In this document: piece after piece, positions 1-64,000 of the stretch
Layout of the letters: the number at the start of each line of letters is the position of its first letter
How positions within the stretch are numbered: position 1 is the stretch's first letter
Assembly (NCBI RefSeq): GCF_007421815.1
Contig: NZ_VLNT01000009.1
Coordinates: 1-64,000 of the forward strand
Source: Aeromicrobium piscarium
Lineage (GTDB): Bacteria; Actinomycetota; Actinomycetes; Propionibacteriales; Nocardioidaceae
Direction of reading: 5' to 3'
DNA: 64,000 nucleotides
Notes under the pieces: model-generated
The model's database searches: none
Told to the model about the DNA's origin: nothing
What the model saw: the letters and a program-made list of their open reading frames with translations, nothing else
Translations under genes and position numbers: made by a program

Positions 1-468
1 GGCAAGCTCTACTGCTGCGCGATCAAGGACGCCTGCGGACACCGAGTCGTGGGCTACTCGATCAGCGACCGGATGCCCGCTTCGCTGGCCGTCGATGCAC
101 TCAACAACGCCGTCGCTCGTCGCAAGGCTGAAGGTCACGACGTCGCCGGCTGCATCCTGCATGCCGACCGGGGCAGCCAGTTCCGGTCTCGGAAGATGGG
201 CCACACGTTGAACCGTCACGGAATGGTCGGCTCGATGGGCCGCGTCGGGGCCGCGGGCGACAACGCCGCCATGGAGAGCTTCTGGTCGCTACTGCAGACC
301 AACGTGCTCAACCAGCGACGCTGGGCCACCCGCCAGGAGCTGCGCCTCGCGATCGTGGTCTGGATCGAACGCAAGTACCACCGGCAACGCCCCCAGGACT
401 CACTCGGCGGGTTGACCCCCATCGAGTACGAGGACAAGATCACCACCAACGCAGCAGCCGCTGCCTAA
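1..468 (+). CDS. IS3-family transposase OrfB, 5'-truncated by window edge
   Basis: This is the C-terminal part of the DDE integrase-type transposase that moves IS3 elements, usually made as an OrfAB fusion by frameshifting. The frame is open from base 1. Numbering from there, the second catalytic Asp is D56 in HADRGSQF and the catalytic Glu is E92 in NAAMESFW. The 35 intervening residues give the DD(35)E spacing of this family. The tail with YHRQRPQDSLGGLTPIEYE is typical of the OrfB end. The first catalytic Asp must lie upstream of the window. It ends with TAA at 466-468, 61 bases before the terminal repeat. Whether the full element is intact cannot be judged here. Confidence 0.9.
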   Translation, partial: GKLYCCAIKDACGHRVVGYSISDRMPASLAVDALNNAVARRKAEGHDVAGCILHADRGSQFRSRKMGHTLNRHGMVGSMGRVGAAGDNAAMESFWSLLQTNVLNQRRWATRQELRLAIVVWIERKYHRQRPQDSLGGLTPIEYEDKITTNAAAAA

Positions 469-528
469 ACAACAACTGTCACCCGCGGCTGCATCACGCC
501 CATCCTTCCAACTCACAAGGATGCGGCG

Positions 529-547
529 GGAAACCTGGGGCGGTTCA
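529..547. repeat. Putative right terminal inverted repeat of the IS
   Basis: Nineteen bases that read, inverted, TGAACCGCCCCAGGTTTCC. The match to the usual IS3-type end is by recognition; the partner left repeat is outside the window, so the boundary is a prediction. Confidence 0.5.
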
Positions 548-563
548 GGTTGTTGCTCTCCTT

Positions 564-752
564 TTGGGGGCCTGGACGCCTGTTCTGCTCGGTATGGCGC
601 TAGCTTTACTCTTTGGTTTCTATGTTCTATACAGATGGTGTTCCGATCGCGAAGCCCGATTGTCACGGCTGCTTTGGGCGGGCATTGTTGAAATAGTTGG
701 TCTCTTGTCAGCACTCGTCGGCCTGGTAACGGACCTGAACACTGGAGGATAA
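564..752 (+). CDS. Small membrane protein, possibly 5'-truncated by the IS
   Basis: An ORF of 62 codons from a TTG at 564, or 52 codons from the ATG at 594. It encodes two hydrophobic stretches, roughly residues 8-23 and 40-56, separated by a short charged loop (CSDREARLSR). I do not recognise the family. Codon usage is AT-richer than in neighbouring genes, which suggests transfer. The reading frame stays open upstream into the end of the insertion sequence and no good ribosome site precedes either start, so this may be the 3' remnant of a longer gene cut by the IS. It could also be non-coding. Confidence 0.3.
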   Translation: MGAWTPVLLGMALALLFGFYVLYRWCSDREARLSRLLWAGIVEIVGLLSALVGLVTDLNTGG

Positions 753-837
753 CGGGTTTCGCGCTTGATGATTCTTGATCGGGCGTAAGCAGCGCACACC
801 AGTAGTGTGAAGTGCCTACGCAGGTTCGCATGGCTAA

Positions 838-1149
838 TCAACCGGTCTTCTCTGCGGGCCGAGGTTTTTGTCGGGTACGGGTCTTCTCCCACACCGTCAT
901 CCGGCTCACCTCGAACCTTCGGGCGATCGACATGACGCTCTCTCCGTCGTCCCGAGCCGTGTGAATCGCGTCTATCTGCTTGGCCGTCAGAGGCGTTCGA
1001 CTCCGTCTCTTTGGTTCCGTGATCACCTCACCAAGTCCAGAATCAGCCGCCGAGCCCGACGCCCCGAGACCTCGTTTCGCCAGTTCCCACACGGCTTCCA
1101 GTCGTTCGACGCGCTTCCACTCATGTGATTCGAGTCCGCCGCGGTCCAC
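838..1149 (-). CDS. Small helix-turn-helix protein, resolvase C-terminal type
   Basis: A 103-residue protein read from a GTG at 1149. Residues about 53-90 contain PLTAKQIDAIHTARDDGES followed by VMSIARRFEVSRMTVW, which is the HTH_7/Hin-like DNA-binding domain found at the C-terminus of serine resolvases and invertases. The catalytic resolvase domain is absent; the first 50 residues show nothing I recognise. It may be a stand-alone regulator or the leftover DNA-binding part of a recombinase. Its place between an IS end and the core genes supports a mobile origin. Confidence 0.5.
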   Translation of the reverse strand: MDRGGLESHEWKRVERLEAVWELAKRGLGASGSAADSGLGEVITEPKRRSRTPLTAKQIDAIHTARDDGESVMSIARRFEVSRMTVWEKTRTRQKPRPAEKTG

Positions 1150-1218
1150 AATTGAATGACGCTCGCCGGCTGGCGGGCGTCATTCCCCGTTTCGCCACTG
1201 CCACCCTGACGGAGCCCC

Positions 1219-2088
1219 GTGTCATCGCAGCTGAATCCCGACCGAGACCACGGTCCCGTGCCACGACGGGTGCTGCTCGTTGGATGCGGCAAGGTCGGTA
1301 TCGGGCTCGCCTCGCGGCTCATCGCACCGGGGTGGGAGATCTTCGCTCTACGTCGGTCTAGCGAGGAGCTGCCCGCTTTCGTCAGCCCGCTCCGGGTGGA
1401 CCTGCTGAACCCCGACATGGGCCCGCTTCCCGAGGTGGAGGCCATGGTCCTCACGGTGACACCCAGTATCGGTGGAGAGGAACGGCCGGACGGCTACCTC
1501 ACGGCCTTGGAGAATCTCGCCGGTGCCCTTCCCTCCGTCCCCTCCCGCGTGGTCTTCGTGTCATCCACGGGCGTCTTCGACTCCGAGGACTCGCCGTGCC
1601 TCATCACCGAGGCCGATCTTCCCGGGCCCGCGACCGCGCGGGGCCGGCGTCTGCACGACGGGGAGATCCTCGCCGAGCGCCTCTTCGACGCGCACATCGT
1701 GCGTCCGGCGGGGATCTACGGACCCGGCCGCGAGATGCTGCCGCGCAAGGTCACCGAAGGAAAGGCCGTCCAGTATGCGAGGCGCACCAATCGCATCCAT
1801 CAGGACGACCTGATCGCCACCCTCGTCGCGATGTTGACGACGTCGCGACCGCCACGGATGTTGCACGCGGTCGACGGGCATTCCGCACCGCTGGGAGACG
1901 TGGTCACCGCCATCGCCGACGAACTTGGACTCGCCCCGCCGCCACGCATCGAGCCGGAGAAGGCATCAGGGAAGGTCTTCGGCGGTTCCGCGCTGAGGGA
2001 GTTCCTCGGATCCTTGCGCTACGACAGCTATCGCGAGGGGTATCGGCAGATCATCGCGCTACAAGACGGTCCCTCTGCGGACCCCTGA
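1219..2088 (+). CDS. NAD(P)-binding SDR-family epimerase/dehydratase-like protein
   Basis: A 289-residue protein of the NAD-dependent epimerase/dehydratase superfamily, of the atypical YeeZ-like kind. The Rossmann motif VGCGKVGIG is at about residues 22-30, VVFVSSTGVF is the usual strand before the active site, and VRPAGIYGPGR matches the conserved C-terminal part of the fold. The classical YxxxK pair is not evident, so catalysis is uncertain and the substrate unknown. The GTG at 1219 has GGAG five bases upstream; a second in-frame GTG at 1258 lies just before the first beta strand and is a possible start. The gene stands alone, convergent with the DUF4349 gene. Confidence 0.75.
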   Translation: MSSQLNPDRDHGPVPRRVLLVGCGKVGIGLASRLIAPGWEIFALRRSSEELPAFVSPLRVDLLNPDMGPLPEVEAMVLTVTPSIGGEERPDGYLTALENLAGALPSVPSRVVFVSSTGVFDSEDSPCLITEADLPGPATARGRRLHDGEILAERLFDAHIVRPAGIYGPGREMLPRKVTEGKAVQYARRTNRIHQDDLIATLVAMLTTSRPPRMLHAVDGHSAPLGDVVTAIADELGLAPPPRIEPEKASGKVFGGSALREFLGSLRYDSYREGYRQIIALQDGPSADP

Positions 2089-2202
2089 CGAATCCGGGTC
2101 AAGGGAAGAAAGCAGACGCCGGACTTGGCCACGGGTCTTCGTGGATAGATCTCCCTCGTCTTCGCCGCCGATCATGTCCAGTCGGGCATTCCGAAGTGCG
2201 AG

Positions 2203-3150
2203 TCAGACCGCTCGGCGTCGGCGCCACCACCAGACGCCTGCTCCTGCCAGGAGGAACGGTGTCCAGGGCACCAGCGCGCCGAGGACGGTCAGCGCGCTCT
2301 CGGCCCCGCGCATCAGCGCGTTCCAGCTGCCCTGCAGGCCGCCGATGAATCCGCCGGGGTCCACGGCCTGAGGGCTCGGACGCTCGCTCACGGTGACCTG
2401 GATGCTCGCGAGCTCGGCACGCCGCTCCAGGTCCGCCTGCTGTGCTTGCAGGCTCTCCAGCTCACTCTGGCGTTCGGCGAGGGTCTTCTCGGTCGCCAGC
2501 AGATCCTGGCTCGTGTCCGCCTCGGCCATGATGGACTCCAAGCGGGCGGTGGAGACCTCCAGCGAACGGATCCTCGCGGCCAGATCGATGGCCGCCGATG
2601 TCTCATCGGAACGCGCGATGCTCACCTCCTCGACGGAGCCGAGCTCGTCGAGCCGGGCGGTGAGGGCCGAGACCGCGGGGGGAGGCACTCGGACCGTCAA
2701 CGAGGCGCGACCGTCCGACTGCTGCTGTTGCGCGTCGATGCGGCCGTCCTCGTCGGCGGCGAAGGCCGTCAGTGCCTCGACCGTGGCGGGCACATCGTCG
2801 ACCTCCACGTGCGCGTCGCCGGTGGTCACCACCACCCGCTCGGCCTGGTCGAGAGATTCCGGAGAGCCCTCCTGCTCGACGCCGGGCGCGCTGTCAGGCG
2901 CCCCCTGCGAGTCGGCGGGCAACGAGCTCACCGACGAGTCCGTCGAGGACGGGGTGAGCACGGACAGTGCCTGCACGCCGACCCCCGCGACGACGGCCAA
3001 CGCGGCGGCGGTGGCGAGCGCGCCCACCACCATGCGCCGCCGCGACGGGTGAGCGTCCTTCGTCGCGATATCGGACCGCACCTCGGTGAGCACCTGCGAT
3101 CGCATCTGCGCGCGGCGCTCAGGGGTCAGGATGTCATCGAGTGAAGTCAT
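2203..3150 (-). CDS. DUF4349 membrane protein coupled to the sigma factor (putative anti-sigma)
   Basis: A 315-residue protein. Residues 1-39 are hydrophilic and probably cytoplasmic, about 40-62 form a membrane segment, and the extracytoplasmic part begins with a Ser/Asp-rich linker. The DUF4349 domain follows (about 100-265), with a long predicted coiled coil of Glu/Gln/Leu-rich heptads. A C-terminal hydrophobic segment ends in WWWRRRR. The ATG at 3148-3150 overlaps the TGA of the upstream ECF sigma gene in an ATGA, so the two are translationally coupled. That arrangement and topology suggest an anti-sigma factor, although no ZAS (HxxxCxxC) motif is present. DUF4349 function is not established; the anti-sigma role is inference. 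Confidence 0.8.
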   Translation of the reverse strand: MTSLDDILTPERRAQMRSQVLTEVRSDIATKDAHPSRRRMVVGALATAAALAVVAGVGVQALSVLTPSSTDSSVSSLPADSQGAPDSAPGVEQEGSPESLDQAERVVVTTGDAHVEVDDVPATVEALTAFAADEDGRIDAQQQQSDGRASLTVRVPPPAVSALTARLDELGSVEEVSIARSDETSAAIDLAARIRSLEVSTARLESIMAEADTSQDLLATEKTLAERQSELESLQAQQADLERRAELASIQVTVSERPSPQAVDPGGFIGGLQGSWNALMRGAESALTVLGALVPWTPFLLAGAGVWWWRRRRAV

Positions 3151-3698
3151 GAGTCCTCCCGGACAGAGCGCAGGTCGGTCCGTAGCCGCCCGCGCAGTCG
3201 CGACAGACGATTGCGCACGACCCCATGGGAGACGCCCAGCGCGGCCGCGGCATCCGCATAGCTGTGATCGTCCTCGAGGCAGAGCGCGAAGAGCTGCTGA
3301 TCCACCGGCGTGAGGCGGGCCACCGCGCGGGTGATCGCCGCCCGGACCTCGGCATCGGCCACCAGCTCGTCGGCCGAACGGGAGTCGTCGGCGATATCGG
3401 GCAGTTCGCCGGGATGCACCCGAGCGGTCTTGCGCCGCGCGTTCTGAGCGGTGAACCGCGCCGTGACCAGCAGCCAGGGGAGCACCGACTCGTCGACGAT
3501 CGTGATGTCGTGACGACGCCGCCACGCCGTCACGAAGGTCTCCTGCGCCACGTCCTGAGCCTCGTCACGGTGGCGCAGGACCCCGAAGGCCTGCCAGTAC
3601 ACCGCATCGATGTGACGATCGAAGAGCAGCCCGAAGGCGCTGTCGTCGTCACGACAGGCACGACGCAGCAGCGCCTCGTCCGTGCTCTCGTTCGTCAT
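3147..3698 (-). CDS. ECF-type RNA polymerase sigma factor
   Basis: A 183-residue group IV sigma factor that would direct RNA polymerase to stress promoters. Region 2 covers about residues 20-90, including the DEAQDVAQETFVTAW helix that reads the -10 element. Region 4 covers about 125-178, with SYADAAAALGVSHGVVRNRLSR as its helix-turn-helix. There is no region 3 and no extra C-terminal domain. The ATG at 3698 is preceded by GAGGAG. The gene overlaps the DUF4349 gene by four bases, so the pair is one operon. The divergent CoA-transferase operon starts 168 bases away. Confidence 0.93.
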   Translation of the reverse strand: MTNESTDEALLRRACRDDDSAFGLLFDRHIDAVYWQAFGVLRHRDEAQDVAQETFVTAWRRRHDITIVDESVLPWLLVTARFTAQNARRKTARVHPGELPDIADDSRSADELVADAEVRAAITRAVARLTPVDQQLFALCLEDDHSYADAAAALGVSHGVVRNRLSRLRGRLRTDLRSVREDS

Positions 3699-3866
3699 CG
3701 CCAGCTCCTCGGTGCTCTACCGGGTCATGTCGGGCGTGACGAGATCGTCTCAGATTCGGCGGCGGAAGGTCGCCGCGTCCGGCGGGTAGGAGTCGGATAG
3801 GAAGTGTTCTACAGGACGGAACGCTCGATTGCCGTCTCGACGCCCGCTGTCGAAGATGGCGTGGCT

Positions 3867-5099
3867 ATGAATCAGATCACACCAGAGACCGCCTCCGCGC
3901 CGGCTCCCCTTACGGGCATCACCGTCCTGGAACTGGGCGCCTTCATGGCCGCCCCGTTCGGCGCCATGCAGCTCGCCGACCTGGGGGCCGATGTCATCAA
4001 GATCGAACCACCCGTCACGGGGGAGCCGGTCCGCTCGACCGGCGACCGGATCGAGGGTCACAGCGCGGCGTTCATGATGCTCAACAGGAACAAGCGCTCC
4101 GTCGCCGTCGATCTTAAGAGCGAGGACGGGAAGCGCGTCCTGCGCGAGCTGATCGAGCACGCGGACGTCCTGATCGAGAACTTCCGGCCGGGCGCGCTGA
4201 CTCGGCTGGGCTTCGGCTACGACGAGGTCCGCCGGTGGAATCCGGCCCTGGTCTATGTCTCGGGGTCCGGCTGGGGGCAGGACGGACCGCTGGCCGCTAA
4301 GCCGGGGCTAGACATCATGGCGCAGGCTCGCGGGGGTCTCATGAGCGTGACCGGCACGAACGACGGCGAGATCGTGAAGATCGGCGTGCCCGTCTGCGAC
4401 CTGGTCTGCGGCCTCTACATCGCCCTCGCCACGATGGCGGCGCTGAAGGCGCGCGACGTCACCGGGGAGGGGCAGTTCGTAGACACCTGCCTGTACGAGG
4501 CGGGTGTGTCGCTGACCATCTGGGAGGCCGCGCGGTTCTTCACCAGCGGCGAGGCGGGCACGCCGTCGGGGACGGCGCACCAGGCCAGCGCGCCCTATCA
4601 GGCCTTCCGCACCGCCGACGGCTGGGTGACGCTCGGGGCGGTCACGCCCAAGACGTGGAAGGGAGCCTGCGACGTGTTCGGGCTCGAGCGGCTTGTGGAC
4701 GATCCCCGGTTCGCGGACGCCGCGACGCGGTATGTGCACCGCGAGGAGCTCGCCACGATCATCGAGGACCTCACGCGCGGCCGCACCACCGATGACCTAG
4801 TCGACGCGCTCGACGACGCCGGCGTGCCGTGCGCGCCCATCCTGCGCACCGACCAGGTCTACCGGGAAGAGCATCTGAACCAGCGCGGCTTCTTCTGGGA
4901 CGCCGCTCATCCGCAGATCGGCGCGGTACGCCAGATCGGCTCGCCGATGCGGTTGTCGAGCACGCCGACCGTCCGGCGCAACGCCGGACCGGTCCTCGGA
5001 GCCGACACGCGCGATGTCCTGGCCGCCGCCGGGTTCACCACCGATGACATCGACCGCATGGTCGCCGAGGGCGTCGTCGGCGCCAGCACCGACTTCTGA
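3867..5099 (+). CDS. CaiB/BaiF family (class III) CoA-transferase
   Basis: A 410-residue family III CoA-transferase, which moves CoA between carboxylic acids through an aspartyl-CoA anhydride. The hallmark N-terminus ITVLELGAFMAAPFGAMQLADLGADVIKIE is present. D149 in KPGLDIMAQARGG sits where the catalytic Asp169 of formyl-CoA transferase lies. The ATG at 3867 puts the conserved core at the usual distance; an in-frame GTG at 3861 is also possible and no strong ribosome site distinguishes them. It is first in a seven-gene operon with a thioesterase, a tricarboxylate-type transporter, a crotonase and a 2-oxoacid ferredoxin oxidoreductase. It probably activates the imported acid; donor and acceptor are unknown. 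Confidence 0.9.
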   Translation: MNQITPETASAPAPLTGITVLELGAFMAAPFGAMQLADLGADVIKIEPPVTGEPVRSTGDRIEGHSAAFMMLNRNKRSVAVDLKSEDGKRVLRELIEHADVLIENFRPGALTRLGFGYDEVRRWNPALVYVSGSGWGQDGPLAAKPGLDIMAQARGGLMSVTGTNDGEIVKIGVPVCDLVCGLYIALATMAALKARDVTGEGQFVDTCLYEAGVSLTIWEAARFFTSGEAGTPSGTAHQASAPYQAFRTADGWVTLGAVTPKTWKGACDVFGLERLVDDPRFADAATRYVHREELATIIEDLTRGRTTDDLVDALDDAGVPCAPILRTDQVYREEHLNQRGFFWDAAHPQIGAVRQIGSPMRLSSTPTVRRNAGPVLGADTRDVLAAAGFTTDDIDRMVAEGVVGASTDF

Positions 5100-5137
5100 A
5101 CCTTCCCCGCCATCACCCCCACCCCCAGGAGGAACCT

Positions 5138-5536
5138 GTGACAGACAACACCGTCGAGGTCGGCGCCGCCGGCACTCTCGAATGGACCATCGAGGCGGAG
5201 GACTGCATCCGCCGAGGCGACTACGACATCTTTTCCACGCCGCGCATGGTGGCCGTCATCGAATGGGCCGCCATCCAAGGGCTGGCCCCGTACCTGGCCG
5301 AGGACCAGGAGAGCGTGGGCACCCGCGTCGACGTCGCGCACCTCGCCGCGTCGCTACTCGGCCAGAAGGTCACCGTCGAGTGGAAGATCACCGCGGCCTC
5401 TGGACGCCGCGTCAGCTTCGAGGTCGCCGTCGCCGACGAGCAGGAGGCCATCGGCCGCGCCGAGCACGACCGCTTCATCGTCGACATCCCGGTCCTCGAG
5501 AAGCGGCTCCAGAACAAGCGCTCCTCACTGAGCTGA
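5138..5536 (+). CDS. FlK-like hot-dog thioesterase
   Basis: A 132-residue single hot-dog domain resembling the fluoroacetyl-CoA thioesterase FlK. Aligned without gaps, the FlK catalytic residues Thr42, Glu50 and His76 correspond to T34 (in FSTPRMV), E42 (in VIEWAA) and H68 (in DVAHLA), a constant offset of eight. The position of the FlK selectivity residue Phe36 would be D28, so fluoroacetate specificity is unlikely. It more likely hydrolyses a small acyl-CoA made or consumed by this operon, perhaps to relieve CoA trapping. The GTG at 5138 has a good AGGAGG site, 38 bases after the CoA-transferase stop. Confidence 0.85.
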   Translation: MTDNTVEVGAAGTLEWTIEAEDCIRRGDYDIFSTPRMVAVIEWAAIQGLAPYLAEDQESVGTRVDVAHLAASLLGQKVTVEWKITAASGRRVSFEVAVADEQEAIGRAEHDRFIVDIPVLEKRLQNKRSSLS

Positions 5537-5567
5537 ACCTCCTCCCCTCGTAGAAAGCGAAACTCCG

Positions 5568-6545
5568 ATGTACACACAGCCCCCTCAACGCCGCCTGACG
5601 CGTTGTTTCGTCATCGCCACCGGCTCCACCCTGTTGCTCGGGGCCTGCGGTGCCAGCGTCGGCAGCGGCGGAGACGACGACTGGACCCCCGAAGGCCGCG
5701 TCACCATGCTGGTGCCCGCGGGCGCGGGCGGCGGCAGCGATCTGTTGGCCCGTTCGGTCGGCAGCGGATTCGAGGACGTGGTCTCCGGCCTGAACGTCAA
5801 CGTCGAGAACTACGACGGACTGCCCGGCTACGCCCAGCTGCAGAAGGCGGCCGGCGACCCCGCCGTCATGCTGTCCGCCGAGTCGAGCCTCATCACGGTG
5901 CCGCAGCTCGCGGACGTCGACTTCGACTACACGTCGTTCACCCCGATCTTCAAGCTGGGCGACGATCGCGCGGTGCTGACCGTGAGCGAGGGCTCGGAGT
6001 TCTCGTCGTGCTCGGAGGTGATCGGCGCGGCGGAGAGCGACCAGGTGCAGGTCGGCGTCGCGAGCGCGACGGGCATCGACGCGGCCGTCACGCTGCTCAC
6101 CGAGCAGGCCACCGGCGTCGAGTTCGAGCGAGTGCCGTTCGACGCCGGCTCGGAGCTGGTGACCTCCCTGCTCTCAGGGGACATCGACATCGCGCTGCTG
6201 AACCCCGGCGAGGTCATCGGCCAGTACGAGGCCGGCAAGCTCAAGGGCCTATGTGTCTTCGCCGAGGACCGCTACGAGTACGACCAGCTCAAGGACATCC
6301 CGACGAGCGTCGAGGAGGGCATCGACGTCACGTTCTCGCAGTTCCGCGGCATCATCGCGCCGGCCGACATTACCGACGCCGAGCGTGACGCGTGGGTCGA
6401 GGTCGCCGAGGAGTTCACCGAGAGCGATGCCTACGACGAGTACATCGAGCAGAACTATCTGCAGCCCAATGCGGTGTTCGGTGAGGAGTTCTCCACCTAC
6501 CTGGAGGAGATGGCTGAGTCCCTGAGCGGGGTGTCCGAGCAGTGA
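5568..6545 (+). CDS. tctC: Tripartite tricarboxylate transporter substrate-binding lipoprotein (TctC/Bug)
   Basis: A 325-residue solute receptor of the TctC/Bug family that captures a carboxylate outside the membrane and hands it to TctAB. The signal peptide ends in a lipobox (LLLGAC, C27), as expected for a Gram-positive receptor. The mature protein starts with the typical strand VTMLVPAGAGGGSDLLAR, which contacts the ligand carboxylate, and has the conserved internal LLSGDIDIALLNPGEV segment. It is unusually acidic. TctB follows with an overlapping GTGA. The ligand cannot be deduced; relatives bind citrate, glutarate, terephthalate and other mono- or dicarboxylates. Confidence 0.92.
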   Translation: MYTQPPQRRLTRCFVIATGSTLLLGACGASVGSGGDDDWTPEGRVTMLVPAGAGGGSDLLARSVGSGFEDVVSGLNVNVENYDGLPGYAQLQKAAGDPAVMLSAESSLITVPQLADVDFDYTSFTPIFKLGDDRAVLTVSEGSEFSSCSEVIGAAESDQVQVGVASATGIDAAVTLLTEQATGVEFERVPFDAGSELVTSLLSGDIDIALLNPGEVIGQYEAGKLKGLCVFAEDRYEYDQLKDIPTSVEEGIDVTFSQFRGIIAPADITDAERDAWVEVAEEFTESDAYDEYIEQNYLQPNAVFGEEFSTYLEEMAESLSGVSEQ

Positions 6546-7057
6546 CGGAAACGCGACCGGTGCCCAGCGGCGAGCTCATCGCCTATGCCGTCCTGACAGC
6601 GGTGGGGGTCTACGCCACCGTCAACGGTGTCAGCTACCGACTCGTCGAACCGTCGGGCGCCGTCGGTCCGGGGATGATGCCCGCCGCCAGCGGTGTGGTG
6701 ATCGTCGGACTGTCGCTGATCCTCATGGTACGAGTGCTGCGCTCGTCGGGCGCCGGTCGTGGGGTCACTGCCGAGGAACTCGCCGCGGCCTCCGAGGACG
6801 ACGTGATCGATCCACCGCGCGAGCATCGGGCGTGGGTCGTGATCGGGCTCATGGTGGTCACGGCGCTCCTCATGAACGTACTGGGGTTGCTGCCCGCGCT
6901 CGGCATCCTGGTGGTCGTGGTGGTCGGGTTTGTCGAACGACGGTCCTGGACGCGGGCCGTCGCCGTGGGGCTGATCACCGTCGTCGTGCTCTATCTGGTG
7001 TTCGACCAATTGCTCGGCGTGCCACTGCCGACGGGTCTGCTGGGCGGGGTGATCTGA
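6542..7057 (+). CDS. tctB: Tripartite tricarboxylate transporter small membrane subunit (TctB)
   Basis: A 171-residue TctB-family protein with four hydrophobic segments (about residues 12-30, 42-62, 100-120 and 135-165), the small membrane component that partners TctA. The GLVSYRLVEPSG-type loop near residue 25-45 is represented here by VNGVSYRLVEPSGAVGPGMMP, which matches the family. The GTG start overlaps the tctC stop (GTGA), indicating coupled translation, and tctA begins three bases after its own stop. Confidence 0.88.
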   Translation: MTETRPVPSGELIAYAVLTAVGVYATVNGVSYRLVEPSGAVGPGMMPAASGVVIVGLSLILMVRVLRSSGAGRGVTAEELAAASEDDVIDPPREHRAWVVIGLMVVTALLMNVLGLLPALGILVVVVVGFVERRSWTRAVAVGLITVVVLYLVFDQLLGVPLPTGLLGGVI

Positions 7058-7060
7058 GCG

Positions 7061-8587
7061 ATGTGGGACAACCTCTCACTGGGTTTCTCCACGGCGCTGA
7101 CGCCAGAGAACCTCTTGCTGTGCTTCATCGGCGTGCTCGCCGGCACCATCATCGGCCTGCTGCCGGGCCTGGGCGCGACCACAGGTGTCGCCGTTCTGCT
7201 GCCGCTGACGTTCACCCTGGACCCGGTCAGCGCCCTGATCATGCTCGCCGGGATCTACTACGGCGCCCAGTACGGCGGCACGATCACCTCGGTGCTGATC
7301 TCGACACCGGGCGAACCGAACAGCATCATGACGACGCTCGACGGCTACCAGATGGCTCGCCGGGGACGTGCCGGGCCGGCACTCGCCATCGCGGCGGTCG
7401 GATCGTTCTTCGCCGCGATCGTCTCGCTGATCCTGCTGGCGCTCGTCGCACCGCCCCTGGCCCAGATCGCCCTCAAATTCGGCCCGCCGGAACAGCTCGC
7501 CCTCGTCGTGCTGGGATTCGTGATCATCTCGACGGTGTCGGGGGACTCTCAGATCAAAGGTCTGTTGATGACGGCATGCGGTGTGCTGTTGGCGACGGTC
7601 GGCATCGACTCGGCCACCGGCACCACGCGTTTCACGTTCGGCCAGCTCGACCTGCTCTCCGGGATCTCGCTGATCGCCGTCGTCGTCGGTCTCTTCGCGC
7701 TCGGCGAGGTGCTCGCGCAACTCAGCATCGGCGAGGCGAAACCGATCCGCACGAGGCTGCGCGAGATGCTGCTGAGCAAGGAGGACCTGCGCCGCAGCCG
7801 GGCCCCGATCATGCGGGGCACGGGTGTCGGGTTCGCCTTCGGGGCTCTCCCCGGCGGGGGTTCGACGCTGGCGTCGTTCATTGCCTACGGCCTGGAGAAG
7901 CGGGTCTCACCCAACCGTGCCGAGTTCGGCAAGGGCGCGATCGAGGGGGTGGCCGCTCCGGAGAGCGCCAACAACGCCGCCGCGAACGCCAACTTCATCC
8001 CGACCCTCGTGCTCGGCATCCCCGGAGGTGCGACCACGGCGGTGCTGCTCGGGGCATTCACGCTCTACGGCATCACCCCGGGGCCGCTGCTGTTCGAGCA
8101 GCAACCGACGTTGGTGTGGGGCCTGCTCGCCTCCTTCTTCATCGGTAACGTCATCCTGCTGGTCTTGAACCTGCCGATGGCGCCGGTCTTCGCCCAGCTC
8201 TTGCGGCTCCCGTATGGCTATCTGTATCCGCTGATCCTGTGCAGTAGCCTGCTGGGCGCCTTCGCCGAGGAGAACGCCATCTTCGACGTGTGGGTCGCGA
8301 TCGCCTTCGGGATCGTGGGCTACTTCATCTTCCGCGTGGGTCTGCCGGTGGCGCCCCTGGTGATTGGCATGGTGCTGGGCGCGCTCTTCGAGAAGACCCT
8401 CGTCCAGACCTCCTCGATGGGGTCGGGCAGCTTCGGGATCCTCCTCGACCGTCCGATCGCGCTGGGCATCCTCGCGGTGGCCGCGTTGCTGCTCGTCGTT
8501 CCCGCCGTGCTCGCCCGCCGCCGTCGCCTCCGCGTCGCCCACACTTCGCTCGTTTCCTCCGAATCCAAGAAGGACACCCATGTCTGA
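7061..8587 (+). CDS. tctA: Tripartite tricarboxylate transporter large permease (TctA)
   Basis: A 508-residue permease of the TctA family with about eleven to twelve transmembrane segments; it uses the ion gradient to import the acid delivered by TctC. Family signatures include GLLPGLGATTGVAVLLPLTF near residue 30-50, GIYYGAQYGGTITSVLISTPGEP near 63-86, and GALPGGGSTLASFIAYGLEK with EGVAAPESANNAAAN near 260-310. Its length is normal. The 3' end overlaps the crotonase start by eight bases. Confidence 0.95.
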   Translation: MWDNLSLGFSTALTPENLLLCFIGVLAGTIIGLLPGLGATTGVAVLLPLTFTLDPVSALIMLAGIYYGAQYGGTITSVLISTPGEPNSIMTTLDGYQMARRGRAGPALAIAAVGSFFAAIVSLILLALVAPPLAQIALKFGPPEQLALVVLGFVIISTVSGDSQIKGLLMTACGVLLATVGIDSATGTTRFTFGQLDLLSGISLIAVVVGLFALGEVLAQLSIGEAKPIRTRLREMLLSKEDLRRSRAPIMRGTGVGFAFGALPGGGSTLASFIAYGLEKRVSPNRAEFGKGAIEGVAAPESANNAAANANFIPTLVLGIPGGATTAVLLGAFTLYGITPGPLLFEQQPTLVWGLLASFFIGNVILLVLNLPMAPVFAQLLRLPYGYLYPLILCSSLLGAFAEENAIFDVWVAIAFGIVGYFIFRVGLPVAPLVIGMVLGALFEKTLVQTSSMGSGSFGILLDRPIALGILAVAALLLVVPAVLARRRRLRVAHTSLVSSESKKDTHV

Positions 8588-9353
8588 TCACCTGTTGTTC
8601 AATCGCGAAGGCTCGATCCTCGCCATCACCCTGAACCGTCCCGAGAAGCACAACGCGCTGTCCCCGGAGATGTCCGAGGCGCTCGTGGCCGCCTGCCGCG
8701 GCGCCAACGACGATCCGGACCTGCGGGCCGTGATCTTCCGCGGCGCGGGCGACAAGGCCTTCGCCGCGGGTGCCGATATCGGCCGGATGGAGGAATGGGG
8801 AGGGGGTCCGGCCGGGATCGCCTACGAGCGCGAGGTCTCGGAGTTCCTCAGCGCTATCGAGATGGTCAAGGTCCCTACGATCGCCGCGGTCAACGGCTAC
8901 TGCGTCGGCGGCGGCATCGAGATCGCCGCGGCCTGCGACCTGCGGATCGCCACGCCCTCGGCCCGCTTCGGCACCCCTATGGCCCGCAAGCTCGGCAACT
9001 GCCTGTCGATGCACGCGATCGCCCTCCTGGTCTCACACCTGGGACAGAGCCGGGCATCGGACATGCTGCTGCGGGCACGGCTGATCGGCGCCGACGAGGC
9101 GTTCGCGGCCGGCTTCGTCTCCGAGATCTGCTCCGCCGACGAGCTCGACGATCGCGCCATGACCATCGCCCGGGAGGTCGCCGCCAACGCACCGCTGACC
9201 CTGCAGTGCTTCAAGGAGTCGATGCGGCGGCTGCGGGTGCGGGACCTGCCCGATATCGATGACCTCATCGCGATGGTCTACGGAAGCGAGGACTTCCGCG
9301 AGGGCGTCTCCTCGTTCCTTGAGGGGCGTCCGGCGCAGTGGACCGGCCGATGA
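8580..9353 (+). CDS. Enoyl-CoA hydratase/isomerase (crotonase) family protein
   Basis: A 257-residue crotonase-fold protein acting on a CoA thioester. The oxyanion-hole segments KAFAAGADIGRM (about 59-70) and NGYCVGGGIEIAAACD (about 105-120) are clear. E114 corresponds to one of the two catalytic glutamates of enoyl-CoA hydratase, but the position of the second is not Glu in FGTPMARKLGN. It may therefore be an isomerase, hydrolase or lyase rather than a true hydratase. The ATG at 8580 overlaps the end of tctA by eight bases, firmly placing it in the operon. Confidence 0.88.
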   Translation: MSDHLLFNREGSILAITLNRPEKHNALSPEMSEALVAACRGANDDPDLRAVIFRGAGDKAFAAGADIGRMEEWGGGPAGIAYEREVSEFLSAIEMVKVPTIAAVNGYCVGGGIEIAAACDLRIATPSARFGTPMARKLGNCLSMHAIALLVSHLGQSRASDMLLRARLIGADEAFAAGFVSEICSADELDDRAMTIAREVAANAPLTLQCFKESMRRLRVRDLPDIDDLIAMVYGSEDFREGVSSFLEGRPAQWTGR

Positions 9354-9381
9354 ACGGCCCGGCACGAGAGAAGGGCGAACA

Positions 9382-12300
9382 GTGACGACGACCGACACGA
9401 CCGGCTTCACCCTCGCCGATCGCTATCGCGAGACGGCCGGTGAGATGCTCCTGACCGGCATGCAGGCGCTGGTCCGGCTCCCGCTGGAGCTGAACCGTCG
9501 CGAGGAGAGGGACGGACGACGGACCGGTGTGTTCATCAGCGGTTACGAGGGATCGCCGCTGGCCGGATACGACCTGGAACTGCTCCGGCAACGCGAGCTG
9601 CTGGAGGTCCACGACATCGTGGTCCGGCCGAGCGTCAACGAGGAGCTGGCGGCCACGTCCGTCATGGGCTCCCAGCTTGCGTCGGTCTCGCCGAGCTGTG
9701 AGTTCGACGGCGTCGTGGGTCTCTGGTACGGCAAGGCCCCGGGGCTCGACCGCGCGTCCGATGCGCTGCGGCATGCCAGTCTCGGTGGCGCGGCCGACAA
9801 TGGCGGCGCTCTCGTGCTGGTGGGCGATGATTCGACGGCGAAGTCATCGACTGTCCCGAGCAGCTCCGAGACCGCCATGGCCGAACTCGGACTCGCGGTG
9901 CTGTCCCCGTCCGATCCGCAGGAGATCATCGGATTCGGTCTCCATGGGATCTGGCTCTCACGGTTCAGCGGCCTGTACGCCGGGCTCAAGTTGGCCACCA
10001 ATGTGCTGGACGGCTCGGCCACCGTCGACCTCGACGCGGTGCCCGAGCGGGGCGAGGAGCCTCCACGGCTGATCGACGGCGTGCAGTTCCGTCACGCCGC
10101 GACCGCTCGGTTCACCCAACCCGCACTGGGCGAGTTGGAGGCCACGCTCTCCCACCAGCGTCGTGAGCTCGCCCTGCGTTACATCGTGGCCAACGGGTTG
10201 AACAGGATCGAGGGCGATGCGGAGGCGAGGATCGGGATCGTGGCCGCGGGAGCGGCGTACCGCGACTCCCTTCAGGCGCTCGAACGGCTGGGCATCGCTC
10301 CCGACGACCTGTCCACCTCATCGGTGCGCCTCCTCAAACTGGGGGCGATCTCACCGCTGGACCCGGCGGTCGTGCGCGAGTTCGCCGACGGTCTCGACGA
10401 GATCATCGTGGTCGAGGAGAAGCGCGCGTTGATCGAGACGGCCGTCAAGGGGGTCCTGTTCGACGCGGGGCTGAGGGTCCGGGTGCTCGGCAAGGGCGAC
10501 GGCGCGGGTGGGCGCTTCCTGCGCGAGTCCGGAGACCTTCCGCCGGACTACCTGGCCGAGCTCATCGGCACGCGGCTGTTTCCCGACGGCGGGGCGCCGG
10601 CCGGGTCCGGTGAACCGGAACAACCGTTGATGCGCACCCTGCTCCCGGTGATCACACGGACCCCGTACTTCTGCTCTGGCTGCCCGCACAACCGCTCCAC
10701 CGTGGTGCCGGAGGGCTCGCTGGTGGGGGCCGGCATCGGCTGCCACGCGCTCGCCACACTGATGCCGAGTGACCGGGTCGGAGACTTCACCGGCCTCTGC
10801 CAGATGGGCGGCGAGGGAGCGGCCTGGACCGGCATGGCGCCCTTCGTGGAGGAGGACCACCTCTTCCAGAACATCGGCGACGGGACCTTCCACCACTCCG
10901 GCAGCCTCGCGATCCGCGCGGCTGTCGCGGCGGGGGTCAACATCACCTACAAGCTGCTCTACAACGACGCCGTCGCGATGACCGGAGGACAGACGGCCGT
11001 CGGCAAGATGGCCGTGCCACAGGTCGTGCAGGAGCTGCTCGCCGAGGGCGTGGCCCGTGTCGTCATCACCACCGAGGACACCGCGCGCTACCGGCGGGTC
11101 CGTCTGCCCAAGGGGGTCGAGGTGCGCGATCGCCGCGAGCTCATCCCCACCCAGGAGGAGCTCGCAAAGGTTCCCGGTGTCACGGTGCTCATCCACGACC
11201 AGGAGTGTGCGACCGAGCTGCGCCGCAAGCGCAAGCGCGGGATGGTAGAGACGCCCACGAAGCGGGCCTTCATCAACGAGCGGCTGTGCGAGGGGTGTGG
11301 CGACTGCGGGCAGAAGTCGAACTGCCTGTCGGTGCAACCGGTCGAGACATTGTTCGGGCGCAAGACCCGTATCGACCAGGCCACCTGCAATCTCGACTAC
11401 TCCTGCCTCGACGGTGACTGCCCCTCCTTCGTCGAGGTCGTCCCCGGATCGCGGACTAGGGAGGAGGAGGTGTCGGCGCGTCCGGTCGAGTTACCCGAGC
11501 CCCGCGCGAAGGTCGACCCGCACCGGTTCAACGTCCGTCTGGTCGGCATCGGCGGCACCGGCGTGGTCACCAGCGCGCAGATCCTGGCGATGGCCGGATC
11601 GCTCGCGGGCATGAAGGTCCGCGGGCTCGACCAGCTCGGTCTCGCCCAGAAGGGCGGACCGGTCGTCTCCGACATGAAGTTCGCGAGCGGCGACATCGAC
11701 GGGGCGAACAAGATCGATCCGGGGGAGTGCGATCTGCTGCTCGGCAACGACCTGCTCGTGGCCTCCGACCCACGACACCTGGCGGTCATCGACGATGCTC
11801 GCACGATCGCGATCGTGTCGACCTCGATCGTGCCGACGGGGCACATGGTGCTGAGCCCCTCGACCGCGTTCCCGTCGATCGATGACCTGACCGAGACGAT
11901 CGGTGAGAACGCACGCTCCGAGGACTCGCACTTCGTGGACGCGCGCACGATCGCCGTCCGCGCCCTCGGCTCCGACCAGTTCGCCAATATGATGCTCATC
12001 GGCATGGCCTATCAGACCGGTGCGCTACCGCTGCCGCTGTCGGCGTTGAACCGTGCCGTGGAGCTCAACGGCGCCGCCGTTGCCTCCAATCTGCGGGCCA
12101 TCGAGCTCGGCCGACGTGTCGTCGTCGAGGGTGCCGAGACCTTCGCTCGGTCGGCCGGCGGGATCGCCCACGCGACGGGTGAGCTTCTCGAGCTGCTGTC
12201 GGAGCTGGAGCTGGACGCCGAGCTGCGCGACCGGCTGGGACTGCTGGCCGGTGAGCTGACCGACTACCAGGACCGGCGCTACGCGACGACCTTCCTCGAA

Positions 12301-12861
12301 CGGGTGGCGGCGGTCATCGACCGTGAGCGCGAGCTGACCGGACGGGCCGGTGCCCTGACGGCCACAGTGGGCGAGTCGCTGTTCAAGCTGATGGCCTATA
12401 AGGACGAATACGAAACGGCTCGTCTATACCTCGACCCGGAGTTCGAGCGCTCGGTGCGTGACCAGTTCGGCGACGTGAGATCGATGCGCTACAAGCTCCA
12501 TCCGCCGATCCTGCGGGCCATCGGGTTGAAGAACAAGCTGTCGCTCGGCCCCTGGTTCAGGCCGGTGTTCGTGGCACTCCGCTCGATGCGCCGGCTCCGC
12601 GGGACGATCGCCGACCCCTTCGGCTATGCCCGGGTCCGCAAGGTCGAGCGGCGTCTGATCGCCGACTACACGGCGCTCGTCGAGGAGGTGCTCCGCCTGG
12701 CGGACCGCGACACTCTGCCCGAGGCCAGGACGCTTCTGGCCGGACCGCAGGAGATCCGCGGCTATGAGGACATCAAGCTGTCCTCAGTCGCCGATTACGA
12801 GAGGCTGACCACCGAGGGCCTGGCGCGTCTGCGCTCGGGCCTTACGGCCGCCGAAGGCTGA
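9382..12861 (+). CDS. Indolepyruvate ferredoxin oxidoreductase family protein (fused subunits)
   Basis: A 1159-residue thiamine-dependent 2-oxoacid:ferredoxin oxidoreductase with subunits fused in one chain; it would decarboxylate a 2-oxoacid to its acyl-CoA while reducing ferredoxin. In order: the pyrimidine-binding/IorA-like region; the TPP region with CSGCPHN (about 432) and GDGTFHHSG (about 499); a Cys cluster CEGCGDCGQKSNC (about 636) followed by more Cys for Fe-S binding; the gamma domain starting VGIGGTGVVTS (about 720); and a C-terminal DUF6537-type region. The GTG at 9382 has GAGAAGG upstream. It is the last gene of the operon, 28 bases after the crotonase. No ferredoxin gene is adjacent. 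Confidence 0.92.
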   Translation: MTTTDTTGFTLADRYRETAGEMLLTGMQALVRLPLELNRREERDGRRTGVFISGYEGSPLAGYDLELLRQRELLEVHDIVVRPSVNEELAATSVMGSQLASVSPSCEFDGVVGLWYGKAPGLDRASDALRHASLGGAADNGGALVLVGDDSTAKSSTVPSSSETAMAELGLAVLSPSDPQEIIGFGLHGIWLSRFSGLYAGLKLATNVLDGSATVDLDAVPERGEEPPRLIDGVQFRHAATARFTQPALGELEATLSHQRRELALRYIVANGLNRIEGDAEARIGIVAAGAAYRDSLQALERLGIAPDDLSTSSVRLLKLGAISPLDPAVVREFADGLDEIIVVEEKRALIETAVKGVLFDAGLRVRVLGKGDGAGGRFLRESGDLPPDYLAELIGTRLFPDGGAPAGSGEPEQPLMRTLLPVITRTPYFCSGCPHNRSTVVPEGSLVGAGIGCHALATLMPSDRVGDFTGLCQMGGEGAAWTGMAPFVEEDHLFQNIGDGTFHHSGSLAIRAAVAAGVNITYKLLYNDAVAMTGGQTAVGKMAVPQVVQELLAEGVARVVITTEDTARYRRVRLPKGVEVRDRRELIPTQEELAKVPGVTVLIHDQECATELRRKRKRGMVETPTKRAFINERLCEGCGDCGQKSNCLSVQPVETLFGRKTRIDQATCNLDYSCLDGDCPSFVEVVPGSRTREEEVSARPVELPEPRAKVDPHRFNVRLVGIGGTGVVTSAQILAMAGSLAGMKVRGLDQLGLAQKGGPVVSDMKFASGDIDGANKIDPGECDLLLGNDLLVASDPRHLAVIDDARTIAIVSTSIVPTGHMVLSPSTAFPSIDDLTETIGENARSEDSHFVDARTIAVRALGSDQFANMMLIGMAYQTGALPLPLSALNRAVELNGAAVASNLRAIELGRRVVVEGAETFARSAGGIAHATGELLELLSELELDAELRDRLGLLAGELTDYQDRRYATTFLERVAAVIDRERELTGRAGALTATVGESLFKLMAYKDEYETARLYLDPEFERSVRDQFGDVRSMRYKLHPPILRAIGLKNKLSLGPWFRPVFVALRSMRRLRGTIADPFGYARVRKVERRLIADYTALVEEVLRLADRDTLPEARTLLAGPQEIRGYEDIKLSSVADYERLTTEGLARLRSGLTAAEG

Positions 12862-12916
12862 TAGTCACCGCACCGACTGCCCGTCCACGCTGCCAGCCGA
12901 CCAGCGGGGCGGGCGG

Positions 12917-13717
12917 TCAGCCATCGGCGGGCTGCATCTCGAGGACCGGGCGCCTGGCGCGCGTCCACGTGGCGGTGAGCTGACGGGACGCGGCGGCGCA
13001 GATCTGGCGCAGCGCGGTCTCGACCAGCGCGACGTCGAAGCGCTGCGCGACCCCGGACACGGACATCGCGGCGACGACCTCGCCGTTGAGCCGCACCGGC
13101 GCGGCTACGCACGACAGCCCGAGCATCGTCTCCTGGTTCGAGCGGGCGATGCCGCGTTCGGCCGCGAGATCGAGCTGTCCCTCGATCTCGCGATGGTCCA
13201 GGATCGTGTACGGCGACATCGCCTGCAGCCGCATGGACTGCAGGGCATCGCGTGCGTCGGGCTGGTGCGCCAGAAGGATCTTGCCGACTCCGGTGCAGTG
13301 GGCCGGCGCCCGGAAGCCGGTGTGCGAGGGCATGCGGAGATCGCGATGACCGTAGATCTTGTTGAGGAACACCACATCGGTGGCATCGAGGACGGCCAGG
13401 TGGACCGTGGACCGCGTGGCGAGGAACAGATCGGCGAGAAACGGGGTCAGCTCGTCGCTCAGGCGCGTCGTGGAGGGCTGGGACGTCGCCCCGTCGTCGA
13501 GCAGCGCATAGCGCGAGCCGTTCTTGCGCACGACGCCGTTCCTGACCAGAACCGCCAGCAGCCGGTGGGTCGTGGACTTGCTCATGCCGGTGTGGCGAGC
13601 GAGCTCGCTGACGCCGAGATCGCGTCGGTCACTGCTCCTGAACGCCGCCAGCAAGAGCATAGCCTTGTCGACGGAGGTGGAGTCAGAGTCCACGGTCTTG
13701 GTCGCTGTCTTGTTCAT
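12917..13717 (-). CDS. IclR-family transcriptional regulator
   Basis: A 266-residue IclR-type regulator. The N-terminal winged helix has LGVSELARHTGMSKSTTHRLLAVL (about residues 34-57). The effector domain includes HCTGVGKILLAH, the ERGIARSNQET segment and the CVAAPV...GEVVAAMSVSG region that closes the ligand pocket. The ATG at 13717 has GAGGAG seven bases upstream, and a -10 box (TATAGT on this strand) lies at 13746-13751. It converges on the 3' end of the carboxylate operon, and IclR proteins commonly control such aromatic or carboxylate pathways, so it is the likely local regulator. That link is inference. Confidence 0.93.
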   Translation of the reverse strand: MNKTATKTVDSDSTSVDKAMLLLAAFRSSDRRDLGVSELARHTGMSKSTTHRLLAVLVRNGVVRKNGSRYALLDDGATSQPSTTRLSDELTPFLADLFLATRSTVHLAVLDATDVVFLNKIYGHRDLRMPSHTGFRAPAHCTGVGKILLAHQPDARDALQSMRLQAMSPYTILDHREIEGQLDLAAERGIARSNQETMLGLSCVAAPVRLNGEVVAAMSVSGVAQRFDVALVETALRQICAAASRQLTATWTRARRPVLEMQPADG

Positions 13718-13745
13718 CGAGGACTCCTCAGGGTCTTCGCAGCAC

Positions 13746-13767
13746 ACTATATGTGACGGGGATCACG
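13746..13767 (-). promoter_or_regulatory. IclR-gene promoter with CRP/GlxR-like site
   Basis: The -10 box TATAGT is read on the minus strand at 13751-13746. Directly upstream, 13752-13767 reads TGTGA-N6-TCACG, a 9 of 10 match to the half-sites of the CRP/GlxR consensus TGTGA-N6-TCACA. Its position next to the -10 box would favour repression. Assignment to a CRP-type regulator rests on the match alone. Confidence 0.45.
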
Positions 13768-13820
13768 TCGTGAGGCGGGCCTCGCCGGTGGCCGAGCGGG
13801 ATTCGCCCGGACGGCGCGTC

Positions 13821-15371
13821 TCAGATCCAGCGGGAGAGCCACATCCGCTGACGCCAGGTGTCGTAGGGCAGCAGGACATCGGTCCAGACCGGATAGAAGA
13901 ACACGAAGGCCGCGATGACGATGGCGACGAAGATGCCCAGCGCCGACCAGAACAGCCCCTGCCGTCGTCGGGCGGCCGCTCGGCGGTGCACGCCATGGAT
14001 CGCCAGGCAGATCGCGATGATGAGGAAGGGTGCGATCGCGGCCGAGTAGAACGAGAAGATCGGACGGTCCGCGCTGGCGAACCAGGGAAGCCAGGTCGCC
14101 GCGACGCCCACCAGCGGCACGCTCAACCGCCAGTGCCGTCCGCGCAGCCACATGACGAGCACCGCGACGATGGCCACGATGCCGACCCACCAGATGATCG
14201 GATTGCCGAGGATGAGCACCTCGCTGATGCAGCTGGAGTCGCTCGGAGCACCGCACTGGGCAGCGGGGACATCGGTGGTGGTGTCGACCGCGACGGGACG
14301 CCATTGCAGCAGCCAGCCGATCGGATGCGAGGCATAGGGATGGGTCTTGTCGGTGAGGTAGTCGCCGGTGTGGAAGTCCCAGGTCATCTCGTGGAAGCTC
14401 CACCAGGAGCGCAACGGGTCGAGGACGGCGCCGAGTGGTCCACCCATCGGGCTCTCGACACTCGGCCACGGCGCGTAGTCCCCATAGCCGTGGCCGAAGC
14501 GGTCCTCATAGGCGCCGCGATGCCAGAACCAGCCCGTCCAGCTCACCAGATAGACGACCGCGGCCACCAGCACCAGCCGGCAGAAGGCCGGAAGGCCGAC
14601 CGCGAACAGCGAAGGGACCACGGCTCTCGGCCGATCAGCGCGTTCACGTGCTACCTGTCGACGGGCGGCGACCTCCCAGATCACCACGGTCAGGCCGAAG
14701 GCCGCGAGCACGTACAGCCCGCTCCACTTGGTGGCGATCGCCAGACCGAAGCACACGCCGGCGGCGATCTGCCAGCGTCGCCCGAGTCGAGGTCGGTCGC
14801 CCCGTTCCAGCAACCGGTCGAGTCGTCGCCGGTCGGTCACCAGGCAGGCGACGGCACAGACGAGCCAGAAGGTCAGGAAGACATCCAGCAGCGCGAGCCG
14901 CGACATCACGAAGTGCACGCCGTCGAGCGTGAGCAGCAGGCCGCCCACCGCCCCCACCCACAGGGAGCCGGTGAGGGTGATGAGCAGCCGCGCCAGCACC
15001 AGGACGGTCAGCGCGCCGGCGACCACGGCGCTGATCCGCCAGCCGAACGGGGTCATCCCGAAGACCGATTCCCCGAGGGCGATGAACCACTTGCCGCCGT
15101 CGGGGTGCACGATCCACGCGGGATCCGGGCCGAAGAGGGCGTTCAGGTTCCCGGCCTCGATGCGATCGTTCGCGTCGTCGACGTACTCGCGGACATAGCC
15201 GAACTGGCGCAGTGACCAGGCGTCCTTGGCGTAGTAGGTCTCGTCGAAGGCGAGGACATCGGGGCGGTCCAGTCGGACGACGCGCAATACGAAGGCGAGA
15301 AGCGCGAGGGCGCTCGGCACGATCCACGACCACGCGCGCCACGTCACTCGCTCCAGCACGCGCTCCACCAT
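13821..15371 (-). CDS. pmt: Protein O-mannosyltransferase (PMT family)
   Basis: A 516-residue integral membrane enzyme that transfers mannose from polyprenyl-phosphate-mannose to secreted proteins outside the membrane. The DE motif (FDETYYAKDAW, near residue 38-48) is present in the first external loop, followed by HPDGGKWFIALGE, LLTLDGVHFVMSRLALLD and WSGLYVLAAFG, all typical of actinobacterial PMT. About ten to eleven transmembrane segments are predicted, with W-rich external loops. The ATG at 15371 is chosen because the conserved N-terminus follows directly. It is divergent from rsmI, its usual neighbour in actinobacteria. Confidence 0.92.
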   Translation of the reverse strand: MVERVLERVTWRAWSWIVPSALALLAFVLRVVRLDRPDVLAFDETYYAKDAWSLRQFGYVREYVDDANDRIEAGNLNALFGPDPAWIVHPDGGKWFIALGESVFGMTPFGWRISAVVAGALTVLVLARLLITLTGSLWVGAVGGLLLTLDGVHFVMSRLALLDVFLTFWLVCAVACLVTDRRRLDRLLERGDRPRLGRRWQIAAGVCFGLAIATKWSGLYVLAAFGLTVVIWEVAARRQVARERADRPRAVVPSLFAVGLPAFCRLVLVAAVVYLVSWTGWFWHRGAYEDRFGHGYGDYAPWPSVESPMGGPLGAVLDPLRSWWSFHEMTWDFHTGDYLTDKTHPYASHPIGWLLQWRPVAVDTTTDVPAAQCGAPSDSSCISEVLILGNPIIWWVGIVAIVAVLVMWLRGRHWRLSVPLVGVAATWLPWFASADRPIFSFYSAAIAPFLIIAICLAIHGVHRRAAARRRQGLFWSALGIFVAIVIAAFVFFYPVWTDVLLPYDTWRQRMWLSRWI

Positions 15372-15471
15372 AGTGGCCGGGGCGAGGGACGCTGTGTTGC
15401 GAGGACTGACCGGTGTGAGATGTGCGGAGCGGGCCGGGGCGACGGGTTCGGGGGCCTGCGAAGATGAGTGC

Positions 15472-16302
15472 GTGTTGATCCTCGCCGGCACCCCCATCGG
15501 ACAGGCCGATGACGCCTCCCGTCGTCTCGGTCCCGCGCTGGCCGAGGCCGATGTGGTCGCCGCGGAGGACACCCGTCGGATGCGTCGTCTCGCGGCCGAT
15601 CTCGGTATCGACGTTCCCGGACGGGTGGTGTCGTACTTCGAGGGCAATGAGGAGCGGCGCACTGCCGAGCTCATCGAGGAGCTGAGAGCGGGCCGCACCA
15701 TCGTGCTGGTCACCGATGCCGGGATGCCGAGCGTCTCCGATCCGGGGTACCGGCTCGTCGCGGCCGCGGTGGCCGAGGACCTGCCGGTCACCGCGATCCC
15801 CGGTCCGTCGGCGGTCCTCACGGCGCTCGCGCTGTCGGGACTGCCGGTCGACCGCTTCAGCTTCGAGGGATTCCTGCCGCGCAAGCAGGGGGAGCGGTCG
15901 CGCTTCCTGGCCGAGCTCGCCGCCGACCGCCGCACGATGGTGTTCTTCGAGTCGCCGCACCGGACGATCGCGACGGTGGAGGCGATGGCCGAGGCCTTCG
16001 GCCCGGACCGCCCCGCCGCCCTCTGCCGCGAGCTCACCAAGACCTACGAGGAGGTCGTTCGTCGCCCGCTTGGTGAGCTCGCCGCCTGGGCGGCCGGGCA
16101 GGAGCACGGGATACGGGGCGAGGTCACGCTCGTGGTCGCCGGTGCGCCCGCGGCGCCGGCAGCCGATCTCGATGACGAGGCGCTCGCCGGTCTGGTCGCC
16201 GACGCCGAGGCGACCGGATTGAGCCGCAAGGACGCGATCGCGCGGGTCGCGGAACAGACCGGCGTCCGCAAGAAGACCGTCTACGCCGCGGCCCACCGCT
16301 GA
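15472..16302 (+). CDS. rsmI: 16S rRNA (cytidine(1402)-2'-O)-methyltransferase RsmI
   Basis: A 276-residue tetrapyrrole-methylase-fold enzyme that 2'-O-methylates C1402 of 16S rRNA. It begins LILAGTPIGQADD, then VVAAEDTRRMRRL and the SAM-binding VTDAGMPSVSDPG and AIPGPSAVLTALALSG loops. FEGFLPRKQGER and FFESPHRT follow, and CRELTKTYEEV marks the C-terminal half. The GTG at 15472 gives the expected N-terminus. It stands in the usual position opposite pmt, and its stop is followed directly by a compound palindrome. Confidence 0.95.
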   Translation: MLILAGTPIGQADDASRRLGPALAEADVVAAEDTRRMRRLAADLGIDVPGRVVSYFEGNEERRTAELIEELRAGRTIVLVTDAGMPSVSDPGYRLVAAAVAEDLPVTAIPGPSAVLTALALSGLPVDRFSFEGFLPRKQGERSRFLAELAADRRTMVFFESPHRTIATVEAMAEAFGPDRPAALCRELTKTYEEVVRRPLGELAAWAAGQEHGIRGEVTLVVAGAPAAPAADLDDEALAGLVADAEATGLSRKDAIARVAEQTGVRKKTVYAAAHR

Positions 16303-16322
16303 CCCCACCATCACGCTCCGGA

Positions 16323-16407
16323 GCGGTGACTTACGCACCTCTCGAGCGATCCAAGAGGTGCGTAGGCCACCGCCCCACCGGCCGAGAGGTGTGTAACCCA
16401 CCGCCCC
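16323..16407. repeat. Compound palindromic intergenic repeat, copy B1
   Basis: The left arm GCGGTGACTTACGCACCTCT (16323-16342) is inverted at 16354-16373 with 18 of 20 pairs, both differences being G-U compatible. A second inverted copy lies at 16385-16404. The element fills the gap between the convergent ends of rsmI and the YhgE gene and may act as a bidirectional terminator. The arms are nearly identical to those of copy B2 at 33412-33493. Confidence 0.85.
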
Positions 16408-16419
16408 AGGAGGGTGGGG

Positions 16420-18357
16420 CTAGAGGGCGATCTCGGGTTTGATCTGGGAGACGGTCCAGATGCGGCGTCGATAGGCGGCGGCGCAGGTCAGGGCGAGGGC
16501 GCCGACGATATAGGCCACCAGGACCGCCACCGTGCGCGGCAGACTCTCCAGCGACGCGCCGTACATGAGGTGCCGCAGCCCGTCCACGGCATAGGTCATC
16601 GGCAGCACGTGGTGGACGACCTGCAAGGGCCCGGGCAGCGTCTGCCAGGGGAAGGTCCCGCCCGCGCTGGCCAGCTGCAAGACCAGCAGTACCAGGCCCA
16701 GCAGCTGTCCCACCGTGCCGAGCCAGGCGTTGAGGGTGTGCACGATCGCCACGAAGGTCACCGAGACCAGCGCGAGCAGCAACGACACATAGCCGGCGCG
16801 TACCCAGTCGATCTCGACGGCGAAGCGCACCACGAACAGCATGACGACGGACTGTGCCACTGCGATCGCCGCTGGTGTCAGCCAGCCGCCGAGGGCCGTG
16901 CGCAACGGAGACTGACGCGCCGCGATCGCGCGGTTCGAGAGCGGTCGCACCAGCAGGAACATCACATAGGCGCCCACCCAGGCACCGATCGACAGGAAGA
17001 ACGGCGCGAGCCCGGCGCCGTACGAATCGGCCGATGCCTGGGACACGTCCTCGGTGGCGATGGGGGAGGCGATCGTCTGCGCGGTCTCATCGCGTCGTTG
17101 CTCGTCCAGCGCGGGGATCGAGGAGACACCGTCCGCGAGGCCGTCGGCCAGCTCCTGGGCACCCGTCTGTGCCGTGCCGATCCCGTCGGCCAGCTCGCCC
17201 GCGCCGCTCTGCAACTGCTGTGCACCGGACAACGCCTCCTGTTGACCGCTGACCAGCTGCTGCGATCCGGACCGCGCGGTTCCGAGCCCGCCGGCGAGAG
17301 TGGCTGAACCGTCCGCTAGCCGCTGAGCCCCGTCGGCTACCTGTTGTGAACCGGAAGCGAGCTGGTCGAGCTGTCCTGAGGTCGATTGGACGCGATCGTT
17401 GAGATCGTCGAGGGGCTGACGGAAGCCGTCGAGGGTGTCGAGGATCTGCTGACGCTGCGGATCGGAGATACCCGCCGCGTCGAGCTGCTGGACGATGTCG
17501 GCGCGGATCGTGTCGAGGTCGCCGTTCGCCGTCTGGGAGGCGTTCGCGATCTCGTCGCCGATCTGCGCGATCTGGGCATTGCCGTCGGCGACCTGCCGCG
17601 CTCCCGGCGCCAGCGTGGCCGCACCGGCGGCCAACTGGTCGGCTCCGCTGGCCGCCTGGTCGATCCCCGAGGCGAGCTGCTGCTGACCGCCGAGCAGCTG
17701 CTGCTGGCCCGAGACCAGCTCACCGGCGCCGTCGCGCAGCTGTCCCGCGCCGCTCTCGGCGTCGACGAGACCATCGGCCAACCGCTGGGCTCCGTCGCCG
17801 GCCTGGAGCAGCTGATCGTGCAGGGTGGAGAAGCCGAGCAGGAAGGCGCTGGCGGCCTGCTCGCTCACGTTCTGCGCGATCGAGCCGCTGACCTTCGAGA
17901 GCACCTGATCGGCGATGGTCGTCGAGAGATAGTTGTTGGCCTCATTCGTGGTGAGTGTCAGCTCGGCCTTCTTCGGCTCGAAGTCCGCCGTCGACGCCAG
18001 CGCCGAGGAGAACTCGCGCGGGATGGTGAGTGCGAACAGATAGGTGCCGTCCTGGACGCCCTGGCGGGCCTCCGCTTCGCTCACCTCCTGCCAGTCGAAG
18101 GATCCGTCCTCGCGCAGATCGTGCGCCACATCGCGACCGGCGTGGATCTCCCCGCTCTGATCGGACTGCGCGGGGACGTCATCGACGACGAGGGCGGCCT
18201 GCACGCTGCTCAGCTTCGCGTAGGGATCGTGATTGGCCCACAGGTACAGCGAGGCGTACAGCGTGGGGATGAGGGTGATGGCGAGGATGGCGAGTGCCGG
18301 CATGCGCCCGGCGGTCAGCCGGCGGAACTCGCTGATGGCCATGCGGAGCGAGGTCAT
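16420..18357 (-). CDS. YhgE/Pip-family ABC-2-type membrane protein
   Basis: A 645-residue membrane protein of the YhgE/Pip group. It has one N-terminal transmembrane segment (about 22-44) and a large extracytoplasmic region. From about residue 185 to 395 that region carries many degenerate repeats of the type GAxQLADG / SGQQQL, which probably form a long coiled rod. About six transmembrane segments close the C-terminus. Relatives include phage-infection protein Pip and mycobacterial-type transporters, and act as ABC-2-like permeases, sometimes in type VII-associated or lipid export; the substrate is unknown. The ATG at 18357 overlaps the stop of the upstream ATPase-like gene (ATGA). Confidence 0.88.
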   Translation of the reverse strand: MTSLRMAISEFRRLTAGRMPALAILAITLIPTLYASLYLWANHDPYAKLSSVQAALVVDDVPAQSDQSGEIHAGRDVAHDLREDGSFDWQEVSEAEARQGVQDGTYLFALTIPREFSSALASTADFEPKKAELTLTTNEANNYLSTTIADQVLSKVSGSIAQNVSEQAASAFLLGFSTLHDQLLQAGDGAQRLADGLVDAESGAGQLRDGAGELVSGQQQLLGGQQQLASGIDQAASGADQLAAGAATLAPGARQVADGNAQIAQIGDEIANASQTANGDLDTIRADIVQQLDAAGISDPQRQQILDTLDGFRQPLDDLNDRVQSTSGQLDQLASGSQQVADGAQRLADGSATLAGGLGTARSGSQQLVSGQQEALSGAQQLQSGAGELADGIGTAQTGAQELADGLADGVSSIPALDEQRRDETAQTIASPIATEDVSQASADSYGAGLAPFFLSIGAWVGAYVMFLLVRPLSNRAIAARQSPLRTALGGWLTPAAIAVAQSVVMLFVVRFAVEIDWVRAGYVSLLLALVSVTFVAIVHTLNAWLGTVGQLLGLVLLVLQLASAGGTFPWQTLPGPLQVVHHVLPMTYAVDGLRHLMYGASLESLPRTVAVLVAYIVGALALTCAAAYRRRIWTVSQIKPEIAL

Positions 18358-18995
18358 GCGATCTCCTCAGAGGTGCCGTCGGCGGCATTGCCGAGTCGGG
18401 TCGCCGGGAGCCCGAGCGTGCGGGCGCTGGCGGTCATGAGCTGGAGGACGACGACGAGGTCGCGGCGGGCGATCCGGTCCGCCACGTCATAGGCTTCGTC
18501 GCCGAGGGCGCCGTAACGGTCCGGTGCGCAGATCACCAGTGCCTCCACGCCGGGCCGGAGCGCGGCGAGTTCGCTCAGCAGGTGCACGCGCACGGGACCC
18601 GGCACGTCCTCGACGCGCGTGCCATGCCAGTCGAGGGCGTCGTGATGCTCGAGCCAGGCGCGTACTGCCGCGGGGCTGGCCGTGCGGCGAGCCATCGCGA
18701 GCTCCTCGCCGACGACCGTCGACAGCTTGACCACGTCATCGGGCTCCGACACATCGGGCACATCGACGAGCGCGACGCGCTCGCGCAGGCCCTGACCGTC
18801 GGGGCTGCCGTCCAGCAGGACGGTCCCGCCATCGGGACGCAGCCGGCCGCCCAGCACCAGGGACAGGGCGGTGTGACCCGTGCCGGGAGGACCCTCGACG
18901 AGGGTGACCTCTCGGCTCCTCGCGGTCAGGGTCGTGGGACGCAACAAGACCGTGTGTGGCCCGTCCACCGTGACATCGTGGGTCTCGATCTGCAT
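18354..18995 (-). CDS. Degenerate ABC-type ATPase-like protein (pseudo-ATPase)
   Basis: A 213-residue protein with the layout of an ABC ATPase but without its catalytic residues. The Walker A position reads EGPPGTGHTAL, with His in place of the essential Lys. The signature LSGGQ is replaced by VPGPVR, and the Walker B region reads ALVICAPDRYG without the Asp-Glu pair. The gene is short for a full domain but intact and translationally coupled to the YhgE/Pip gene. It is therefore probably a maintained non-hydrolysing partner rather than a decaying copy. An alternative is a different P-loop family that I do not recognise. Confidence 0.75.
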   Translation of the reverse strand: MQIETHDVTVDGPHTVLLRPTTLTARSREVTLVEGPPGTGHTALSLVLGGRLRPDGGTVLLDGSPDGQGLRERVALVDVPDVSEPDDVVKLSTVVGEELAMARRTASPAAVRAWLEHHDALDWHGTRVEDVPGPVRVHLLSELAALRPGVEALVICAPDRYGALGDEAYDVADRIARRDLVVVLQLMTASARTLGLPATRLGNAADGTSEEIA

Positions 18996-19100
18996 GCTCA
19001 GCCTTCATCGTCGTGCTCCGCCCTCGAAAGGGCCAACTGATCCATGGTCCATGACGAATGTCAGGGAATCGAGCCGATCGGGTATGGCGAGCCCCACGTC

Positions 19101-19172
19101 GGACCGAGATGTGCTGGGTATTCGTCGATCAGAAGGACGCCGCGTTGACGAAGTGGGAGCACATCTCGGTCC
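19101..19172. repeat. Large perfect-armed inverted repeat upstream of metG (B6)
   Basis: GGACCGAGATGTGCT (19101-19115) is exactly inverted at 19158-19172. Inside, TTCGTC (19121-19126) pairs with GACGAA (19147-19152), so a 15-bp stem, an internal loop and a 6-bp stem can form. It lies in the divergent gap between the ATPase-like gene and metG, just upstream of the metG -10 box. Confidence 0.85.
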
Positions 19173-19186
19173 AGCGCGGGCCTCAC

Positions 19187-19192
19187 TAGACT
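19187..19192 (+). promoter_or_regulatory. metG -10 box, probable leaderless promoter
   Basis: TAGACT ends eight bases before the A of the metG ATG, so transcription is expected to begin at or next to the start codon. No Shine-Dalgarno sequence is present. Confidence 0.6.
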
Positions 19193-19199
19193 GGGACGT

Positions 19200-20783
19200 A
19201 TGGCCACCGACCGGACCTTCTACGTCACCACGCCCATCTACTACGTCAACGACGCACCGCATATCGGGCACGGGTACACGACGGTCATGGGCGACATCCT
19301 GTCGCGCTGGCACCGCCAGCGCGGCGAGAAGGTCTGGTACCTCACCGGCGTCGACGAGCACGGCCAGAAGGTGCTGCGAAAGGCCGATGCCAACGGCGTC
19401 TCGCCGCAGGAATGGGTCGACCGCCTCGTCGAGGACGAGTGGAAGCCGATGCTGCGCACCATCGACATCGCCAATGACGACTTCATCCGCACCACCGAGG
19501 AGCGTCACGAGAAGGGCGCGCAGGCCTTCTGGCAGGACCTCTACGACCGCGGCGCGGTCTACAAGGGTGGCTTCTCGGGCTGGTACAGCGTCAGCAGCGA
19601 GGAGTTCGTCGGCGATGACGATGTCCGCGACGGTGAGGGCGAGGACGAAGGCTTCAAGATCTCCGTACTCGACGGCAGCCGGGTCGAGTACATGACCGAG
19701 GAGAACTACTTCTTCCGGCTCAGCGACTACGCCGACCGCCTGCTGGAGCTCTACGAGCAGCACCCGGAGTTCATCCAGCCCGAGTCGGCGCGCAACGAGA
19801 TCGTCTCATTCGTCAAGCGCGGCCTGAAGGATCTGTCGATCTCGCGGTCCACCTTCGACTGGGGCATCCCCGTCCCGTGGGACTCCTCGCACGTCCTGTA
19901 CGTGTGGATCGAGGCGCTGCTCAACTACGTCACGGCCGCGGGCTACGGCGTCGATCCGGAGCGCTTCGAGGGGCTGTGGCCGGCCGACATCCACATCGTC
20001 GGCAAGGACATCGCGCGTTTCCACGCCGTGATCTGGCCGGCGATGCTGATGGCCGCCGGTCAGCCGGTGCCGCACCGTGTCTTCGCGCACGGCTGGCTGC
20101 TGGTGGGCGGTCAGAAGATGTCCAAGAGCAAGGCCAACGGCATCCACCCCAATGAGATCGTCGAGACCTTCGGTTCCGACGCCTACCGCTACTACTTCAG
20201 CCGCGCCCTGACCTTCGGCAGCGACGGGTCGATCTCCTGGGAGGACATCGGCGCCCGCTACCATGCCGAGCTCGCCAACGGCTTCGGCAATCTCGCGTCC
20301 CGCGTCGCCGCGATGATCGGCAAGTACCACGGCGGGCAGTTGCCCGAGGCCGGCCCGTTCAGCCAGCCGGAGAAGGCGCTGATCGACGACATCGCCGCCG
20401 CCGTCGGTGCGGCGGATGCAGCCATCGACCGCGTCGCTCCTCAGGACGCGATGAACGAGGTGTGGCGGATCGTCGAGTCCCTGAACGGCTATCTCACCGA
20501 GCAAGCTCCGTGGAAGGTCGCCAAGGACGACCAGCAGAGCGAGCGCCTGGCGACCATCCTCAACACCGCAGCGGAGGGCCTGCGCGTGCTCGCGGTCGTG
20601 CTCAACCCCGTGCTGCCCAGGGCGTGCGCGGCGCTCTGGGAGTCGCTCGGCGCGGAGGAGTCGCTCGGTGCGCTCGCCGACCAGCCCCTCGCGGATGCCG
20701 GCCGGTGGGGACAGCTCCCGGCAGGCACCACCATCACCAAGGTGCCCTCGCTCTTCCCCCGCCTCGAACTGGACCACGCATGA
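19200..20783 (+). CDS. metG: Methionyl-tRNA synthetase
   Basis: A 527-residue class I aminoacyl-tRNA synthetase charging tRNA-Met. The HIGH motif is at residues 21-24 (APHIGHGYTT) and KMSKS at about 306-310 (GGQKMSKSKANG). The connective-peptide region has FSGWYSVSSEEF with no zinc-binding Cys set, and there is no C-terminal EMAP/Arc1p-type domain, so it is the short metal-free form. The ATG at 19200 fits both the family N-terminus and the leaderless promoter. It starts the conserved metG-tatD-rpfB-rsmA-ispE block. Confidence 0.97.
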   Translation: MATDRTFYVTTPIYYVNDAPHIGHGYTTVMGDILSRWHRQRGEKVWYLTGVDEHGQKVLRKADANGVSPQEWVDRLVEDEWKPMLRTIDIANDDFIRTTEERHEKGAQAFWQDLYDRGAVYKGGFSGWYSVSSEEFVGDDDVRDGEGEDEGFKISVLDGSRVEYMTEENYFFRLSDYADRLLELYEQHPEFIQPESARNEIVSFVKRGLKDLSISRSTFDWGIPVPWDSSHVLYVWIEALLNYVTAAGYGVDPERFEGLWPADIHIVGKDIARFHAVIWPAMLMAAGQPVPHRVFAHGWLLVGGQKMSKSKANGIHPNEIVETFGSDAYRYYFSRALTFGSDGSISWEDIGARYHAELANGFGNLASRVAAMIGKYHGGQLPEAGPFSQPEKALIDDIAAAVGAADAAIDRVAPQDAMNEVWRIVESLNGYLTEQAPWKVAKDDQQSERLATILNTAAEGLRVLAVVLNPVLPRACAALWESLGAEESLGALADQPLADAGRWGQLPAGTTITKVPSLFPRLELDHA

Positions 20784-20795
20784 ACCTCGGTTCAC

Positions 20796-20873
20796 CCCTC
20801 GGTGGTCGAGTAGGTGAGTGCGCTCTGCGCGCGAGCCGTATCGAGGCCACGTCACCTGATGTGGTCTCGATAC
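20796..20873. repeat. Dispersed GGTGGTCGAGTAG element, copy A1
   Basis: It opens with CCCCTCGGTGGTCGAGTAGG (20796-20815), identical to two copies at 49163 and 49195. It contains GTATCGAGGCCAC (20838-20850) inverted at 20861-20873 with a single G-U pair, enclosing a ten-base loop. It lies just after the metG stop and could serve as its terminator. Confidence 0.85.
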
Positions 20874-20943
20874 TCCATCGCGGCGATGCCCCTCATGCGA
20901 TGGCTCCATTCCTCGTTCCTCCCCCGCAAGCGGGAGGTGCCCC

Positions 20944-21000
20944 CAGGTCGCACCCGACCACCGTGGGTCGAGGCAGGTCGCACCCGACCACCGGGGTCGA
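20944..21000. repeat. Two tandem copies of a 27-28 bp direct repeat
   Basis: CAGGTCGCACCCGACCACCG followed by a GGGTCGA ending occurs at 20944-20971 and 20974-21000, a period of 30. Each copy contains a small GGTCG-CACC-CGACC hairpin. Just upstream, about 20918-20940, the CCCCCGCAAGCGGG palindrome forms another hairpin. The array ends 13 bases before tatD. Confidence 0.8.
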
Positions 21001-21012
21001 AGGGCCCGTCCG

Positions 21013-21876
21013 ATGACCGTCACCGAAGGTTGGCCGGAGGCGCCGGCACCGCTGCCGGCGCCCGTCGTGGACAACCACTGCCACCTCGATCATCGGATCA
21101 AGGGCGGGCTGCTGATCCCGGTCGAGGAGGCCCTCGATCGCGCCGCCGCCGTCGGGGTCACCCGCATCGTCCAGGTGGGATGCGATCTGGAGAGCAGCGA
21201 GTGGGCCGTGGAGGCCGCCCGCGAGCACGACGCGGTGGTCGCCGCGGTCGCGCTACACCCCAATGACGCCGCCCGGATGGACGATCCGGTGTTAGATGGC
21301 GCACTCTCGCGCATCGACGAGCTGGCCGCCGACCCGGCGGTGCGCGCTGTGGGGGAGACGGGGCTCGACTACTTCAGGACCGGGCCGGAGGGACGCCCGC
21401 GTCAGCAGCGGTCCTTCCGCGAGCACATCGCCATCGCCACGCGTCACGACCGCACCCTCGTGATCCACGATCGAGACGCCCATGACGATGTGCTGGCGGT
21501 CCTCGACGACACCGGGATCCCGGATCGCGTGGTCATGCACTGCTTCTCCGGGGGGCCGGAGTTCGCCCTGGAATGCCTGGAACGCGGGGCCTTCCTGTCC
21601 TTCGCCGGTACCGTCACCTTCAAGAACGCCGAGTACCTGCGCGAGGCGCTTCGGGTGACTCCGCTCGATCGCGTCCTGGTCGAGACCGATGCGCCGTTCC
21701 TGACCCCGGAGCCCTATCGCGGGCGTCCCAATGCCTCCTTCCTCGTGCCCCACACCGTGCGGCGCATCGCCGACGTCCTGGACCTCGATCTGGTGTCGCT
21801 GTGCCGGCAGATCGACGAGAACACGAGCCGTGCCTTCGGCGGTCCGTGGGCTTCGCATGGTGGTCAACGGACTTGA
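21013..21876 (+). CDS. tatD: TatD-family metal-dependent hydrolase
   Basis: A 287-residue TIM-barrel DNase of the TatD/YcfH family. Metal ligands are visible in order: NHCHLDH (about 20), VGETGLDY (about 112), VIHDRDAHDD (about 153), MHCFSG (about 178) and VETDAPFL (about 226). The ATG at 21013 has no strong ribosome site, but the N-terminus is of normal length. Its place between metG and rpfB is the usual actinobacterial one. Confidence 0.95.
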   Translation: MTVTEGWPEAPAPLPAPVVDNHCHLDHRIKGGLLIPVEEALDRAAAVGVTRIVQVGCDLESSEWAVEAAREHDAVVAAVALHPNDAARMDDPVLDGALSRIDELAADPAVRAVGETGLDYFRTGPEGRPRQQRSFREHIAIATRHDRTLVIHDRDAHDDVLAVLDDTGIPDRVVMHCFSGGPEFALECLERGAFLSFAGTVTFKNAEYLREALRVTPLDRVLVETDAPFLTPEPYRGRPNASFLVPHTVRRIADVLDLDLVSLCRQIDENTSRAFGGPWASHGGQRT

Positions 21877-21939
21877 CGGGCCGTGGCAGCCTCGTTCAAG
21901 GTGGACAGGTTGTCAACGGAATGTGTTGAGGTTTGATTC

Positions 21940-23073
21940 GTGCAGTTTTCGGTCCCAGAGATTCATCCGAAGAACGTGCTGAAGATGGTCGCGGCCGTCC
22001 TGGTCGTCCTGATGGCGACGGCAGGACTCGTCGCCGCGGCTGACTTTGACAAGCGCGTCACGCTCGATGTCGACGGCGTCGTCACCGAGACCCGTACGTC
22101 CGCAGAGACGGTCGACGAGCTTCTGGCGAGCAAGGGTGTCGAGCCCCGCCAGGAGGACAAGCTCTCCCATGAGCTGGACGAGACGGTGGAGAACAACGCC
22201 ACGGTCACCGTGCGTTACGCCAAGCCGGTCACCGTCGTGGTCGACGGCGAGTCGACCAATGAGGTCAGCTACGCCACGACCGTCGGCGACCTCCTCGACG
22301 ACCTGGAGGTGACGCCCGAGAAGGGTGCCTACCTGTCCTCGGACGTCGATGAGAATGTCAATCGCTTCGGCGAGGAGATCGTCGTCAGCAATCCCAAGAC
22401 CCTCACGGTGACCGCCGATGGCGAGGACACCGAGGTCGAGACCAACAAGCCGACCGTGGGCGATGTGCTCGACGAGGCCGGCGTGAAGCTGGACGAGGAC
22501 GACGAGGTCGATCCCGGTGTCGACAGCTTCGTCGCCGCGGACACCGCGCTGAAGGTCGTGCGCATCGAGAAGGTCACGCGCACCGAGACCGTCCCGATCG
22601 ACTTCGAGACCGAGGTCACCGAGGACGGCGAGCTCGAGAAGGGCGAGAAGGAGGTCGTGACCGAGGGTGAGGCCGGCGAGGCCTCCGAGGAGGTCAACCT
22701 CGTCCTCGCCGATGGCGAGGTCCGTGAGCGTGAGGTCGTCTCGCGCAGCACGACCCGTGAACCCGTGTCGCGGGTCGAGAAGCACGGCACCAAGGAGCCC
22801 GAGCCCGCCGGCTCGGACGCTCCCGCCGTGCCCGGCGACAGCGTGTTCGACCAGCTCGCACAGTGCGAGTCCGGTGGCAACTGGGCCGCCAACACCGGCA
22901 ATGGCTACTACGGCGGCGTGCAGTTCAGCGCGCAGACGTGGCGGGCGGTCGGTGGATCGGGTCTGCCGCACGAGAACAGCCGCGAGGAGCAGATCCACCG
23001 CGCGACGATCCTGCAGCAGCAGTCGGGCTGGGGCCAGTGGCCCGCCTGCTCGGCCAAGCTGGGCCTGCGCTGA
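21940..23073 (+). CDS. rpfB: Resuscitation-promoting factor RpfB-like
   Basis: A 377-residue secreted cell-wall muralytic enzyme that promotes growth from dormancy. After a membrane anchor or signal (about 12-32) come three DUF348 repeats (about 35-75, 88-128 and 146-186) and a G5 domain (about 198-275). A Pro/Glu-rich linker then leads to the transglycosylase-like Rpf domain (about 293-377), with [15 protein letters not shown] including the catalytic Glu and paired Cys. This is the RpfB architecture. The DUF348/G5 part is very acidic. The GTG at 21940 has GAGG eight bases upstream. The 63-base leader is too short for the c-di-AMP riboswitch seen before some rpf genes. Confidence 0.95.
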
Positions 23074-23081
23074 CCAGCCCG

Positions 23082-23915
23082 GTGCGCCTTCTGGGCGCCT
23101 CGGACATCCGGCGGATCGCCGCCGAGGTCGGATTGCGACCCACCAAGCAGCGGGGACAGAATTTCGTCACCGATGCCAACACGGTCCGCCGGATCGTGCG
23201 TGAGGCCGGGATCGATCGAGACGACTCCGTCGTCGAGATCGGTCCCGGCCTCGGCTCGCTCACCCTGGGTCTGCTGGAGGTGGCCGATCACGTCACGGCC
23301 GTCGAGGTCGATGACGTCCTGGCCGGCCGGTTGGCGCAGACGGCGCGCGAGTTCGCTCCCGAGCGGTCGGATCGGCTGGAGATCGTCCACGCCGATGCCC
23401 TGCGCATCGACACCTTGCCGGGACCCGCGCCCACGGCACTCGTCGCCAATCTCCCGTACAACGTGTCGGTGCCGGTCCTCCTGCACTTCCTGGAGACCTT
23501 CTCCTCGCTGCGCGAGGTGCTCGTCATGGTCCAGGCCGAGGTCGCCCATCGTCTGGCCGCGGGGCCCGGCTCGCGCACCTACGGCGTGCCGAGCGTCAAG
23601 GCGCGGTGGTACGGCGATGTGCAACTCGCCGGAACGGTGGGGCGGACGATCTTCTGGCCCGTGCCGAATGTCGACTCGGCCCTCGTCCGGGTGACGCGCC
23701 GGACACCGCCCGAGGCCGATCGTCGGCGGACCTTCGCTCTGGTCGACGCCGCCTTCGCGCAGCGACGCAAGACCCTGCGGGCGGCGCTTTCCGCCCACTT
23801 CGGCGGGGGCGAGCAGGCTGAGCAGGCGCTGCGGGCGGTGGGGATCGACCCGCGGACCCGCGGCGAGCAGCTGACGGTCGAGGATTTCGCGCGGCTTGCC
23901 GCATTCACGGCCTGA
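23082..23915 (+). CDS. rsmA: 16S rRNA dimethyladenosine transferase RsmA/KsgA
   Basis: A 277-residue enzyme that dimethylates A1518 and A1519 of 16S r[16 protein letters not shown] is the usual N-terminal signature, [11 protein letters not shown] is the SAM loop, and [12 protein letters not shown] is motif IV. The C-terminal [13 protein letters not shown] is also typical. I place the start at GTG 23082. An in-frame CTG at 23070 overlaps the rpfB stop as CTGA and would give [12 protein letters not shown], which resembles relatives that begin MT....LLG, so a CTG start is possible. Tight spacing indicates co-transcription with rpfB. Confidence 0.94.
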
Positions 23916-23976
23916 GACGGCGTACGCTCCGTGTAGTAGCGACACGTAGTTTCCGTCCGATCGCCGGGAGGCCGTC

Positions 23977-24549
23977 ATGTCCCACGTCGCCGATTCCTCG
24001 CCCGTCCGCTCGCTCGCGACGACGATCTGGTGGCTCATGCTGGCCCGCGGCATCCTCGCGCTGATCTTCGGCGTCGTGGCGGTCGTGGCGCCGGTCAGCA
24101 CGCTCGCGGCGCTGCTCATCATCTTCGGCGTGTTCAGCGTCGTCGACGGCATCGTCGCCGTGGTCGGCGGTATCGCGACCCGGGGGACGTCCTGGGGGTG
24201 GGTGGTCTTCAACGGCCTCCTCGGCATCGTCATCGGCGTCATCGCCCTGCGCTACCCCGAGACGACGTTGCTGGCGATGGTGCTCGTGATCGCGGCGTGG
24301 GCGCTCGTCACCGGCTTCTTCGCGATCTTCGGTGCGATCGAGGGACGTCGTGAGGGCGGTCGGGCGTGGGGGTGGACTCTCGTCTCGGGCGTGCTCAGCG
24401 TGCTGCTCGGCCTGCTGTTCACGCTCGACCCGGTCGCCGGGGCGGGCACGCTGGTCCTCATGACCGGGATCTACGCGGTGCTGCTGGGAGCGACCTGGAT
24501 CGGCGTGGCGCTCACGGTGCGCAGTGAGGCGCGTAGCGCGGGGCGTTGA
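23977..24549 (+). CDS. HdeD/DUF308-family membrane protein
   Basis: A 190-residue protein with six hydrophobic segments and the HdeD-like paired pattern (LARGILALIFGVVAVVAP, then GLLGIVIGVIALRYPETT, then GVLSVLLGLLFTLDPVAG). HdeD-type proteins are linked to acid or general stress, but the biochemical role is unknown. GGGAGG precedes the ATG at 23977. It is inserted between rsmA and ispE, which are adjacent in mycobacteria. Confidence 0.85.
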   Translation: MSHVADSSPVRSLATTIWWLMLARGILALIFGVVAVVAPVSTLAALLIIFGVFSVVDGIVAVVGGIATRGTSWGWVVFNGLLGIVIGVIALRYPETTLLAMVLVIAAWALVTGFFAIFGAIEGRREGGRAWGWTLVSGVLSVLLGLLFTLDPVAGAGTLVLMTGIYAVLLGATWIGVALTVRSEARSAGR

Positions 24550-24586
24550 GCCGCTCACCACGTCTCGCGGAAATCGTGGGGTGCCG

Positions 24587-24592
24587 TAGGTT
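24587..24592 (+). promoter_or_regulatory. ispE -10 box, probable leaderless promoter
   Basis: TAGGTT ends seven bases before the GTG start of ispE, and no ribosome-binding site is present between them. Confidence 0.5.
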
Positions 24593-24598
24593 GGTGCA

Positions 24599-25516
24599 GT
24601 GCTCCCCGTCACCGTTCGCGCTCCGGCCAAGATCAACCTCGTGCTCGAGGTCGGTGCGGGCCGTCCCGACGGCTTCCATGCCCTCTCGACCGTCTACCAC
24701 GCCGTGTCGCTGTACGACGAGGTCACGGCGACACCCCATGACGATGCGGTGCTCGCGGTGCGTGTGCTCGATGCCGATTCACTGCGCGAGCGCACCGATG
24801 TCCCGCGCGATGAGAGCAATCTGGCCATCCGGGCGGCGGACCGCCTGCGTTCGCATCTCGGCCGACCCGAGCTCGGTGCCGATCTCCTGATCCATAAGGG
24901 GATTCCGGTCGCCGGCGGCATGGCCGGCGGTTCCGCCGATGCCGCGGCGACGCTGGTCGCGTGCAACGAGGCCTGGCAGGGGGGCCTGAGTCGCGCCGAG
25001 CTGGAGCCGATCGCCGCGGAGCTCGGCAGCGATGTGCCGTTCCTGCTGCATGGGTCGACCGCAGTCGGGACGGGTCGTGGCGAGCAGATCGCCCCGGTGC
25101 TCGCCCGTGGACACTTCCACTGGGTTCTCGCCACATTCGCCGAGGGCATGTCCACGCCCGAGGTCTATGAGGAGCACGATCGCCTCGGCGGACGATCAGG
25201 GACCTTCGGGGAAGCCACACAGCATGTGCTGGAGGCGCTCCGCGACGGCGATCCGGAGGTGCTGGGCGGGGCGCTGGTCAATGATCTCGCCGACGCGGCA
25301 CTCGCGCTGCGCCCCGAGCTGGCGGGTGTGCTCGCCCTCGGCCTGGAAGCGGGAGCCGTCGGCGGACTGGTGTCCGGGTCGGGGCCCACGCTGGCGTTCC
25401 TCGTGCGCGACGAGATCGCCGCCGACGATCTCGCGGAGATTCTCCGCGGGGCGGAGGTAGCCGATGTCGTGCTGACGGCCGCGGGGCCCCGACCGGGAGC
25501 GAAGGTGGTGCGCTGA
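24599..25516 (+). CDS. ispE: 4-(cytidine 5'-diphospho)-2-C-methyl-D-erythritol kinase
   Basis: A 305-residue GHMP kinase that phosphorylates CDP-methylerythritol in the MEP isoprenoid pathway. It begins VTVRAPAKINLVLEVG; the ATP-binding motif is PVAGGMAGGSADAAATL (about 101-117). SDVPFLLHGSTAVGTGRGE and VSGSGPTLAFLV complete the family pattern. GTG 24599 is supported by the -10 box seven bases upstream. The ABC-F gene follows with an overlapping TGATG, so the two form a unit. Confidence 0.95.
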   Translation: MLPVTVRAPAKINLVLEVGAGRPDGFHALSTVYHAVSLYDEVTATPHDDAVLAVRVLDADSLRERTDVPRDESNLAIRAADRLRSHLGRPELGADLLIHKGIPVAGGMAGGSADAAATLVACNEAWQGGLSRAELEPIAAELGSDVPFLLHGSTAVGTGRGEQIAPVLARGHFHWVLATFAEGMSTPEVYEEHDRLGGRSGTFGEATQHVLEALRDGDPEVLGGALVNDLADAALALRPELAGVLALGLEAGAVGGLVSGSGPTLAFLVRDEIAADDLAEILRGAEVADVVLTAAGPRPGAKVVR

Positions 25517-27315
25517 TGCCACCGCTGATCGTCGCCGAGAAGGTCCACGTGGCCTTCCCGACGGCAGGACCGGTGCTGCGCGACGTCACCCTCGGCCTGG
25601 CGGAGGGCGACCGCGTCGGAGTCGTCGGCCGCAACGGCGACGGCAAGTCGACATTGCTGCGGGTCCTCGCCCACGAGCTGGAACCGGACTCCGGACGCGT
25701 GACCTGGCGGCGGGACCTCGCGGTCGGATATGTCGACCAGAGCGATGTCCTCGACCCCGCGGCGACGGTACGCGATGCGGTCGTCGGCGATGCCCTCGAT
25801 CACGAGTGGGCCGGCGACGCCCGGACGCGTGACATCGTGTCGGGACTCGTGCCCCCCGATGTCGCATGGGAGGCGCGGATCGGCGAGCTCTCCGGCGGTC
25901 AACGTCGCCGGGTCGCCTTGGCGAGTGTGCTGGCGCGGTCCTGGGACGTGCTGGTGCTGGACGAGCCGACCAACCATCTCGACCTCGACGCCGTGGTGTG
26001 GCTCGCTGGTCATCTACGGCAACGGTGGCCCGCGGGGAGCGGCGCATTGGCGGTCATCACGCACGACCGCTGGTTCCTCGACGAGGTGTGCACGACGACC
26101 TGGGAGGTCCACGACGGCACCGTCGACGCCTTCGAGGGCGGGTACGCGGCGTACGTGCTGCAACGCGTCGAGCGGGACCGGCAGGCCGCCGCGAGCGAGG
26201 CCCGCCGGCAGAACCTGATGCGCAAGGAGCTGGCCTGGCTGCGTCGTGGCGCGCCGGCGCGCACGTCCAAGCCGAAGTTCCGGATCGACGCGGCCAATGA
26301 GCTGATCGGTCGGGAGCCCCCGGTCCGCGACGGGGTGGAGCTGACCCAGCTCGCCACGGCGCGGCTGGGCAAGGACGTCGTGGACCTTCTCGATGTCGAT
26401 GTCGACCTTCCCGACGGGCGCCCGGTGCTGCGCGATATCGAGTGGCGGATCGGGCCGGGGGAGCGGACGGGCATCCTCGGCGTCAACGGGGCGGGCAAGT
26501 CGACCCTGCTCGGCCTCGTCACCGGCGATGTGGCCGCCAGCCGTGGCCGGGTCAAGCGCGGCAAGACCGTCGAGGTGGCCGTGCTGAGCCAGTCCCTGCA
26601 CGAGCTGGACGATGTGGCCGAGGAGCGGGTGAGCGACCTCGTCGGCCGTCAGCGGGCCACCTATGTCGCCGGCGGCAAGGAGCTGACACCCGGGCAGCTG
26701 CTGGAACGGCTGGGGTTCCGCACGCAGCAGCTCTCGACCCCGATCAAGGATCTCTCCGGCGGGCAGCGCAGGCGTCTGCAGCTGCTGCTCATCCTGCTCG
26801 CCGAGCCCAATGTCCTGATCCTCGACGAGCCGACCAATGACATGGACACCGACATGCTCACGGCGATCGAGGATCTGCTCGACACCTGGCCAGGCACGCT
26901 TCTGGTGGTCTCGCACGATCGGTACCTGCTGGAGCGAGTCACCGACCAGCAGTACGCGATCCTCGACGGCCGGCTCCGCCATCTCCCTGGCGGAGTAGAC
27001 GAGTATCTGGTCCTGCGCGAGAAACAGGAACAGGAGCGGGACTCCGCGGCGGGGGCACCGCGCGGCGTATCCCAGTCCGAACAGTCGGGGCTGTCCGGTG
27101 CCGAACGACGGTCGGTGCAGAAGGACATCGCCTCCCTGGAGCGCCGGATGGAGAAGCTCTCGGCGAGTGTCGACGCGCTCCACGCCTGGCTGGCCGCGCA
27201 CGACCAGAGCGACTACGAGGGTCTGCAGCGTCATACCGAGGAGCTGCGCACGGTCGAGGACGAGATCGCCCGGCTCGAGGAACGCTGGCTCGAGCTCTCC
27301 GAATCCCTCGACTGA
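25516..27315 (+). CDS. ABC-F family ATPase (ribosome-associated type)
   Basis: A 599-residue soluble protein with two ABC domains and no membrane segments, the ABC-F layout of translation factors such as EttA and Uup. Walker A motifs are GRNGDGKST (about 37) and GVNGAGKST (about 324). Signatures are LSGGQRRRVALAS and LSGGQRRRLQLLL, with LVLDEPTNHLDLD and LILDEPTNDMDTD as Walker B. The linker between the domains is basic. The C-terminal 80 residues form a predicted coiled coil (LERRMEKLSASVDALHAWL), as in Uup-like proteins. It is coupled to ispE. The exact subfamily cannot be set by eye. Confidence 0.93.
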   Translation: MPPLIVAEKVHVAFPTAGPVLRDVTLGLAEGDRVGVVGRNGDGKSTLLRVLAHELEPDSGRVTWRRDLAVGYVDQSDVLDPAATVRDAVVGDALDHEWAGDARTRDIVSGLVPPDVAWEARIGELSGGQRRRVALASVLARSWDVLVLDEPTNHLDLDAVVWLAGHLRQRWPAGSGALAVITHDRWFLDEVCTTTWEVHDGTVDAFEGGYAAYVLQRVERDRQAAASEARRQNLMRKELAWLRRGAPARTSKPKFRIDAANELIGREPPVRDGVELTQLATARLGKDVVDLLDVDVDLPDGRPVLRDIEWRIGPGERTGILGVNGAGKSTLLGLVTGDVAASRGRVKRGKTVEVAVLSQSLHELDDVAEERVSDLVGRQRATYVAGGKELTPGQLLERLGFRTQQLSTPIKDLSGGQRRRLQLLLILLAEPNVLILDEPTNDMDTDMLTAIEDLLDTWPGTLLVVSHDRYLLERVTDQQYAILDGRLRHLPGGVDEYLVLREKQEQERDSAAGAPRGVSQSEQSGLSGAERRSVQKDIASLERRMEKLSASVDALHAWLAAHDQSDYEGLQRHTEELRTVEDEIARLEERWLELSESLD

Positions 27316-27336
27316 ACAAACGAGTACGCCATCGAA

Positions 27337-27380
27337 GGGCGGCCACATGCCCAATAGAGGGGCGGCCATATGCCTAATAG
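27337..27380. repeat. Tandem 21-bp repeat in the ABC-F/MarR gap
   Basis: GGGCGGCCA(C/T)ATGCC(C/T)AATAG occurs at 27337-27357 and 27360-27380 with two differences. The second copy ends inside the palindrome GCCTAATAGGC. It lies in the 186-base gap (27316-27501) between convergent genes, where I see no other feature. Confidence 0.7.
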
Positions 27381-27501
27381 GCGGCTTTCGCTCGCGCCCC
27401 CGGAACGAGCCCGTTCGACCTGATCGTCGAAAGCGCAGAGGGGCTTTCAGGCCGCGTGGTCGTCACGAGCGAGTGCGGATGGCGATAGCCCTGACCGCCG
27501 C

Positions 27502-27996
27502 TCACGCCGAGGGGCCGGCGAAGGGCTCGATGAGATCGCGCAGGAGGTCGGCGATCGTGGCGCGCTCGTCGCTGTCGAGATCGGCGAGAAGTTCGTGCTC
27601 GTGGGTGAGTAGCGCATCGAGGGCCGCATCGACGCGCTCTCGCCCTCGTGTGGACAGCCGTACCAGCACACCGCGCCGGTCGGAGGGGGCCGGGCGCCTT
27701 TCGACCAGCCCCTTGCGCTGCAGCCGATCGACGCGGTTGGTCATGGTGCCGCTGGTCACGTGCGTGGCAGCGACGAGCTGGCCGGGGGACAGCTCGTAGG
27801 GCTCGCCGATGCGCCGCAGCGCCGCGAGCACGTCGAACTCCCACGGCTCGAGGCCCACGGAGGTGAAGGCCTGCTTGCGGAGCCCGTCCAGATACTGCGC
27901 GAGGCGGCTGACCCGGCTCAGCACCTCCATCGGGGAGACATCGGCATCGGGGCGTTCGTGCCGCCAGGCGGCGACGATCCGATCGACCTCGTCCAT
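27502..27996 (-). CDS. MarR-family transcriptional regulator
   Basis: A 164-residue winged-helix regulator. LEPWEFDVLAALRRIGEPYELSPGQLV leads into the recognition helix VTSGTMTNRVDRLQRKGLVER, and the wing RPAPSDRRGVLVRLSTRG is typical. The dimerisation helices lie at both ends. The ATG at 27996 sits seven bases after a TAAACT -10 box on the minus strand (28008-28003), so the message is probably leaderless. An 18-bp palindrome at 28019-28036 overlaps the expected -35 position and is a likely autoregulatory operator. No obvious target gene is adjacent. Confidence 0.92.
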   Translation of the reverse strand: MDEVDRIVAAWRHERPDADVSPMEVLSRVSRLAQYLDGLRKQAFTSVGLEPWEFDVLAALRRIGEPYELSPGQLVAATHVTSGTMTNRVDRLQRKGLVERRPAPSDRRGVLVRLSTRGRERVDAALDALLTHEHELLADLDSDERATIADLLRDLIEPFAGPSA

Positions 27997-28002
27997 GGGA
28001 TG

Positions 28003-28008
28003 AGTTTA
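28003..28008 (-). promoter_or_regulatory. -10 box of the MarR gene
   Basis: TAAACT read on the minus strand, seven bases before the ATG. It fits the leaderless pattern seen at several other genes here. Confidence 0.5.
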
Positions 28009-28018
28009 TCGCGTCGAG

Positions 28019-28036
28019 ATTCTTGAGGTCGAGAAT
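28019..28036. promoter_or_regulatory. Candidate MarR operator
   Basis: ATTCTTGAGGTCGAGAAT is an 18-bp palindrome with seven of eight pairs. Its size and spacing are those of MarR-family operators, and it covers the -35 position of the marR promoter. Confidence 0.5.
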
Positions 28037-28094
28037 CTTGCAGGAGCGCCGCCCCGGCGCGTGGCCTGGGGTGTTCGGTACGCTGGACGCGCTT

Positions 28095-28176
28095 TCCCCG
28101 GTTGGTCTGCCGGCAGGGCCCGCCTGACTTTGAATCAGGATTAGCGACGTAGGTTCGACTCCTACCCGGGGAGCCA
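28095..28176 (+). tRNA. tRNA-Gln (anticodon TTG)
   Basis: The acceptor TCCCCGG (28095-28101) pairs with CCGGGGA (28166-28172), followed by discriminator G and an encoded CCA (28174-28176). The anticodon stem CCTGA/TCAGG encloses CTTTGAA, with TTG at 28130-28132, so it reads Gln codons. The T arm is GTAGG-TTCGACT-CCTAC (28149-28165). The D arm is not canonical: the best standard pairing has one mismatch, and a shifted 4-bp pairing leaves an extra base. The variable region is nine bases (28140-28148) instead of the usual four or five. It lies between the MarR gene and glmU. Confidence 0.85.
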
Positions 28177-28246
28177 CGCGAGAACCCGCTGAGTGTGGAG
28201 GTACCCCCACACTTGACGGGTAGCCCCGAACACGAAGGAGTCCGCA

Positions 28247-29689
28247 TTGGACGCGAAGGTCACGGCGATCGTCCTCGCCGCCGGAGCCGGAACCCGGATG
28301 AAATCCGAGCGCGCCAAGGTGTTGCACGAGCTCGGTGGCAGGTCCATGCTCGGCCACGCTCTCGCCGCCGTCCGCGAGCTCGGCGTCGAACAGCGTGTCG
28401 TGGTCGTGGGCCATCAGCGTGAGCAGGTCGAGGCGGCCACCACGGCCCTCGATAGTGAGGCGCTGATCGCCGTCCAGCACGAGCGCAAAGGCACCGGTGA
28501 CGCCGTCCGCGCCGGGCTCGACGCGCTGGAGGCGGGCGCGGCTCGCGGCACCGTCCTGATCACCTACGGCGATGTCCCGCTGCTCACGGCCGAGACGCTC
28601 CGCGCGGTGGTCGACGAGCACCGCGCGGACGCCCGCGCCGTCACCATCCTCAGCGCCGAGGTCGACGACCCCACCGGCTACGGCAGGATCCTACGCGGCG
28701 ATGACGGAACCGTCACCGCCATCCGCGAGCACAAGGATGCGAGCGAGAACGAGCGATCGGTCCGCGAGATCAACAGCGGCATCCTCGCGGTCGACGGCAC
28801 CTTCCTCGACGCGGCCCTCGGCCGGCTCACGCCGAAGAACGCGCAAGGCGAGCTGTATCTGACCGATATCGTCGGCTTCGCGGTCGCCGATGGGCTCCCC
28901 GTCGGAGCCCATGTCCTCGAGGACGTCTGGCAGACCGAGGGCGTCAACGACCGCGCCCAGCTCGCCCGGCTGGCCCGCGAGCTCAACGACCGGATCACCC
29001 GGCGCTGGATGCTGGACGGCGTCACGATCATCGACCCCGCCACCACCTGGATCGACTCCGACGTCACTCTCGCGCCGGATGTCACGGTGCGCCCCGGCAC
29101 CCAACTTCTCGGAGCCACGACCGTGGCCGGCGGCGCCACGATCGGACCGGACACCACGTTGCGAAATGTCGAGATCGGCGAGGATGCCACCATCGAACGC
29201 ACCCACGGATCGGATGCCGTGATCGCCGCCGGCGCGACCGTCGGCCCCTTCGCCTACCTGCGTCCTGGCACCGAGCTTGGCGCGAAGGGCAAGATCGGCA
29301 CCTTCGTGGAGACCAAGAACGCCCAGATCGCCGACGGCGCCAAGGTGCCCCATCTCTCCTATATCGGCGACGCGGAGATCGGCGAGGGCACCAATATCGG
29401 TGCGGGCACCATCACCGCCAACTACGACGGCGAGCGCAAGCACCGCACCGTCGTCGGGCGTCATGCCAAGACCGGGAGCGACAACGTCTTCGTGGCACCG
29501 GTCGAGATCGGCGACGGCGCCTTCACCGGCGCTGGAACGATCGTCCGCGAGGACGTTCCACCGGGGGCACTCGCGGTGAGCGCGGGAGGACAGAGGATCA
29601 TGGACGGGTGGGTCGCGAGGCGACGGCCCGGCTCGGCGGCCCACGAGGCCGCGGAGAACGCAGCACGGCAGGAAGAGAACCCCCAGTGA
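28247..29689 (+). CDS. glmU: Bifunctional N-acetylglucosamine-1-phosphate uridyltransferase/acetyltransferase
   Basis: A 480-residue enzyme making UDP-GlcNAc for peptidoglycan and wall polymers. The N-terminal uridyltransferase opens with VLAAGAGTRMKSERAKVLHELG. The C-terminal left-handed beta-helix has the hexapeptide repeats, KTGSDNVFVAPVEIGDGAF and the active-site region YLRPGTELG...KIGTFVETKNA. The start is TTG at 28247 with GAAGGAG at 28234-28240, giving MDAKVTAIVLAAG. Its stop overlaps the prs start (GTGA), so both are co-translated. Confidence 0.96.
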   Translation: MDAKVTAIVLAAGAGTRMKSERAKVLHELGGRSMLGHALAAVRELGVEQRVVVVGHQREQVEAATTALDSEALIAVQHERKGTGDAVRAGLDALEAGAARGTVLITYGDVPLLTAETLRAVVDEHRADARAVTILSAEVDDPTGYGRILRGDDGTVTAIREHKDASENERSVREINSGILAVDGTFLDAALGRLTPKNAQGELYLTDIVGFAVADGLPVGAHVLEDVWQTEGVNDRAQLARLARELNDRITRRWMLDGVTIIDPATTWIDSDVTLAPDVTVRPGTQLLGATTVAGGATIGPDTTLRNVEIGEDATIERTHGSDAVIAAGATVGPFAYLRPGTELGAKGKIGTFVETKNAQIADGAKVPHLSYIGDAEIGEGTNIGAGTITANYDGERKHRTVVGRHAKTGSDNVFVAPVEIGDGAFTGAGTIVREDVPPGALAVSAGGQRIMDGWVARRRPGSAAHEAAENAARQEENPQ

Positions 29690-30669
29690 CCAACGGCAGC
29701 CTCAGCGAGCGCACACCGACCCGCAACCTCATGCTCTTCTCGGGTCGGGCGCACCCGACCCTCGCGCAGGAGGTCGCCCAGCTCCTCGAGGCCGAGCTCG
29801 TGCCGACCACCGCCTACGACTTCGCCAACGGCGAGATCTACGTGCGTTTCGACAAGTCGGTGCGCGGATGCGATGCCTTCGTGCTCCAGAGCCACTCCGC
29901 ACCGATCAACGAGGCGATCATGGAGCAGCTCATCATGATCGACGCGCTCAAGCGGGCTTCCGCCAAGCGCATCACGGTGGTGCTGCCCTTCTACGGCTAC
30001 GCCCGCCAGGACAAGAAACACCTCGGGCGCGAGCCGATCTCGGCGCGTCTGATGGCCGATCTGTTCCTCTCGGCCGGTGCCGACCGACTCATGACGGTCG
30101 ATCTCCATACCGCGCAGATCCAGGGCTTCTTCGACGGGCCGGTGGATCACCTGCTGGCGATGCCGATCCTGACGCGCCACGTCAAGAAGAAGTACGGCGA
30201 CAAGCAGCTCGCGGTCGTCTCGCCCGATGCCGGCCGGATCAAGGTGGCCGAGTCCTGGGCGAACTCGCTCGGCGGCGCACCGCTGGCCTTCATCCACAAG
30301 ACCCGCGACATCTCCCGCCCCAACGAGTCCAAGGCCAACCGTGTCGTGGGCGAAGTGGCCGGCCGCACGTGCATCCTGGTCGACGACCTCATCGACACCG
30401 GTGGCACGATCGTGCAGGCCGCCGAGGCGCTCAAGGCCGATGGGGCCGAGGACGTCATCATCGCCGCGACCCATGCCGTGTTCTCGGGCCCCGCGGTCGA
30501 CCGCCTGAAGAACTGCTGCGCGCGCGAGGTCATCGTCACCAATACGCTGCCCCTCACCGAGGAGATGCAGTTCGACAAGCTCACGGTGCTGTCGATCGCG
30601 CCACTGCTCGCCCAGGCGATCTCGGCCGTGTTCGAGGACGGCTCGGTCACCAGCCTGTTCAAGGAGTGA
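29686..30669 (+). CDS. prs: Ribose-phosphate pyrophosphokinase
   Basis: A 327-residue class I PRPP synthase, which makes PRPP from ribose 5-phosphate and ATP. Features are LMLFSGRAHPTLAQEVA, FANGEIYVRFDKSVRG, the ATP/metal segment YGYARQDKKHLGREPISARL, VDLHTAQIQGFFDGPVDHL, and the PRPP loop VDDLIDTGGTIVQAA. The GTG at 29686 overlaps the glmU stop. The glmU-prs pair is conserved in actinobacteria. A small membrane protein follows with another GTGA overlap. Confidence 0.96.
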   Translation: MTNGSLSERTPTRNLMLFSGRAHPTLAQEVAQLLEAELVPTTAYDFANGEIYVRFDKSVRGCDAFVLQSHSAPINEAIMEQLIMIDALKRASAKRITVVLPFYGYARQDKKHLGREPISARLMADLFLSAGADRLMTVDLHTAQIQGFFDGPVDHLLAMPILTRHVKKKYGDKQLAVVSPDAGRIKVAESWANSLGGAPLAFIHKTRDISRPNESKANRVVGEVAGRTCILVDDLIDTGGTIVQAAEALKADGAEDVIIAATHAVFSGPAVDRLKNCCAREVIVTNTLPLTEEMQFDKLTVLSIAPLLAQAISAVFEDGSVTSLFKE

Positions 30670-31055
30670 CCCTGCGTCCCGGTGCCGCGCGGCTCGCCGT
30701 GTCGCTCGGGGGCTGCTTCGCCCTGGTCGCCCTCCTCGCCGTGGTGGTCGTCGGCCACGATGCTCCGCGCGAGGCGCTGGTGACGGCGGCCGGGGTGTTG
30801 ATGGTCTTCGGCTTCGTCGGCGGTGTCCTCACGACGGTGATCGCCCTGCTCGTGCTCGGCTACACACATGATCGCGAACCCGATGACGAGATCGCGGTGA
30901 CGATGGCTTCTCTCGCCGGTTCGCTGTTCGTGGCGGTCTTCGGTGTGCTGGCGCTGCGCACGACCGGCTGGCTGGTCGCGGTCGTGACCACGGCGGTTCT
31001 GGTGGTCGTCACGCATCTGGTGTTGCGCCGCGGGCTGCGGGCCACCCTCCGCTGA
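30666..31055 (+). CDS. Small four-TM membrane protein
   Basis: A 129-residue protein from GTG 30666, overlapping the prs stop as GTGA. It has four hydrophobic segments (about 8-28, 37-62, 74-92 and 97-118) and a short charged loop THDREPDDE between the second and third. I do not recognise the family. It is coupled to prs, but nothing indicates a shared function. Confidence 0.65.
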   Translation: MTLRPGAARLAVSLGGCFALVALLAVVVVGHDAPREALVTAAGVLMVFGFVGGVLTTVIALLVLGYTHDREPDDEIAVTMASLAGSLFVAVFGVLALRTTGWLVAVVTTAVLVVVTHLVLRRGLRATLR

Positions 31056-31086
31056 ACCGCTCTCGAGGCGCGCCGCTCCCGCCCAT

Positions 31087-31210
31087 GGGCGGTGAGCTGT
31101 CACGTACTCGCGCCACGCTCCTGCGTGATGACTCACCGGAATCGTGGTCGACAGGATATCGGTGAGCCATCACCCACGATTGCCCGCTGGGTGCGGGATA
31201 ACTCACCGCC
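31087..31210. repeat. Compound palindromic intergenic repeat, copy B3
   Basis: Two inverted pairs lie in tandem. CGGTGAGCTGTCACG (31090-31104) pairs with 31124-31138, and CGGTGAGCCATCACCCA (31160-31176) pairs with 31188-31210, which ends in TCACCGCC. The outer GGCGGTGAG arms are those of the B family, while the inner sequence differs. It fills the gap after the small membrane gene. Confidence 0.75.
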
Positions 31211-31252
31211 CAGGGACGGGAGCGATGGTGCCGTCGTCGGGTGGTCTCGCGG

Positions 31253-31258
31253 CATAAT
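31253..31258 (+). promoter_or_regulatory. -10 box of the GH6 gene
   Basis: CATAAT lies 46 bases before the preferred GTG start at 31305. It overlaps the alternative ATG at 31257, which argues against that ATG as the start. Confidence 0.4.
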
Positions 31259-31304
31259 GGTGCGGACGACGTGCGGACGCCGTCGAGGTGACGAAGGGTG
31301 GCTC

Positions 31305-32309
31305 GTGCGCGTTCGAGGTCTCAGCATCCCGCCGCGGGCGATCGCGGTCACGAGCATCGTCGTCATCGTGACCTTCGTGGCGGCGCTGGTCATGTTCGGG
31401 GTCGATCCGCGCGGCTGGTTCGGCCGATCGGGTGCCCAGCGCCACGACCCCTTCGCGGGCGCCGAACTGTACGGCGCACCGGACTCTCTCGCCCACAAGG
31501 CAGCGGATGCGGCCACCGGCCCCGATGCCGAGATCGTGCGACGGGTCGCCGAGGTCCCCACGGCGATCTGGCTGACCCCCGAGGAGAGCGGACTCGACGC
31601 CGTCGAGCATCGTGCGGCCACCATCGCCGAGGGTGCCGCGGAGGAGAATGCCGTCGCTGTGGTCGTGCTCTACGGCATCACCGATCGAGACTGCGCCGGT
31701 GGGCACTCCGGCGGGGGTCTCGAACCGGGGGACTATCGCACCTGGGTCGAGCGGGCGGCTCGCGGTCTCGGACATGAGCCGCGCCACGTGGCCGCCGTCG
31801 TCGAGCCCGACGCCCTCGCGATGGTGGACGAGTGCCCCGACCCCGAGACGCGATTCGACCTGCTCGACGATGCCCGATCGGCCCTCGACAGCGCGGGAGT
31901 CACGACCTACCTCGATGCCGGGCATTCGGACTGGGTGGCGGTGGAGACGATGGCCGACCGGCTCCGGCAGATCGGGATCGACGAGGCGCGAGGCTTCTCC
32001 GTCAACGTCGCCGCCTACAACGGTGAGGCCGATGAGATCGACTACGCCGAGAGACTGGCCGATCTGCTCGACGACGGCGTGCACTATGTGATGGACACCG
32101 GCCGCAACGGTGCGGGCGCCTCCGGCGAATGGTGTAACCCGCCGGGCCGGGCACTCGGTCAGCGCCCCGGAGCGGGGGAGGGCCGTCTCGACGCGCGACT
32201 CTGGATCAAGCCGCCGGGCGAGAGCGACGGCACCTGCCGGGGCGGACCGCCCGCGGGCACCTGGTGGAACGAACGAGCGGCGGAGCTCGCGCGACAGGCC
32301 GGCTGGTGA
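31305..32309 (+). CDS. Glycoside hydrolase family 6 (cellulase/glucanase-like), membrane-anchored
   Basis: A 334-residue GH6 enzyme; the family cleaves beta-1,4-glucans by inversion. An N-terminal transmembrane anchor (about 13-33) places the catalytic domain outside the cell. Family motifs are AIWLTPEESG, VVLYGITDRDCAGGHSGGG, VVEPDALAM with the acid Asp (about 165), YLDAGHSDW, FSVNVAAYN, and VMDTGRNGAG...EWCNPPGRALG, ending with the base-region DARLWIKPPGESDG. The GTG at 31305 has GAAGG eight bases upstream. It neighbours a BcsA-like synthase, and in actinobacteria such as Streptomyces a GH6 enzyme (CslZ) accompanies the cellulose synthase-like protein. The role in glucan trimming is inference. 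Confidence 0.9.
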   Translation: MRVRGLSIPPRAIAVTSIVVIVTFVAALVMFGVDPRGWFGRSGAQRHDPFAGAELYGAPDSLAHKAADAATGPDAEIVRRVAEVPTAIWLTPEESGLDAVEHRAATIAEGAAEENAVAVVVLYGITDRDCAGGHSGGGLEPGDYRTWVERAARGLGHEPRHVAAVVEPDALAMVDECPDPETRFDLLDDARSALDSAGVTTYLDAGHSDWVAVETMADRLRQIGIDEARGFSVNVAAYNGEADEIDYAERLADLLDDGVHYVMDTGRNGAGASGEWCNPPGRALGQRPGAGEGRLDARLWIKPPGESDGTCRGGPPAGTWWNERAAELARQAGW

Positions 32310-32420
32310 GCCTCGGAACGGTGCTTTTCACCTCCGCGCCGACCGGTCCCGTGGAGCCGGTGAACAGGGGTGTCTCACCGCCGAGTCGGGAAACACCGTC
32401 GGCTGACTGCGGGGCGTTGG

Positions 32421-32426
32421 TACTGT
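32421..32426 (+). promoter_or_regulatory. -10 box of the response regulator gene
   Basis: TACTGT ends seven bases before the ATG at 32433, with no ribosome site between, so this is a leaderless candidate. Confidence 0.5.
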
Positions 32427-32432
32427 GAGCCC

Positions 32433-33401
32433 ATGTCGAGCCAGGAGCAGCGCCGTGTCGTCGTGATCGAAGACGATCCCGACATCCGCCATCTGCTGAA
32501 GACCGTGTTGGAGAGCAGCGGCTTCGAGCCGTTCAGCGCCTCCAACGGAGCAGACGGCATCGAGCTCGTGAGGCAGTACGACCCCCTCATCACGACCCTC
32601 GATGTGACGATGCCGGGCATGGACGGCTTCGCGACGGCCAAACGCCTGCGCGAGTTCAGCTCGACGTACATCATCATGCTGACCGGGCTCGGTGACGAGA
32701 TCGACGTCGTCCAGGGTCTCGAGGCCGGGGCGGACGACTATCTCGTCAAGCCGTTCCGTCCTCGCGAGCTGCGCGCGCGGATCGAGGCGGTCCTGCGTCG
32801 TCCCCGCGACCGTGCGGGGGCGGCTGGCCCGGCCGCCGAGCCGTCCGCGCCTCAGGCGGCAGCGGTGGCACCGGCCCCGCCGGCGCCGGAGTACACGCCG
32901 CCGACGTACACGCCCCCTGCCGAGCCGCCTCATCACCGGGCCGAGCCCACACGCCAGGCGCCTACGCCCGCGCATCATCGGGGTGCGCCGGCGGGCCCGG
33001 CGGTTCCGGCTCAGGTCGCGGCCAATATCGCCGCCACGAGCCCACAGGCCGGCGCTCGGGCGGATGCGGGCTCGCACGGAGCCCTCCAGGTCCGTGGCCT
33101 CGTGCTGGATCCCGAGACCAGGATCGTGACCGTGGAGGGACGCGGCATCGACCTCACCCGCACCGAGTTCGACCTGCTGCACATCCTGCTGTCCTCGGGC
33201 CGCAGGGTCCGTAGCAAAGCAGACCTGGTGCTCGCGCTGCGTGGCCAGGACTATGTGACCTCGTATTTCGTCAACGAGGCCGACAAACGCGCCATCGAGG
33301 TGCACATGGCCAATCTGCGCCGCAAGATCGGCGACTCCAGTGCCACACCACGCTGGATCGAGACCGTGCGCGGCGTCGGTTACCGCATCGCCGCCGACTG
33401 A
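32433..33401 (+). CDS. OmpR-type response regulator with long Pro/Ala/His linker
   Basis: A 322-residue transcription factor of a two-component system. The receiver domain (about 8-122) has the acidic pair E13/D14, phospho-acceptor D57 (TTLDVTMPG), T84 and K106 (LVKPFRP). The C-terminal winged helix (about 222-320) has the OmpR/PhoB pattern (LTRTEFDLLHILLSSGRRV...VEVHMANLRRKIGD...VRGVGYRIA). The linker of roughly 90-100 residues, rich in Pro, Ala and His, is several times longer than in typical OmpR proteins. It converges on the operon with two histidine kinases, the likely partners. The gene follows GH6 by 123 bases. Confidence 0.93.
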   Translation: MSSQEQRRVVVIEDDPDIRHLLKTVLESSGFEPFSASNGADGIELVRQYDPLITTLDVTMPGMDGFATAKRLREFSSTYIIMLTGLGDEIDVVQGLEAGADDYLVKPFRPRELRARIEAVLRRPRDRAGAAGPAAEPSAPQAAAVAPAPPAPEYTPPTYTPPAEPPHHRAEPTRQAPTPAHHRGAPAGPAVPAQVAANIAATSPQAGARADAGSHGALQVRGLVLDPETRIVTVEGRGIDLTRTEFDLLHILLSSGRRVRSKADLVLALRGQDYVTSYFVNEADKRAIEVHMANLRRKIGDSSATPRWIETVRGVGYRIAAD

Positions 33402-33411
33402 CGACCCTCGG

Positions 33412-33493
33412 GCGGTGACCTACGCACCTCTCAAGGGCGTTAAGAGGTGTGTCATCCACCGCCCCCGGATTGAGGGGTGCGTAGGTCACCGCC
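33412..33493. repeat. Compound palindromic intergenic repeat, copy B2
   Basis: GCGGTGACCTACGCACCTCT (33412-33431) is followed by inverted copies at 33443-33462 and 33472-33493. The left arm differs from B1 at one base of twenty. It lies between the convergent ends of the response regulator and lipoprotein genes, as B1 lies between convergent genes. Confidence 0.88.
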
Positions 33494-33514
33494 CAGGGTC
33501 CTGGCCCCGCGCGC

Positions 33515-34228
33515 TCAGTTCGCGTTCTTGGGGATCTCCTGCTGCTCGGTCGGGGTATCGGAGGCGAAGATCGCGATGGGCACCTCCTGCGTGATCACCT
33601 GCGGGGTCACATCGGGCTTGCCGGCCGCGTTCTCGGTCCACACGGTCGCCTCGAAGCGCAGCGTGATGCCGATCGTGTCCTCGGGCAGATCGCCGATCGT
33701 CTGGTTGCGCAGCTCGAAGGATCCCTTGGGCGAGGTCACGAGCATGCCCCACTGGTTGCTGACCGGCTCGGGATCGAAGGTGATCGCCGCGGCGGTCGCG
33801 TCGAGCGTGTAGGGCCCGTCGGTCACATTGCCGGACTCGGTGGTGATCGTGGATGTCACCTTGACGTGCTGCAGGAAGGTCTGTCGTTTGGTGGAGAAGG
33901 GATCGCGGAAGTCGCGGCTCATGTCGTAGGCCTGGAAGGTGAACGAGAAGTTCTTGTCGCCCAGGGGATACCAATCGTTCGTGCGCGGGGTCGACTTGGT
34001 CGGCCAGATGGTGAAGACGTAGTCGACATCGCTGGTCGTGTTGTGCGACTGGAAGGTGCCGTCGTGCGTGAACTCCGAGTCGAATTCGCGCTCCGATGCC
34101 GCCGCGCTGGGGGACGGTGTCGGCGAGTCGGCGTCGTCGCCGCCGGGGAACAGTCCGCAGGCCGAGAGCACGACGAGCAGGGTGAGGGCGCAGCCGGCCA
34201 GGGAGAGACGGCGGAAGAAGGCGTTCAC
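33515..34228 (-). CDS. Lipoprotein of unknown function
   Basis: A 237-residue exported lipoprotein. The signal peptide ends in LVVLSACG, with the lipidated Cys at about residue 24, and is followed by a Ser/Pro/Asp linker. The mature part contains mostly predicted beta strands (for example DVDYVFTIWPTKSTPRTNDWYPLG and TLDATAAAITFDPEPVSNQWGML) with no motif I recognise. The GTG at 34228 has GGAGT eight bases upstream. It is the last gene of the kinase-synthase operon, 28 bases after the GT2 gene, so it may help export or anchor the polymer. Confidence 0.8.
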   Translation of the reverse strand: MNAFFRRLSLAGCALTLLVVLSACGLFPGGDDADSPTPSPSAAASEREFDSEFTHDGTFQSHNTTSDVDYVFTIWPTKSTPRTNDWYPLGDKNFSFTFQAYDMSRDFRDPFSTKRQTFLQHVKVTSTITTESGNVTDGPYTLDATAAAITFDPEPVSNQWGMLVTSPKGSFELRNQTIGDLPEDTIGITLRFEATVWTENAAGKPDVTPQVITQEVPIAIFASDTPTEQQEIPKNAN

Positions 34229-34256
34229 GGGACTCCTGTTCGATGGGTCGCGGTGC

Positions 34257-35702
34257 TCAGACCGTGAAGCCACGATAGTTGCGAAGGATCTTGATGCCCA
34301 TCCAAGCGGTCTGGGCGATGGTGATGACCCCGAGGACGGGCCATCCATAGGCGAGGAGATCGCTCTGCGTACCCAGCGACAGCTGGCTCCAGACGCCGAT
34401 GACGATGGCGATCAGGCCGAGGGCGACCAGATAGGGCAGCAGGTAGGCCTGTCCGGCTCCACGTTCGGCGCGAGCCTGCGCCGCCCAGTTGTCGGTCTGT
34501 TGACGGCTGAAGAACTTCGTCCAGGCCCGCACGAAGTGCCCGATCCGGATCCACATGTAGAACTCGGCAGGGAACAGCAGTAGGGCGAAGAGCGTGTCAC
34601 GTTTGTTGCGGTAGTGCATCGAGCGCGCCACCCGCATGTTCAGCACGATGGCGGCGGTCGGTGGGATGAGCCACCACCACTGGAAGACGAAGGCGTCGAT
34701 CCACAGCGAGCAGATCAACAGCGTGACGAAGAGGAAGCGGGTGATGATGTTCAGCACCATCGAGAAGTGCTCGAACCAGCGCAGCCGCAGATTCGGGTGG
34801 AAGGGCTGCCCCTTGGTGTCGCCGCGTTGTCCGGGCCACATCAGTTCGATGGCGCCGAAGTTCCACTTGACCTGCTGACCGTCGAGCGCGCGCAGGTTCG
34901 TCATCCCGCCGACGTGGGCGCGGGCGGTCGCGCTGATCTTGGTGAGGTAGCCGGCGCTCTTGATCTGCAGCGACAGCAGCGAGTCCTCGACCTCACTGTC
35001 CTTGACCCAGGGTGCCTGCTGGTGCGTGTGCCGCATGACATCGCGGAGCGCCGGGACCGAGAAGATGGAGAACTGCCCGCCGAGCACGGCCATGTTCCGG
35101 CCGCGCAGCAGGTTCTGCATGTTGAACGCGGCGAACTGGGCGCGCTGGCCGGCGATGAGGAACTTCTCCATCGGGCTGTTCAGCGCGGTGTCGTCGATCG
35201 AGTAGATCGCCGAGATGCCGCCGATGCGATGGTCGCTCTGGATCTCCGCGAGGAGATCGGCGACGGCGGTCGGCTCGGGCGTGGTGTCGCCATCGACGCC
35301 CAGCAGGAAGTCGTAGCCCTCGACGAGGAAGAAGCCGTAGTTGAGAGCGCCGACCTTCTTGTCGGGGTTCTCGCCGATGTCGTGGACGAAGACCTCGACC
35401 ACCTGCTCGCCCTCGGCGGTCATCCGCGCGTGCACGCCCGCATAGTGGCTCGCGACCTCCACCGTGTCGTCGGTAGTGTTGTTGACCACGACATGGATGA
35501 CATCCGGAGGACGGGTCTGAGTCAGCAGGGAGTCGAGCACCGCGGAGATCGTCGCCCCCTCGTTGTAGGCCGGGACGACACAGCCCACCATCGCGCGGGC
35601 GGTGACCAGATCGCGCGGATCGTCCGGGACGGTCACCTGGCCGGTGAGGGCAGCGGTGTCGCCGTCGACGAACGGATCGTTGAACTCCATGGGCCCGATC
35701 AT
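34257..35702 (-). CDS. Processive family 2 glycosyltransferase (BcsA-like)
   Basis: A 481-residue membrane GT2 resembling cellulose and other beta-glycan synthases. Motifs of processive enzymes appear in order: VVPAYNEGATI (about 42-52), DGD (137-139), VEDSLL with the catalytic-base Asp (D240), and QQVKW (276-280), a variant of QxxRW with Lys for Arg. About five transmembrane segments follow from residue 295. There is no PilZ domain, so c-di-GMP would have to act through another protein. Starts at 35702 or 35690 are possible and neither has a good ribosome site. It is 35 bases after the degenerate GGDEF gene. Product sugar is unknown. Confidence 0.88.
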   Translation of the reverse strand: MIGPMEFNDPFVDGDTAALTGQVTVPDDPRDLVTARAMVGCVVPAYNEGATISAVLDSLLTQTRPPDVIHVVVNNTTDDTVEVASHYAGVHARMTAEGEQVVEVFVHDIGENPDKKVGALNYGFFLVEGYDFLLGVDGDTTPEPTAVADLLAEIQSDHRIGGISAIYSIDDTALNSPMEKFLIAGQRAQFAAFNMQNLLRGRNMAVLGGQFSIFSVPALRDVMRHTHQQAPWVKDSEVEDSLLSLQIKSAGYLTKISATARAHVGGMTNLRALDGQQVKWNFGAIELMWPGQRGDTKGQPFHPNLRLRWFEHFSMVLNIITRFLFVTLLICSLWIDAFVFQWWWLIPPTAAIVLNMRVARSMHYRNKRDTLFALLLFPAEFYMWIRIGHFVRAWTKFFSRQQTDNWAAQARAERGAGQAYLLPYLVALGLIAIVIGVWSQLSLGTQSDLLAYGWPVLGVITIAQTAWMGIKILRNYRGFTV

Positions 35703-35737
35703 GGCGCGGCCGGCTCACGGCCGGCTGTCGAATTGCC

Positions 35738-36877
35738 TCAGGATTTGCCTAATCTCTGCTCAAGAAGGGTGGTCTTCAGCTCGGCGGCCGTCGCGGCCAT
35801 GGAGGTGATCGCCTGTTCGAGCAGGGCTCCGTACTCCGGGGTCGCCGAGAAGGTGTCGGCGACCCCGTAGACGGCGCCGATGCGGACGCCCATGACCGTC
35901 GCGGTGCGGGACGTCAGCAGCGAGTCCTCGATGTCGCTGACGATCGCGTGGGCGCTCTGCGGCGAGGTCGCCGGGGCGAGGACGGCGAAGTTGCCGGCGC
36001 CCAGGTGCCCGATGGGCGCCCAGGGCGGGACATGCGCTCGCACGGTCTCGGCGAGCTTGCGGACGGCATCATCGCCGAGCGATCGGCCGAAGGCCGAGTT
36101 GAGCGCGCGCAGATCCTCGATGCTGATCAGCAGGAAGCAGGCGTGTCCTCCGACGAGGGTCACCCTCTTCAAGCGGCCCTGTGCGGCGAACCGGAAGGAC
36201 TGCGGTGACAGCACGTCGAGGTCCGCGAGGGGGTTCTCCGACTCCGAGGTCGTGAACCCCCCGGCCTTGCCGCGTTCGCGCAGCAGCTGGACGAGCACGA
36301 TCGCCGCCACCGTCTGCACCACCGTGAAGCCGACGAGGGCCGACTCGATGCGCGCCGTGCCTTGCCAGGCGACGATCGTCCACCAGATGGCCGACGGGAC
36401 GCATGAGGCGAGATAGCCCTGGAAGATCCGGGTCACCGGATGCTGCGCCCACGAGCCGATCTGGAGCTCGTAGATCATCGCGATCGCGGCCGCCACGGTG
36501 ACGAGAGCGCCGGCGGTGACGACGAGGGCGCCGTCCACATAGCCTTCGAGGACCGCCGCCGCGACGATCAGCAGTGCCGCTCCCGCGCCCATCTCGAGCC
36601 GGGGTGAGCGGTCGTGAAACAGCCGGATGCCCGACCACAACAGCGTCACGGCGATGGCCGCACCGCCGATCGCCGCCGCTCCGGCGAATCTGCTGGGAGA
36701 GGTCTCGCTGGTCCATGAGACGTAGACGACCATGCTCGCGCTGAACACGAACTGGGCGACGGCCAGGATCCGGGCCGCGCGGGTGGCGTGGGTGAGGATC
36801 GCGGAGAGGATGAAGACGACGGTCACGGTGGCACCCACGACGAGTGCTCCCACGGCGACGGCGTGGTACTGGTTCAT
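35738..36877 (-). CDS. Seven-TM protein with degenerate GGDEF domain
   Basis: A 379-residue membrane protein. Seven hydrophobic segments occupy about residues 8-200. The C-terminal part (about 220-375) is a GGDEF-like domain: LLISIEDLRALNSAFGRSLGDDAVRKLAE matches the conserved substrate-side region. The active-site GG(D/E)EF is replaced by GAGNF (293-297), so it should not make c-di-GMP. It may bind nucleotide or act as a regulatory partner for the adjacent GT2. The ATG at 36877, with GGGAGA upstream, overlaps the stop of the preceding kinase (ATGA). Confidence 0.82.
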   Translation of the reverse strand: MNQYHAVAVGALVVGATVTVVFILSAILTHATRAARILAVAQFVFSASMVVYVSWTSETSPSRFAGAAAIGGAAIAVTLLWSGIRLFHDRSPRLEMGAGAALLIVAAAVLEGYVDGALVVTAGALVTVAAAIAMIYELQIGSWAQHPVTRIFQGYLASCVPSAIWWTIVAWQGTARIESALVGFTVVQTVAAIVLVQLLRERGKAGGFTTSESENPLADLDVLSPQSFRFAAQGRLKRVTLVGGHACFLLISIEDLRALNSAFGRSLGDDAVRKLAETVRAHVPPWAPIGHLGAGNFAVLAPATSPQSAHAIVSDIEDSLLTSRTATVMGVRIGAVYGVADTFSATPEYGALLEQAITSMAATAAELKTTLLEQRLGKS

Positions 36878-38544
36878 GCGTGTCTCCCATCGGGTGCGCC
36901 CGCGGGGAGGGTGATCGACACGGTCGTCCCCTCCCCGGGCACGCTGCTCAAAGCCATCGTTCCGGCGTGGGACTCGATGATCTGTCGACTGATGTCCAGC
37001 CCGAGTCCCGACCCGCCCACGGCGGAGTCCCGGGCCGCAGCGGACCGATAGCCGCGGTCGAAGACCCGTTCGGCGTCGTGGGCGCTCATGCCGCGACCGG
37101 TGTCGCGGATCGACAACGCGTAGTGACCGGTGTCGGTGAGGATGGCGTCGACGAAGATCCGGCCGCTCTCTACGTTGTACTTGACGGCATTGGTCAGCAC
37201 ATTGTCGATGACCTGGCGGATGCGCAGCGGATCGGCGTCGAGGACGATATCGGGCAGTGGACCCACGACTATGGCGATGGATCGGGCGATCGCCTGCGGG
37301 CGGACGGCGGTGATGGCGTCCTCGACGATCGCCGAGGGCCGGCACGGTTCCATCGTGAGCACCATCCCCGATCTCCCCGAGGGAGAGCGGGCGGCGAGGA
37401 AGTCGTTCGAGAGGGTGAGGAGCCGTTCGGTGTTCTTGAGGGCCACCTCGACCATCTCGCGCGGGACGGCCGGTACGCCCGGCTCGTCGAGGGCGAGCTC
37501 GAGGTAGCCCAGGATGGAGGTCAACGGCGTGCGGAACTCATGGCTGACGGAGGTGACGAGCTCGTCGCGGTCGGCCTGGGCACGCAGCTGGCTGGTGACG
37601 TCGCGGGCGAGCACGATGACATTCTCGGTCGAGCCGTCGTCGCCGCGGAGGAACTGGCTGGTCCACTCGATGGCGATCGGTTGCGCACCGCCGACCCAGG
37701 TGGTCTCACCATCGACCTGCTCACCCTGGAGCGCGCGACCGATGGGGCCGTCCGGTGCGAAGATCGGGGAGCCGTAGTCGATCTCGTAGTCCGAGAGCGC
37801 GGCCTCGAAGCGCGTGCCGCCCAGGTGGCGGAGGAGCAGCCAGGCGCTGCGATTGGCCGTGCGCAGACCGCCATCGGCGTCGAAGGAGAACACTGCGAGA
37901 TCGAGGGAGTCGAGCACCGAGGACGTGAAGCGCTCCTGCAGGCTCGCGCGTTCGAGCGCGCGGGAGAAGGCATCGGACTGGCGGTGCAGCAGCCCGCGCC
38001 GGGCCGAGGCGACGCGATTGGTCTGGTAGGCCGCCACGGCGCTGAGCACGATCAGCGAGGTCACCGCGGCGGTGGCCGGGATGCCTCCGATCAGCTGGAC
38101 CTCGGCCACCTGCGCCTGGGTCCACCAGGCGGTCCAGAGAGCGATGATGGAGGCGGCGACCATGAGGGTCGCCACCAGGCCTCCGAAGGCGATGGCGACC
38201 CAGACCACCGGGAGCACCACCAACATCGAGAAGCCCGCCCCTGGGGTGGGGATGTAGAGCAGCAGGGCGCCCGGCACATCGACGATCGCGAGCAGCAGAG
38301 CCCACCGGCTGTTGGACTGCCGCCAGGGGAAGAGCCCCGCCACGGTCGTGGCGCCGATGATGATCAGCGCGCCGACAAGCAGCGTCGTCGATTCGGTGAA
38401 GTCCGGTCGGACCGCGATCGTGGCGAAGAACGGCAGCGCCACGGTGAGGACGAAGAGGAACTGCCAGTGCACGATCGCTCGCGGTGAGATGACGACTCGG
38501 CGGAAGTCCCGGTCGACGCGGGCTCTCAGCTGACCGGGGATCAT
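36874..38544 (-). CDS. Six-TM PAS sensor histidine kinase (HK1)
   Basis: A 556-residue membrane kinase. About six transmembrane segments lie at residues 28-175, a PAS-like domain at about 203-325, then the HisKA dimerisation domain with phospho-acceptor H335 (SVSHEFRTPLTSI). The HATPase domain has N box NVLTNAVKYN, G1 DTGRGM and G2 GGSGLGLDIS. Its architecture matches the next upstream kinase, suggesting tandem duplication. It overlaps both neighbours by ATGA. The signal is unknown; the nearby response regulator at 32433 is the probable partner. Confidence 0.92.
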   Translation of the reverse strand: MIPGQLRARVDRDFRRVVISPRAIVHWQFLFVLTVALPFFATIAVRPDFTESTTLLVGALIIIGATTVAGLFPWRQSNSRWALLLAIVDVPGALLLYIPTPGAGFSMLVVLPVVWVAIAFGGLVATLMVAASIIALWTAWWTQAQVAEVQLIGGIPATAAVTSLIVLSAVAAYQTNRVASARRGLLHRQSDAFSRALERASLQERFTSSVLDSLDLAVFSFDADGGLRTANRSAWLLLRHLGGTRFEAALSDYEIDYGSPIFAPDGPIGRALQGEQVDGETTWVGGAQPIAIEWTSQFLRGDDGSTENVIVLARDVTSQLRAQADRDELVTSVSHEFRTPLTSILGYLELALDEPGVPAVPREMVEVALKNTERLLTLSNDFLAARSPSGRSGMVLTMEPCRPSAIVEDAITAVRPQAIARSIAIVVGPLPDIVLDADPLRIRQVIDNVLTNAVKYNVESGRIFVDAILTDTGHYALSIRDTGRGMSAHDAERVFDRGYRSAAARDSAVGGSGLGLDISRQIIESHAGTMALSSVPGEGTTVSITLPAGAPDGRHA

Positions 38545-40202
38545 GAAGAGCCTCGTGCCGCGACGCCGACCTGGGTCAAGGAGATCTCGACGATGGCGGT
38601 GGTCCCCGCGCCGGCCGCGCTCTCGAGCCGGATCGTGCCCCCATGAGCCTGAGCGATCGAGAGTGCCGTGGCGAGTCCGAGACCGAAGCCGGGCAGCGCG
38701 CGACGGATCGCGGTCGGTGCGCGGTAGAACCGCTCGAAGGCGTGCCGTGTCTCCTCGCGGGTCATGCCGAGGCCGTGGTCGGTCACGGTGATCCGAGCGG
38801 AGTTCTCGTGCGTGTCGACCGCTACCTCGATGCGGCCGCCCGAGGCGCTGAACTTGACGGCATTGGACAGGACCGCGTCGACCATGCGCTCGGCGAGCTC
38901 GCGGTCGAGCGGCACCTGCAGGCGCGATGAGCCGTCCGGGCCCTCGATGACGATGCCGCGTGTGCCGGCGCTCTCGCGCCAGTGGTTCACACGCCGGCGC
39001 AGGAGATCGACGACGTCGATGAAGGAGAACGTGGGGGAGGCCCCCGCGACCTCGAAAGGCTCGAGCAGCTCGCGCAGCTTGGCCGACAGGCTCGTGACCC
39101 CCTGCTGGGCGCGGCGCAGGAACTCGCGGCCGGTCTCGTCCAGGTCATCGGTCTCCAGCAGGTCCAGATAGCCGACGATCGATGTCAACGGTGTACGCAG
39201 CTCGTGCGCGACGGTGGCGCTGAAGGACTCCGCGGCGTGCAGGGCCTCCACCAGATTGGTGATGTCGTGCGCGACGATGACGGCTCCGACCTGCTCGCCC
39301 GCCTCGGTCACGGCCGGTAGCGAGGACACCGACACCGCGTGCTGCGCCCCGGGTTCACCCACCCACTGCAGCGACTCCGTCGCGTACTCGCCCTGCAGAG
39401 CCCGGGGCAGCAACTGGTCCTCCGGTGGGATGGGGGTGACGCGATCCGGTCCGTAGACCTCGTGGCCGGCCCAGGTGGGGTCCTGCGCGGAGACGCCCAT
39501 CCGGCGTCCCAGCTCCTGCGCCCGCTGGTTCGCGAAGGTCGAGGACCGGTCCTGCGAGGCGAAGAAGACGGCCGCATCGACGCCGTGTGCGATCGCCCGC
39601 ATCACCGCGGCATTGCTCTCGGCGCTCGCGAGGGCGTCCTGCTGGGAGCGCCAGGCCTCTTCGGCGATGGCCCGCGATCTGCGCAGGGCGTCGGCATTGG
39701 CCTGCGTGAGGATGGCGAGCGAGGCGACCACGAAGTAGAAGACGCTGATCGCCACGATGACGCGTGGGCGGCTCGGCATCGGTTCCACGATCAGCCAGAA
39801 GGCGATGCAACCGAGTCCGAGCGCCACGATGATCGCGATCGTGTGCGGCCAGTCGAGCTGGAAGGCGATCCACAGCACGGGGATCAGCGCGAGCAGCGGG
39901 ATGGCGTTGTTGGTCTGGTAGAGCGTCCCGGCGAGCAGGATCGTGATGACCAGCTGGGCGAGCGCCAGCCAGAAGGTGTGGCGTCGCGGCAACCGCCCCC
40001 AGGGGAGTGTGAAGGCGACGATGTTCAGGGCGACGAGCGAAATGCCGGCGGAGACCAGGACGATGGTGTGTGGATCGGGTCCCGGATAGGCCAGCGTCAT
40101 AGCGATGACGACGAGTGCGGCGACGGTGAACAGGCCGACGAGCACGCGAATGAAGCCCGCGTGCGGGGCGTGCCAGGACGGTGCGGTGTTCACGTTGGCC
40201 AT
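38541..40202 (-). CDS. Six-TM PAS sensor histidine kinase (HK2)
   Basis: A 553-residue paralogue of HK1 and first gene of the minus-strand operon. Six transmembrane segments (about 17-38, 46-66, 76-95, 100-115, 119-140 and 148-168) precede a PAS-like domain (about 190-320). HisKA carries H333 in TVAHELRTPLTSIVGYL, and HATPase has AVLSNAVKFS, DHGLGM and GFGLGLATA. It overlaps HK1 by four bases. Two complete kinases with one nearby response regulator is an unusual ratio. Confidence 0.92.
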   Translation of the reverse strand: MANVNTAPSWHAPHAGFIRVLVGLFTVAALVVIAMTLAYPGPDPHTIVLVSAGISLVALNIVAFTLPWGRLPRRHTFWLALAQLVITILLAGTLYQTNNAIPLLALIPVLWIAFQLDWPHTIAIIVALGLGCIAFWLIVEPMPSRPRVIVAISVFYFVVASLAILTQANADALRRSRAIAEEAWRSQQDALASAESNAAVMRAIAHGVDAAVFFASQDRSSTFANQRAQELGRRMGVSAQDPTWAGHEVYGPDRVTPIPPEDQLLPRALQGEYATESLQWVGEPGAQHAVSVSSLPAVTEAGEQVGAVIVAHDITNLVEALHAAESFSATVAHELRTPLTSIVGYLDLLETDDLDETGREFLRRAQQGVTSLSAKLRELLEPFEVAGASPTFSFIDVVDLLRRRVNHWRESAGTRGIVIEGPDGSSRLQVPLDRELAERMVDAVLSNAVKFSASGGRIEVAVDTHENSARITVTDHGLGMTREETRHAFERFYRAPTAIRRALPGFGLGLATALSIAQAHGGTIRLESAAGAGTTAIVEISLTQVGVAARGSS

Positions 40203-40303
40203 CGTTGTCTCCCACCGCGTTCCGGAAACGCGGTTCCTCGGCTCCGATTGTGGCAGAGCGAGCGGCTCGGCGGGGGCGTATTCGGGGTCGCGGCGTGGAC
40301 CGA

Positions 40304-40395
40304 TTTCACGGGCCTCGACCCGTGCGGTAGACTCGCGGGGTTGCCTCGGCGAGGGCTACCTCGTAGCCGTGATCGACGTGGCGCTCCTTGAGCGC
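40304..40395 (+). promoter_or_regulatory. rplY promoter and structured leader
   Basis: A -10 box TAGACT (40328-40333) with a weak -35 TTTCAC (40304-40309) would give a leader of about 125 bases. The leader holds two strong hairpins: GGCTAC-CTC-GTAGCC (40354-40368) and GCGCTC-CTT-GAGCGC (40381-40395). The leader could bind a ribosomal protein for feedback control, but I do not recognise a known L25 leader class. Confidence 0.45.
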
Positions 40396-40465
40396 TGTGC
40401 CGACCATGCGCCGGGCGGCCGCCGAGACCTGAAGTGAACGACGTCTGCTGAGGAGCATCACCCCC

Positions 40466-41131
40466 GTGGCCGAGATCAAGATCGCCGCCGAAACCCGCAC
40501 CGAGTTCGGCAAGGGCGCCGCCCGCCGCATCCGCCGTAGCGCCAAGGTGCCCGCAGTCCTCTACGGTCACGGCACCGATCCGGTGCACGTGACCCTGCCG
40601 GGCCATGACCTCATGCTCGCCCTGAAGAAGCCGAACCCGCTGCTCTCGATCGAGTTGGGCTCCGAGAAGCACCTCGTGATCCCGAAGCAGGTCCAGCGTG
40701 ACCCGCTGAAGGGCTTCCTCGAGCATGCCGACCTGCTGATCGTCAAGCGTGGCGAGAAGGTCGTCGTCGAGGTCCCCGTCAATGTCGTCGGCGAGCCCGG
40801 CCCCGATGCCATGGTCGTCACCGAGAACGCGTCGGTGTCGATCGAGGCCGAGGCCACGCACCTGCCGTCCGAGCTCGAGGCGTCGATCGAGGGCCTGCAG
40901 GCCGGTTCGCAGATCACCGCCGCCGATCTGACGCTGCCCTCGGGTGTCGAGCTCGCGAGCGAGTCCGAGCTGCTGATCGTCAACGTGACGCATGCCCCGA
41001 CCGCCGCGGAAGTCGAGGCCGAGCTGGAAGAGGCCGAGGCCGAGGCCGGCATCGAGCACGACGAGCCGGAGCCCGAGGTCGGTGCGATCACCGACGAGGA
41101 GGCCCAGGCTCCCGCCGCAGACGAGGAATGA
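40466..41131 (+). CDS. rplY: 50S ribosomal protein L25/general stress protein Ctc
   Basis: A 221-residue L25 of the long Ctc type, which binds 5S rRNA in the large subunit. The N-terminal L25 domain (about 1-95) starts AEIKIAAETRTEFGKGAARRIRR, and the C-terminal Ctc beta domain runs about 98-185. A very acidic tail follows (EAELEEAEAEAGIEHDEPEPE). The GTG at 40466 has GAGGAG upstream. It overlaps pth as ATGA, a pairing conserved in actinobacteria. Confidence 0.96.
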   Translation: MAEIKIAAETRTEFGKGAARRIRRSAKVPAVLYGHGTDPVHVTLPGHDLMLALKKPNPLLSIELGSEKHLVIPKQVQRDPLKGFLEHADLLIVKRGEKVVVEVPVNVVGEPGPDAMVVTENASVSIEAEATHLPSELEASIEGLQAGSQITAADLTLPSGVELASESELLIVNVTHAPTAAEVEAELEEAEAEAGIEHDEPEPEVGAITDEEAQAPAADEE

Positions 41132-41694
41132 CCTGGCTGATCGTGGGCCTCGGCAACCCGGGGCCCACGTACGCCGCCACCCGGCACAACATCGGGTACT
41201 TCGTCGCCGACGCGCTCGCCGAGCGCGTCGGCGGTCGTTTCTCCGCCCACAAGGGCCGGCGGGCCGAGGTGGTCGAAGGACGTCTCCAGGGCGAGCGGGT
41301 GGTGCTGGGGCGGGCGCGCTCGTATATGAACGAGAGCGGCGGGCCGGTCGCATCGCTCCTGGCGTACTACGACATCGAGCCCGACCATCTCGTGGTCATC
41401 CATGACGAGCTCGACATCGATTTCGGGATGTTGCGGCTGAAGTTCGGCGGCGGCGACAACGGCCACAACGGGCTCAAGTCGATCCGCCAGTCCATCGGTA
41501 CCGGTGACTATTACCGCGTGCGCGTGGGCATCGGCCGTCCCCCGGGACGCCAGCCCGTCCACGACTACGTGCTCAAGCCATTCTCGTCGACCGAGCGCAA
41601 GGAGGTCGGCGTCCATGTCGAAGAGGCGGCCGATGCCATCGAGTCGCTCATCACCCGTGGCCTGGTCGCGACGCAGAGCGACTTCAACCGTTGA
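41128..41694 (+). CDS. pth: Peptidyl-tRNA hydrolase
   Basis: A 188-residue Pth that releases peptides from stalled peptidyl-tRNA. LIVGLGNPGPTYAATRHNIGY holds the active-site His and Asn, followed by SYMNESGGPV, VIHDELDIDFG with the catalytic Asp, and GGDNGHNGLKSI. Length is normal. It is coupled to rplY, and its stop is followed by a strong palindrome (41713-41795). Confidence 0.96.
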   Translation: MTWLIVGLGNPGPTYAATRHNIGYFVADALAERVGGRFSAHKGRRAEVVEGRLQGERVVLGRARSYMNESGGPVASLLAYYDIEPDHLVVIHDELDIDFGMLRLKFGGGDNGHNGLKSIRQSIGTGDYYRVRVGIGRPPGRQPVHDYVLKPFSSTERKEVGVHVEEAADAIESLITRGLVATQSDFNR

Positions 41695-41712
41695 TCCACG
41701 CGCCCCCGCCCA

Positions 41713-41795
41713 GCGGTAGGCCATCAACCTTTCGTCCGCGTGGGAGGTAGGCCATCAACCCTATCGATGCTCGATGAGGTTGATGGCCTACCTCC
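41713..41795. repeat. Compound palindromic intergenic repeat, copy B5
   Basis: GGAGGTAGGCCATCAACC (41743-41760) is perfectly inverted at 41778-41795, an 18-bp stem. A direct copy of most of it, GCGGTAGGCCATCAACC, lies at 41713-41729. The loop contains a further small ATCGA-TGC-TCGAT stem. It sits between pth and mfd and could terminate the rplY-pth transcript. Confidence 0.88.
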
Positions 41796-41874
41796 ACCGG
41801 CCGGGTCGCGCGTGACGGGGCTCCCACGGACGGCTTCCAGCGGCGGTCACCCGAGCATCCTGAGGCCGGCTGAG

Positions 41875-41880
41875 TAATCT
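41875..41880 (+). promoter_or_regulatory. mfd -10 box, probable leaderless promoter
   Basis: TAATCT ends five bases before the first ATG (41885) and eight before the second (41888). The spacing used by other genes here favours the second ATG as the leaderless start. Confidence 0.5.
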
Positions 41881-41884
41881 GGAC

Positions 41885-44800
41885 ATGATGACCTCCCCCT
41901 CCTCCCAGGCCCCCCTCGCCGCTGCGATGGCGCACGAACCGGCGATCGCGGCAGCCGTCGCCGCACGCGACGCCGGCTCGCTCGAGTTCCAGATCACCGG
42001 GACCGAAGCCCTCTATCCCTTCGTGAGCACCGCCCTCGTGCGCGATGCCGCCACCGTCCTCGTGGTCACCGCGACCGCACGCGATGCCGAGGATCTCGTC
42101 GATCATCTGCGTTGCCTGGTCGACGAGCCCGATCACATCGCCTACTTCCCGGCCTGGGAGACGTTGCCGCACGAACGGCTCTCTCCACGGTCGGACACCG
42201 TCGGGCGGCGTCTGGCGGTCCTGCGACACCTCGTCCACGGCGGCGCGGATCGCCCTCGCGTCGTGGTGGCGCCGGTGCGATCGGTCCTTCAACCGCAGGT
42301 CAAGGGGCTCGCAGATCTCGAACCGGTCGAGCTGCGCGCCGGCCAGGACATCGAACTGGACGTCGTGGTGGCGCGCCTGGCCGCGGCCGCGTACACGCGT
42401 GTCGACCTCGTCGAGCGACGCGGAGAGTTCGCCGTCCGCGGTGGCATCGTCGATGTCTTCCCGCCCACGGAGGAGCACCCGTTGCGCGTGGAGTTCTGGG
42501 GCGACACCGTCGACGAGATCCGCCACTTCGCGGTCGCCGATCAGCGCACGGTCGAAGCGGTCGACCGGCTCTGGGCGCCGCCGTGTCGTGAGCTGCTGCT
42601 GACCGACGAGGTGCGCGAGCGCGCGGCCCGGCTCGCTGTACAGCAGCCCGGTCTGGCCGAGCTGTTCACCAAGCTCGCCGAGGGACACGCGGTCGAGGGC
42701 ATGGAGTCGCTCGCTCCGGTGCTCGTGGGCGAGATGGAGCTCCTCGTCGATCTCCTGCCCGCGTCATCGACCGTCCTCGTGTGCGACCCCGAGCGCGTGC
42801 GGGCACGGGCCCATGACCTGGTCGCCACGAGTGAGGAGTTCCTCGCGGCCTCCTGGGCAGCGGCGGCGACCGGGGGCGAGTCACCGATCGATCTTGGATC
42901 GGCCGCCTTCAAGGAGCTCGATGACGTGCGCGACCACACGGTCCGCGCGGGACATCCGTGGGGGGCGATCGGTCCCTTCGGTATCGGTGACGATGCTTCC
43001 GCGGCGGTCGACCCCGCCCCTTTGTACCGCGGAGACATGGACGCGGCGGTGGCCGATGTCCGCCGCTGGTTGGGTGAGGGACACGAGGTCCTGCTGACCG
43101 TCCCGGGTCCGGGCCAGGTGACGCGGTCGCTCGAGTGGCTCGCCGAGCACGATATCGCGGGTCGAGCCGTGGAGCGGCTCGAGCCGACGAAGGACGGCTC
43201 CAAGACGGTGCAGGTCGCCGTCGCGGAGCTCAGCGAGGGCTTCGTCGCGGAGAAGCTTGGCCTGGTGCTGCTCACCTATGACGATCTCGTCGGGCAGAAG
43301 GTGGCCGACCGCACCGAGCGCAAGATGCCGGTGCGCCGTCGCAAGCAGGTCGATCCCCTGGAGCTCTCGGCGGGCGACCCCGTCGTGCACGAGCAGCATG
43401 GTGTCGGCCGATACGTCGAGCTGATCCAGCGGGTCGTGCAGGGGGCCGCGCGCGAATACCTGGTGATCGAGTACGCACCGGGCAAGAGGGGCCAGCCGCC
43501 GGATCGACTGTTCGTGCCCATGGACCAGCTGGATCTGGTCAGCCGCTATGTGGGCGGCGAGGCCCCCACCCTGGACCGTCTCGGCGGCAGCGACTGGACG
43601 CAGCGCAAGAACAAGGCGCGCAAGGCGGTTCGGCAGATCGCCGGCGAGCTCATCAAGTTGTATGCGGCGCGACAGTCCACCCAGGGGCACGCCTTCGGAC
43701 CCGATACGCCGTGGCAGCGAGAACTCGAGGACGCCTTCCCCTACATGGAGACGCCCGACCAGTTGTCGACGATCGACGATGTCAAGCGCGACATGCAGCG
43801 CGTGGTGCCGATGGACCGCCTCGTATGCGGTGACGTCGGCTACGGCAAGACCGAGATCGCCGTGCGGGCGGCCTTCAAAGCGATCCAGGACGGCAAGCAG
43901 GTGGTGTTGCTGGTGCCGACGACCTTGTTGGTGCAGCAGCACTATGCGACCTTCGCCGAGCGGTTCGGGCAGTTCCCCGTGACGATCAAGCCGTTGTCGC
44001 GTTTCCAGACCGAGAAGGAGTCGCAGGCGGCCCTCGAAGGGCTGGCCGAGGGCACGGTAGATCTGGTCATCGGCACGCACCGGCTGTTGCAGCCAGGTAT
44101 CCGGATCAAGGATCTCGGGCTCATCATCGTCGACGAGGAGCAGCGCTTCGGCGTCGAGCACAAGGAGGCCCTGAAGCACCTGCGCGCCTCGGTCGACGTG
44201 TTGAGCATGTCGGCGACGCCCATCCCGCGGACCCTCGAGATGGCGATCACGGGTATCCGGGAGATGAGCACGATCGCCACGCCCCCCGAGGAGCGGCACC
44301 CGGTGCTCAGCTTCGTCGGCGCCTATGAGGACCGTCAGGTGATCGCCGCGATCCGCCGTGAGCTGCTGCGCGAGGGCCAGGTGTTCTACATCCACAATCG
44401 GGTCAAGAGCATCGACAAGGTGGCGCAGCATCTGCGCGATCTGGTGCCGGAGGCGCGGGTCGCCACAGCACACGGGCAGATGAGCGAGCAGCAGCTCGAG
44501 AGCGTGATGCTCGACTTCTGGGAGAAGAAGTTCGATGTCCTGGTCTGCACGACGATCGTCGAGTCGGGGCTGGACGTCTCGAATGCGAACACGATGATCA
44601 TCGAGCGCGCGGACATGTTCGGCCTCTCGCAGCTCCATCAGTTGCGTGGCCGCGTGGGTCGTGGCCGTGAGCGGGCGTACGCCTACTTCCTGTATCCGCC
44701 GGAGAAGCCGCTCACGGAGACCGCACACGATCGTCTCTCGACGATCGCGCAGCATTCGGAGCTCGGCGGTGGCATGGCGGTGGCGATGAAGGATCTGGAG

Positions 44801-45379
44801 ATCCGCGGTGCCGGCAATCTGCTGGGCGGCGAGCAGTCGGGTCATATCGCCGATGTCGGGTTCGACCTGTACGTGCGGCTGGTCGGTGAGGCGGTCGCGG
44901 AGTTCCGCGGCGAGGAGGAGCCGGAGCGCGAGGTCAAGATCGAGCTGCCGATCGAGGCGCACCTGCCGCACGACTATGTGCCGAGTGAGCGGTTGCGGCT
45001 GGAGATGTACAAGCGTCTCGCCGGGGTCCGGTCGGCCGATGACGTCGAGGAGCTGCGCGCTGAGCTGGCCGACCGTTACGGTACTCCGCCCGATCCGGTC
45101 GAGGTCCTGTTGGATGTCGCCAGGTTGCGGGTCACGGTGCGCGAGTCGGGGCTCAGCGAGATCACGTCGGCGGGCTCGAATATCCGGTTCTCGTCGGTCA
45201 CGCTGCCGGAGTCGTCGCAGATGCGTCTCGCTCGGGTGTATCCCAAGAGCGTCTACAAGCAGGCCGCGGGCGTGGCGCTGTTGCCGCATCCGAAGACCGC
45301 GCCGGTCGGTGGCAAGCCCTTGCGCGATCGCGAGCTGATCGCCTGGGTCGAGACCGCGCTCGACACCATCACCGGCTAG
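41885..45379 (+). CDS. mfd: Transcription-repair coupling factor
   Basis: A 1164-residue Mfd, the translocase that removes stalled RNA polymerase and recruits UvrA. The UvrB-homology N-terminus contains ITGTEALYPFVSTALV. The RNA polymerase-interaction domain contains GDPVVHEQHGVGRYVEL. The helicase core contains VCGDVGYGKTEIAVRAAFKA (Walker A) and IIVDEEQRFGVEHKE (DEEQ), with SATPIPRTL, THRLLQPG and LRGRVGRGRERAYAY. The C-terminal TRCF domain is complete. Two adjacent ATGs (41885 and 41888) are available; -10 spacing favours 41888. Confidence 0.97.
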   Translation: MMTSPSSQAPLAAAMAHEPAIAAAVAARDAGSLEFQITGTEALYPFVSTALVRDAATVLVVTATARDAEDLVDHLRCLVDEPDHIAYFPAWETLPHERLSPRSDTVGRRLAVLRHLVHGGADRPRVVVAPVRSVLQPQVKGLADLEPVELRAGQDIELDVVVARLAAAAYTRVDLVERRGEFAVRGGIVDVFPPTEEHPLRVEFWGDTVDEIRHFAVADQRTVEAVDRLWAPPCRELLLTDEVRERAARLAVQQPGLAELFTKLAEGHAVEGMESLAPVLVGEMELLVDLLPASSTVLVCDPERVRARAHDLVATSEEFLAASWAAAATGGESPIDLGSAAFKELDDVRDHTVRAGHPWGAIGPFGIGDDASAAVDPAPLYRGDMDAAVADVRRWLGEGHEVLLTVPGPGQVTRSLEWLAEHDIAGRAVERLEPTKDGSKTVQVAVAELSEGFVAEKLGLVLLTYDDLVGQKVADRTERKMPVRRRKQVDPLELSAGDPVVHEQHGVGRYVELIQRVVQGAAREYLVIEYAPGKRGQPPDRLFVPMDQLDLVSRYVGGEAPTLDRLGGSDWTQRKNKARKAVRQIAGELIKLYAARQSTQGHAFGPDTPWQRELEDAFPYMETPDQLSTIDDVKRDMQRVVPMDRLVCGDVGYGKTEIAVRAAFKAIQDGKQVVLLVPTTLLVQQHYATFAERFGQFPVTIKPLSRFQTEKESQAALEGLAEGTVDLVIGTHRLLQPGIRIKDLGLIIVDEEQRFGVEHKEALKHLRASVDVLSMSATPIPRTLEMAITGIREMSTIATPPEERHPVLSFVGAYEDRQVIAAIRRELLREGQVFYIHNRVKSIDKVAQHLRDLVPEARVATAHGQMSEQQLESVMLDFWEKKFDVLVCTTIVESGLDVSNANTMIIERADMFGLSQLHQLRGRVGRGRERAYAYFLYPPEKPLTETAHDRLSTIAQHSELGGGMAVAMKDLEIRGAGNLLGGEQSGHIADVGFDLYVRLVGEAVAEFRGEEEPEREVKIELPIEAHLPHDYVPSERLRLEMYKRLAGVRSADDVEELRAELADRYGTPPDPVEVLLDVARLRVTVRESGLSEITSAGSNIRFSSVTLPESSQMRLARVYPKSVYKQAAGVALLPHPKTAPVGGKPLRDRELIAWVETALDTITG

Positions 45380-45387
45380 CTCGCGGT

Positions 45388-45469
45388 GGGCGGTGGGCTA
45401 CCACGCACGTCGACGCTGAAGGGCGTGATGACTCACCGCCGACGACCGGGGTACGTGACAACTCACCGC
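45388..45469. repeat. Compound palindromic intergenic repeat, copy B4
   Basis: GGGCGGTGGGCTACCACGCAC (shortened core GGCGGTGGGCTACCACGC, from 45389) is followed by inverted-type units GGCGTGATGACTCACCGCC (45422-45440) and GTACGTGACAACTCACCGC (45451-45469). Outer arms match the family. It lies just after the mfd stop. Confidence 0.7.
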
Positions 45470-45509
45470 TCGCGGCGGTGCGCGCACAGGACGTGATCCA
45501 GGTCATGGG

Positions 45510-45515
45510 TAGGCT
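45510..45515 (+). promoter_or_regulatory. -10 box of the lipoprotein-mazG unit
   Basis: TAGGCT about 30 bases before the lipoprotein ATG leaves a short leader carrying GAGGAGG. The same hexamer precedes eno. Confidence 0.45.
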
Positions 45516-45545
45516 GGGCTCGTTCTGTGGGTATGAGGAGGTTCC

Positions 45546-46178
45546 ATGACCGTCCGGTGTCGTCTGGCTCTGCTAGTTGTCGCGGGTCTCGTCCTGACCG
45601 GATGCGGCTCGGTGCACAGCGGCAATGCCGCAGTCGTCGGGGATGAGCGGATCTCGATGAACGAGGCCGATGAGGTCACCGAGGGCTACTGCACGCTGGC
45701 GGCGCAGAACGCCGCCGCACAGGGAACGACCTCGATCCCCGGTGCCGAGGTGCGCCGGGGAGCGCTCTCGCTGCTGATCCTCGAATCCGTCGCCGAGCAG
45801 GTGGCCGAGCGCGAGGACATCTCGATCACCGTGGCGGAACTCGATCGCTCCGACCTGGCCCAGGCGCGACAGGTCTTCGGCGACCAGACCGATCTGGTCG
45901 TCTCGACGATCAAGCGCAACGAGCGTGCGCTCGCCGTGGCCATGGAGCTGGCCCGGCGGCAGCTCGGCGACGAGGCCGACGACCTCAGCGAGCAGGAGCT
46001 CGGGCAGATCGGACAGGAGATCCTCCGCGCGGAGGCCGACTCCATGGACCTCTCGATCGATCCCCGGTTCGGCATGGCGGGCATCGGCGAGGTCGTGGCA
46101 CCGTCGGGGTCGTTGTCGGTCGCGGGTCCGGTGCTCGAGGGCCAGGAGCTTCCCGAGGCCCTGAGCTGCTCGGCATGA
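45546..46178 (+). CDS. SurA N-terminal-like lipoprotein
   Basis: A 210-residue exported lipoprotein with a signal peptide ending LVLTGCGS (C20). The mature part begins with NAAVVGDERISMNEADEV, the start of SurA/PrsA-type chaperone N-domains, and continues as amphipathic helices. No PPIase domain is present, so a pure chaperone or anchoring role is possible. GAGGAGG is seven bases before the ATG. It is coupled to mazG by ATGA. Confidence 0.78.
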   Translation: MTVRCRLALLVVAGLVLTGCGSVHSGNAAVVGDERISMNEADEVTEGYCTLAAQNAAAQGTTSIPGAEVRRGALSLLILESVAEQVAEREDISITVAELDRSDLAQARQVFGDQTDLVVSTIKRNERALAVAMELARRQLGDEADDLSEQELGQIGQEILRAEADSMDLSIDPRFGMAGIGEVVAPSGSLSVAGPVLEGQELPEALSCSA

Positions 46179-46753
46179 CCGATGACCCTGTGCACGACCT
46201 GATCGAGGTGATGTCGCGGTTGCGCGCCGAATGCCCCTGGACGCAGCAGCAGACGCACACCTCCCTGCGCCACTATCTGATCGAGGAGGCGTACGAGACG
46301 CTCGAGGCGCTCGATGCAGGGGACAGCGAGCATCTGCGCGAGGAGCTCGGCGATCTGCTCATGCAGGTCGTGTTCCATGCCGAGATCGCCCGCTCCGATG
46401 GTGAGGGCTGGGGGATCGACGAGGTCGCCGAGGGGATCCGCGACAAGCTCGTCCATCGCAACCCGCATGTCTTCGGCGATGTCGTGGTGAGTTCGGCGGC
46501 CGAGGTCGACGCGAACTGGCAGCGTCTCAAAGCAGAACGGCAGCAGCGCACGAGCGCCCTCGAGGGCATCCCCGAGCAGCTGCCGGCACTGCTCTACGCC
46601 GAGAAGGTGCTCGCACGCACCGGGATCGACCTCGATGCGAGCGACGACCTCGGCGATCGACTGCTCGCACTCGTCGCGGAGGCGCGGGTCGAGGGGATCG
46701 ATCCGGATCTGGCATTGAAGCAGGCCGCGCGCCGGCACGCCGAACGCGCCTGA
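46175..46753 (+). CDS. mazG: MazG nucleoside triphosphate pyrophosphohydrolase
   Basis: A 192-residue single-domain MazG that hydrolyses non-canonical NTPs. LRAECPWTQQQTHTSLRHYLIEEAYETLEAL and LREELGDLLMQVVFHAEIA provide the ExxE...ExxD metal site, and HRNPHVFGDV is the family signature. It is shorter than the two-domain E. coli protein but normal for actinobacteria. The order mfd, mazG, lipoprotein, eno is conserved in relatives, with the lipoprotein first here. Confidence 0.95.
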   Translation: MTDDPVHDLIEVMSRLRAECPWTQQQTHTSLRHYLIEEAYETLEALDAGDSEHLREELGDLLMQVVFHAEIARSDGEGWGIDEVAEGIRDKLVHRNPHVFGDVVVSSAAEVDANWQRLKAERQQRTSALEGIPEQLPALLYAEKVLARTGIDLDASDDLGDRLLALVAEARVEGIDPDLALKQAARRHAERA

Positions 46754-46784
46754 CAGGCGGCCGCTTCCGGGGTGGGCGACGCGC

Positions 46785-46790
46785 TAGGCT
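46785..46790 (+). promoter_or_regulatory. eno -10 box
   Basis: TAGGCT, 41 bases before the TTG start; the predicted leader of about 35 bases contains the AGGAGA ribosome site. Confidence 0.5.
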
Positions 46791-46792
46791 GA

Positions 46793-48109
<1,317 letters not shown>

Positions 48110-48114
48110 GGCCG

Positions 48115-48684
48115 ATGGCCGCGTCCCGACGACCCCCAGCCCGCGGATCGGCTTCCGGCTCGCGCCGGACCAAGCCACCGGCGGGTGCGACGCGGAGCAC
48201 CACGAGTGCTCCGCGTCGCCCCGCGGCGGCGGCGCGTCCTTCCGCCCCGCCGTCGTCGGGGACGCGGTTCACCGCTCGCGCCATCATCCTGTTGGCGGTG
48301 GTCGTGCTGCTGGTGGCCTCGTACACCACCACGGTGCACGCCTGGTGGCAGCAGCGCAGCGAGATCGGGGCGTTGAAGGCCGCGAACCGACAGGCCGAGC
48401 AGGATATCGACGATCTCCACGATGAGATCGACCGCTGGGACGATCCGGCGTTCATCAAGCAACAGGCACGGGATCGCTTCGGGTGGGTGCTGCCGGGCGA
48501 GGTCGGCTACCGCGTCGTCGGTATCGACGGCCAGCTGCAGGGCGAGGTGGGCCGTCTGGAGGAGCCTCCCACCGCGGCGGACGATCCCTGGTACGGCAAA
48601 CTGTGGGGGAGCGTCGAACAGGCCGGCAACCCGCCGGATCCGCAGGAAGAGGCGCGTCCCGACGACGTACTGGAGAATCCGTGA
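48115..48684 (+). CDS. FtsB/DivIC-like septum protein
   Basis: A 189-residue single-pass membrane protein of the FtsB/DivIC family, which links early and late divisome parts with FtsL and FtsQ. A basic, Pro/Ala-rich cytoplasmic tail (about 1-55) precedes the transmembrane segment (about 58-78). A short coiled coil follows (EIGALKAANRQAEQDIDDLHDEIDRW), then the conserved FIKQQARDRFGWVLPGEVGY. It directly follows eno, as in other actinobacteria, and overlaps DUF501 as GTGA. Confidence 0.93.
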   Translation: MAASRRPPARGSASGSRRTKPPAGATRSTTSAPRRPAAAARPSAPPSSGTRFTARAIILLAVVVLLVASYTTTVHAWWQQRSEIGALKAANRQAEQDIDDLHDEIDRWDDPAFIKQQARDRFGWVLPGEVGYRVVGIDGQLQGEVGRLEEPPTAADDPWYGKLWGSVEQAGNPPDPQEEARPDDVLENP

Positions 48685-49181
48685 CCTTGAGCGATGACGA
48701 CCTGATGACGATCGCCGAGCAGTTGGGGCGGCCGCCGAGGGCCATCGTCGAGGTGTCGTCACGCTGTCCGTCCGGGCACCCGAATGTGGTCAAGACCGAG
48801 CCGCGGCTTCCCGATGGCACTCCGTTCCCCACGCTCTACTACCTGACCTGTCCGCGGCTGGCCGGTGCCATCGGCACCTTGGAAGCCTCCGGCCTCATGG
48901 CCGAGATGTCGCAGCGGCTCACCGAGGACGCTGATCTCGCGGCCGCCTATCGATCAGCCCATGAGGCGTATCTGGCCGAGCGAGAGGCGCTCGGCCATGT
49001 CGAGGAGATCGACGGGATCACCGCCGGCGGCATGCCGACCCGCGTGAAGTGCCTGCACGTGCTGGTGGGCCACTCGCTGGCCAAGGGGCCCGGGGTCAAT
49101 CCGCTCGGTGACGAAGCCATCGCCCTGCTGGGCGACTGGTGGACGAACTCCTCCTGCGCCGACCCCTCGGTGGTCGAGTAG
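48681..49181 (+). CDS. DUF501 protein; 3' end formed by a dispersed repeat
   Basis: A 166-residue DUF501 protein. Family segments are LGRPPRAIVEVSSRCPSGHPNVVKTEPRLPDGTPFPTLYYLTCP and GMPTRVKCLHVLVGHSLAKGPGVNPLGDEA. The conserved Cys and His residues suggest a metal site, but the function is unknown. The last residues DPSVVE and the TAG stop are encoded by the first copy of the GGTGGTCGAGTAG repeat. The Ppx/GppA phosphatase gene that normally follows in actinobacteria is absent. Confidence 0.92.
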   Translation: MTLSDDDLMTIAEQLGRPPRAIVEVSSRCPSGHPNVVKTEPRLPDGTPFPTLYYLTCPRLAGAIGTLEASGLMAEMSQRLTEDADLAAAYRSAHEAYLAEREALGHVEEIDGITAGGMPTRVKCLHVLVGHSLAKGPGVNPLGDEAIALLGDWWTNSSCADPSVVE

Positions 49182-49248
49182 GGAGCTCGCCCCGCCCCTC
49201 GGTGGTCGAGTAGGAAGCTCGCTCCGCGAGCGACCGTATCGAGACCAC
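49163..49248. repeat. Dispersed GGTGGTCGAGTAG element, copies A2 and A3
   Basis: CCCCTCGGTGGTCGAGTAGG occurs at 49163-49182 and again at 49195-49214. The second copy continues through hairpin GCTCGC-TCC-GCGAGC (49217-49231) to GTATCGAGACCAC (49236-49248), the complete form of the element. The first copy overlaps the DUF501 coding end. Confidence 0.88.
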
Positions 49249-49344
49249 ACCACACGGGAGGTCCACAGATCTCCTGGGCCCTCTGGCCGTCCACAGATCC
49301 GTGTCAGCGCCACCGCGGCGGTGGTGCGGCCGTCACCTTTCGCC

Positions 49345-49788
49345 ATGGGAATCCGCTATTACGCCTACCAGGTAGAGCCGCACTTCATCGGTCTCGCGCG
49401 GCACGATCCGAGTCTGTTCCTGTCGGCCGACCCGTCGACCGGCGGTGCCAGCCGCTCCGATGGCTCGATCGTCGGGCTGGACCAGCGCCGGCGCCAGCTG
49501 TACCGGTTGACCACGGGCGGCGCTGAGCCGCGCCCCTCCTCTCGGCTGTTCGCGGGGGACGCACGACATCCAGGTGACGATGCATCGTGGGTGCCCTGTA
49601 TCCGTGTACTGGAGCCGGACGAGGTGTCGGAGATCGCCGCGGATCTGGTGCTAGTGGGGGAGAAGGACGTGTGCGCGATGTTCCGTGATGAGGAGATCGC
49701 CGGCGTGATGGCCTTTCTCACCCGGGTCCAGCACTTCGTCGTCGATACCGCCCGCGCGGGAAACGGCATCGTCTATCTCATCGGCTGA
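49345..49788 (+). CDS. Hypothetical protein
   Basis: A 147-residue soluble protein beginning MGIRYYAYQVEPHFIGLARHDPSLFL. The opening recalls small actinobacterial proteins of the DUF1877/YfbM kind, but the usual internal signature is not clear, so I leave it unassigned. No membrane segments are seen. No ribosome site is visible; the ATG at 49345 is the first after the repeat. It ends nine bases from the convergent M13 peptidase gene. Confidence 0.6.
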   Translation: MGIRYYAYQVEPHFIGLARHDPSLFLSADPSTGGASRSDGSIVGLDQRRRQLYRLTTGGAEPRPSSRLFAGDARHPGDDASWVPCIRVLEPDEVSEIAADLVLVGEKDVCAMFRDEEIAGVMAFLTRVQHFVVDTARAGNGIVYLIG

Positions 49789-49797
49789 ACACCGGTT

Positions 49798-51747
49798 TCA
49801 CCAGATGGTGACGCGATCGGCGGGGTCGAGCCAGAGGTCGTCGTCCTCGGTGACCCCGAAGGCGTCGTAGAAGGCGTCGATATTGCTCACCACCTGGTTG
49901 CAGCGGAACTCCGGCGGGGAGTGCGGGTCGACGGTCAGGCGGCGGATGGTCTCGGCCGGGCGCACCTTGCTCTGCCAGGCCTGCGCCCAGGCTAGGAAGA
50001 AGCGCTGCACGTCGGTGAGACCGTCGATCGGCTCCGGCGCGGTGTCGCCGCGGGCGATCAGGTAGGCCCGGTAGGCGATGCCGAGGCCGCCGAGGTCGCC
50101 GATGTTCTCGCCGATCGTCAGCGCTCCGTTGACGGTCTGGCCGTCCGCGTTCTCCGGCGAGAGCTCGTCGTACTGGGCGATCAACGAGCCCGTGAGCTGC
50201 TCGAAGGCCGCCCGGTCGTCATCGGTCCACCAGTTACGGAGGGCGCCCGTGCCGTCGTACTGCGAGCCCTGGTCGTCGAAACCGTGGCCGATCTCGTGGC
50301 CGATCACCGCTCCGATGGCGCCGTAGTTGACGGCATCGTCGGCGTCGGGGGAGAAGAACGGCCACTGCAGGATCGCGGCGGGGAACACGATCTCGTTCAT
50401 CGTCGGGTTGTAGTAGGCGTTCACCGTCTGAGGGGTCATGTACCACTCGTCGCGGTCGATGGGCTGCCCGATCTTCTCCAACTCGCGATCCATCGCGAAG
50501 GAGAGCGAACGGCGGGCGTTGCCCAGCAGATCGTCCGGGTCGGCCGAGAGGGACGAGTAGTCGCGGAAGGTCTCCGGATGGCCGATCTTCGGCGTGAAGG
50601 CGTCGAGCTTCTCGTGCGCGCGCTTCTTGGTCTCCTCGCTCATCCAGGTCAGCTCGCTGATGGAGCGGCGGTACGCCTCGATGAGGTTCCCGATCAGCTC
50701 GGTCATCCGCTCCTTGGAGGAGGGAGGGAACTCGCTGCGCACGTAGATCTTGCCGATCGCCTCGCCCATCGCGCCCTCGACGAAGCTCACGCCGCGCTTC
50801 CAGCGAGGACGCAGCTCGTCGGTGCCCTGCAGGGTCGTGCCGTAGAAGGCGAAGTTCTCGTCGACGAAGTCCCCGGAGAGATACGGGGCGGCCGCGTGGA
50901 CGACCTGCCAGCGCAGCCAGTCGCCCCAGGCGGGGAGAAGAGCCTCGGTGAGCAGATCGGCGAGGCCCTCGAGGTACGACGGCTGCGACACGATGACCTC
51001 GGCGAGGACGGCCGGGTCGATCTCGGCGGCCGCGAGCCAGGCCTTCCACTCGAAACCGGGCAGTGCCGCGGCGAGCTGGTCCATGCTGCGCGGGTTGTAG
51101 GTCTTCTGGGCGTCGCGGATGGCGACACGGTCCCAGTGCAGTGCGGCGATGCGCGTCTCGAGGTCCATGACGCGGGCGGCGCGCTGCGATGCGTCGTCGA
51201 GGCCGGCCAGTTCGAGCATGCGCTCGACATGCGCCACATAGCCCTCGCGCACCGGCGCGAACTGGTCCTCGCGGTAGTAGGACTCGTCGGGCAGGCCGAG
51301 GCCGCTCTGCACGATGTGCGTGATGTAGCGGTCCGGGTTGCCGCGGTCCGGGGCGATGTACATGCCGATGACGCTCGCGATGCCCGAGCGTTCGAGTGCT
51401 CCCATGGTGGTGACCAGATCGGGCACCGAGGCGATCTCGTCGACGCGTTCGAGATCGGCGGTCAGCGGCGAGGCGCCCAGCTCCTCGACCCGTTCGGTGT
51501 CCATGAAGCTGGCGTAGAAGGCGCCGATCGTGCGCTCCTCGTCGGACTCCGCCGCTTCGGCGCATCGTTCGATGATGGTGCGGACGATCTGCTCGGCGTC
51601 GTCGACCAGGCTGACGAAGGCGCCTGCGGTGGCCCGGTCCGGCGCGATGGGAGCGTCGCGCAGCCAGGGGCCGTTGACGTAGCGGAAGAGATCGTCCTGC
51701 GGGCGGATCTGCGGGTCGAAGGAAGCCGGGTCGAGTCCATGCGTCAC
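49798..51747 (-). CDS. pepO: M13-family zinc endopeptidase (PepO/neprilysin-like)
   Basis: A 649-residue metallopeptidase of normal family length that degrades oligopeptides. Zinc ligands lie in VIGHEIGHGFDDQG (HExxH), with the third ligand in GENIGDLGG. NAYYNPTMNEIVFPAAIL is the substrate-binding segment. The N-terminal peptidase M13_N region is complete, starting DDLFRYVNGPWL. There is no signal peptide or membrane anchor, as in most bacterial PepO proteins, so it is probably cytoplasmic. The ATG at 51747 gives the usual N-terminus. Confidence 0.95.
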   Translation of the reverse strand: MTHGLDPASFDPQIRPQDDLFRYVNGPWLRDAPIAPDRATAGAFVSLVDDAEQIVRTIIERCAEAAESDEERTIGAFYASFMDTERVEELGASPLTADLERVDEIASVPDLVTTMGALERSGIASVIGMYIAPDRGNPDRYITHIVQSGLGLPDESYYREDQFAPVREGYVAHVERMLELAGLDDASQRAARVMDLETRIAALHWDRVAIRDAQKTYNPRSMDQLAAALPGFEWKAWLAAAEIDPAVLAEVIVSQPSYLEGLADLLTEALLPAWGDWLRWQVVHAAAPYLSGDFVDENFAFYGTTLQGTDELRPRWKRGVSFVEGAMGEAIGKIYVRSEFPPSSKERMTELIGNLIEAYRRSISELTWMSEETKKRAHEKLDAFTPKIGHPETFRDYSSLSADPDDLLGNARRSLSFAMDRELEKIGQPIDRDEWYMTPQTVNAYYNPTMNEIVFPAAILQWPFFSPDADDAVNYGAIGAVIGHEIGHGFDDQGSQYDGTGALRNWWTDDDRAAFEQLTGSLIAQYDELSPENADGQTVNGALTIGENIGDLGGLGIAYRAYLIARGDTAPEPIDGLTDVQRFFLAWAQAWQSKVRPAETIRRLTVDPHSPPEFRCNQVVSNIDAFYDAFGVTEDDDLWLDPADRVTIW

Positions 51748-51812
51748 GTCGTCAGGCTAACAGCGGAGGGCATGCATCGAACCCGACGGACGGCGTCTTC
51801 CGATCAGGCAAG

Positions 51813-51831
51813 GAAGGGTAGGCTTACCGAC
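51813..51831 (+). promoter_or_regulatory. DtxR/IdeR-like iron box overlapping a leaderless promoter
   Basis: The 19 bases GAAGGGTAGGCTTACCGAC match the IdeR/DtxR consensus TTAGGTTAGGCTAACCTAA at 13 positions. The -10 box TAGGCT (51819-51824) is inside it and ends eight bases before the GTG. Bound repressor would block transcription in iron-replete cells. Confidence 0.55.
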
Positions 51832-52656
51832 GTGTCGAAGAATATCGCGGTCGAACTCGTCGTACAGCGCACCGAGGAACTCGCTCCTCGTCTGCGGAGG
51901 GTGATTCTCGGTGGCCCGGGATTCGAGGACTTCGCGGAGCGCGACATCGACGCCACGGACAAGTACGTCAAGCTCGCCTTCCTGCGCGATGGATTCGACT
52001 ATCCCGAACCGCTCGACCTCGCGGTGGTCCGCGAGACGATGCCCGCCGAGGCGCGCCCGATCCTGCGCACCTACACGGTGCGATGGGTGGATCTCGAAGC
52101 GCGCGAGCTCGCGATCGACTTCGTCGTGCACGGCGACGAAGGTCTCGCCGGCCCCTGGGCCGCGCAGGCGAAGCCAGGGGATCGGATCCACGCACGCGGC
52201 CCGGGCGGTGCGTACGCGCCGAAGCCCGAGGCCGACCATCATCTCTTCATCGGTGACGAGTCGGCCCTGCCGGCGATCGCTGCGGCACTCGAGCGGCTGC
52301 CCTCCGGCGCGTCGGCGACGGCCTTCCTCGAGGTCGACGGTCCGGCCGACCAGCTCAGGTTCTCCACGGTGGCGGATCTCGATCTGCGCTGGCTCCATCG
52401 TGCGCCGTCGCATCCGGGCACGACCGATCTGCTCGACGCCGCGGTGCGCGGGTGGACGTGGCCGCAGGGTCGTGTCCAGGCCTTCGTGCACGGCGAGTCG
52501 GCGCTGCTGAAGACCGTGCGCCCCTATCTGCTGGACGGGCGCGTCGATCGAGCCGACCTCTCGGTCTCCGCCTACTGGCGTCACGGGGTGACCGAGGAGG
52601 GCTTCCGCGAGTGGAAGTCGACCCAGGCCGATGCCGTCATGCGCCCCAGCTCCTGA
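51832..52656 (+). CDS. Siderophore-interacting FAD-binding protein (ViuB-like ferric reductase)
   Basis: A 274-residue flavoprotein that reduces ferric siderophores in the cytoplasm to free iron. The FAD domain has RPILRTYTVRWVD (the RxYT motif) and DFVVHGDEGLAGPWAAQAKPGD. The SIP NAD-binding region has HLFIGDESALPAIAAALERLP and a C-terminal SAYWRHGVTEEGFREWK, all typical. The GTG start sits directly after the iron box. No siderophore transporter genes are nearby. Confidence 0.94.
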   Translation: MSKNIAVELVVQRTEELAPRLRRVILGGPGFEDFAERDIDATDKYVKLAFLRDGFDYPEPLDLAVVRETMPAEARPILRTYTVRWVDLEARELAIDFVVHGDEGLAGPWAAQAKPGDRIHARGPGGAYAPKPEADHHLFIGDESALPAIAAALERLPSGASATAFLEVDGPADQLRFSTVADLDLRWLHRAPSHPGTTDLLDAAVRGWTWPQGRVQAFVHGESALLKTVRPYLLDGRVDRADLSVSAYWRHGVTEEGFREWKSTQADAVMRPSS

Positions 52657-52704
52657 GTTATGCGCGCTGGTGGGTCACTCCGTCACCGCCCCCAGAAGGC
52701 CCGG

Positions 52705-52710
52705 TAGGGT
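52705..52710 (+). promoter_or_regulatory. -10 box of the cytidylyltransferase fusion gene
   Basis: TAGGGT ends eight bases before GTG 52718; leaderless candidate that supports this start. Confidence 0.5.
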
Positions 52711-52717
52711 CGGCCGG

Positions 52718-54124
52718 GTGAGTGGTTTGCGTAATGTCGCCGTGATCCTGGCCGGTGGAACCGGCACCAGAGTGGGGCTGTCCATCCCCAAGCAGCTCAT
52801 CAAGATCGCCGGTAAGACGATTATTGAGCACACGATCGCCGCCTTTGAGTCCGCCGCGGAGATCGACGAGATCGTCGTTCTCATGACTCCCGGCCATCTG
52901 GATCCGATCCGCGAGATCGTCCGTGCCGGCGCTTACGCCAAAGTCACCCGCATCCTCGAGGGTGGCTCGACGCGCAACGAGACGACGAGTATCGCTCTCG
53001 AGGCGCTAGGCACTGAGGAATGCAACGTCCTGTTCCACGACGCGGTGCGTCCGCTCGTGTCGCAGAAGATCATCGGCGATGTGGTGCGAGCTCTCGACAG
53101 CTATGAGGCCGTCGACACCGCCATTCCCTCGGCCGATACCGTCATCTCCGTCGATGAGCGCGACGCCATCTCTGACGTGCTGCCACGCCACCTGTTGCGC
53201 CGCGGCCAGACTCCCCAGGCATTCCGTCGCTCGGTGATCGCATCGGCCTATGAGAAGGCATGGAAAGATCCCGACTTCACCGCGACGGATGACTGCACGG
53301 TGGTGCTGAGGTATCGCCCCGATGTGCCGATCGCTGTGGTGCGCGGTCATGAACGAAACATGAAGGTCACCGAGCCCATCGACGTCTATATCGCCGACAA
53401 GCTCTTCCAGCTGACCTCCGCCGAGTCGCCCGAGGAACTTGACGATGACCAGTACCGGGCCGCCCTCGAGGGCAAGACGGTCGTGGTCTTCGGTGGCTCC
53501 TACGGTATCGGGGCCGATATCGCGGAACTGGCCGAGAGCTTCGGTGCTCGTGTGTTCTCTTTCTCGCGTTCGTCGACCAGGACCCACGTAGACCGTCGCG
53601 AGGATGTCGTCGCCGCGGCACGCACGGTCCTCGCCGAGGTCGATCACATCGACTATGTCGTCAACACCGCAGGCATCCTGCCGCTGGGTGACCTCGCCGA
53701 GACGACGGAGGAGACGATCTACTCGGCTACCGAGGTCAACTACCTCGGGCCGATCTTCATCGCCCAGGAGTTTTACCCGCACCTCGCCCGTGCCGGGGGT
53801 TCTTTGCTGATGTTCACCTCTTCCTCCTACACCCGCGGACGCAAGGGATACTCCCTCTACTCCTCGGCCAAGGCAGCCGTGGTGAACCTGACCCAGGCGC
53901 TCGCCGACGAGTGGTCCGGCGAGGTGCGCGTGAACTGCGTCAATCCAGAGCGCACGGGCACACCGATGCGGGTGAAGGCGTTCGGCGAGGAGCCCTCGGG
54001 AACGTTGCTGGCATCCACGGAAGTGGCGCGTCGTTCGTTGGACATCCTCACCGCCCCGATGACCGGACACGTCCTGGACATCCGGCGCGAGGACGGTCCG
54101 GCGGCCATCGGCGGCGGTCACTGA
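52718..54124 (+). CDS. Bifunctional IspD/TarI-like cytidylyltransferase and SDR reductase (CDP-ribitol synthase type)
   Basis: A 468-residue fusion. Residues about 1-235 are an IspD/TarI nucleotidyltransferase (VILAGGTGTRVGLSIPKQLI, LFHDAVRPLV, RGQTPQAFR, TDDCTVVLR). Residues about 245-468 are a short-chain reductase (VFGGSYGIGADIAEL, NTAGILPLGDL, YSLYSSAKAAVVN). Haemophilus Bcs1 has the same two activities and reduces ribulose 5-phosphate, then makes CDP-ribitol. In this cluster with TagF-like and LicD proteins, CDP-ribitol synthesis for a wall polymer is the best reading. It is less likely to be the MEP-pathway IspD. Confidence 0.9.
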   Translation: MSGLRNVAVILAGGTGTRVGLSIPKQLIKIAGKTIIEHTIAAFESAAEIDEIVVLMTPGHLDPIREIVRAGAYAKVTRILEGGSTRNETTSIALEALGTEECNVLFHDAVRPLVSQKIIGDVVRALDSYEAVDTAIPSADTVISVDERDAISDVLPRHLLRRGQTPQAFRRSVIASAYEKAWKDPDFTATDDCTVVLRYRPDVPIAVVRGHERNMKVTEPIDVYIADKLFQLTSAESPEELDDDQYRAALEGKTVVVFGGSYGIGADIAELAESFGARVFSFSRSSTRTHVDRREDVVAAARTVLAEVDHIDYVVNTAGILPLGDLAETTEETIYSATEVNYLGPIFIAQEFYPHLARAGGSLLMFTSSSYTRGRKGYSLYSSAKAAVVNLTQALADEWSGEVRVNCVNPERTGTPMRVKAFGEEPSGTLLASTEVARRSLDILTAPMTGHVLDIRREDGPAAIGGGH

Positions 54125-54173
54125 CGACGCACCGGGCCAGCGATCCACGAGTGAGAAAGGCACCCTCTCGACG

Positions 54174-55625
54174 ATGCCCCGAAGGCTGCTCATCCGCGCC
54201 GGCAAGGAACCGTGGATCCCGCTCAGCCCCGAGACGACGCTGAGCCACAACGTCCTCGGCACCAATAGCGGCAACCTGCTGTTCAGCACCGCGGTCTTCG
54301 CGGCGCTGGGGGTGGAAGGGAACCAGACGCGGGCCGACTACTTCCAGGTCGAGCGGAACGGCGACCCGGTGAGGATCGGCGCCCGTCTCCGGGCGGAGTT
54401 CGATCACCTGGTCCTGCCTTTCGCCAACGCCTTCCGGGGTGGATTTGCCAGGCAGCTGGACCGCTGGACCGACGTCATCGAGCGTGCCGACCTGCCGGTG
54501 TCCGTGTTGGGCGTGGGTGGCCAGTTCCGGCTGGGGGAGGACCCGCCGAGCTCGTCGCCCGAGGTTGCCGCGGCGGCGAGGCGCTTTGTGCGGGCTGTCC
54601 TCGACCGGAGCCCGTCGATCGGCGTCCGCGGCCCCGTGACCGCGGCCTACCTGCGCTCGCTGGGCTTCCCCGACGACGCGATCGAGCAGATCGGGTGTCC
54701 GTCGCTGTACCGCCCCGACGTACCTGCCCGGATGTCTCGTTGTGCCGAGGGGCTCGGCGACGATGCCCGCATCGTGCTCAACCTGACGCCGCGCATCCGC
54801 AGCGCGGGAACGGAGCCGCTCGCCTCCCTCGTCCGACGCACGGTGGACGACTTCGACGATGTGCTCTACGTGGCCCAGGAGAACCAGGATCTCGACCACC
54901 TGCTGTGGGCCGCGCCGTTCGCCGAAACCAGTCATCCGGACCTGCCGCGCCATCCCGGTCATCGCCTGTTGAACGAGGACCGGACGCGGATCTTCGTCGA
55001 CGAGCGCACCTGGCGTCATCACATCGCGGACTACGACTTCGCCGTCGGCAACCGGATCCACGGGACGATCGCGTCCGTTCTGGCCGGCCTGCCGGCGGTG
55101 GTGCTGCCGTTCGACTCGCGCACCGCCGAGCTCGCGGAGGTCCATGCCCTTCCGCGGACCCGGCTCTCGGAGCTCGAGGCGGGCCTGACGTGTCGTGAGC
55201 TGTACGAGCAGGTCGATGCCGACCGCTTCAACCGTGCGCACAAGCAGAACCTGCGGCGGTACGTCCGGTTCCTGGAGCGTCACGACCTCGCGCACGGCTT
55301 CGACCGCGAGACGACGGTGTTCCAGGAGCAGATGCGCGCGGTCTCCCTGCCCGCCGCCGTCGGTCCGGTGACGGCCGGTGGTCCGGAGCGGTTCGCCGAG
55401 CGCCTGCGGTGGCTGCGCCGGCACGGCAGCTCGGATGTGCCGGATGAGCTACGGGAGCATCTGCCCGAATGGGCGGTCCGGCGTCGCCGTGGCTTTCGCG
55501 AGCTCCTCGACATCGTGCGTTCGCCGCGCCGGCTGGCGGCTGCGCTGGCCCGGCGGGCGCGCCGGTTGCCGTTGCCGCATGGCGCCGCCGGGCGAGGGTC
55601 TAGAGTGAACCGTGATGAAGCGTAG
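54174..55625 (+). CDS. Polysaccharide pyruvyl transferase family protein
   Basis: A 483-residue member of the polysaccharide pyruvyltransferase family, which adds ketal-linked pyruvate to sugars or, in other members, modifies wall glycans. Family hallmarks are SLGVRGPVT-like SIGVRGPVTAAYLRSLGF, GCPSLY, and the conserved NRIHGTIASVLAGLPAVVLPFDSRT near the active site. The C-terminal 120 residues, rich in Arg and Leu, are longer than in the minimal family. The ATG at 54174 is preceded by GAGAAAGG. It overlaps the methyltransferase gene by 11 to 14 bases. Confidence 0.88.
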   Translation: MPRRLLIRAGKEPWIPLSPETTLSHNVLGTNSGNLLFSTAVFAALGVEGNQTRADYFQVERNGDPVRIGARLRAEFDHLVLPFANAFRGGFARQLDRWTDVIERADLPVSVLGVGGQFRLGEDPPSSSPEVAAAARRFVRAVLDRSPSIGVRGPVTAAYLRSLGFPDDAIEQIGCPSLYRPDVPARMSRCAEGLGDDARIVLNLTPRIRSAGTEPLASLVRRTVDDFDDVLYVAQENQDLDHLLWAAPFAETSHPDLPRHPGHRLLNEDRTRIFVDERTWRHHIADYDFAVGNRIHGTIASVLAGLPAVVLPFDSRTAELAEVHALPRTRLSELEAGLTCRELYEQVDADRFNRAHKQNLRRYVRFLERHDLAHGFDRETTVFQEQMRAVSLPAAVGPVTAGGPERFAERLRWLRRHGSSDVPDELREHLPEWAVRRRRGFRELLDIVRSPRRLAAALARRARRLPLPHGAAGRGSRVNRDEA

Positions 55626-56313
55626 CGATATCCCGGGCTGGTTCAGCTGGACGGATCAACAGGTCTTCGGCCATTTCCTCTCTCACCGGGCGGTGGAGCC
55701 CTTCGGCGATCTGGTGGAGATCGGTGCCTATCTGGGCAAGAGCGCCGTCCTGCTCGGTGACCACCTCCGAGACGATGAGACGTTCACGGTGATCGATCTG
55801 TTCGGCGAGGACGCACAGACCGACGAGGCGAACGAGCGTGAGAACGCTGGATCGTACCGCGGGTTGACTCGTGCCAAGTTCGAGGAGAACTATGCCCATT
55901 TCCACGATCGGCCTCCGGTGATCGTTCAGGCACTCAGCTCGACCATCGTCGACCACGTCGCGCCCTCCTCGGCGCGGTTCCTGCACATCGACGGCTCTCA
56001 TCTCTACGAGCACGTGGCCACCGATGCGCAGTCGGCACAGCGCCTGGCCAAGGCGGGGGCGGTCATCGCCTTCGATGACTACCGATCGGTCCACACGCCC
56101 GGCACCGCGGCGGCGATCTGGGAGGCCGCGATCCTCAAGGATCTGAAGATCATCGCCTTGACACCGAGCAAGCTGTACGGGACCTTCGACGCCGACGCCG
56201 AGCAGCACCGGCGTCATCTCGAGACTTGGCTGCGTGAGTTCGGCAGGTTGAACTGGGAGCACCAGGATCTGCTGGGCAGCACCATCGTGCGCATCTGGCC
56301 CGAGCCCTCCTGA
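55615..56313 (+). CDS. Class I SAM-dependent methyltransferase (CmcI/Methyltransf_24-like)
   Basis: A 232-residue methyltransferase-fold protein. LVEIGAYLGKSAVLLGDHL is the SAM loop, FTVIDLFGEDAQ the following acidic strand, and FLHIDGSHLYEHVATDAQSA holds the metal-binding Asp/His of the CmcI-like group. It ends inside the cluster convergent with the large GT2/TagF gene. Starts at GTG 55612 or ATG 55615 are both possible. A TAGAGT box at 55601-55606 suggests an own promoter within the upstream gene. The acceptor is unknown, probably a sugar of the polymer. Confidence 0.85.
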   Translation: MKRSDIPGWFSWTDQQVFGHFLSHRAVEPFGDLVEIGAYLGKSAVLLGDHLRDDETFTVIDLFGEDAQTDEANERENAGSYRGLTRAKFEENYAHFHDRPPVIVQALSSTIVDHVAPSSARFLHIDGSHLYEHVATDAQSAQRLAKAGAVIAFDDYRSVHTPGTAAAIWEAAILKDLKIIALTPSKLYGTFDADAEQHRRHLETWLREFGRLNWEHQDLLGSTIVRIWPEPS

Positions 56314-56362
56314 CCGCTACCTCTGGACCGCGTTCTGGGCAGAGGCGGGGCGGACGCGCCGC

Positions 56363-59300
56363 TCAGCGCCCCCCGGCGTGCCCGCGGGGGACGAAGACCT
56401 CGTCGAGCAGCCGGTCGGTCGCGTGGCCGTCCTCGAGCTCCATGAACGTCGAAATGAACCGCTCGCGCTCCGCGGCCTGAGCCCGGTTGGCGGCCTCAAG
56501 GTTCTCGAGGAAGCCGATGACCTCCTCAGTGGTGTCCACCCAGGGGCCGGGAGCGGTCGGCTCGTAGGGGATGAATCCCGTCCGCCCGGCGAAGTACTGC
56601 TCGCGGTCGGGCACCAGGAAGATCATCGGCTTGCGGGTCAAGGCATAGTCGAAACGTAACGATGAGTAGTCCAGGACGGCGGCATCGGAGGCGACGATGA
56701 GGTCGTTGATGTCGGGATAGTCGGTCACGTTGAGCACATGCCGGGCCAGCTCGGTGCCCGACCTCGCATTGAACGGGTGACCACGGCCGAGGATCACGAC
56801 GCGGTCTCTGAAGTGGTCGATGATCTTCTGGTAGTCCAGGAAGTCGACCATGGCGGCCGTCATGTCGTCCGCCGAGGCGTAGTCGCGGAAGGTCGGACCG
56901 TAGAGGACGGCGATCTGATCGTTGCGCAACCCCAGCCGCCGGCGCGTGTCGGCGCGAAGAGCCGAGGCGCGCTCGCCGAAGAGCACGTCATTGCGTGGGT
57001 ACCCGATCTCGAGGATTCGGGTGGGACCGGGATCACGATCGGGAAAGAACTCCAAGAGCGGCGAGGTGGCGTAGGCAGCGGGGGAGACGAGATAGTCCCA
57101 CTCGCGCGCGCGGCGGAAGAACGACGCGATGCGTTCGGGCGTGAAGCCGAGGGTCTCCCACCAGGTCACGCCGTTCTGCTTGAACGGGTAGCCATGGAAG
57201 GTCTCGATGATCGTCTGCCCCTCGGGGCGCTCGTGCCAATCGGGCTGGTGGACGTTGACCATGAGATAGGTCGCTTGACGGAATGCCTCGAAGTACTCGC
57301 GACTGTTCTCCAGAACCGGGCGTCCGCCCGGCGGCACAGGGACGGATCCGTCGCGGACCGCCCAGACGAGGTCGAGGTCGGTACCGCGTTCCAAGAGCCG
57401 CTCGTGAGTGGCGAGCGCGGAGTCGTTCGCCACCTCGCCGTAGAGGCTGCGGAAAAGCGCCATCGGGCGGGACGCCACGCCGGTCAGTGCGGCGGTCTCC
57501 TCGCGCAGCCGGATCGAGTTTCCGCGCTCGCGGTCGCCGACCGGGAGTGGAGCGTGTCCGTTGGCCACGAGTTCGGTCTCGTCGGACCGGTAGTAGATCA
57601 GCAGCAGGTCTGGCGAGTAGATCTCCAGCGGGAAGGCGGTCGCGAGGGCGTCCTCGACGTCGAGCCCGACGGCGTCGTCGCCAGTGACGGCGCCGATGGT
57701 CTGGGGACCGGTCGGAACGGAGCGAGTACCAAGGCCCCATTGGTCGTGGTGCAACGGCGCCCGCAGGACGACGCGGCCGTCTCCAGTGGGCTGCCAGCTC
57801 GCGGGCATCCGCTGTGATCGGACGTTCAGGACCGCCTCGTCGGCCTCCGCGCCGGCCGGCAGAAGGGCTCCACCGATCTCGATGGCGTCATCGACCAACT
57901 CGATGGAGTCGACGATGGCGGCGGCGCGATGCCGTACGAGCGTCGCATCGCCCGGCAGCACCGGCCGTTCGCCGTAGGCGCCGGCGGTGGCCAGCTGCAG
58001 CGAAGGCCAGTGCGGCCGCACCGACCAGCCGGAGGCGTGATCATAGTCCGCCGTCACCTGGCGCAACGGCAGCGTCCGCCACTCGCCGCGACCGGGGCGC
58101 GCCTGTAGGACGAAGGTCTGACGCAGTCCCTCCGGATCGCTCAAGGTGCGGGGCAGGGCCATACGTACCGACACCTGGCCGCGACCTTGAACGGGGGTGA
58201 TGCCGCGCGGCAGGCTCAGTCGATCGTCGATGTCACGCCAGGAGAGCTCGGCGACTTGGCCGTCGTCGACCACGAGGTGCACGTCGACGGTGTTGTCAGC
58301 CACGCGCATGCTCGTGACCGCCAACTGGTCCAGCGCCGTCGACGCGAGGAACAGATGACCGTCCTCGTCGGCCAGTAGGGAGTAGCGGACGTCGCCGACG
58401 ACCCAGCGAGGATCGACCATCGGCGAACGCGCGTCGAAGCCGAGCGGACGCTGCCGTTCGAGGCCCTCCACTCGCGCGGTGACGAGGATGTGCCAGTGGC
58501 GCCCGCTGAGCAGAGGTGCGATGTCGAAGCTCGCCCGCCACGACTGACGTCCGACATCGGCATAGGGGCGGGTGTGCCGGAGAGCATCCTCGGGATGGGG
58601 CTCGCGGGACATCGCCGCACGCACCTCGGCTCCCGAACGCTCGTCGACGAGCGTGACTTCGACGTCCTGGGGATACCGCTCGCAGTCGATGCCGTCGATG
58701 AACGCCAGGACGCGCAACGTGAAGCGTCCCTCCTCGACGTCGGAGTGCGCCTCGCGCAGGATCGCGACGAGCTTCGTCTCCTCGGGGCTGAGGTGGAAGG
58801 CGTCGGCGGGTAGCGAGGGATTCTGCCGGAGGGGGAGATTGCCGATGATCTGATCGCCCACGACGTTTCCGCTGAAGCGATGACGGTCCCAGCCGCTTTC
58901 CTGCAGGAAGCGCAGCGCTCCGGCTCGGTCATCCTGGCGCACGAGCGTCAGCATCACCTTGGCGCGCGCGTCCACGTCCTGCCAGGAGCCGGGCGGCAGC
59001 TGCGCGAGCAGCGAGGACACCGCCTGCCGGAACGCGTCCCACGACTCGTCGTCCATGGCGCGGATTTGGGGCAGGAATTCGCTCATGTTGAAGTTCAGGT
59101 ACTGCAGGAGCCGCTCGCGGTAGGCCTCGGGAACCTGTCCATCGCGCAGCACGGCGAGGCTGTCCTCGGCCGCCTTCCAGTGGTCGACGATGTTGCGCAG
59201 CGACACGACCTGCTGGGTGATGGACGACCGGTCGTCACGGATCCGCCAGTTCAGCCCGATGCGGGGCATCACGTCGAAGCTGCTCGCCTCGGCGTAGGCG

Positions 59301-60019
59301 CGTGTCGAGACCTCCTGGTCCTCATAGAGCACGCCGGCCGGAAAGCTGAAGCCCTGCCGGTTCCAGAACTCGCGACGGTAGATCTTGGTCCAGGCGACGG
59401 CGTTGACCATGATCGCCGGGAAGTCGTCCAGGGTGCAGGCCGGGCGGTAGCGGGCGTGGGCCTCGTTGATCCACCAGGCGGCAGAGCGTAACTGCCCCTT
59501 GACGATGCGCCGGTAGGGGGTCACGGCGAAATCCGATCCGGTGGCGCGGAGCGAGTCGACGGCCTCGCGATAGACGAACCGGTCGACCGTGTCATCGCTG
59601 TCGAGGAAGGCCAGGAACTCGCCTCGTGCGTGCTCGATCCCGGTGTTGCGAGCCGCGCCGAGACCCTGGTTCTGCTTGCGCACCATCTTCACCCGCGGGT
59701 CGCGTCGCTGGTAGCGGCGGACGACGTCGCGCGTGCGATCCGGCGAGCCGTCGTCGACGACGATGATCTCGATCGAGCGGTAGTCCTGGCGGGAGAGTGA
59801 GTCGAGTGTCTCCTCGATATAGGCCTCGACGCCGTAGGCCGGTACGACCACGCTCAGCAGCCCGGGCACGATCGGCGCGTCGTCGACGTTGAGGGCGACG
59901 CGTTGCCGCAGACCCTCGCCGAGCCAGAGGGCGCGACGTGCGGCGTTGCGCGCTCCGAGCAGGTTCTCGTGGGCGAGGACGTCGAGGGCGCTGGTACGCC
60001 ACTGGGCTGCGTTGCTCAC
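56363..60019 (-). CDS. Bifunctional GT2 glycosyltransferase / TagF-like polyol-phosphate transferase
   Basis: A 1218-residue fusion. Residues about 50-290 are a GT-A family 2 transferase (SVVVPAYGVEAYIEETLDSL, IIVVDDGSPDRT, FLDSDDTVDRF). Residues about 300-830 contain beta-rich segments like the linkers of teichoic-acid glycosyltransferases. Residues about 850-1205 match the CDP-glycerol/ribitol phosphotransferase family (TIIETFHGYPFKQNG, LYGPTFRDY, ILGRGHPFNARSG, VASDAAVLDYSSLRFDYALTRKPMIFL). It can both polymerise a polyol-phosphate chain and add a sugar. GTG 60019 is supported by a TAGGCT box at 60033-60028 on this strand. Likely substrate is CDP-ribitol from the neighbouring fusion. Confidence 0.9.
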   Translation of the reverse strand: MSNAAQWRTSALDVLAHENLLGARNAARRALWLGEGLRQRVALNVDDAPIVPGLLSVVVPAYGVEAYIEETLDSLSRQDYRSIEIIVVDDGSPDRTRDVVRRYQRRDPRVKMVRKQNQGLGAARNTGIEHARGEFLAFLDSDDTVDRFVYREAVDSLRATGSDFAVTPYRRIVKGQLRSAAWWINEAHARYRPACTLDDFPAIMVNAVAWTKIYRREFWNRQGFSFPAGVLYEDQEVSTRAYAEASSFDVMPRIGLNWRIRDDRSSITQQVVSLRNIVDHWKAAEDSLAVLRDGQVPEAYRERLLQYLNFNMSEFLPQIRAMDDESWDAFRQAVSSLLAQLPPGSWQDVDARAKVMLTLVRQDDRAGALRFLQESGWDRHRFSGNVVGDQIIGNLPLRQNPSLPADAFHLSPEETKLVAILREAHSDVEEGRFTLRVLAFIDGIDCERYPQDVEVTLVDERSGAEVRAAMSREPHPEDALRHTRPYADVGRQSWRASFDIAPLLSGRHWHILVTARVEGLERQRPLGFDARSPMVDPRWVVGDVRYSLLADEDGHLFLASTALDQLAVTSMRVADNTVDVHLVVDDGQVAELSWRDIDDRLSLPRGITPVQGRGQVSVRMALPRTLSDPEGLRQTFVLQARPGRGEWRTLPLRQVTADYDHASGWSVRPHWPSLQLATAGAYGERPVLPGDATLVRHRAAAIVDSIELVDDAIEIGGALLPAGAEADEAVLNVRSQRMPASWQPTGDGRVVLRAPLHHDQWGLGTRSVPTGPQTIGAVTGDDAVGLDVEDALATAFPLEIYSPDLLLIYYRSDETELVANGHAPLPVGDRERGNSIRLREETAALTGVASRPMALFRSLYGEVANDSALATHERLLERGTDLDLVWAVRDGSVPVPPGGRPVLENSREYFEAFRQATYLMVNVHQPDWHERPEGQTIIETFHGYPFKQNGVTWWETLGFTPERIASFFRRAREWDYLVSPAAYATSPLLEFFPDRDPGPTRILEIGYPRNDVLFGERASALRADTRRRLGLRNDQIAVLYGPTFRDYASADDMTAAMVDFLDYQKIIDHFRDRVVILGRGHPFNARSGTELARHVLNVTDYPDINDLIVASDAAVLDYSSLRFDYALTRKPMIFLVPDREQYFAGRTGFIPYEPTAPGPWVDTTEEVIGFLENLEAANRAQAAERERFISTFMELEDGHATDRLLDEVFVPRGHAGGR

Positions 60020-60073
60020 AGCACACGAGCCTAGGGCACGTGGGAAGACGATCGTCGGTCCGGCGCGATGCAG

Positions 60074-60079
60074 TACGGT
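60074..60079 (+). promoter_or_regulatory. -10 box of the LicD-methyltransferase gene
   Basis: TACGGT ends eight bases before GTG 60087 but only two before GTG 60081, so it favours 60087. Confidence 0.5.
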
Positions 60080-60086
60080 CGTGCGG

Positions 60087-61580
60087 GTGGAAGTCCGACC
60101 GAGCCTGGTGACCGTCGAGGGCATCGACGCCGATCGCCTCGGTGTGCTCGGCGTCCAGCTGGACGTGATGGTGGGTGGCCGGCGGGTCTGGTCCATCACG
60201 CCCCGAGAAGGCTTCGTGACCTGGCCCGTGGCGCTGACGACGGGGCTCAACGCTCCGGTCGTCGTGGAGTTGATTGACCGTCTCGGTCGCTCGCACTGGT
60301 CGGGCCGGCTGGAGTTCGGTGGTCAGGGACCGGCCGACTTGGTCGATCAGCGAGGGCGTATCGTCGCGCTCAACAAGTGGGGACGTCCTGCGCGGCCATG
60401 GGAGCTGATGGAGCCCAATGAGCGGCGGTGGTTCCTCGACGAGCTCGAGCACCTGTTGGGCGTCCTCCACTCGTTGGGCTATGAGGCTTTCGTCGTCGGT
60501 GGAACGCTCCTCGGCGCAGTGCGTGATCGGCGGATGCTCGGGCACGACGATGACGCCGACATCGCGTGGTTCTGCCGGGAGGAATCGCCGGCCGATGTCG
60601 CGGCGGCGAGCTTCGTGATGGAGCGCGACCTCGCTTCACGCGGTTATCGCGTGGTGCGGCACAGTGCCGCGCACGTGCAGGTCTGCTTCGGCGGCGAGCC
60701 GGGACTGCCGGACTTCTACATCGACATCTTTACGGCGTTCATCACCGACGGTGAGTTCTGTGAGCCCATCCACATGCGCACGGCGGAACTGTCGGCCCGT
60801 GACATCCTTCCGACCACGCGGGTGGTGTTGGAGAGCCGCGAGCTTGCCGCGCCGGCAAATCCCGAAGCGTGGCTCGCGGCCTGTTACGGACCGAACTGGC
60901 GTCGCCCGGACCCGTCCTTCCGCTTCGAGACCCCGATCGATACGGTGCGCCGTTTCCACGGTTGGTTCGGGTCGCAGAACACCCACCGCGAGTACTGGAA
61001 TGCCCGCTACGCGACCGATCAGCTCGACGTTCCCGGTCGACTCGCGGAACTCGTGATGGAGCGGGCCCGGCCCGGTGACCTCATCGTCGACCTAGGTTGT
61101 GGACTCGGTGCCGCTGCAGTGGATCTGGCGGAGCACGGCCTAGACGTGTGGGCGGTCGACTATGCGGAGGCCGCCATCTCGCGACTGCGCCAGATGGCGG
61201 GCGAACGGGCACTGACCTTGCGTGCGGACACCGTGAACCTCTACGACCGGCGCCAGGTTATGTCCTACGCGATCGACGTGCGGCGTGAGAACAGGCGTGT
61301 GCTGGCCGTCGCCTCGCGGCTACTGGACGGCATGACGCACTCGGGCCGCCATCACGTGAGCCAGTGGTTGCGCTGGGTGCTCGGCAACGACGGAGAGGCC
61401 GTCGTCACGATGAACCACACCCTCGCCGACGACTATGACTACGACGACCCGACGACCTGGCATGTGGAGACGGAAGCGGTGGAGATGACAGCACGGCAAT
61501 ACGACCTCGCTGCGGTGCGGTTGGACCTCGAAGAGGGGATCGGTACCTGGGAGATCCGCTCGAGAGGGGGCCGTCGATGA
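60087..61580 (+). CDS. LicD-family transferase fused to SAM methyltransferase
   Basis: A 497-residue two-domain protein. The N-terminal 95 residues are a beta-rich region. LicD follows at about 105-300: FVVGGTLLGAVRDRRMLGHDDDADIAW is the nucleotidyltransferase-fold motif, and DFYIDIF and ACYGPNWRRPD are conserved. The C-terminal third (about 325-497) has DLIVDLGCGLGAAAVDLAEHG and VWAVDYAEAAI, a class I methyltransferase. LicD proteins transfer phosphocholine or other phospho-groups to wall polymers. A fused methyltransferase suggests methylation of the transferred group or its acceptor. It is coupled to the coiled-coil ORF by ATGA. Confidence 0.87.
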   Translation: MEVRPSLVTVEGIDADRLGVLGVQLDVMVGGRRVWSITPREGFVTWPVALTTGLNAPVVVELIDRLGRSHWSGRLEFGGQGPADLVDQRGRIVALNKWGRPARPWELMEPNERRWFLDELEHLLGVLHSLGYEAFVVGGTLLGAVRDRRMLGHDDDADIAWFCREESPADVAAASFVMERDLASRGYRVVRHSAAHVQVCFGGEPGLPDFYIDIFTAFITDGEFCEPIHMRTAELSARDILPTTRVVLESRELAAPANPEAWLAACYGPNWRRPDPSFRFETPIDTVRRFHGWFGSQNTHREYWNARYATDQLDVPGRLAELVMERARPGDLIVDLGCGLGAAAVDLAEHGLDVWAVDYAEAAISRLRQMAGERALTLRADTVNLYDRRQVMSYAIDVRRENRRVLAVASRLLDGMTHSGRHHVSQWLRWVLGNDGEAVVTMNHTLADDYDYDDPTTWHVETEAVEMTARQYDLAAVRLDLEEGIGTWEIRSRGGRR

Positions 61581-61774
61581 GAAGCGAGATCACCCGTCTC
61601 GCGCGCGGCGCTCGCCGTCGGCTGTCAGGCTGGCGGCAGCTGAACCAGCGCGTCCGAGCGCTGGAGGACGAGGTGGCGACGTTGCGCAAGGAGAACAACC
61701 AACTGCGCCGAGACAGCCTGCGGGTCGCCGAGATCGCCGACCTCGTGGTAGAGCGTCTGTCACACGGCGACTGA
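61577..61774 (+). CDS. Small coiled-coil protein
   Basis: A 65-residue protein whose ATG overlaps the LicD-fusion stop (ATGA). A basic N-terminus (RLARGARRRLSGW) is followed by one long coiled-coil heptad helix (QRVRALEDEVATLRKENNQLRRDSLRVAEIADLVVERL). The form is like the small DUF6752-type proteins found next to wall glycosyltransferases, an assignment by memory only. The tight coupling makes it likely to be expressed, perhaps as a scaffold for the cluster's enzymes. Confidence 0.7.
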   Translation: MRSEITRLARGARRRLSGWRQLNQRVRALEDEVATLRKENNQLRRDSLRVAEIADLVVERLSHGD

Positions 61775-61934
61775 CGCGCCGTGTCGTGGACTTGATAGAC
61801 TCGGCGGCGTTTGCCCGAGCCGTCGCGCGTTGCGTGACGCCGTCGAAGCGAGTGTATGGTCCGTTCTCCGGCGCAGCTGCATAGCCCTCGACAGCGACCG
61901 CTCTCGCCCTCCTCGGCTGCACATTTGTGCAGCC
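61771..61934 (+). promoter_or_regulatory. Promoter and leader hairpin of the acyltransferase gene
   Basis: TAGACT (61796-61801) with a weak CTGACG -35 at 61771-61776 gives a leader of about 160 bases. Near its end GGCTGCACATTTGTGCAGCC (61915-61934) is a perfect inverted repeat, an eight-bp hairpin or an operator, 32 bases before the ATG. The leader holds no other recognised element. Confidence 0.4.
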
Positions 61935-61966
61935 TGCTCTCCGGTGTATTTAGTGGGTGAGCTGTG

Positions 61967-64000
61967 ATGGTTGCTCCTCCGACCGGCGCCCCGAGGCGAC
62001 GTCGTATCCCCGAGATTGAGGGTGTCCGCGGGCTGGCGCTGACGCTGGTCGTGCTGTTCCACGTCGTCGGCAATGGTCGAGTCTCGGGAGGGGTCGATGT
62101 CTTCCTCTTCGTTTCGGGTTACCTGCTGACCGCATCGTTGATGCGGCGGGCATCTGAGCCCGAGGGCATCGTTCTGCGCGTCCAGTACCGCAATGTGTTT
62201 CTCAAGCTGGTCCCGCCGGCGCTGATCGTGTTGATAGCGACAGCGTTGCTCACGCTCATGATCACACCCCGTTCACTGTGGGATCAGAACCTGCGCGAGA
62301 TCGTCGCCTCCGCCTTGTTCCTGGAGAACTGGGAACTGATCGGGTCACAACTCGTCTACGGTGCGGCGGGTCCCGAGACGAGTCCGCTTCAGCATTTCTG
62401 GTCCCTCTCGATCCAGGGACAGTTCTTCGTGGCGTGGCCGGTCGTCGTCGCGGCGGCGGTCGGGCTCGCTCGACGCGCCGGCCAGCCGGCCGGACGCGTC
62501 GTGCTGTTCGTCCTGCTGTCCACGACGGCCGCCTCCGCGATCTGGGCGACTATCCTCGTCGGCCTCGAGCAGCCCGTGGCGTACTTCTCCTCCTGGACGC
62601 GGTTCTGGCAGCTCGGTGTCGGCGGTATCCTCGCCTTGATCCAGCACCGATTGCTGCCGCCCGCCCGTCTGCGCGGCGCTCTCGGCTGGACCGGTCTGGC
62701 GCTCATCGTCTCCTGTGGATTCGTGCTCGACGGAGGTGCCCTCTTCCCAGGTCCGTGGGCGCTGTGGCCCGTTGTGGGGGCCGTCCTGGTCATCGTCAGC
62801 TCCGGAGCCCCCGACGGAACCGGGCCGTTGCGACTCTTGGAGCTCCGTCCACTGGTGTTCTTGGCCGCAGTGTCCTACCCCCTGTATCTCTGGCATTGGC
62901 CGGTGCTGATCTTCTACCTGGAATACAGGGCCCAGCCGGCTGTAGGAGTTCGCGGTGCGCTGGGTGTGCTCGTCCTGTCGGTGGCATTGGCGGGGCTGAC
63001 AGACCGCTGGGTCTCCCGGCCACTGCACCGGCACCGGTCGCGGTTGTTCCCGGTGCGATCGTTGATGGTGCTTGCCGTCGCCACGACGGTCGTCGCCGGC
63101 AGCGCCGCAGTCTATGTCAACACGCTCCAGTGGGAGCGGCGGGCGGCGCTCGATCGACTGGAGGCGTCCCAAGCGGACTTCCCCGGTGCGCGGGCCCTCC
63201 GGGACGATGATGTGAACGTACCTCTTGAAGTAGGGTTCCAGCCCTCGCCCGCCGACGCTGGGGAGGATTTTGAGGTTGAACTCTACGAGCGCAACTGCAT
63301 TCAGCCCTGGGAGGATCTGCCGGGAACCGATACGGTGCTCGAATGCCGTCTGGAGAATGCGCCGCGCAGCGGCAAGACCATCGTGATGGTGGGCGCCTCG
63401 CATGTGACTCACTGGTACTCGGCGGTGAAGCCGGTAGCGGAGGCGGAGGGCTGGCAGCTGATCACGATGTTTCGTAATGATTGCCGTTTCGCGCAGTGGG
63501 GTGACGGCCCCGTGTCGGAGCGGGCGATGTGCGTCAGCTGGAACGACAATGTCCTCGATCGCATCATGGATATCCAACCCGATGCCGTGATCACCGAGGG
63601 CACCCGCACTAACCCCGATCCCGAGGTCGACGAACATGTGTCTGAGGAGCAGGTGGCGGCCTGGGGTGCACTAGACGCAGTCGATGTGCCCGTCCTCCCT
63701 GTTCGGGGCACTCCGCGCTTCTTCGAACCCGTCCCGGCCTGTATTGAGCGACATGATGGAGCCACCGAGCCATGCGGTCAAGCTCGACTGGACGTCATGT
63801 CGCCCGTCAATCCCCTCGAGGAGGTCCGGAATCTCCCAGCCAATGTCCTCCCGATCGATCTCACCGATGCCTTCTGCGGGCTCGAGCGTTGCGAGGTCGT
63901 GGAGGGCAATGTGCTGATCTACCGCGACACCGATCATCTGTCATCGAGCTATGCCCGATCGCTGCAGTTGCACATCCGCGACGCTCTGCACGAAGCACTT
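61967..64000 (+). CDS. Acyltransferase-3 / SGNH fusion (OafA-like), 3'-truncated by window edge
   Basis: A reading frame of 678 codons from ATG 61967 with no stop before the window ends. RRIPEIEGVRGLALTLVVLFHVV opens the acyltransferase-3 membrane domain (about 15-370, ten transmembrane segments), and VSGGVDVFLFVSGYLLTASL and FWSLSIQGQFF are typical. The extracytoplasmic SGNH domain follows, with MVGASHVTHWY (about 470) holding the block I Ser and DTDHLSSSYA (about 653) the catalytic Asp/His. Such OafA/PatB-like proteins O-acetylate wall polysaccharides, here probably the cluster's polymer. Confidence 0.92.
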   Translation, partial: MVAPPTGAPRRRRIPEIEGVRGLALTLVVLFHVVGNGRVSGGVDVFLFVSGYLLTASLMRRASEPEGIVLRVQYRNVFLKLVPPALIVLIATALLTLMITPRSLWDQNLREIVASALFLENWELIGSQLVYGAAGPETSPLQHFWSLSIQGQFFVAWPVVVAAAVGLARRAGQPAGRVVLFVLLSTTAASAIWATILVGLEQPVAYFSSWTRFWQLGVGGILALIQHRLLPPARLRGALGWTGLALIVSCGFVLDGGALFPGPWALWPVVGAVLVIVSSGAPDGTGPLRLLELRPLVFLAAVSYPLYLWHWPVLIFYLEYRAQPAVGVRGALGVLVLSVALAGLTDRWVSRPLHRHRSRLFPVRSLMVLAVATTVVAGSAAVYVNTLQWERRAALDRLEASQADFPGARALRDDDVNVPLEVGFQPSPADAGEDFEVELYERNCIQPWEDLPGTDTVLECRLENAPRSGKTIVMVGASHVTHWYSAVKPVAEAEGWQLITMFRNDCRFAQWGDGPVSERAMCVSWNDNVLDRIMDIQPDAVITEGTRTNPDPEVDEHVSEEQVAAWGALDAVDVPVLPVRGTPRFFEPVPACIERHDGATEPCGQARLDVMSPVNPLEEVRNLPANVLPIDLTDAFCGLERCEVVEGNVLIYRDTDHLSSSYARSLQLHIRDALHEAL

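Follow-up and report, generated by a model that had tools for sequence, protein, structure and literature searches.

A conserved actinobacterial gene set with a GT2 membrane synthase, a lipoprotein, a response regulator and a GH6 glucanase

We analyzed a window of 64,000 nucleotides from Aeromicrobium piscarium (positions 1 to 64,000 of contig NZ_VLNT01000009.1) and found that genes for a GT2, a lipoprotein, a response regulator and a GH6 form a set conserved in many soil actinobacteria, often together with genes for a histidine kinase and a dead-GGDEF membrane protein. We lean towards the view that this cassette encodes a two-component-controlled synthase which, with the lipoprotein as a partner and the GH6 enzyme, makes a β-1,4-linked surface glycan, a product and a mechanism that we infer. 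To our knowledge, little has been learned about the polysaccharides on the surface of many Gram-positive actinobacteria, and the cassette provides a compact, testable set of synthase, partner, glucanase and regulator in many strains of Nocardioides, Aeromicrobium and Microbacteriaceae.

Organization of the cassette

The A. piscarium genome measures 3.76 Mb, with a completeness of 99.99%. The 8.9-kb cassette (31305..40202 of the window) is flanked by prs and rplY. All seven genes called in an earlier note on this DNA were confirmed with their coordinates (Table 1), and their families were recovered with Pfam, except for the lipoprotein, which had no match. The genes for GH6 and the response regulator lie on the plus strand and converge with five genes on the minus strand, in the order HK1, HK2, dead-GGDEF, GT2 and lipoprotein. 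The coordinates agree with the tight minus-strand spacing described in the note (4-base overlaps or 28 to 35 bases): HK1/HK2 and HK2/dead-GGDEF overlap by 4 bases, whereas gaps of 35 and 28 bases separate dead-GGDEF from GT2 and GT2 from the lipoprotein gene, respectively.

Table 1. Features of the cassette, with positions in the window
Feature	Coordinates	Strand	Basis
GH6, endo-β-1,4-glucanase-like, one N-terminal membrane anchor	31305..32309	+	PF01341 (E 1.9e-56), hydropathy
OmpR-family response regulator, long Ala/Pro-rich linker	32433..33401	+	PF00072, PF00486
Inverted repeat where the response regulator and lipoprotein genes converge	33410..33494		25-nt arms, 96% complementary
Lipoprotein, β-sandwich, proposed extracellular synthase partner	33515..34228	-	Lipobox LSAC in the translation; AlphaFold2
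GT2 membrane synthase, catalytic domain and C-terminal TM region	34257..35702	-	PF00535; DGD, SEVED, QQVKW
Multi-TM protein with catalytically dead GGDEF (GAGNF, no I-site)	35738..36877	-	PF00990, 30.4 bits
HK2, membrane histidine kinase, conserved kinase of the locus	36874..38544	-	HisKA, HATPase_c
HK1, membrane histidine kinase, divergent extra paralogue, in this locus only among 16 Aeromicrobium-type loci	38541..40202	-	HisKA, HATPase_c, PAS_4

A conserved core with an accessory pair

A close GT2 (E of 3e-204 or better) was present in 10 of 25 same-genus genomes, including this one. The nine relatives that were fetched with their surroundings all carried the gene set at the same site, with glmU/prs on one flank and rplY/pth/mfd on the other, and shared one gene order (kinase, dead GGDEF, GT2, lipoprotein, response regulator, GH6). 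Fifteen same-genus genomes had no close GT2, and in the five of these that we examined prs adjoins rplY at a distance of about 0.2 to 0.56 kb, so the interruption of the prs-rplY region proposed in the earlier note is real. In other genera, the same gene set has different flanking genes; in one Nocardioides locus, the outer neighbors appeared by eye to be a carboxylase subunit and BirA. The recurrence at the same site in 9/9 relatives, together with the other flanks in other genera, places the gene set far beyond chance, and the difference in outer neighbors between genera indicates that the set moves or stays as a block.

A scan of named genomes yielded 261 GT2 relatives, with E values relative to the scan's own candidates, and the best 80 were kept. 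These comprised 42 Nocardioides-type loci (3 MAGs, unnamed or from Pimelobacter, among them), 28 from Microbacteriaceae (including 1 Actinomycetales MAG), 9 of the Aeromicrobium type (including 2 MAGs with names at family or order level only) and 1 from Sanguibacter; L107, L108 and L113 come from the same genomes as L035, L037 and L039. Neighbors were counted as stop-to-stop frames scored by profiles, the gene caller being crude, in loci with enough contig and within a reach of about 5.5 kb upstream and 6.8 kb downstream of GT2. Among these best 80 of 261 relatives, which were picked by GT2 similarity and so represent GT2-bearing loci, the lipoprotein was found beside GT2 in 79/80. Where there was room, the response regulator was found in 72/72 and GH6 in 63/67, while the kinase and the dead GGDEF were found in 36 and 35 of 75 loci, respectively. 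From either seed, the lipoprotein family was present in 89 of 91 loci, three of them counted twice. Neither the kinase nor the dead GGDEF was detected beside GT2 in the 37 Nocardioides-type loci with room in the same sample. Since the Nocardioides core stands without it, the pair of kinase and dead GGDEF is an accessory input. The comparison thus supports the idea of a conserved unit put forward in the earlier note, and the co-occurrence check that the note had suggested returned a conserved set in which the kinase and GGDEF part, detected in 0/37 Nocardioides-type loci with room, is accessory.

In a phylum-wide draw of 396 genomes, only 3 had a GT2 match, two of them being this genome and one from the same genus, and we therefore consider the GT2 family narrow; it recurs in Nocardioidaceae and Microbacteriaceae. 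The GT2 tree, obtained by a quick method, mainly follows family lines. Part-to-part distances correlated with r values of 0.64 to 0.96, which shared ancestry alone would also yield.

Two loci departed from the usual layout. The lipoprotein, the response regulator and GH6 were all missing from the 19 kb retrieved around a 65% identical GT2 (L040, 8607-10100) in a genome from another family of the same order; this GT2 is apparently an isolated or transferred copy. In L037 (same genome as L108), a receiver-like open frame of 140 residues (6381-6803) lies on the other strand between dead-GGDEF and GT2, with 60% identity to the response regulator over 110 residues.

The GT2 model aligns with processive synthases, with QQVKW in place of QxxRW

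The GT2 matched PF00535 with an E value of 1e-15 and had no PilZ match in Pfam. It contains the motifs DGD, SEVED and Q..KW, with a lysine where QxxRW has an arginine; the lack of PilZ and the QQVKW variant are both as first noted. Residues Q276, Q277, K279 and W280 of QQVKW were invariant in 62 aligned GT2s, and the ED and QxxKW motifs, which occupy the positions of ED and QxxRW in processive synthases, were invariant in the same number of sequences. A structural model (pLDDT 79) aligned with hyaluronan, chitin and cellulose synthases over 334 to 396 residues, including the TM part. Accordingly, the earlier description of the GT2 as BcsA-like holds at the level of the fold but not by sequence. 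Indeed, the GT2 did not match the CelA model TIGR03030 at E ≤ 0.01, nor did three orthologues at E ≤ 0.001; a CslA-like control reached E 6.4e-26, itself under the model cutoff. Comparison of the GT2 with three CslA-like proteins gave no blastp match at E ≤ 1e-3, no HMM match at E ≤ 1 and an hhalign probability of 1.2%, the profiles being shallow. We thus rejected the GT2 as a BcsA or CslA relative by sequence.

These features bear on an alternative in which the GT2, as a non-processive membrane transferase, would glucosylate a lipid or a wall polymer, and GH6 and the lipoprotein would trim or carry the modified molecule. The invariance and placement of ED and QxxKW, the alignment of the TM region with polymer synthases and the co-occurrence of GH6 in 63/67 loci (best 80 of 261), an enzyme family that acts on β-1,4 chains according to the available text of PMC9040799, make this quite improbable.

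Among curated models, the GT2 matched PgaC_IcaA (TIGR03937) best, scoring 36.9 bits where the cutoff is 422.3. This model also ranked first for the three scanned orthologues (E 2e-9 to 9e-14 across the GT2 and the orthologues), two of which matched NodC as well; all of these matches are far under the model cutoffs. As the TIGR03937 cutoff was missed and no PgaB/IcaB deacetylase was found among the seven proteins, assignment of the GT2 as a PgaC/IcaA PNAG synthase was rejected. More broadly, the PgaC_IcaA and NodC matches would suit a cassette that makes an amino-sugar polymer, chitin-like or PNAG-like, provided that its GH6 is promiscuous like CslZ, reported in the available text of PMC11022532 to be active also on chitin and peptidoglycan. 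We judge this rather unlikely in view of how far the matches fall below the cutoffs, of the lack of any deacetylase or GH153 match in the seven proteins, and of the table in the accessible part of PMC9040799, where characterized GH6 enzymes act mostly on cellulose.

A membrane-anchored GH6 and a constant lipoprotein

Hydropathy placed the N-terminal anchor of GH6 at residues 13-31, with the catalytic domain presumably outside. The aspartates of RDC, EPD, YxD and SDG, which we take to be the GH6 catalytic residues, were present in 72 to 73 of 73 locus GH6s, a set that contains three loci twice; single misses were gaps, and the EPD aspartate was found in 73/73. The nearest solved relatives are the Cel6 structures of Mycobacterium tuberculosis (1uoz, E 4.2e-58), and no other GH6 was found in this genome. 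The window GH6 was also 41-42% identical over 270 to 300 residues to three CslZ-like GH6s, taken from loci L149-L151 of two genomes, Streptomyces-like as judged by their size and gene content, that were picked via the GlxA domain and in which CslA-like, GlxA-like and GH6 genes lie together. The Streptomyces parallel drawn for the GH6 in the earlier note is supported, as the enzyme resembles those of the cslA-glxA-cslZ loci, as far as the available text of PMC9040799 and PMC11022532 describes them.

GH6 is about equally close to the M. tuberculosis cellulase and to the CslZ-like enzymes (by different programs), and its gene precedes that of the response regulator on the same strand. Both observations would fit a cellulose-sensing and -degrading locus, in which the kinases sense cello-oligosaccharides and switch on GH6, GT2 being a passenger. 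However, the enzyme is membrane anchored and the sole GH6 found in the genome, no sugar transporter domain was found among the seven proteins, and the lipoprotein accompanies GT2 in 79 of the best 80 of 261 relatives, although these loci were collected by GT2. We thus regard a degradative locus as highly unlikely.

The lipoprotein matched no Pfam family at E 0.1 and no NCBIfam family at E 0.01. Its AlphaFold2 model was a confident β-sandwich (mean pLDDT 85.6). Since the structure matches of the model were generic Ig-like folds only, we read the function of the lipoprotein from its position alone. Being among the most constant neighbors of GT2, it is the obvious candidate for a partner of the synthase.

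Two-component control

The receiver (PF00072) and winged-helix (PF00486) domains of the response regulator scored above the Pfam cutoffs. They are joined by an unusually long linker of 124 residues; linkers ranged from 83 to 212 residues, with a median of 135, in the 61 of 77 locus regulators for which both landmarks were found. The HisKA and HATPase domains of HK1 and HK2 were likewise over the Pfam cutoffs, so that the kinases and the response regulator have the composition of an OmpR-type two-component system. The kinases had been described as two six-TM PAS kinases, which fits HK1 (PAS at 31.5 bits, over the cutoff, and about 6 TM segments in a simple hydropathy scan) but HK2 less well (18.8 bits, under the cutoff of 23.1, and about 5 clear segments). 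The other Aeromicrobium-type loci have one kinase, which is nearest to HK2 and about 34 to 38% identical to it. No second kinase was found in these 15 loci, of which L073 breaks off at its kinase. The presence of two kinases, taken in the earlier note as a feature of the system, is thus particular to 1 of 16 Aeromicrobium-type loci, with the same reservation for L073.

The GGDEF protein is catalytically dead

The PF00990 score of the dead-GGDEF protein (Table 1) exceeded the cutoff of 23.8 bits, and the profile of its family matched PleD and other solved cyclases. The GG[DE]EF signature was absent from all 27 aligned dead-GGDEF proteins, including that of the window, and none of the 27 had an RxxD I-site within 12 columns before the loop. 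Thus, the fold is that of a diguanylate cyclase but the active site is absent in 27/27, and we rejected a cyclase function, in agreement with the inactivity proposed from the window sequence. No other GGDEF was found in this genome. EAL had no match, while control genomes did match, and PilZ had no match either, with matches in 5/14 control genomes. As the only GGDEF found in the genome is the dead one and no EAL or PilZ match was obtained, control by c-di-GMP is unlikely, and control in this genome differs from that of known bcs systems, as the earlier note had anticipated.

Among the 10 locus-bearing same-genus genomes, four (G000, G002, G010 and G015) showed no strong GGDEF (best E 1e-4 to 1e-7), G002 and G015 being only 83 and 87% complete, and the other six contained a GGDEF of ordinary strength (best E 2e-50 to 3e-40). 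The dead-GGDEF protein persists where no usual cyclase is seen, which makes a role for c-di-GMP unlikely there.

LapD and PelD are degenerate GGDEF proteins. The dead-GGDEF protein resembles LapD/PelD-like proteins in having a GGDEF fold without the cyclase residues and in being a membrane protein tied to matrix production, but it has neither an I-site nor an EAL domain, and its genome has no other GGDEF or EAL match. With a sole GGDEF found and no EAL or PilZ match, A. piscarium allows a direct test of whether GGDEF folds can act independently of c-di-GMP.

Five Cryobacterium loci (L097, L100, L104, L106 and L118) have, immediately upstream of the kinase gene and about 5.5 kb ahead of GT2, a gene for a protein with GGDEF and EAL-type motifs, so the cassette may be coupled to c-di-GMP in some relatives.

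Relation to known synthase systems

According to the available portions of PMC11022532, PMC9040799 and PMC7710045, the bcs, csl and ccs systems follow a common plan, in which a synthase is combined with a non-homologous membrane partner and a glucanase. In the Streptomyces cslA-glxA-cslZ locus, as in the cassette, the synthase gene adjoins a GH6 gene on the opposite strand and a surface β-glycan has been proposed as the product (available text of PMC11022532 and PMC9040799). The cassette departs from that locus in its GT2, which neither blastp nor HMM searches matched to CslA-like proteins and for which profile comparison with them gave nothing significant, and in the added lipoprotein, response regulator, kinase and dead GGDEF. 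The GlxA domain PF09118 had no match in 4/4 same-genus genomes, this one included (2/3 Streptomyces-like controls matched), and Pfam detected no LPMO among the seven cassette proteins.

Gram-negative bcsABZ also combines a synthase with an extracellular partner and a glucanase, and BcsA aligned with the GT2 model over 334 residues; the cassette differs from it in the absence of a CelA-model match and of PilZ, in having QQVKW for QxxRW, and in using a GH6 as glucanase. The clostridial ccsZABHI locus, as described in the available text of PMC7710045, likewise pairs a Gram-positive synthase with a glucanase and with an extracellular partner that is membrane bound and non-homologous. There, CcsA has GT2 and PilZ domains, CcsZ is a GH5, and CcsB, for which two TM helices are predicted, resembles CBM11 (PMC7710045, same text), whereas PilZ, GH5 and CBM11 had no Pfam match among the seven cassette proteins. 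Hyaluronan and chitin synthases and PgaC/IcaA share their fold with most of the GT2 model, including the TM region, and PgaC/IcaA in addition has the weak profile match; unlike these enzymes, the GT2 is far under the family cutoffs and has no N-terminal TM segment, and no deacetylase was matched by Pfam among the seven proteins.

Proposed mechanism

We infer the polymer, its linkage, the role of the partner, the signal and the adaptor role as follows. As in hyaluronan, chitin and cellulose synthases, the GT2 would polymerize a sugar from a cytosolic nucleotide sugar and would use its own C-terminal TM region to export the chain. At the outer face, the lipoprotein may act as the synthase partner, in the role of BcsB, GlxA or CcsB, guiding or releasing the chain, and the membrane-anchored GH6 could cut, trim or release the chain as it emerges. 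If GH6 cuts the chain, then the chain carries β-1,4 links and is most likely a β-1,4-glucan. The kinase might sense the state of the envelope or of the chain and phosphorylate the response regulator, which in turn would set how strongly synthase and glucanase are expressed. With no second GGDEF found in this genome and no match to EAL or PilZ, the dead-GGDEF protein may be a c-di-GMP-independent membrane adaptor between kinase and synthase, neither an enzyme nor a receptor of c-di-GMP. We tentatively raise the possibility that the cassette represents an additional type of β-glycan synthase complex in bacteria, built from a GT2 family confined to a few actinobacterial families, its own lipoprotein, a GH6 and a dedicated two-component system, and retaining a GGDEF as such a kinase-synthase adaptor.

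Other features of the window

The inverted repeat at 33410..33494 is possibly a two-way terminator or a dispersed repeat. A second long intergenic inverted repeat lies at 31074-31224 (arms of 34 nt, compared with 25 nt for the first). The word GGTGACCTACGCACC occurs in 8 copies in the window at up to 3 mismatches, against 3.0 expected, a count reached in 2 of 100 shuffles, and a pair related to it was found at 16325-16371. The inverted repeats of the window may be dispersed palindromic repeats or terminators. Judged by eye, the segments 54174-56313 and 61964-64000, downstream of the cassette, may contain further surface-type genes, with a polysaccharide pyruvyl transferase, a methyltransferase and an acyltransferase as possible products.
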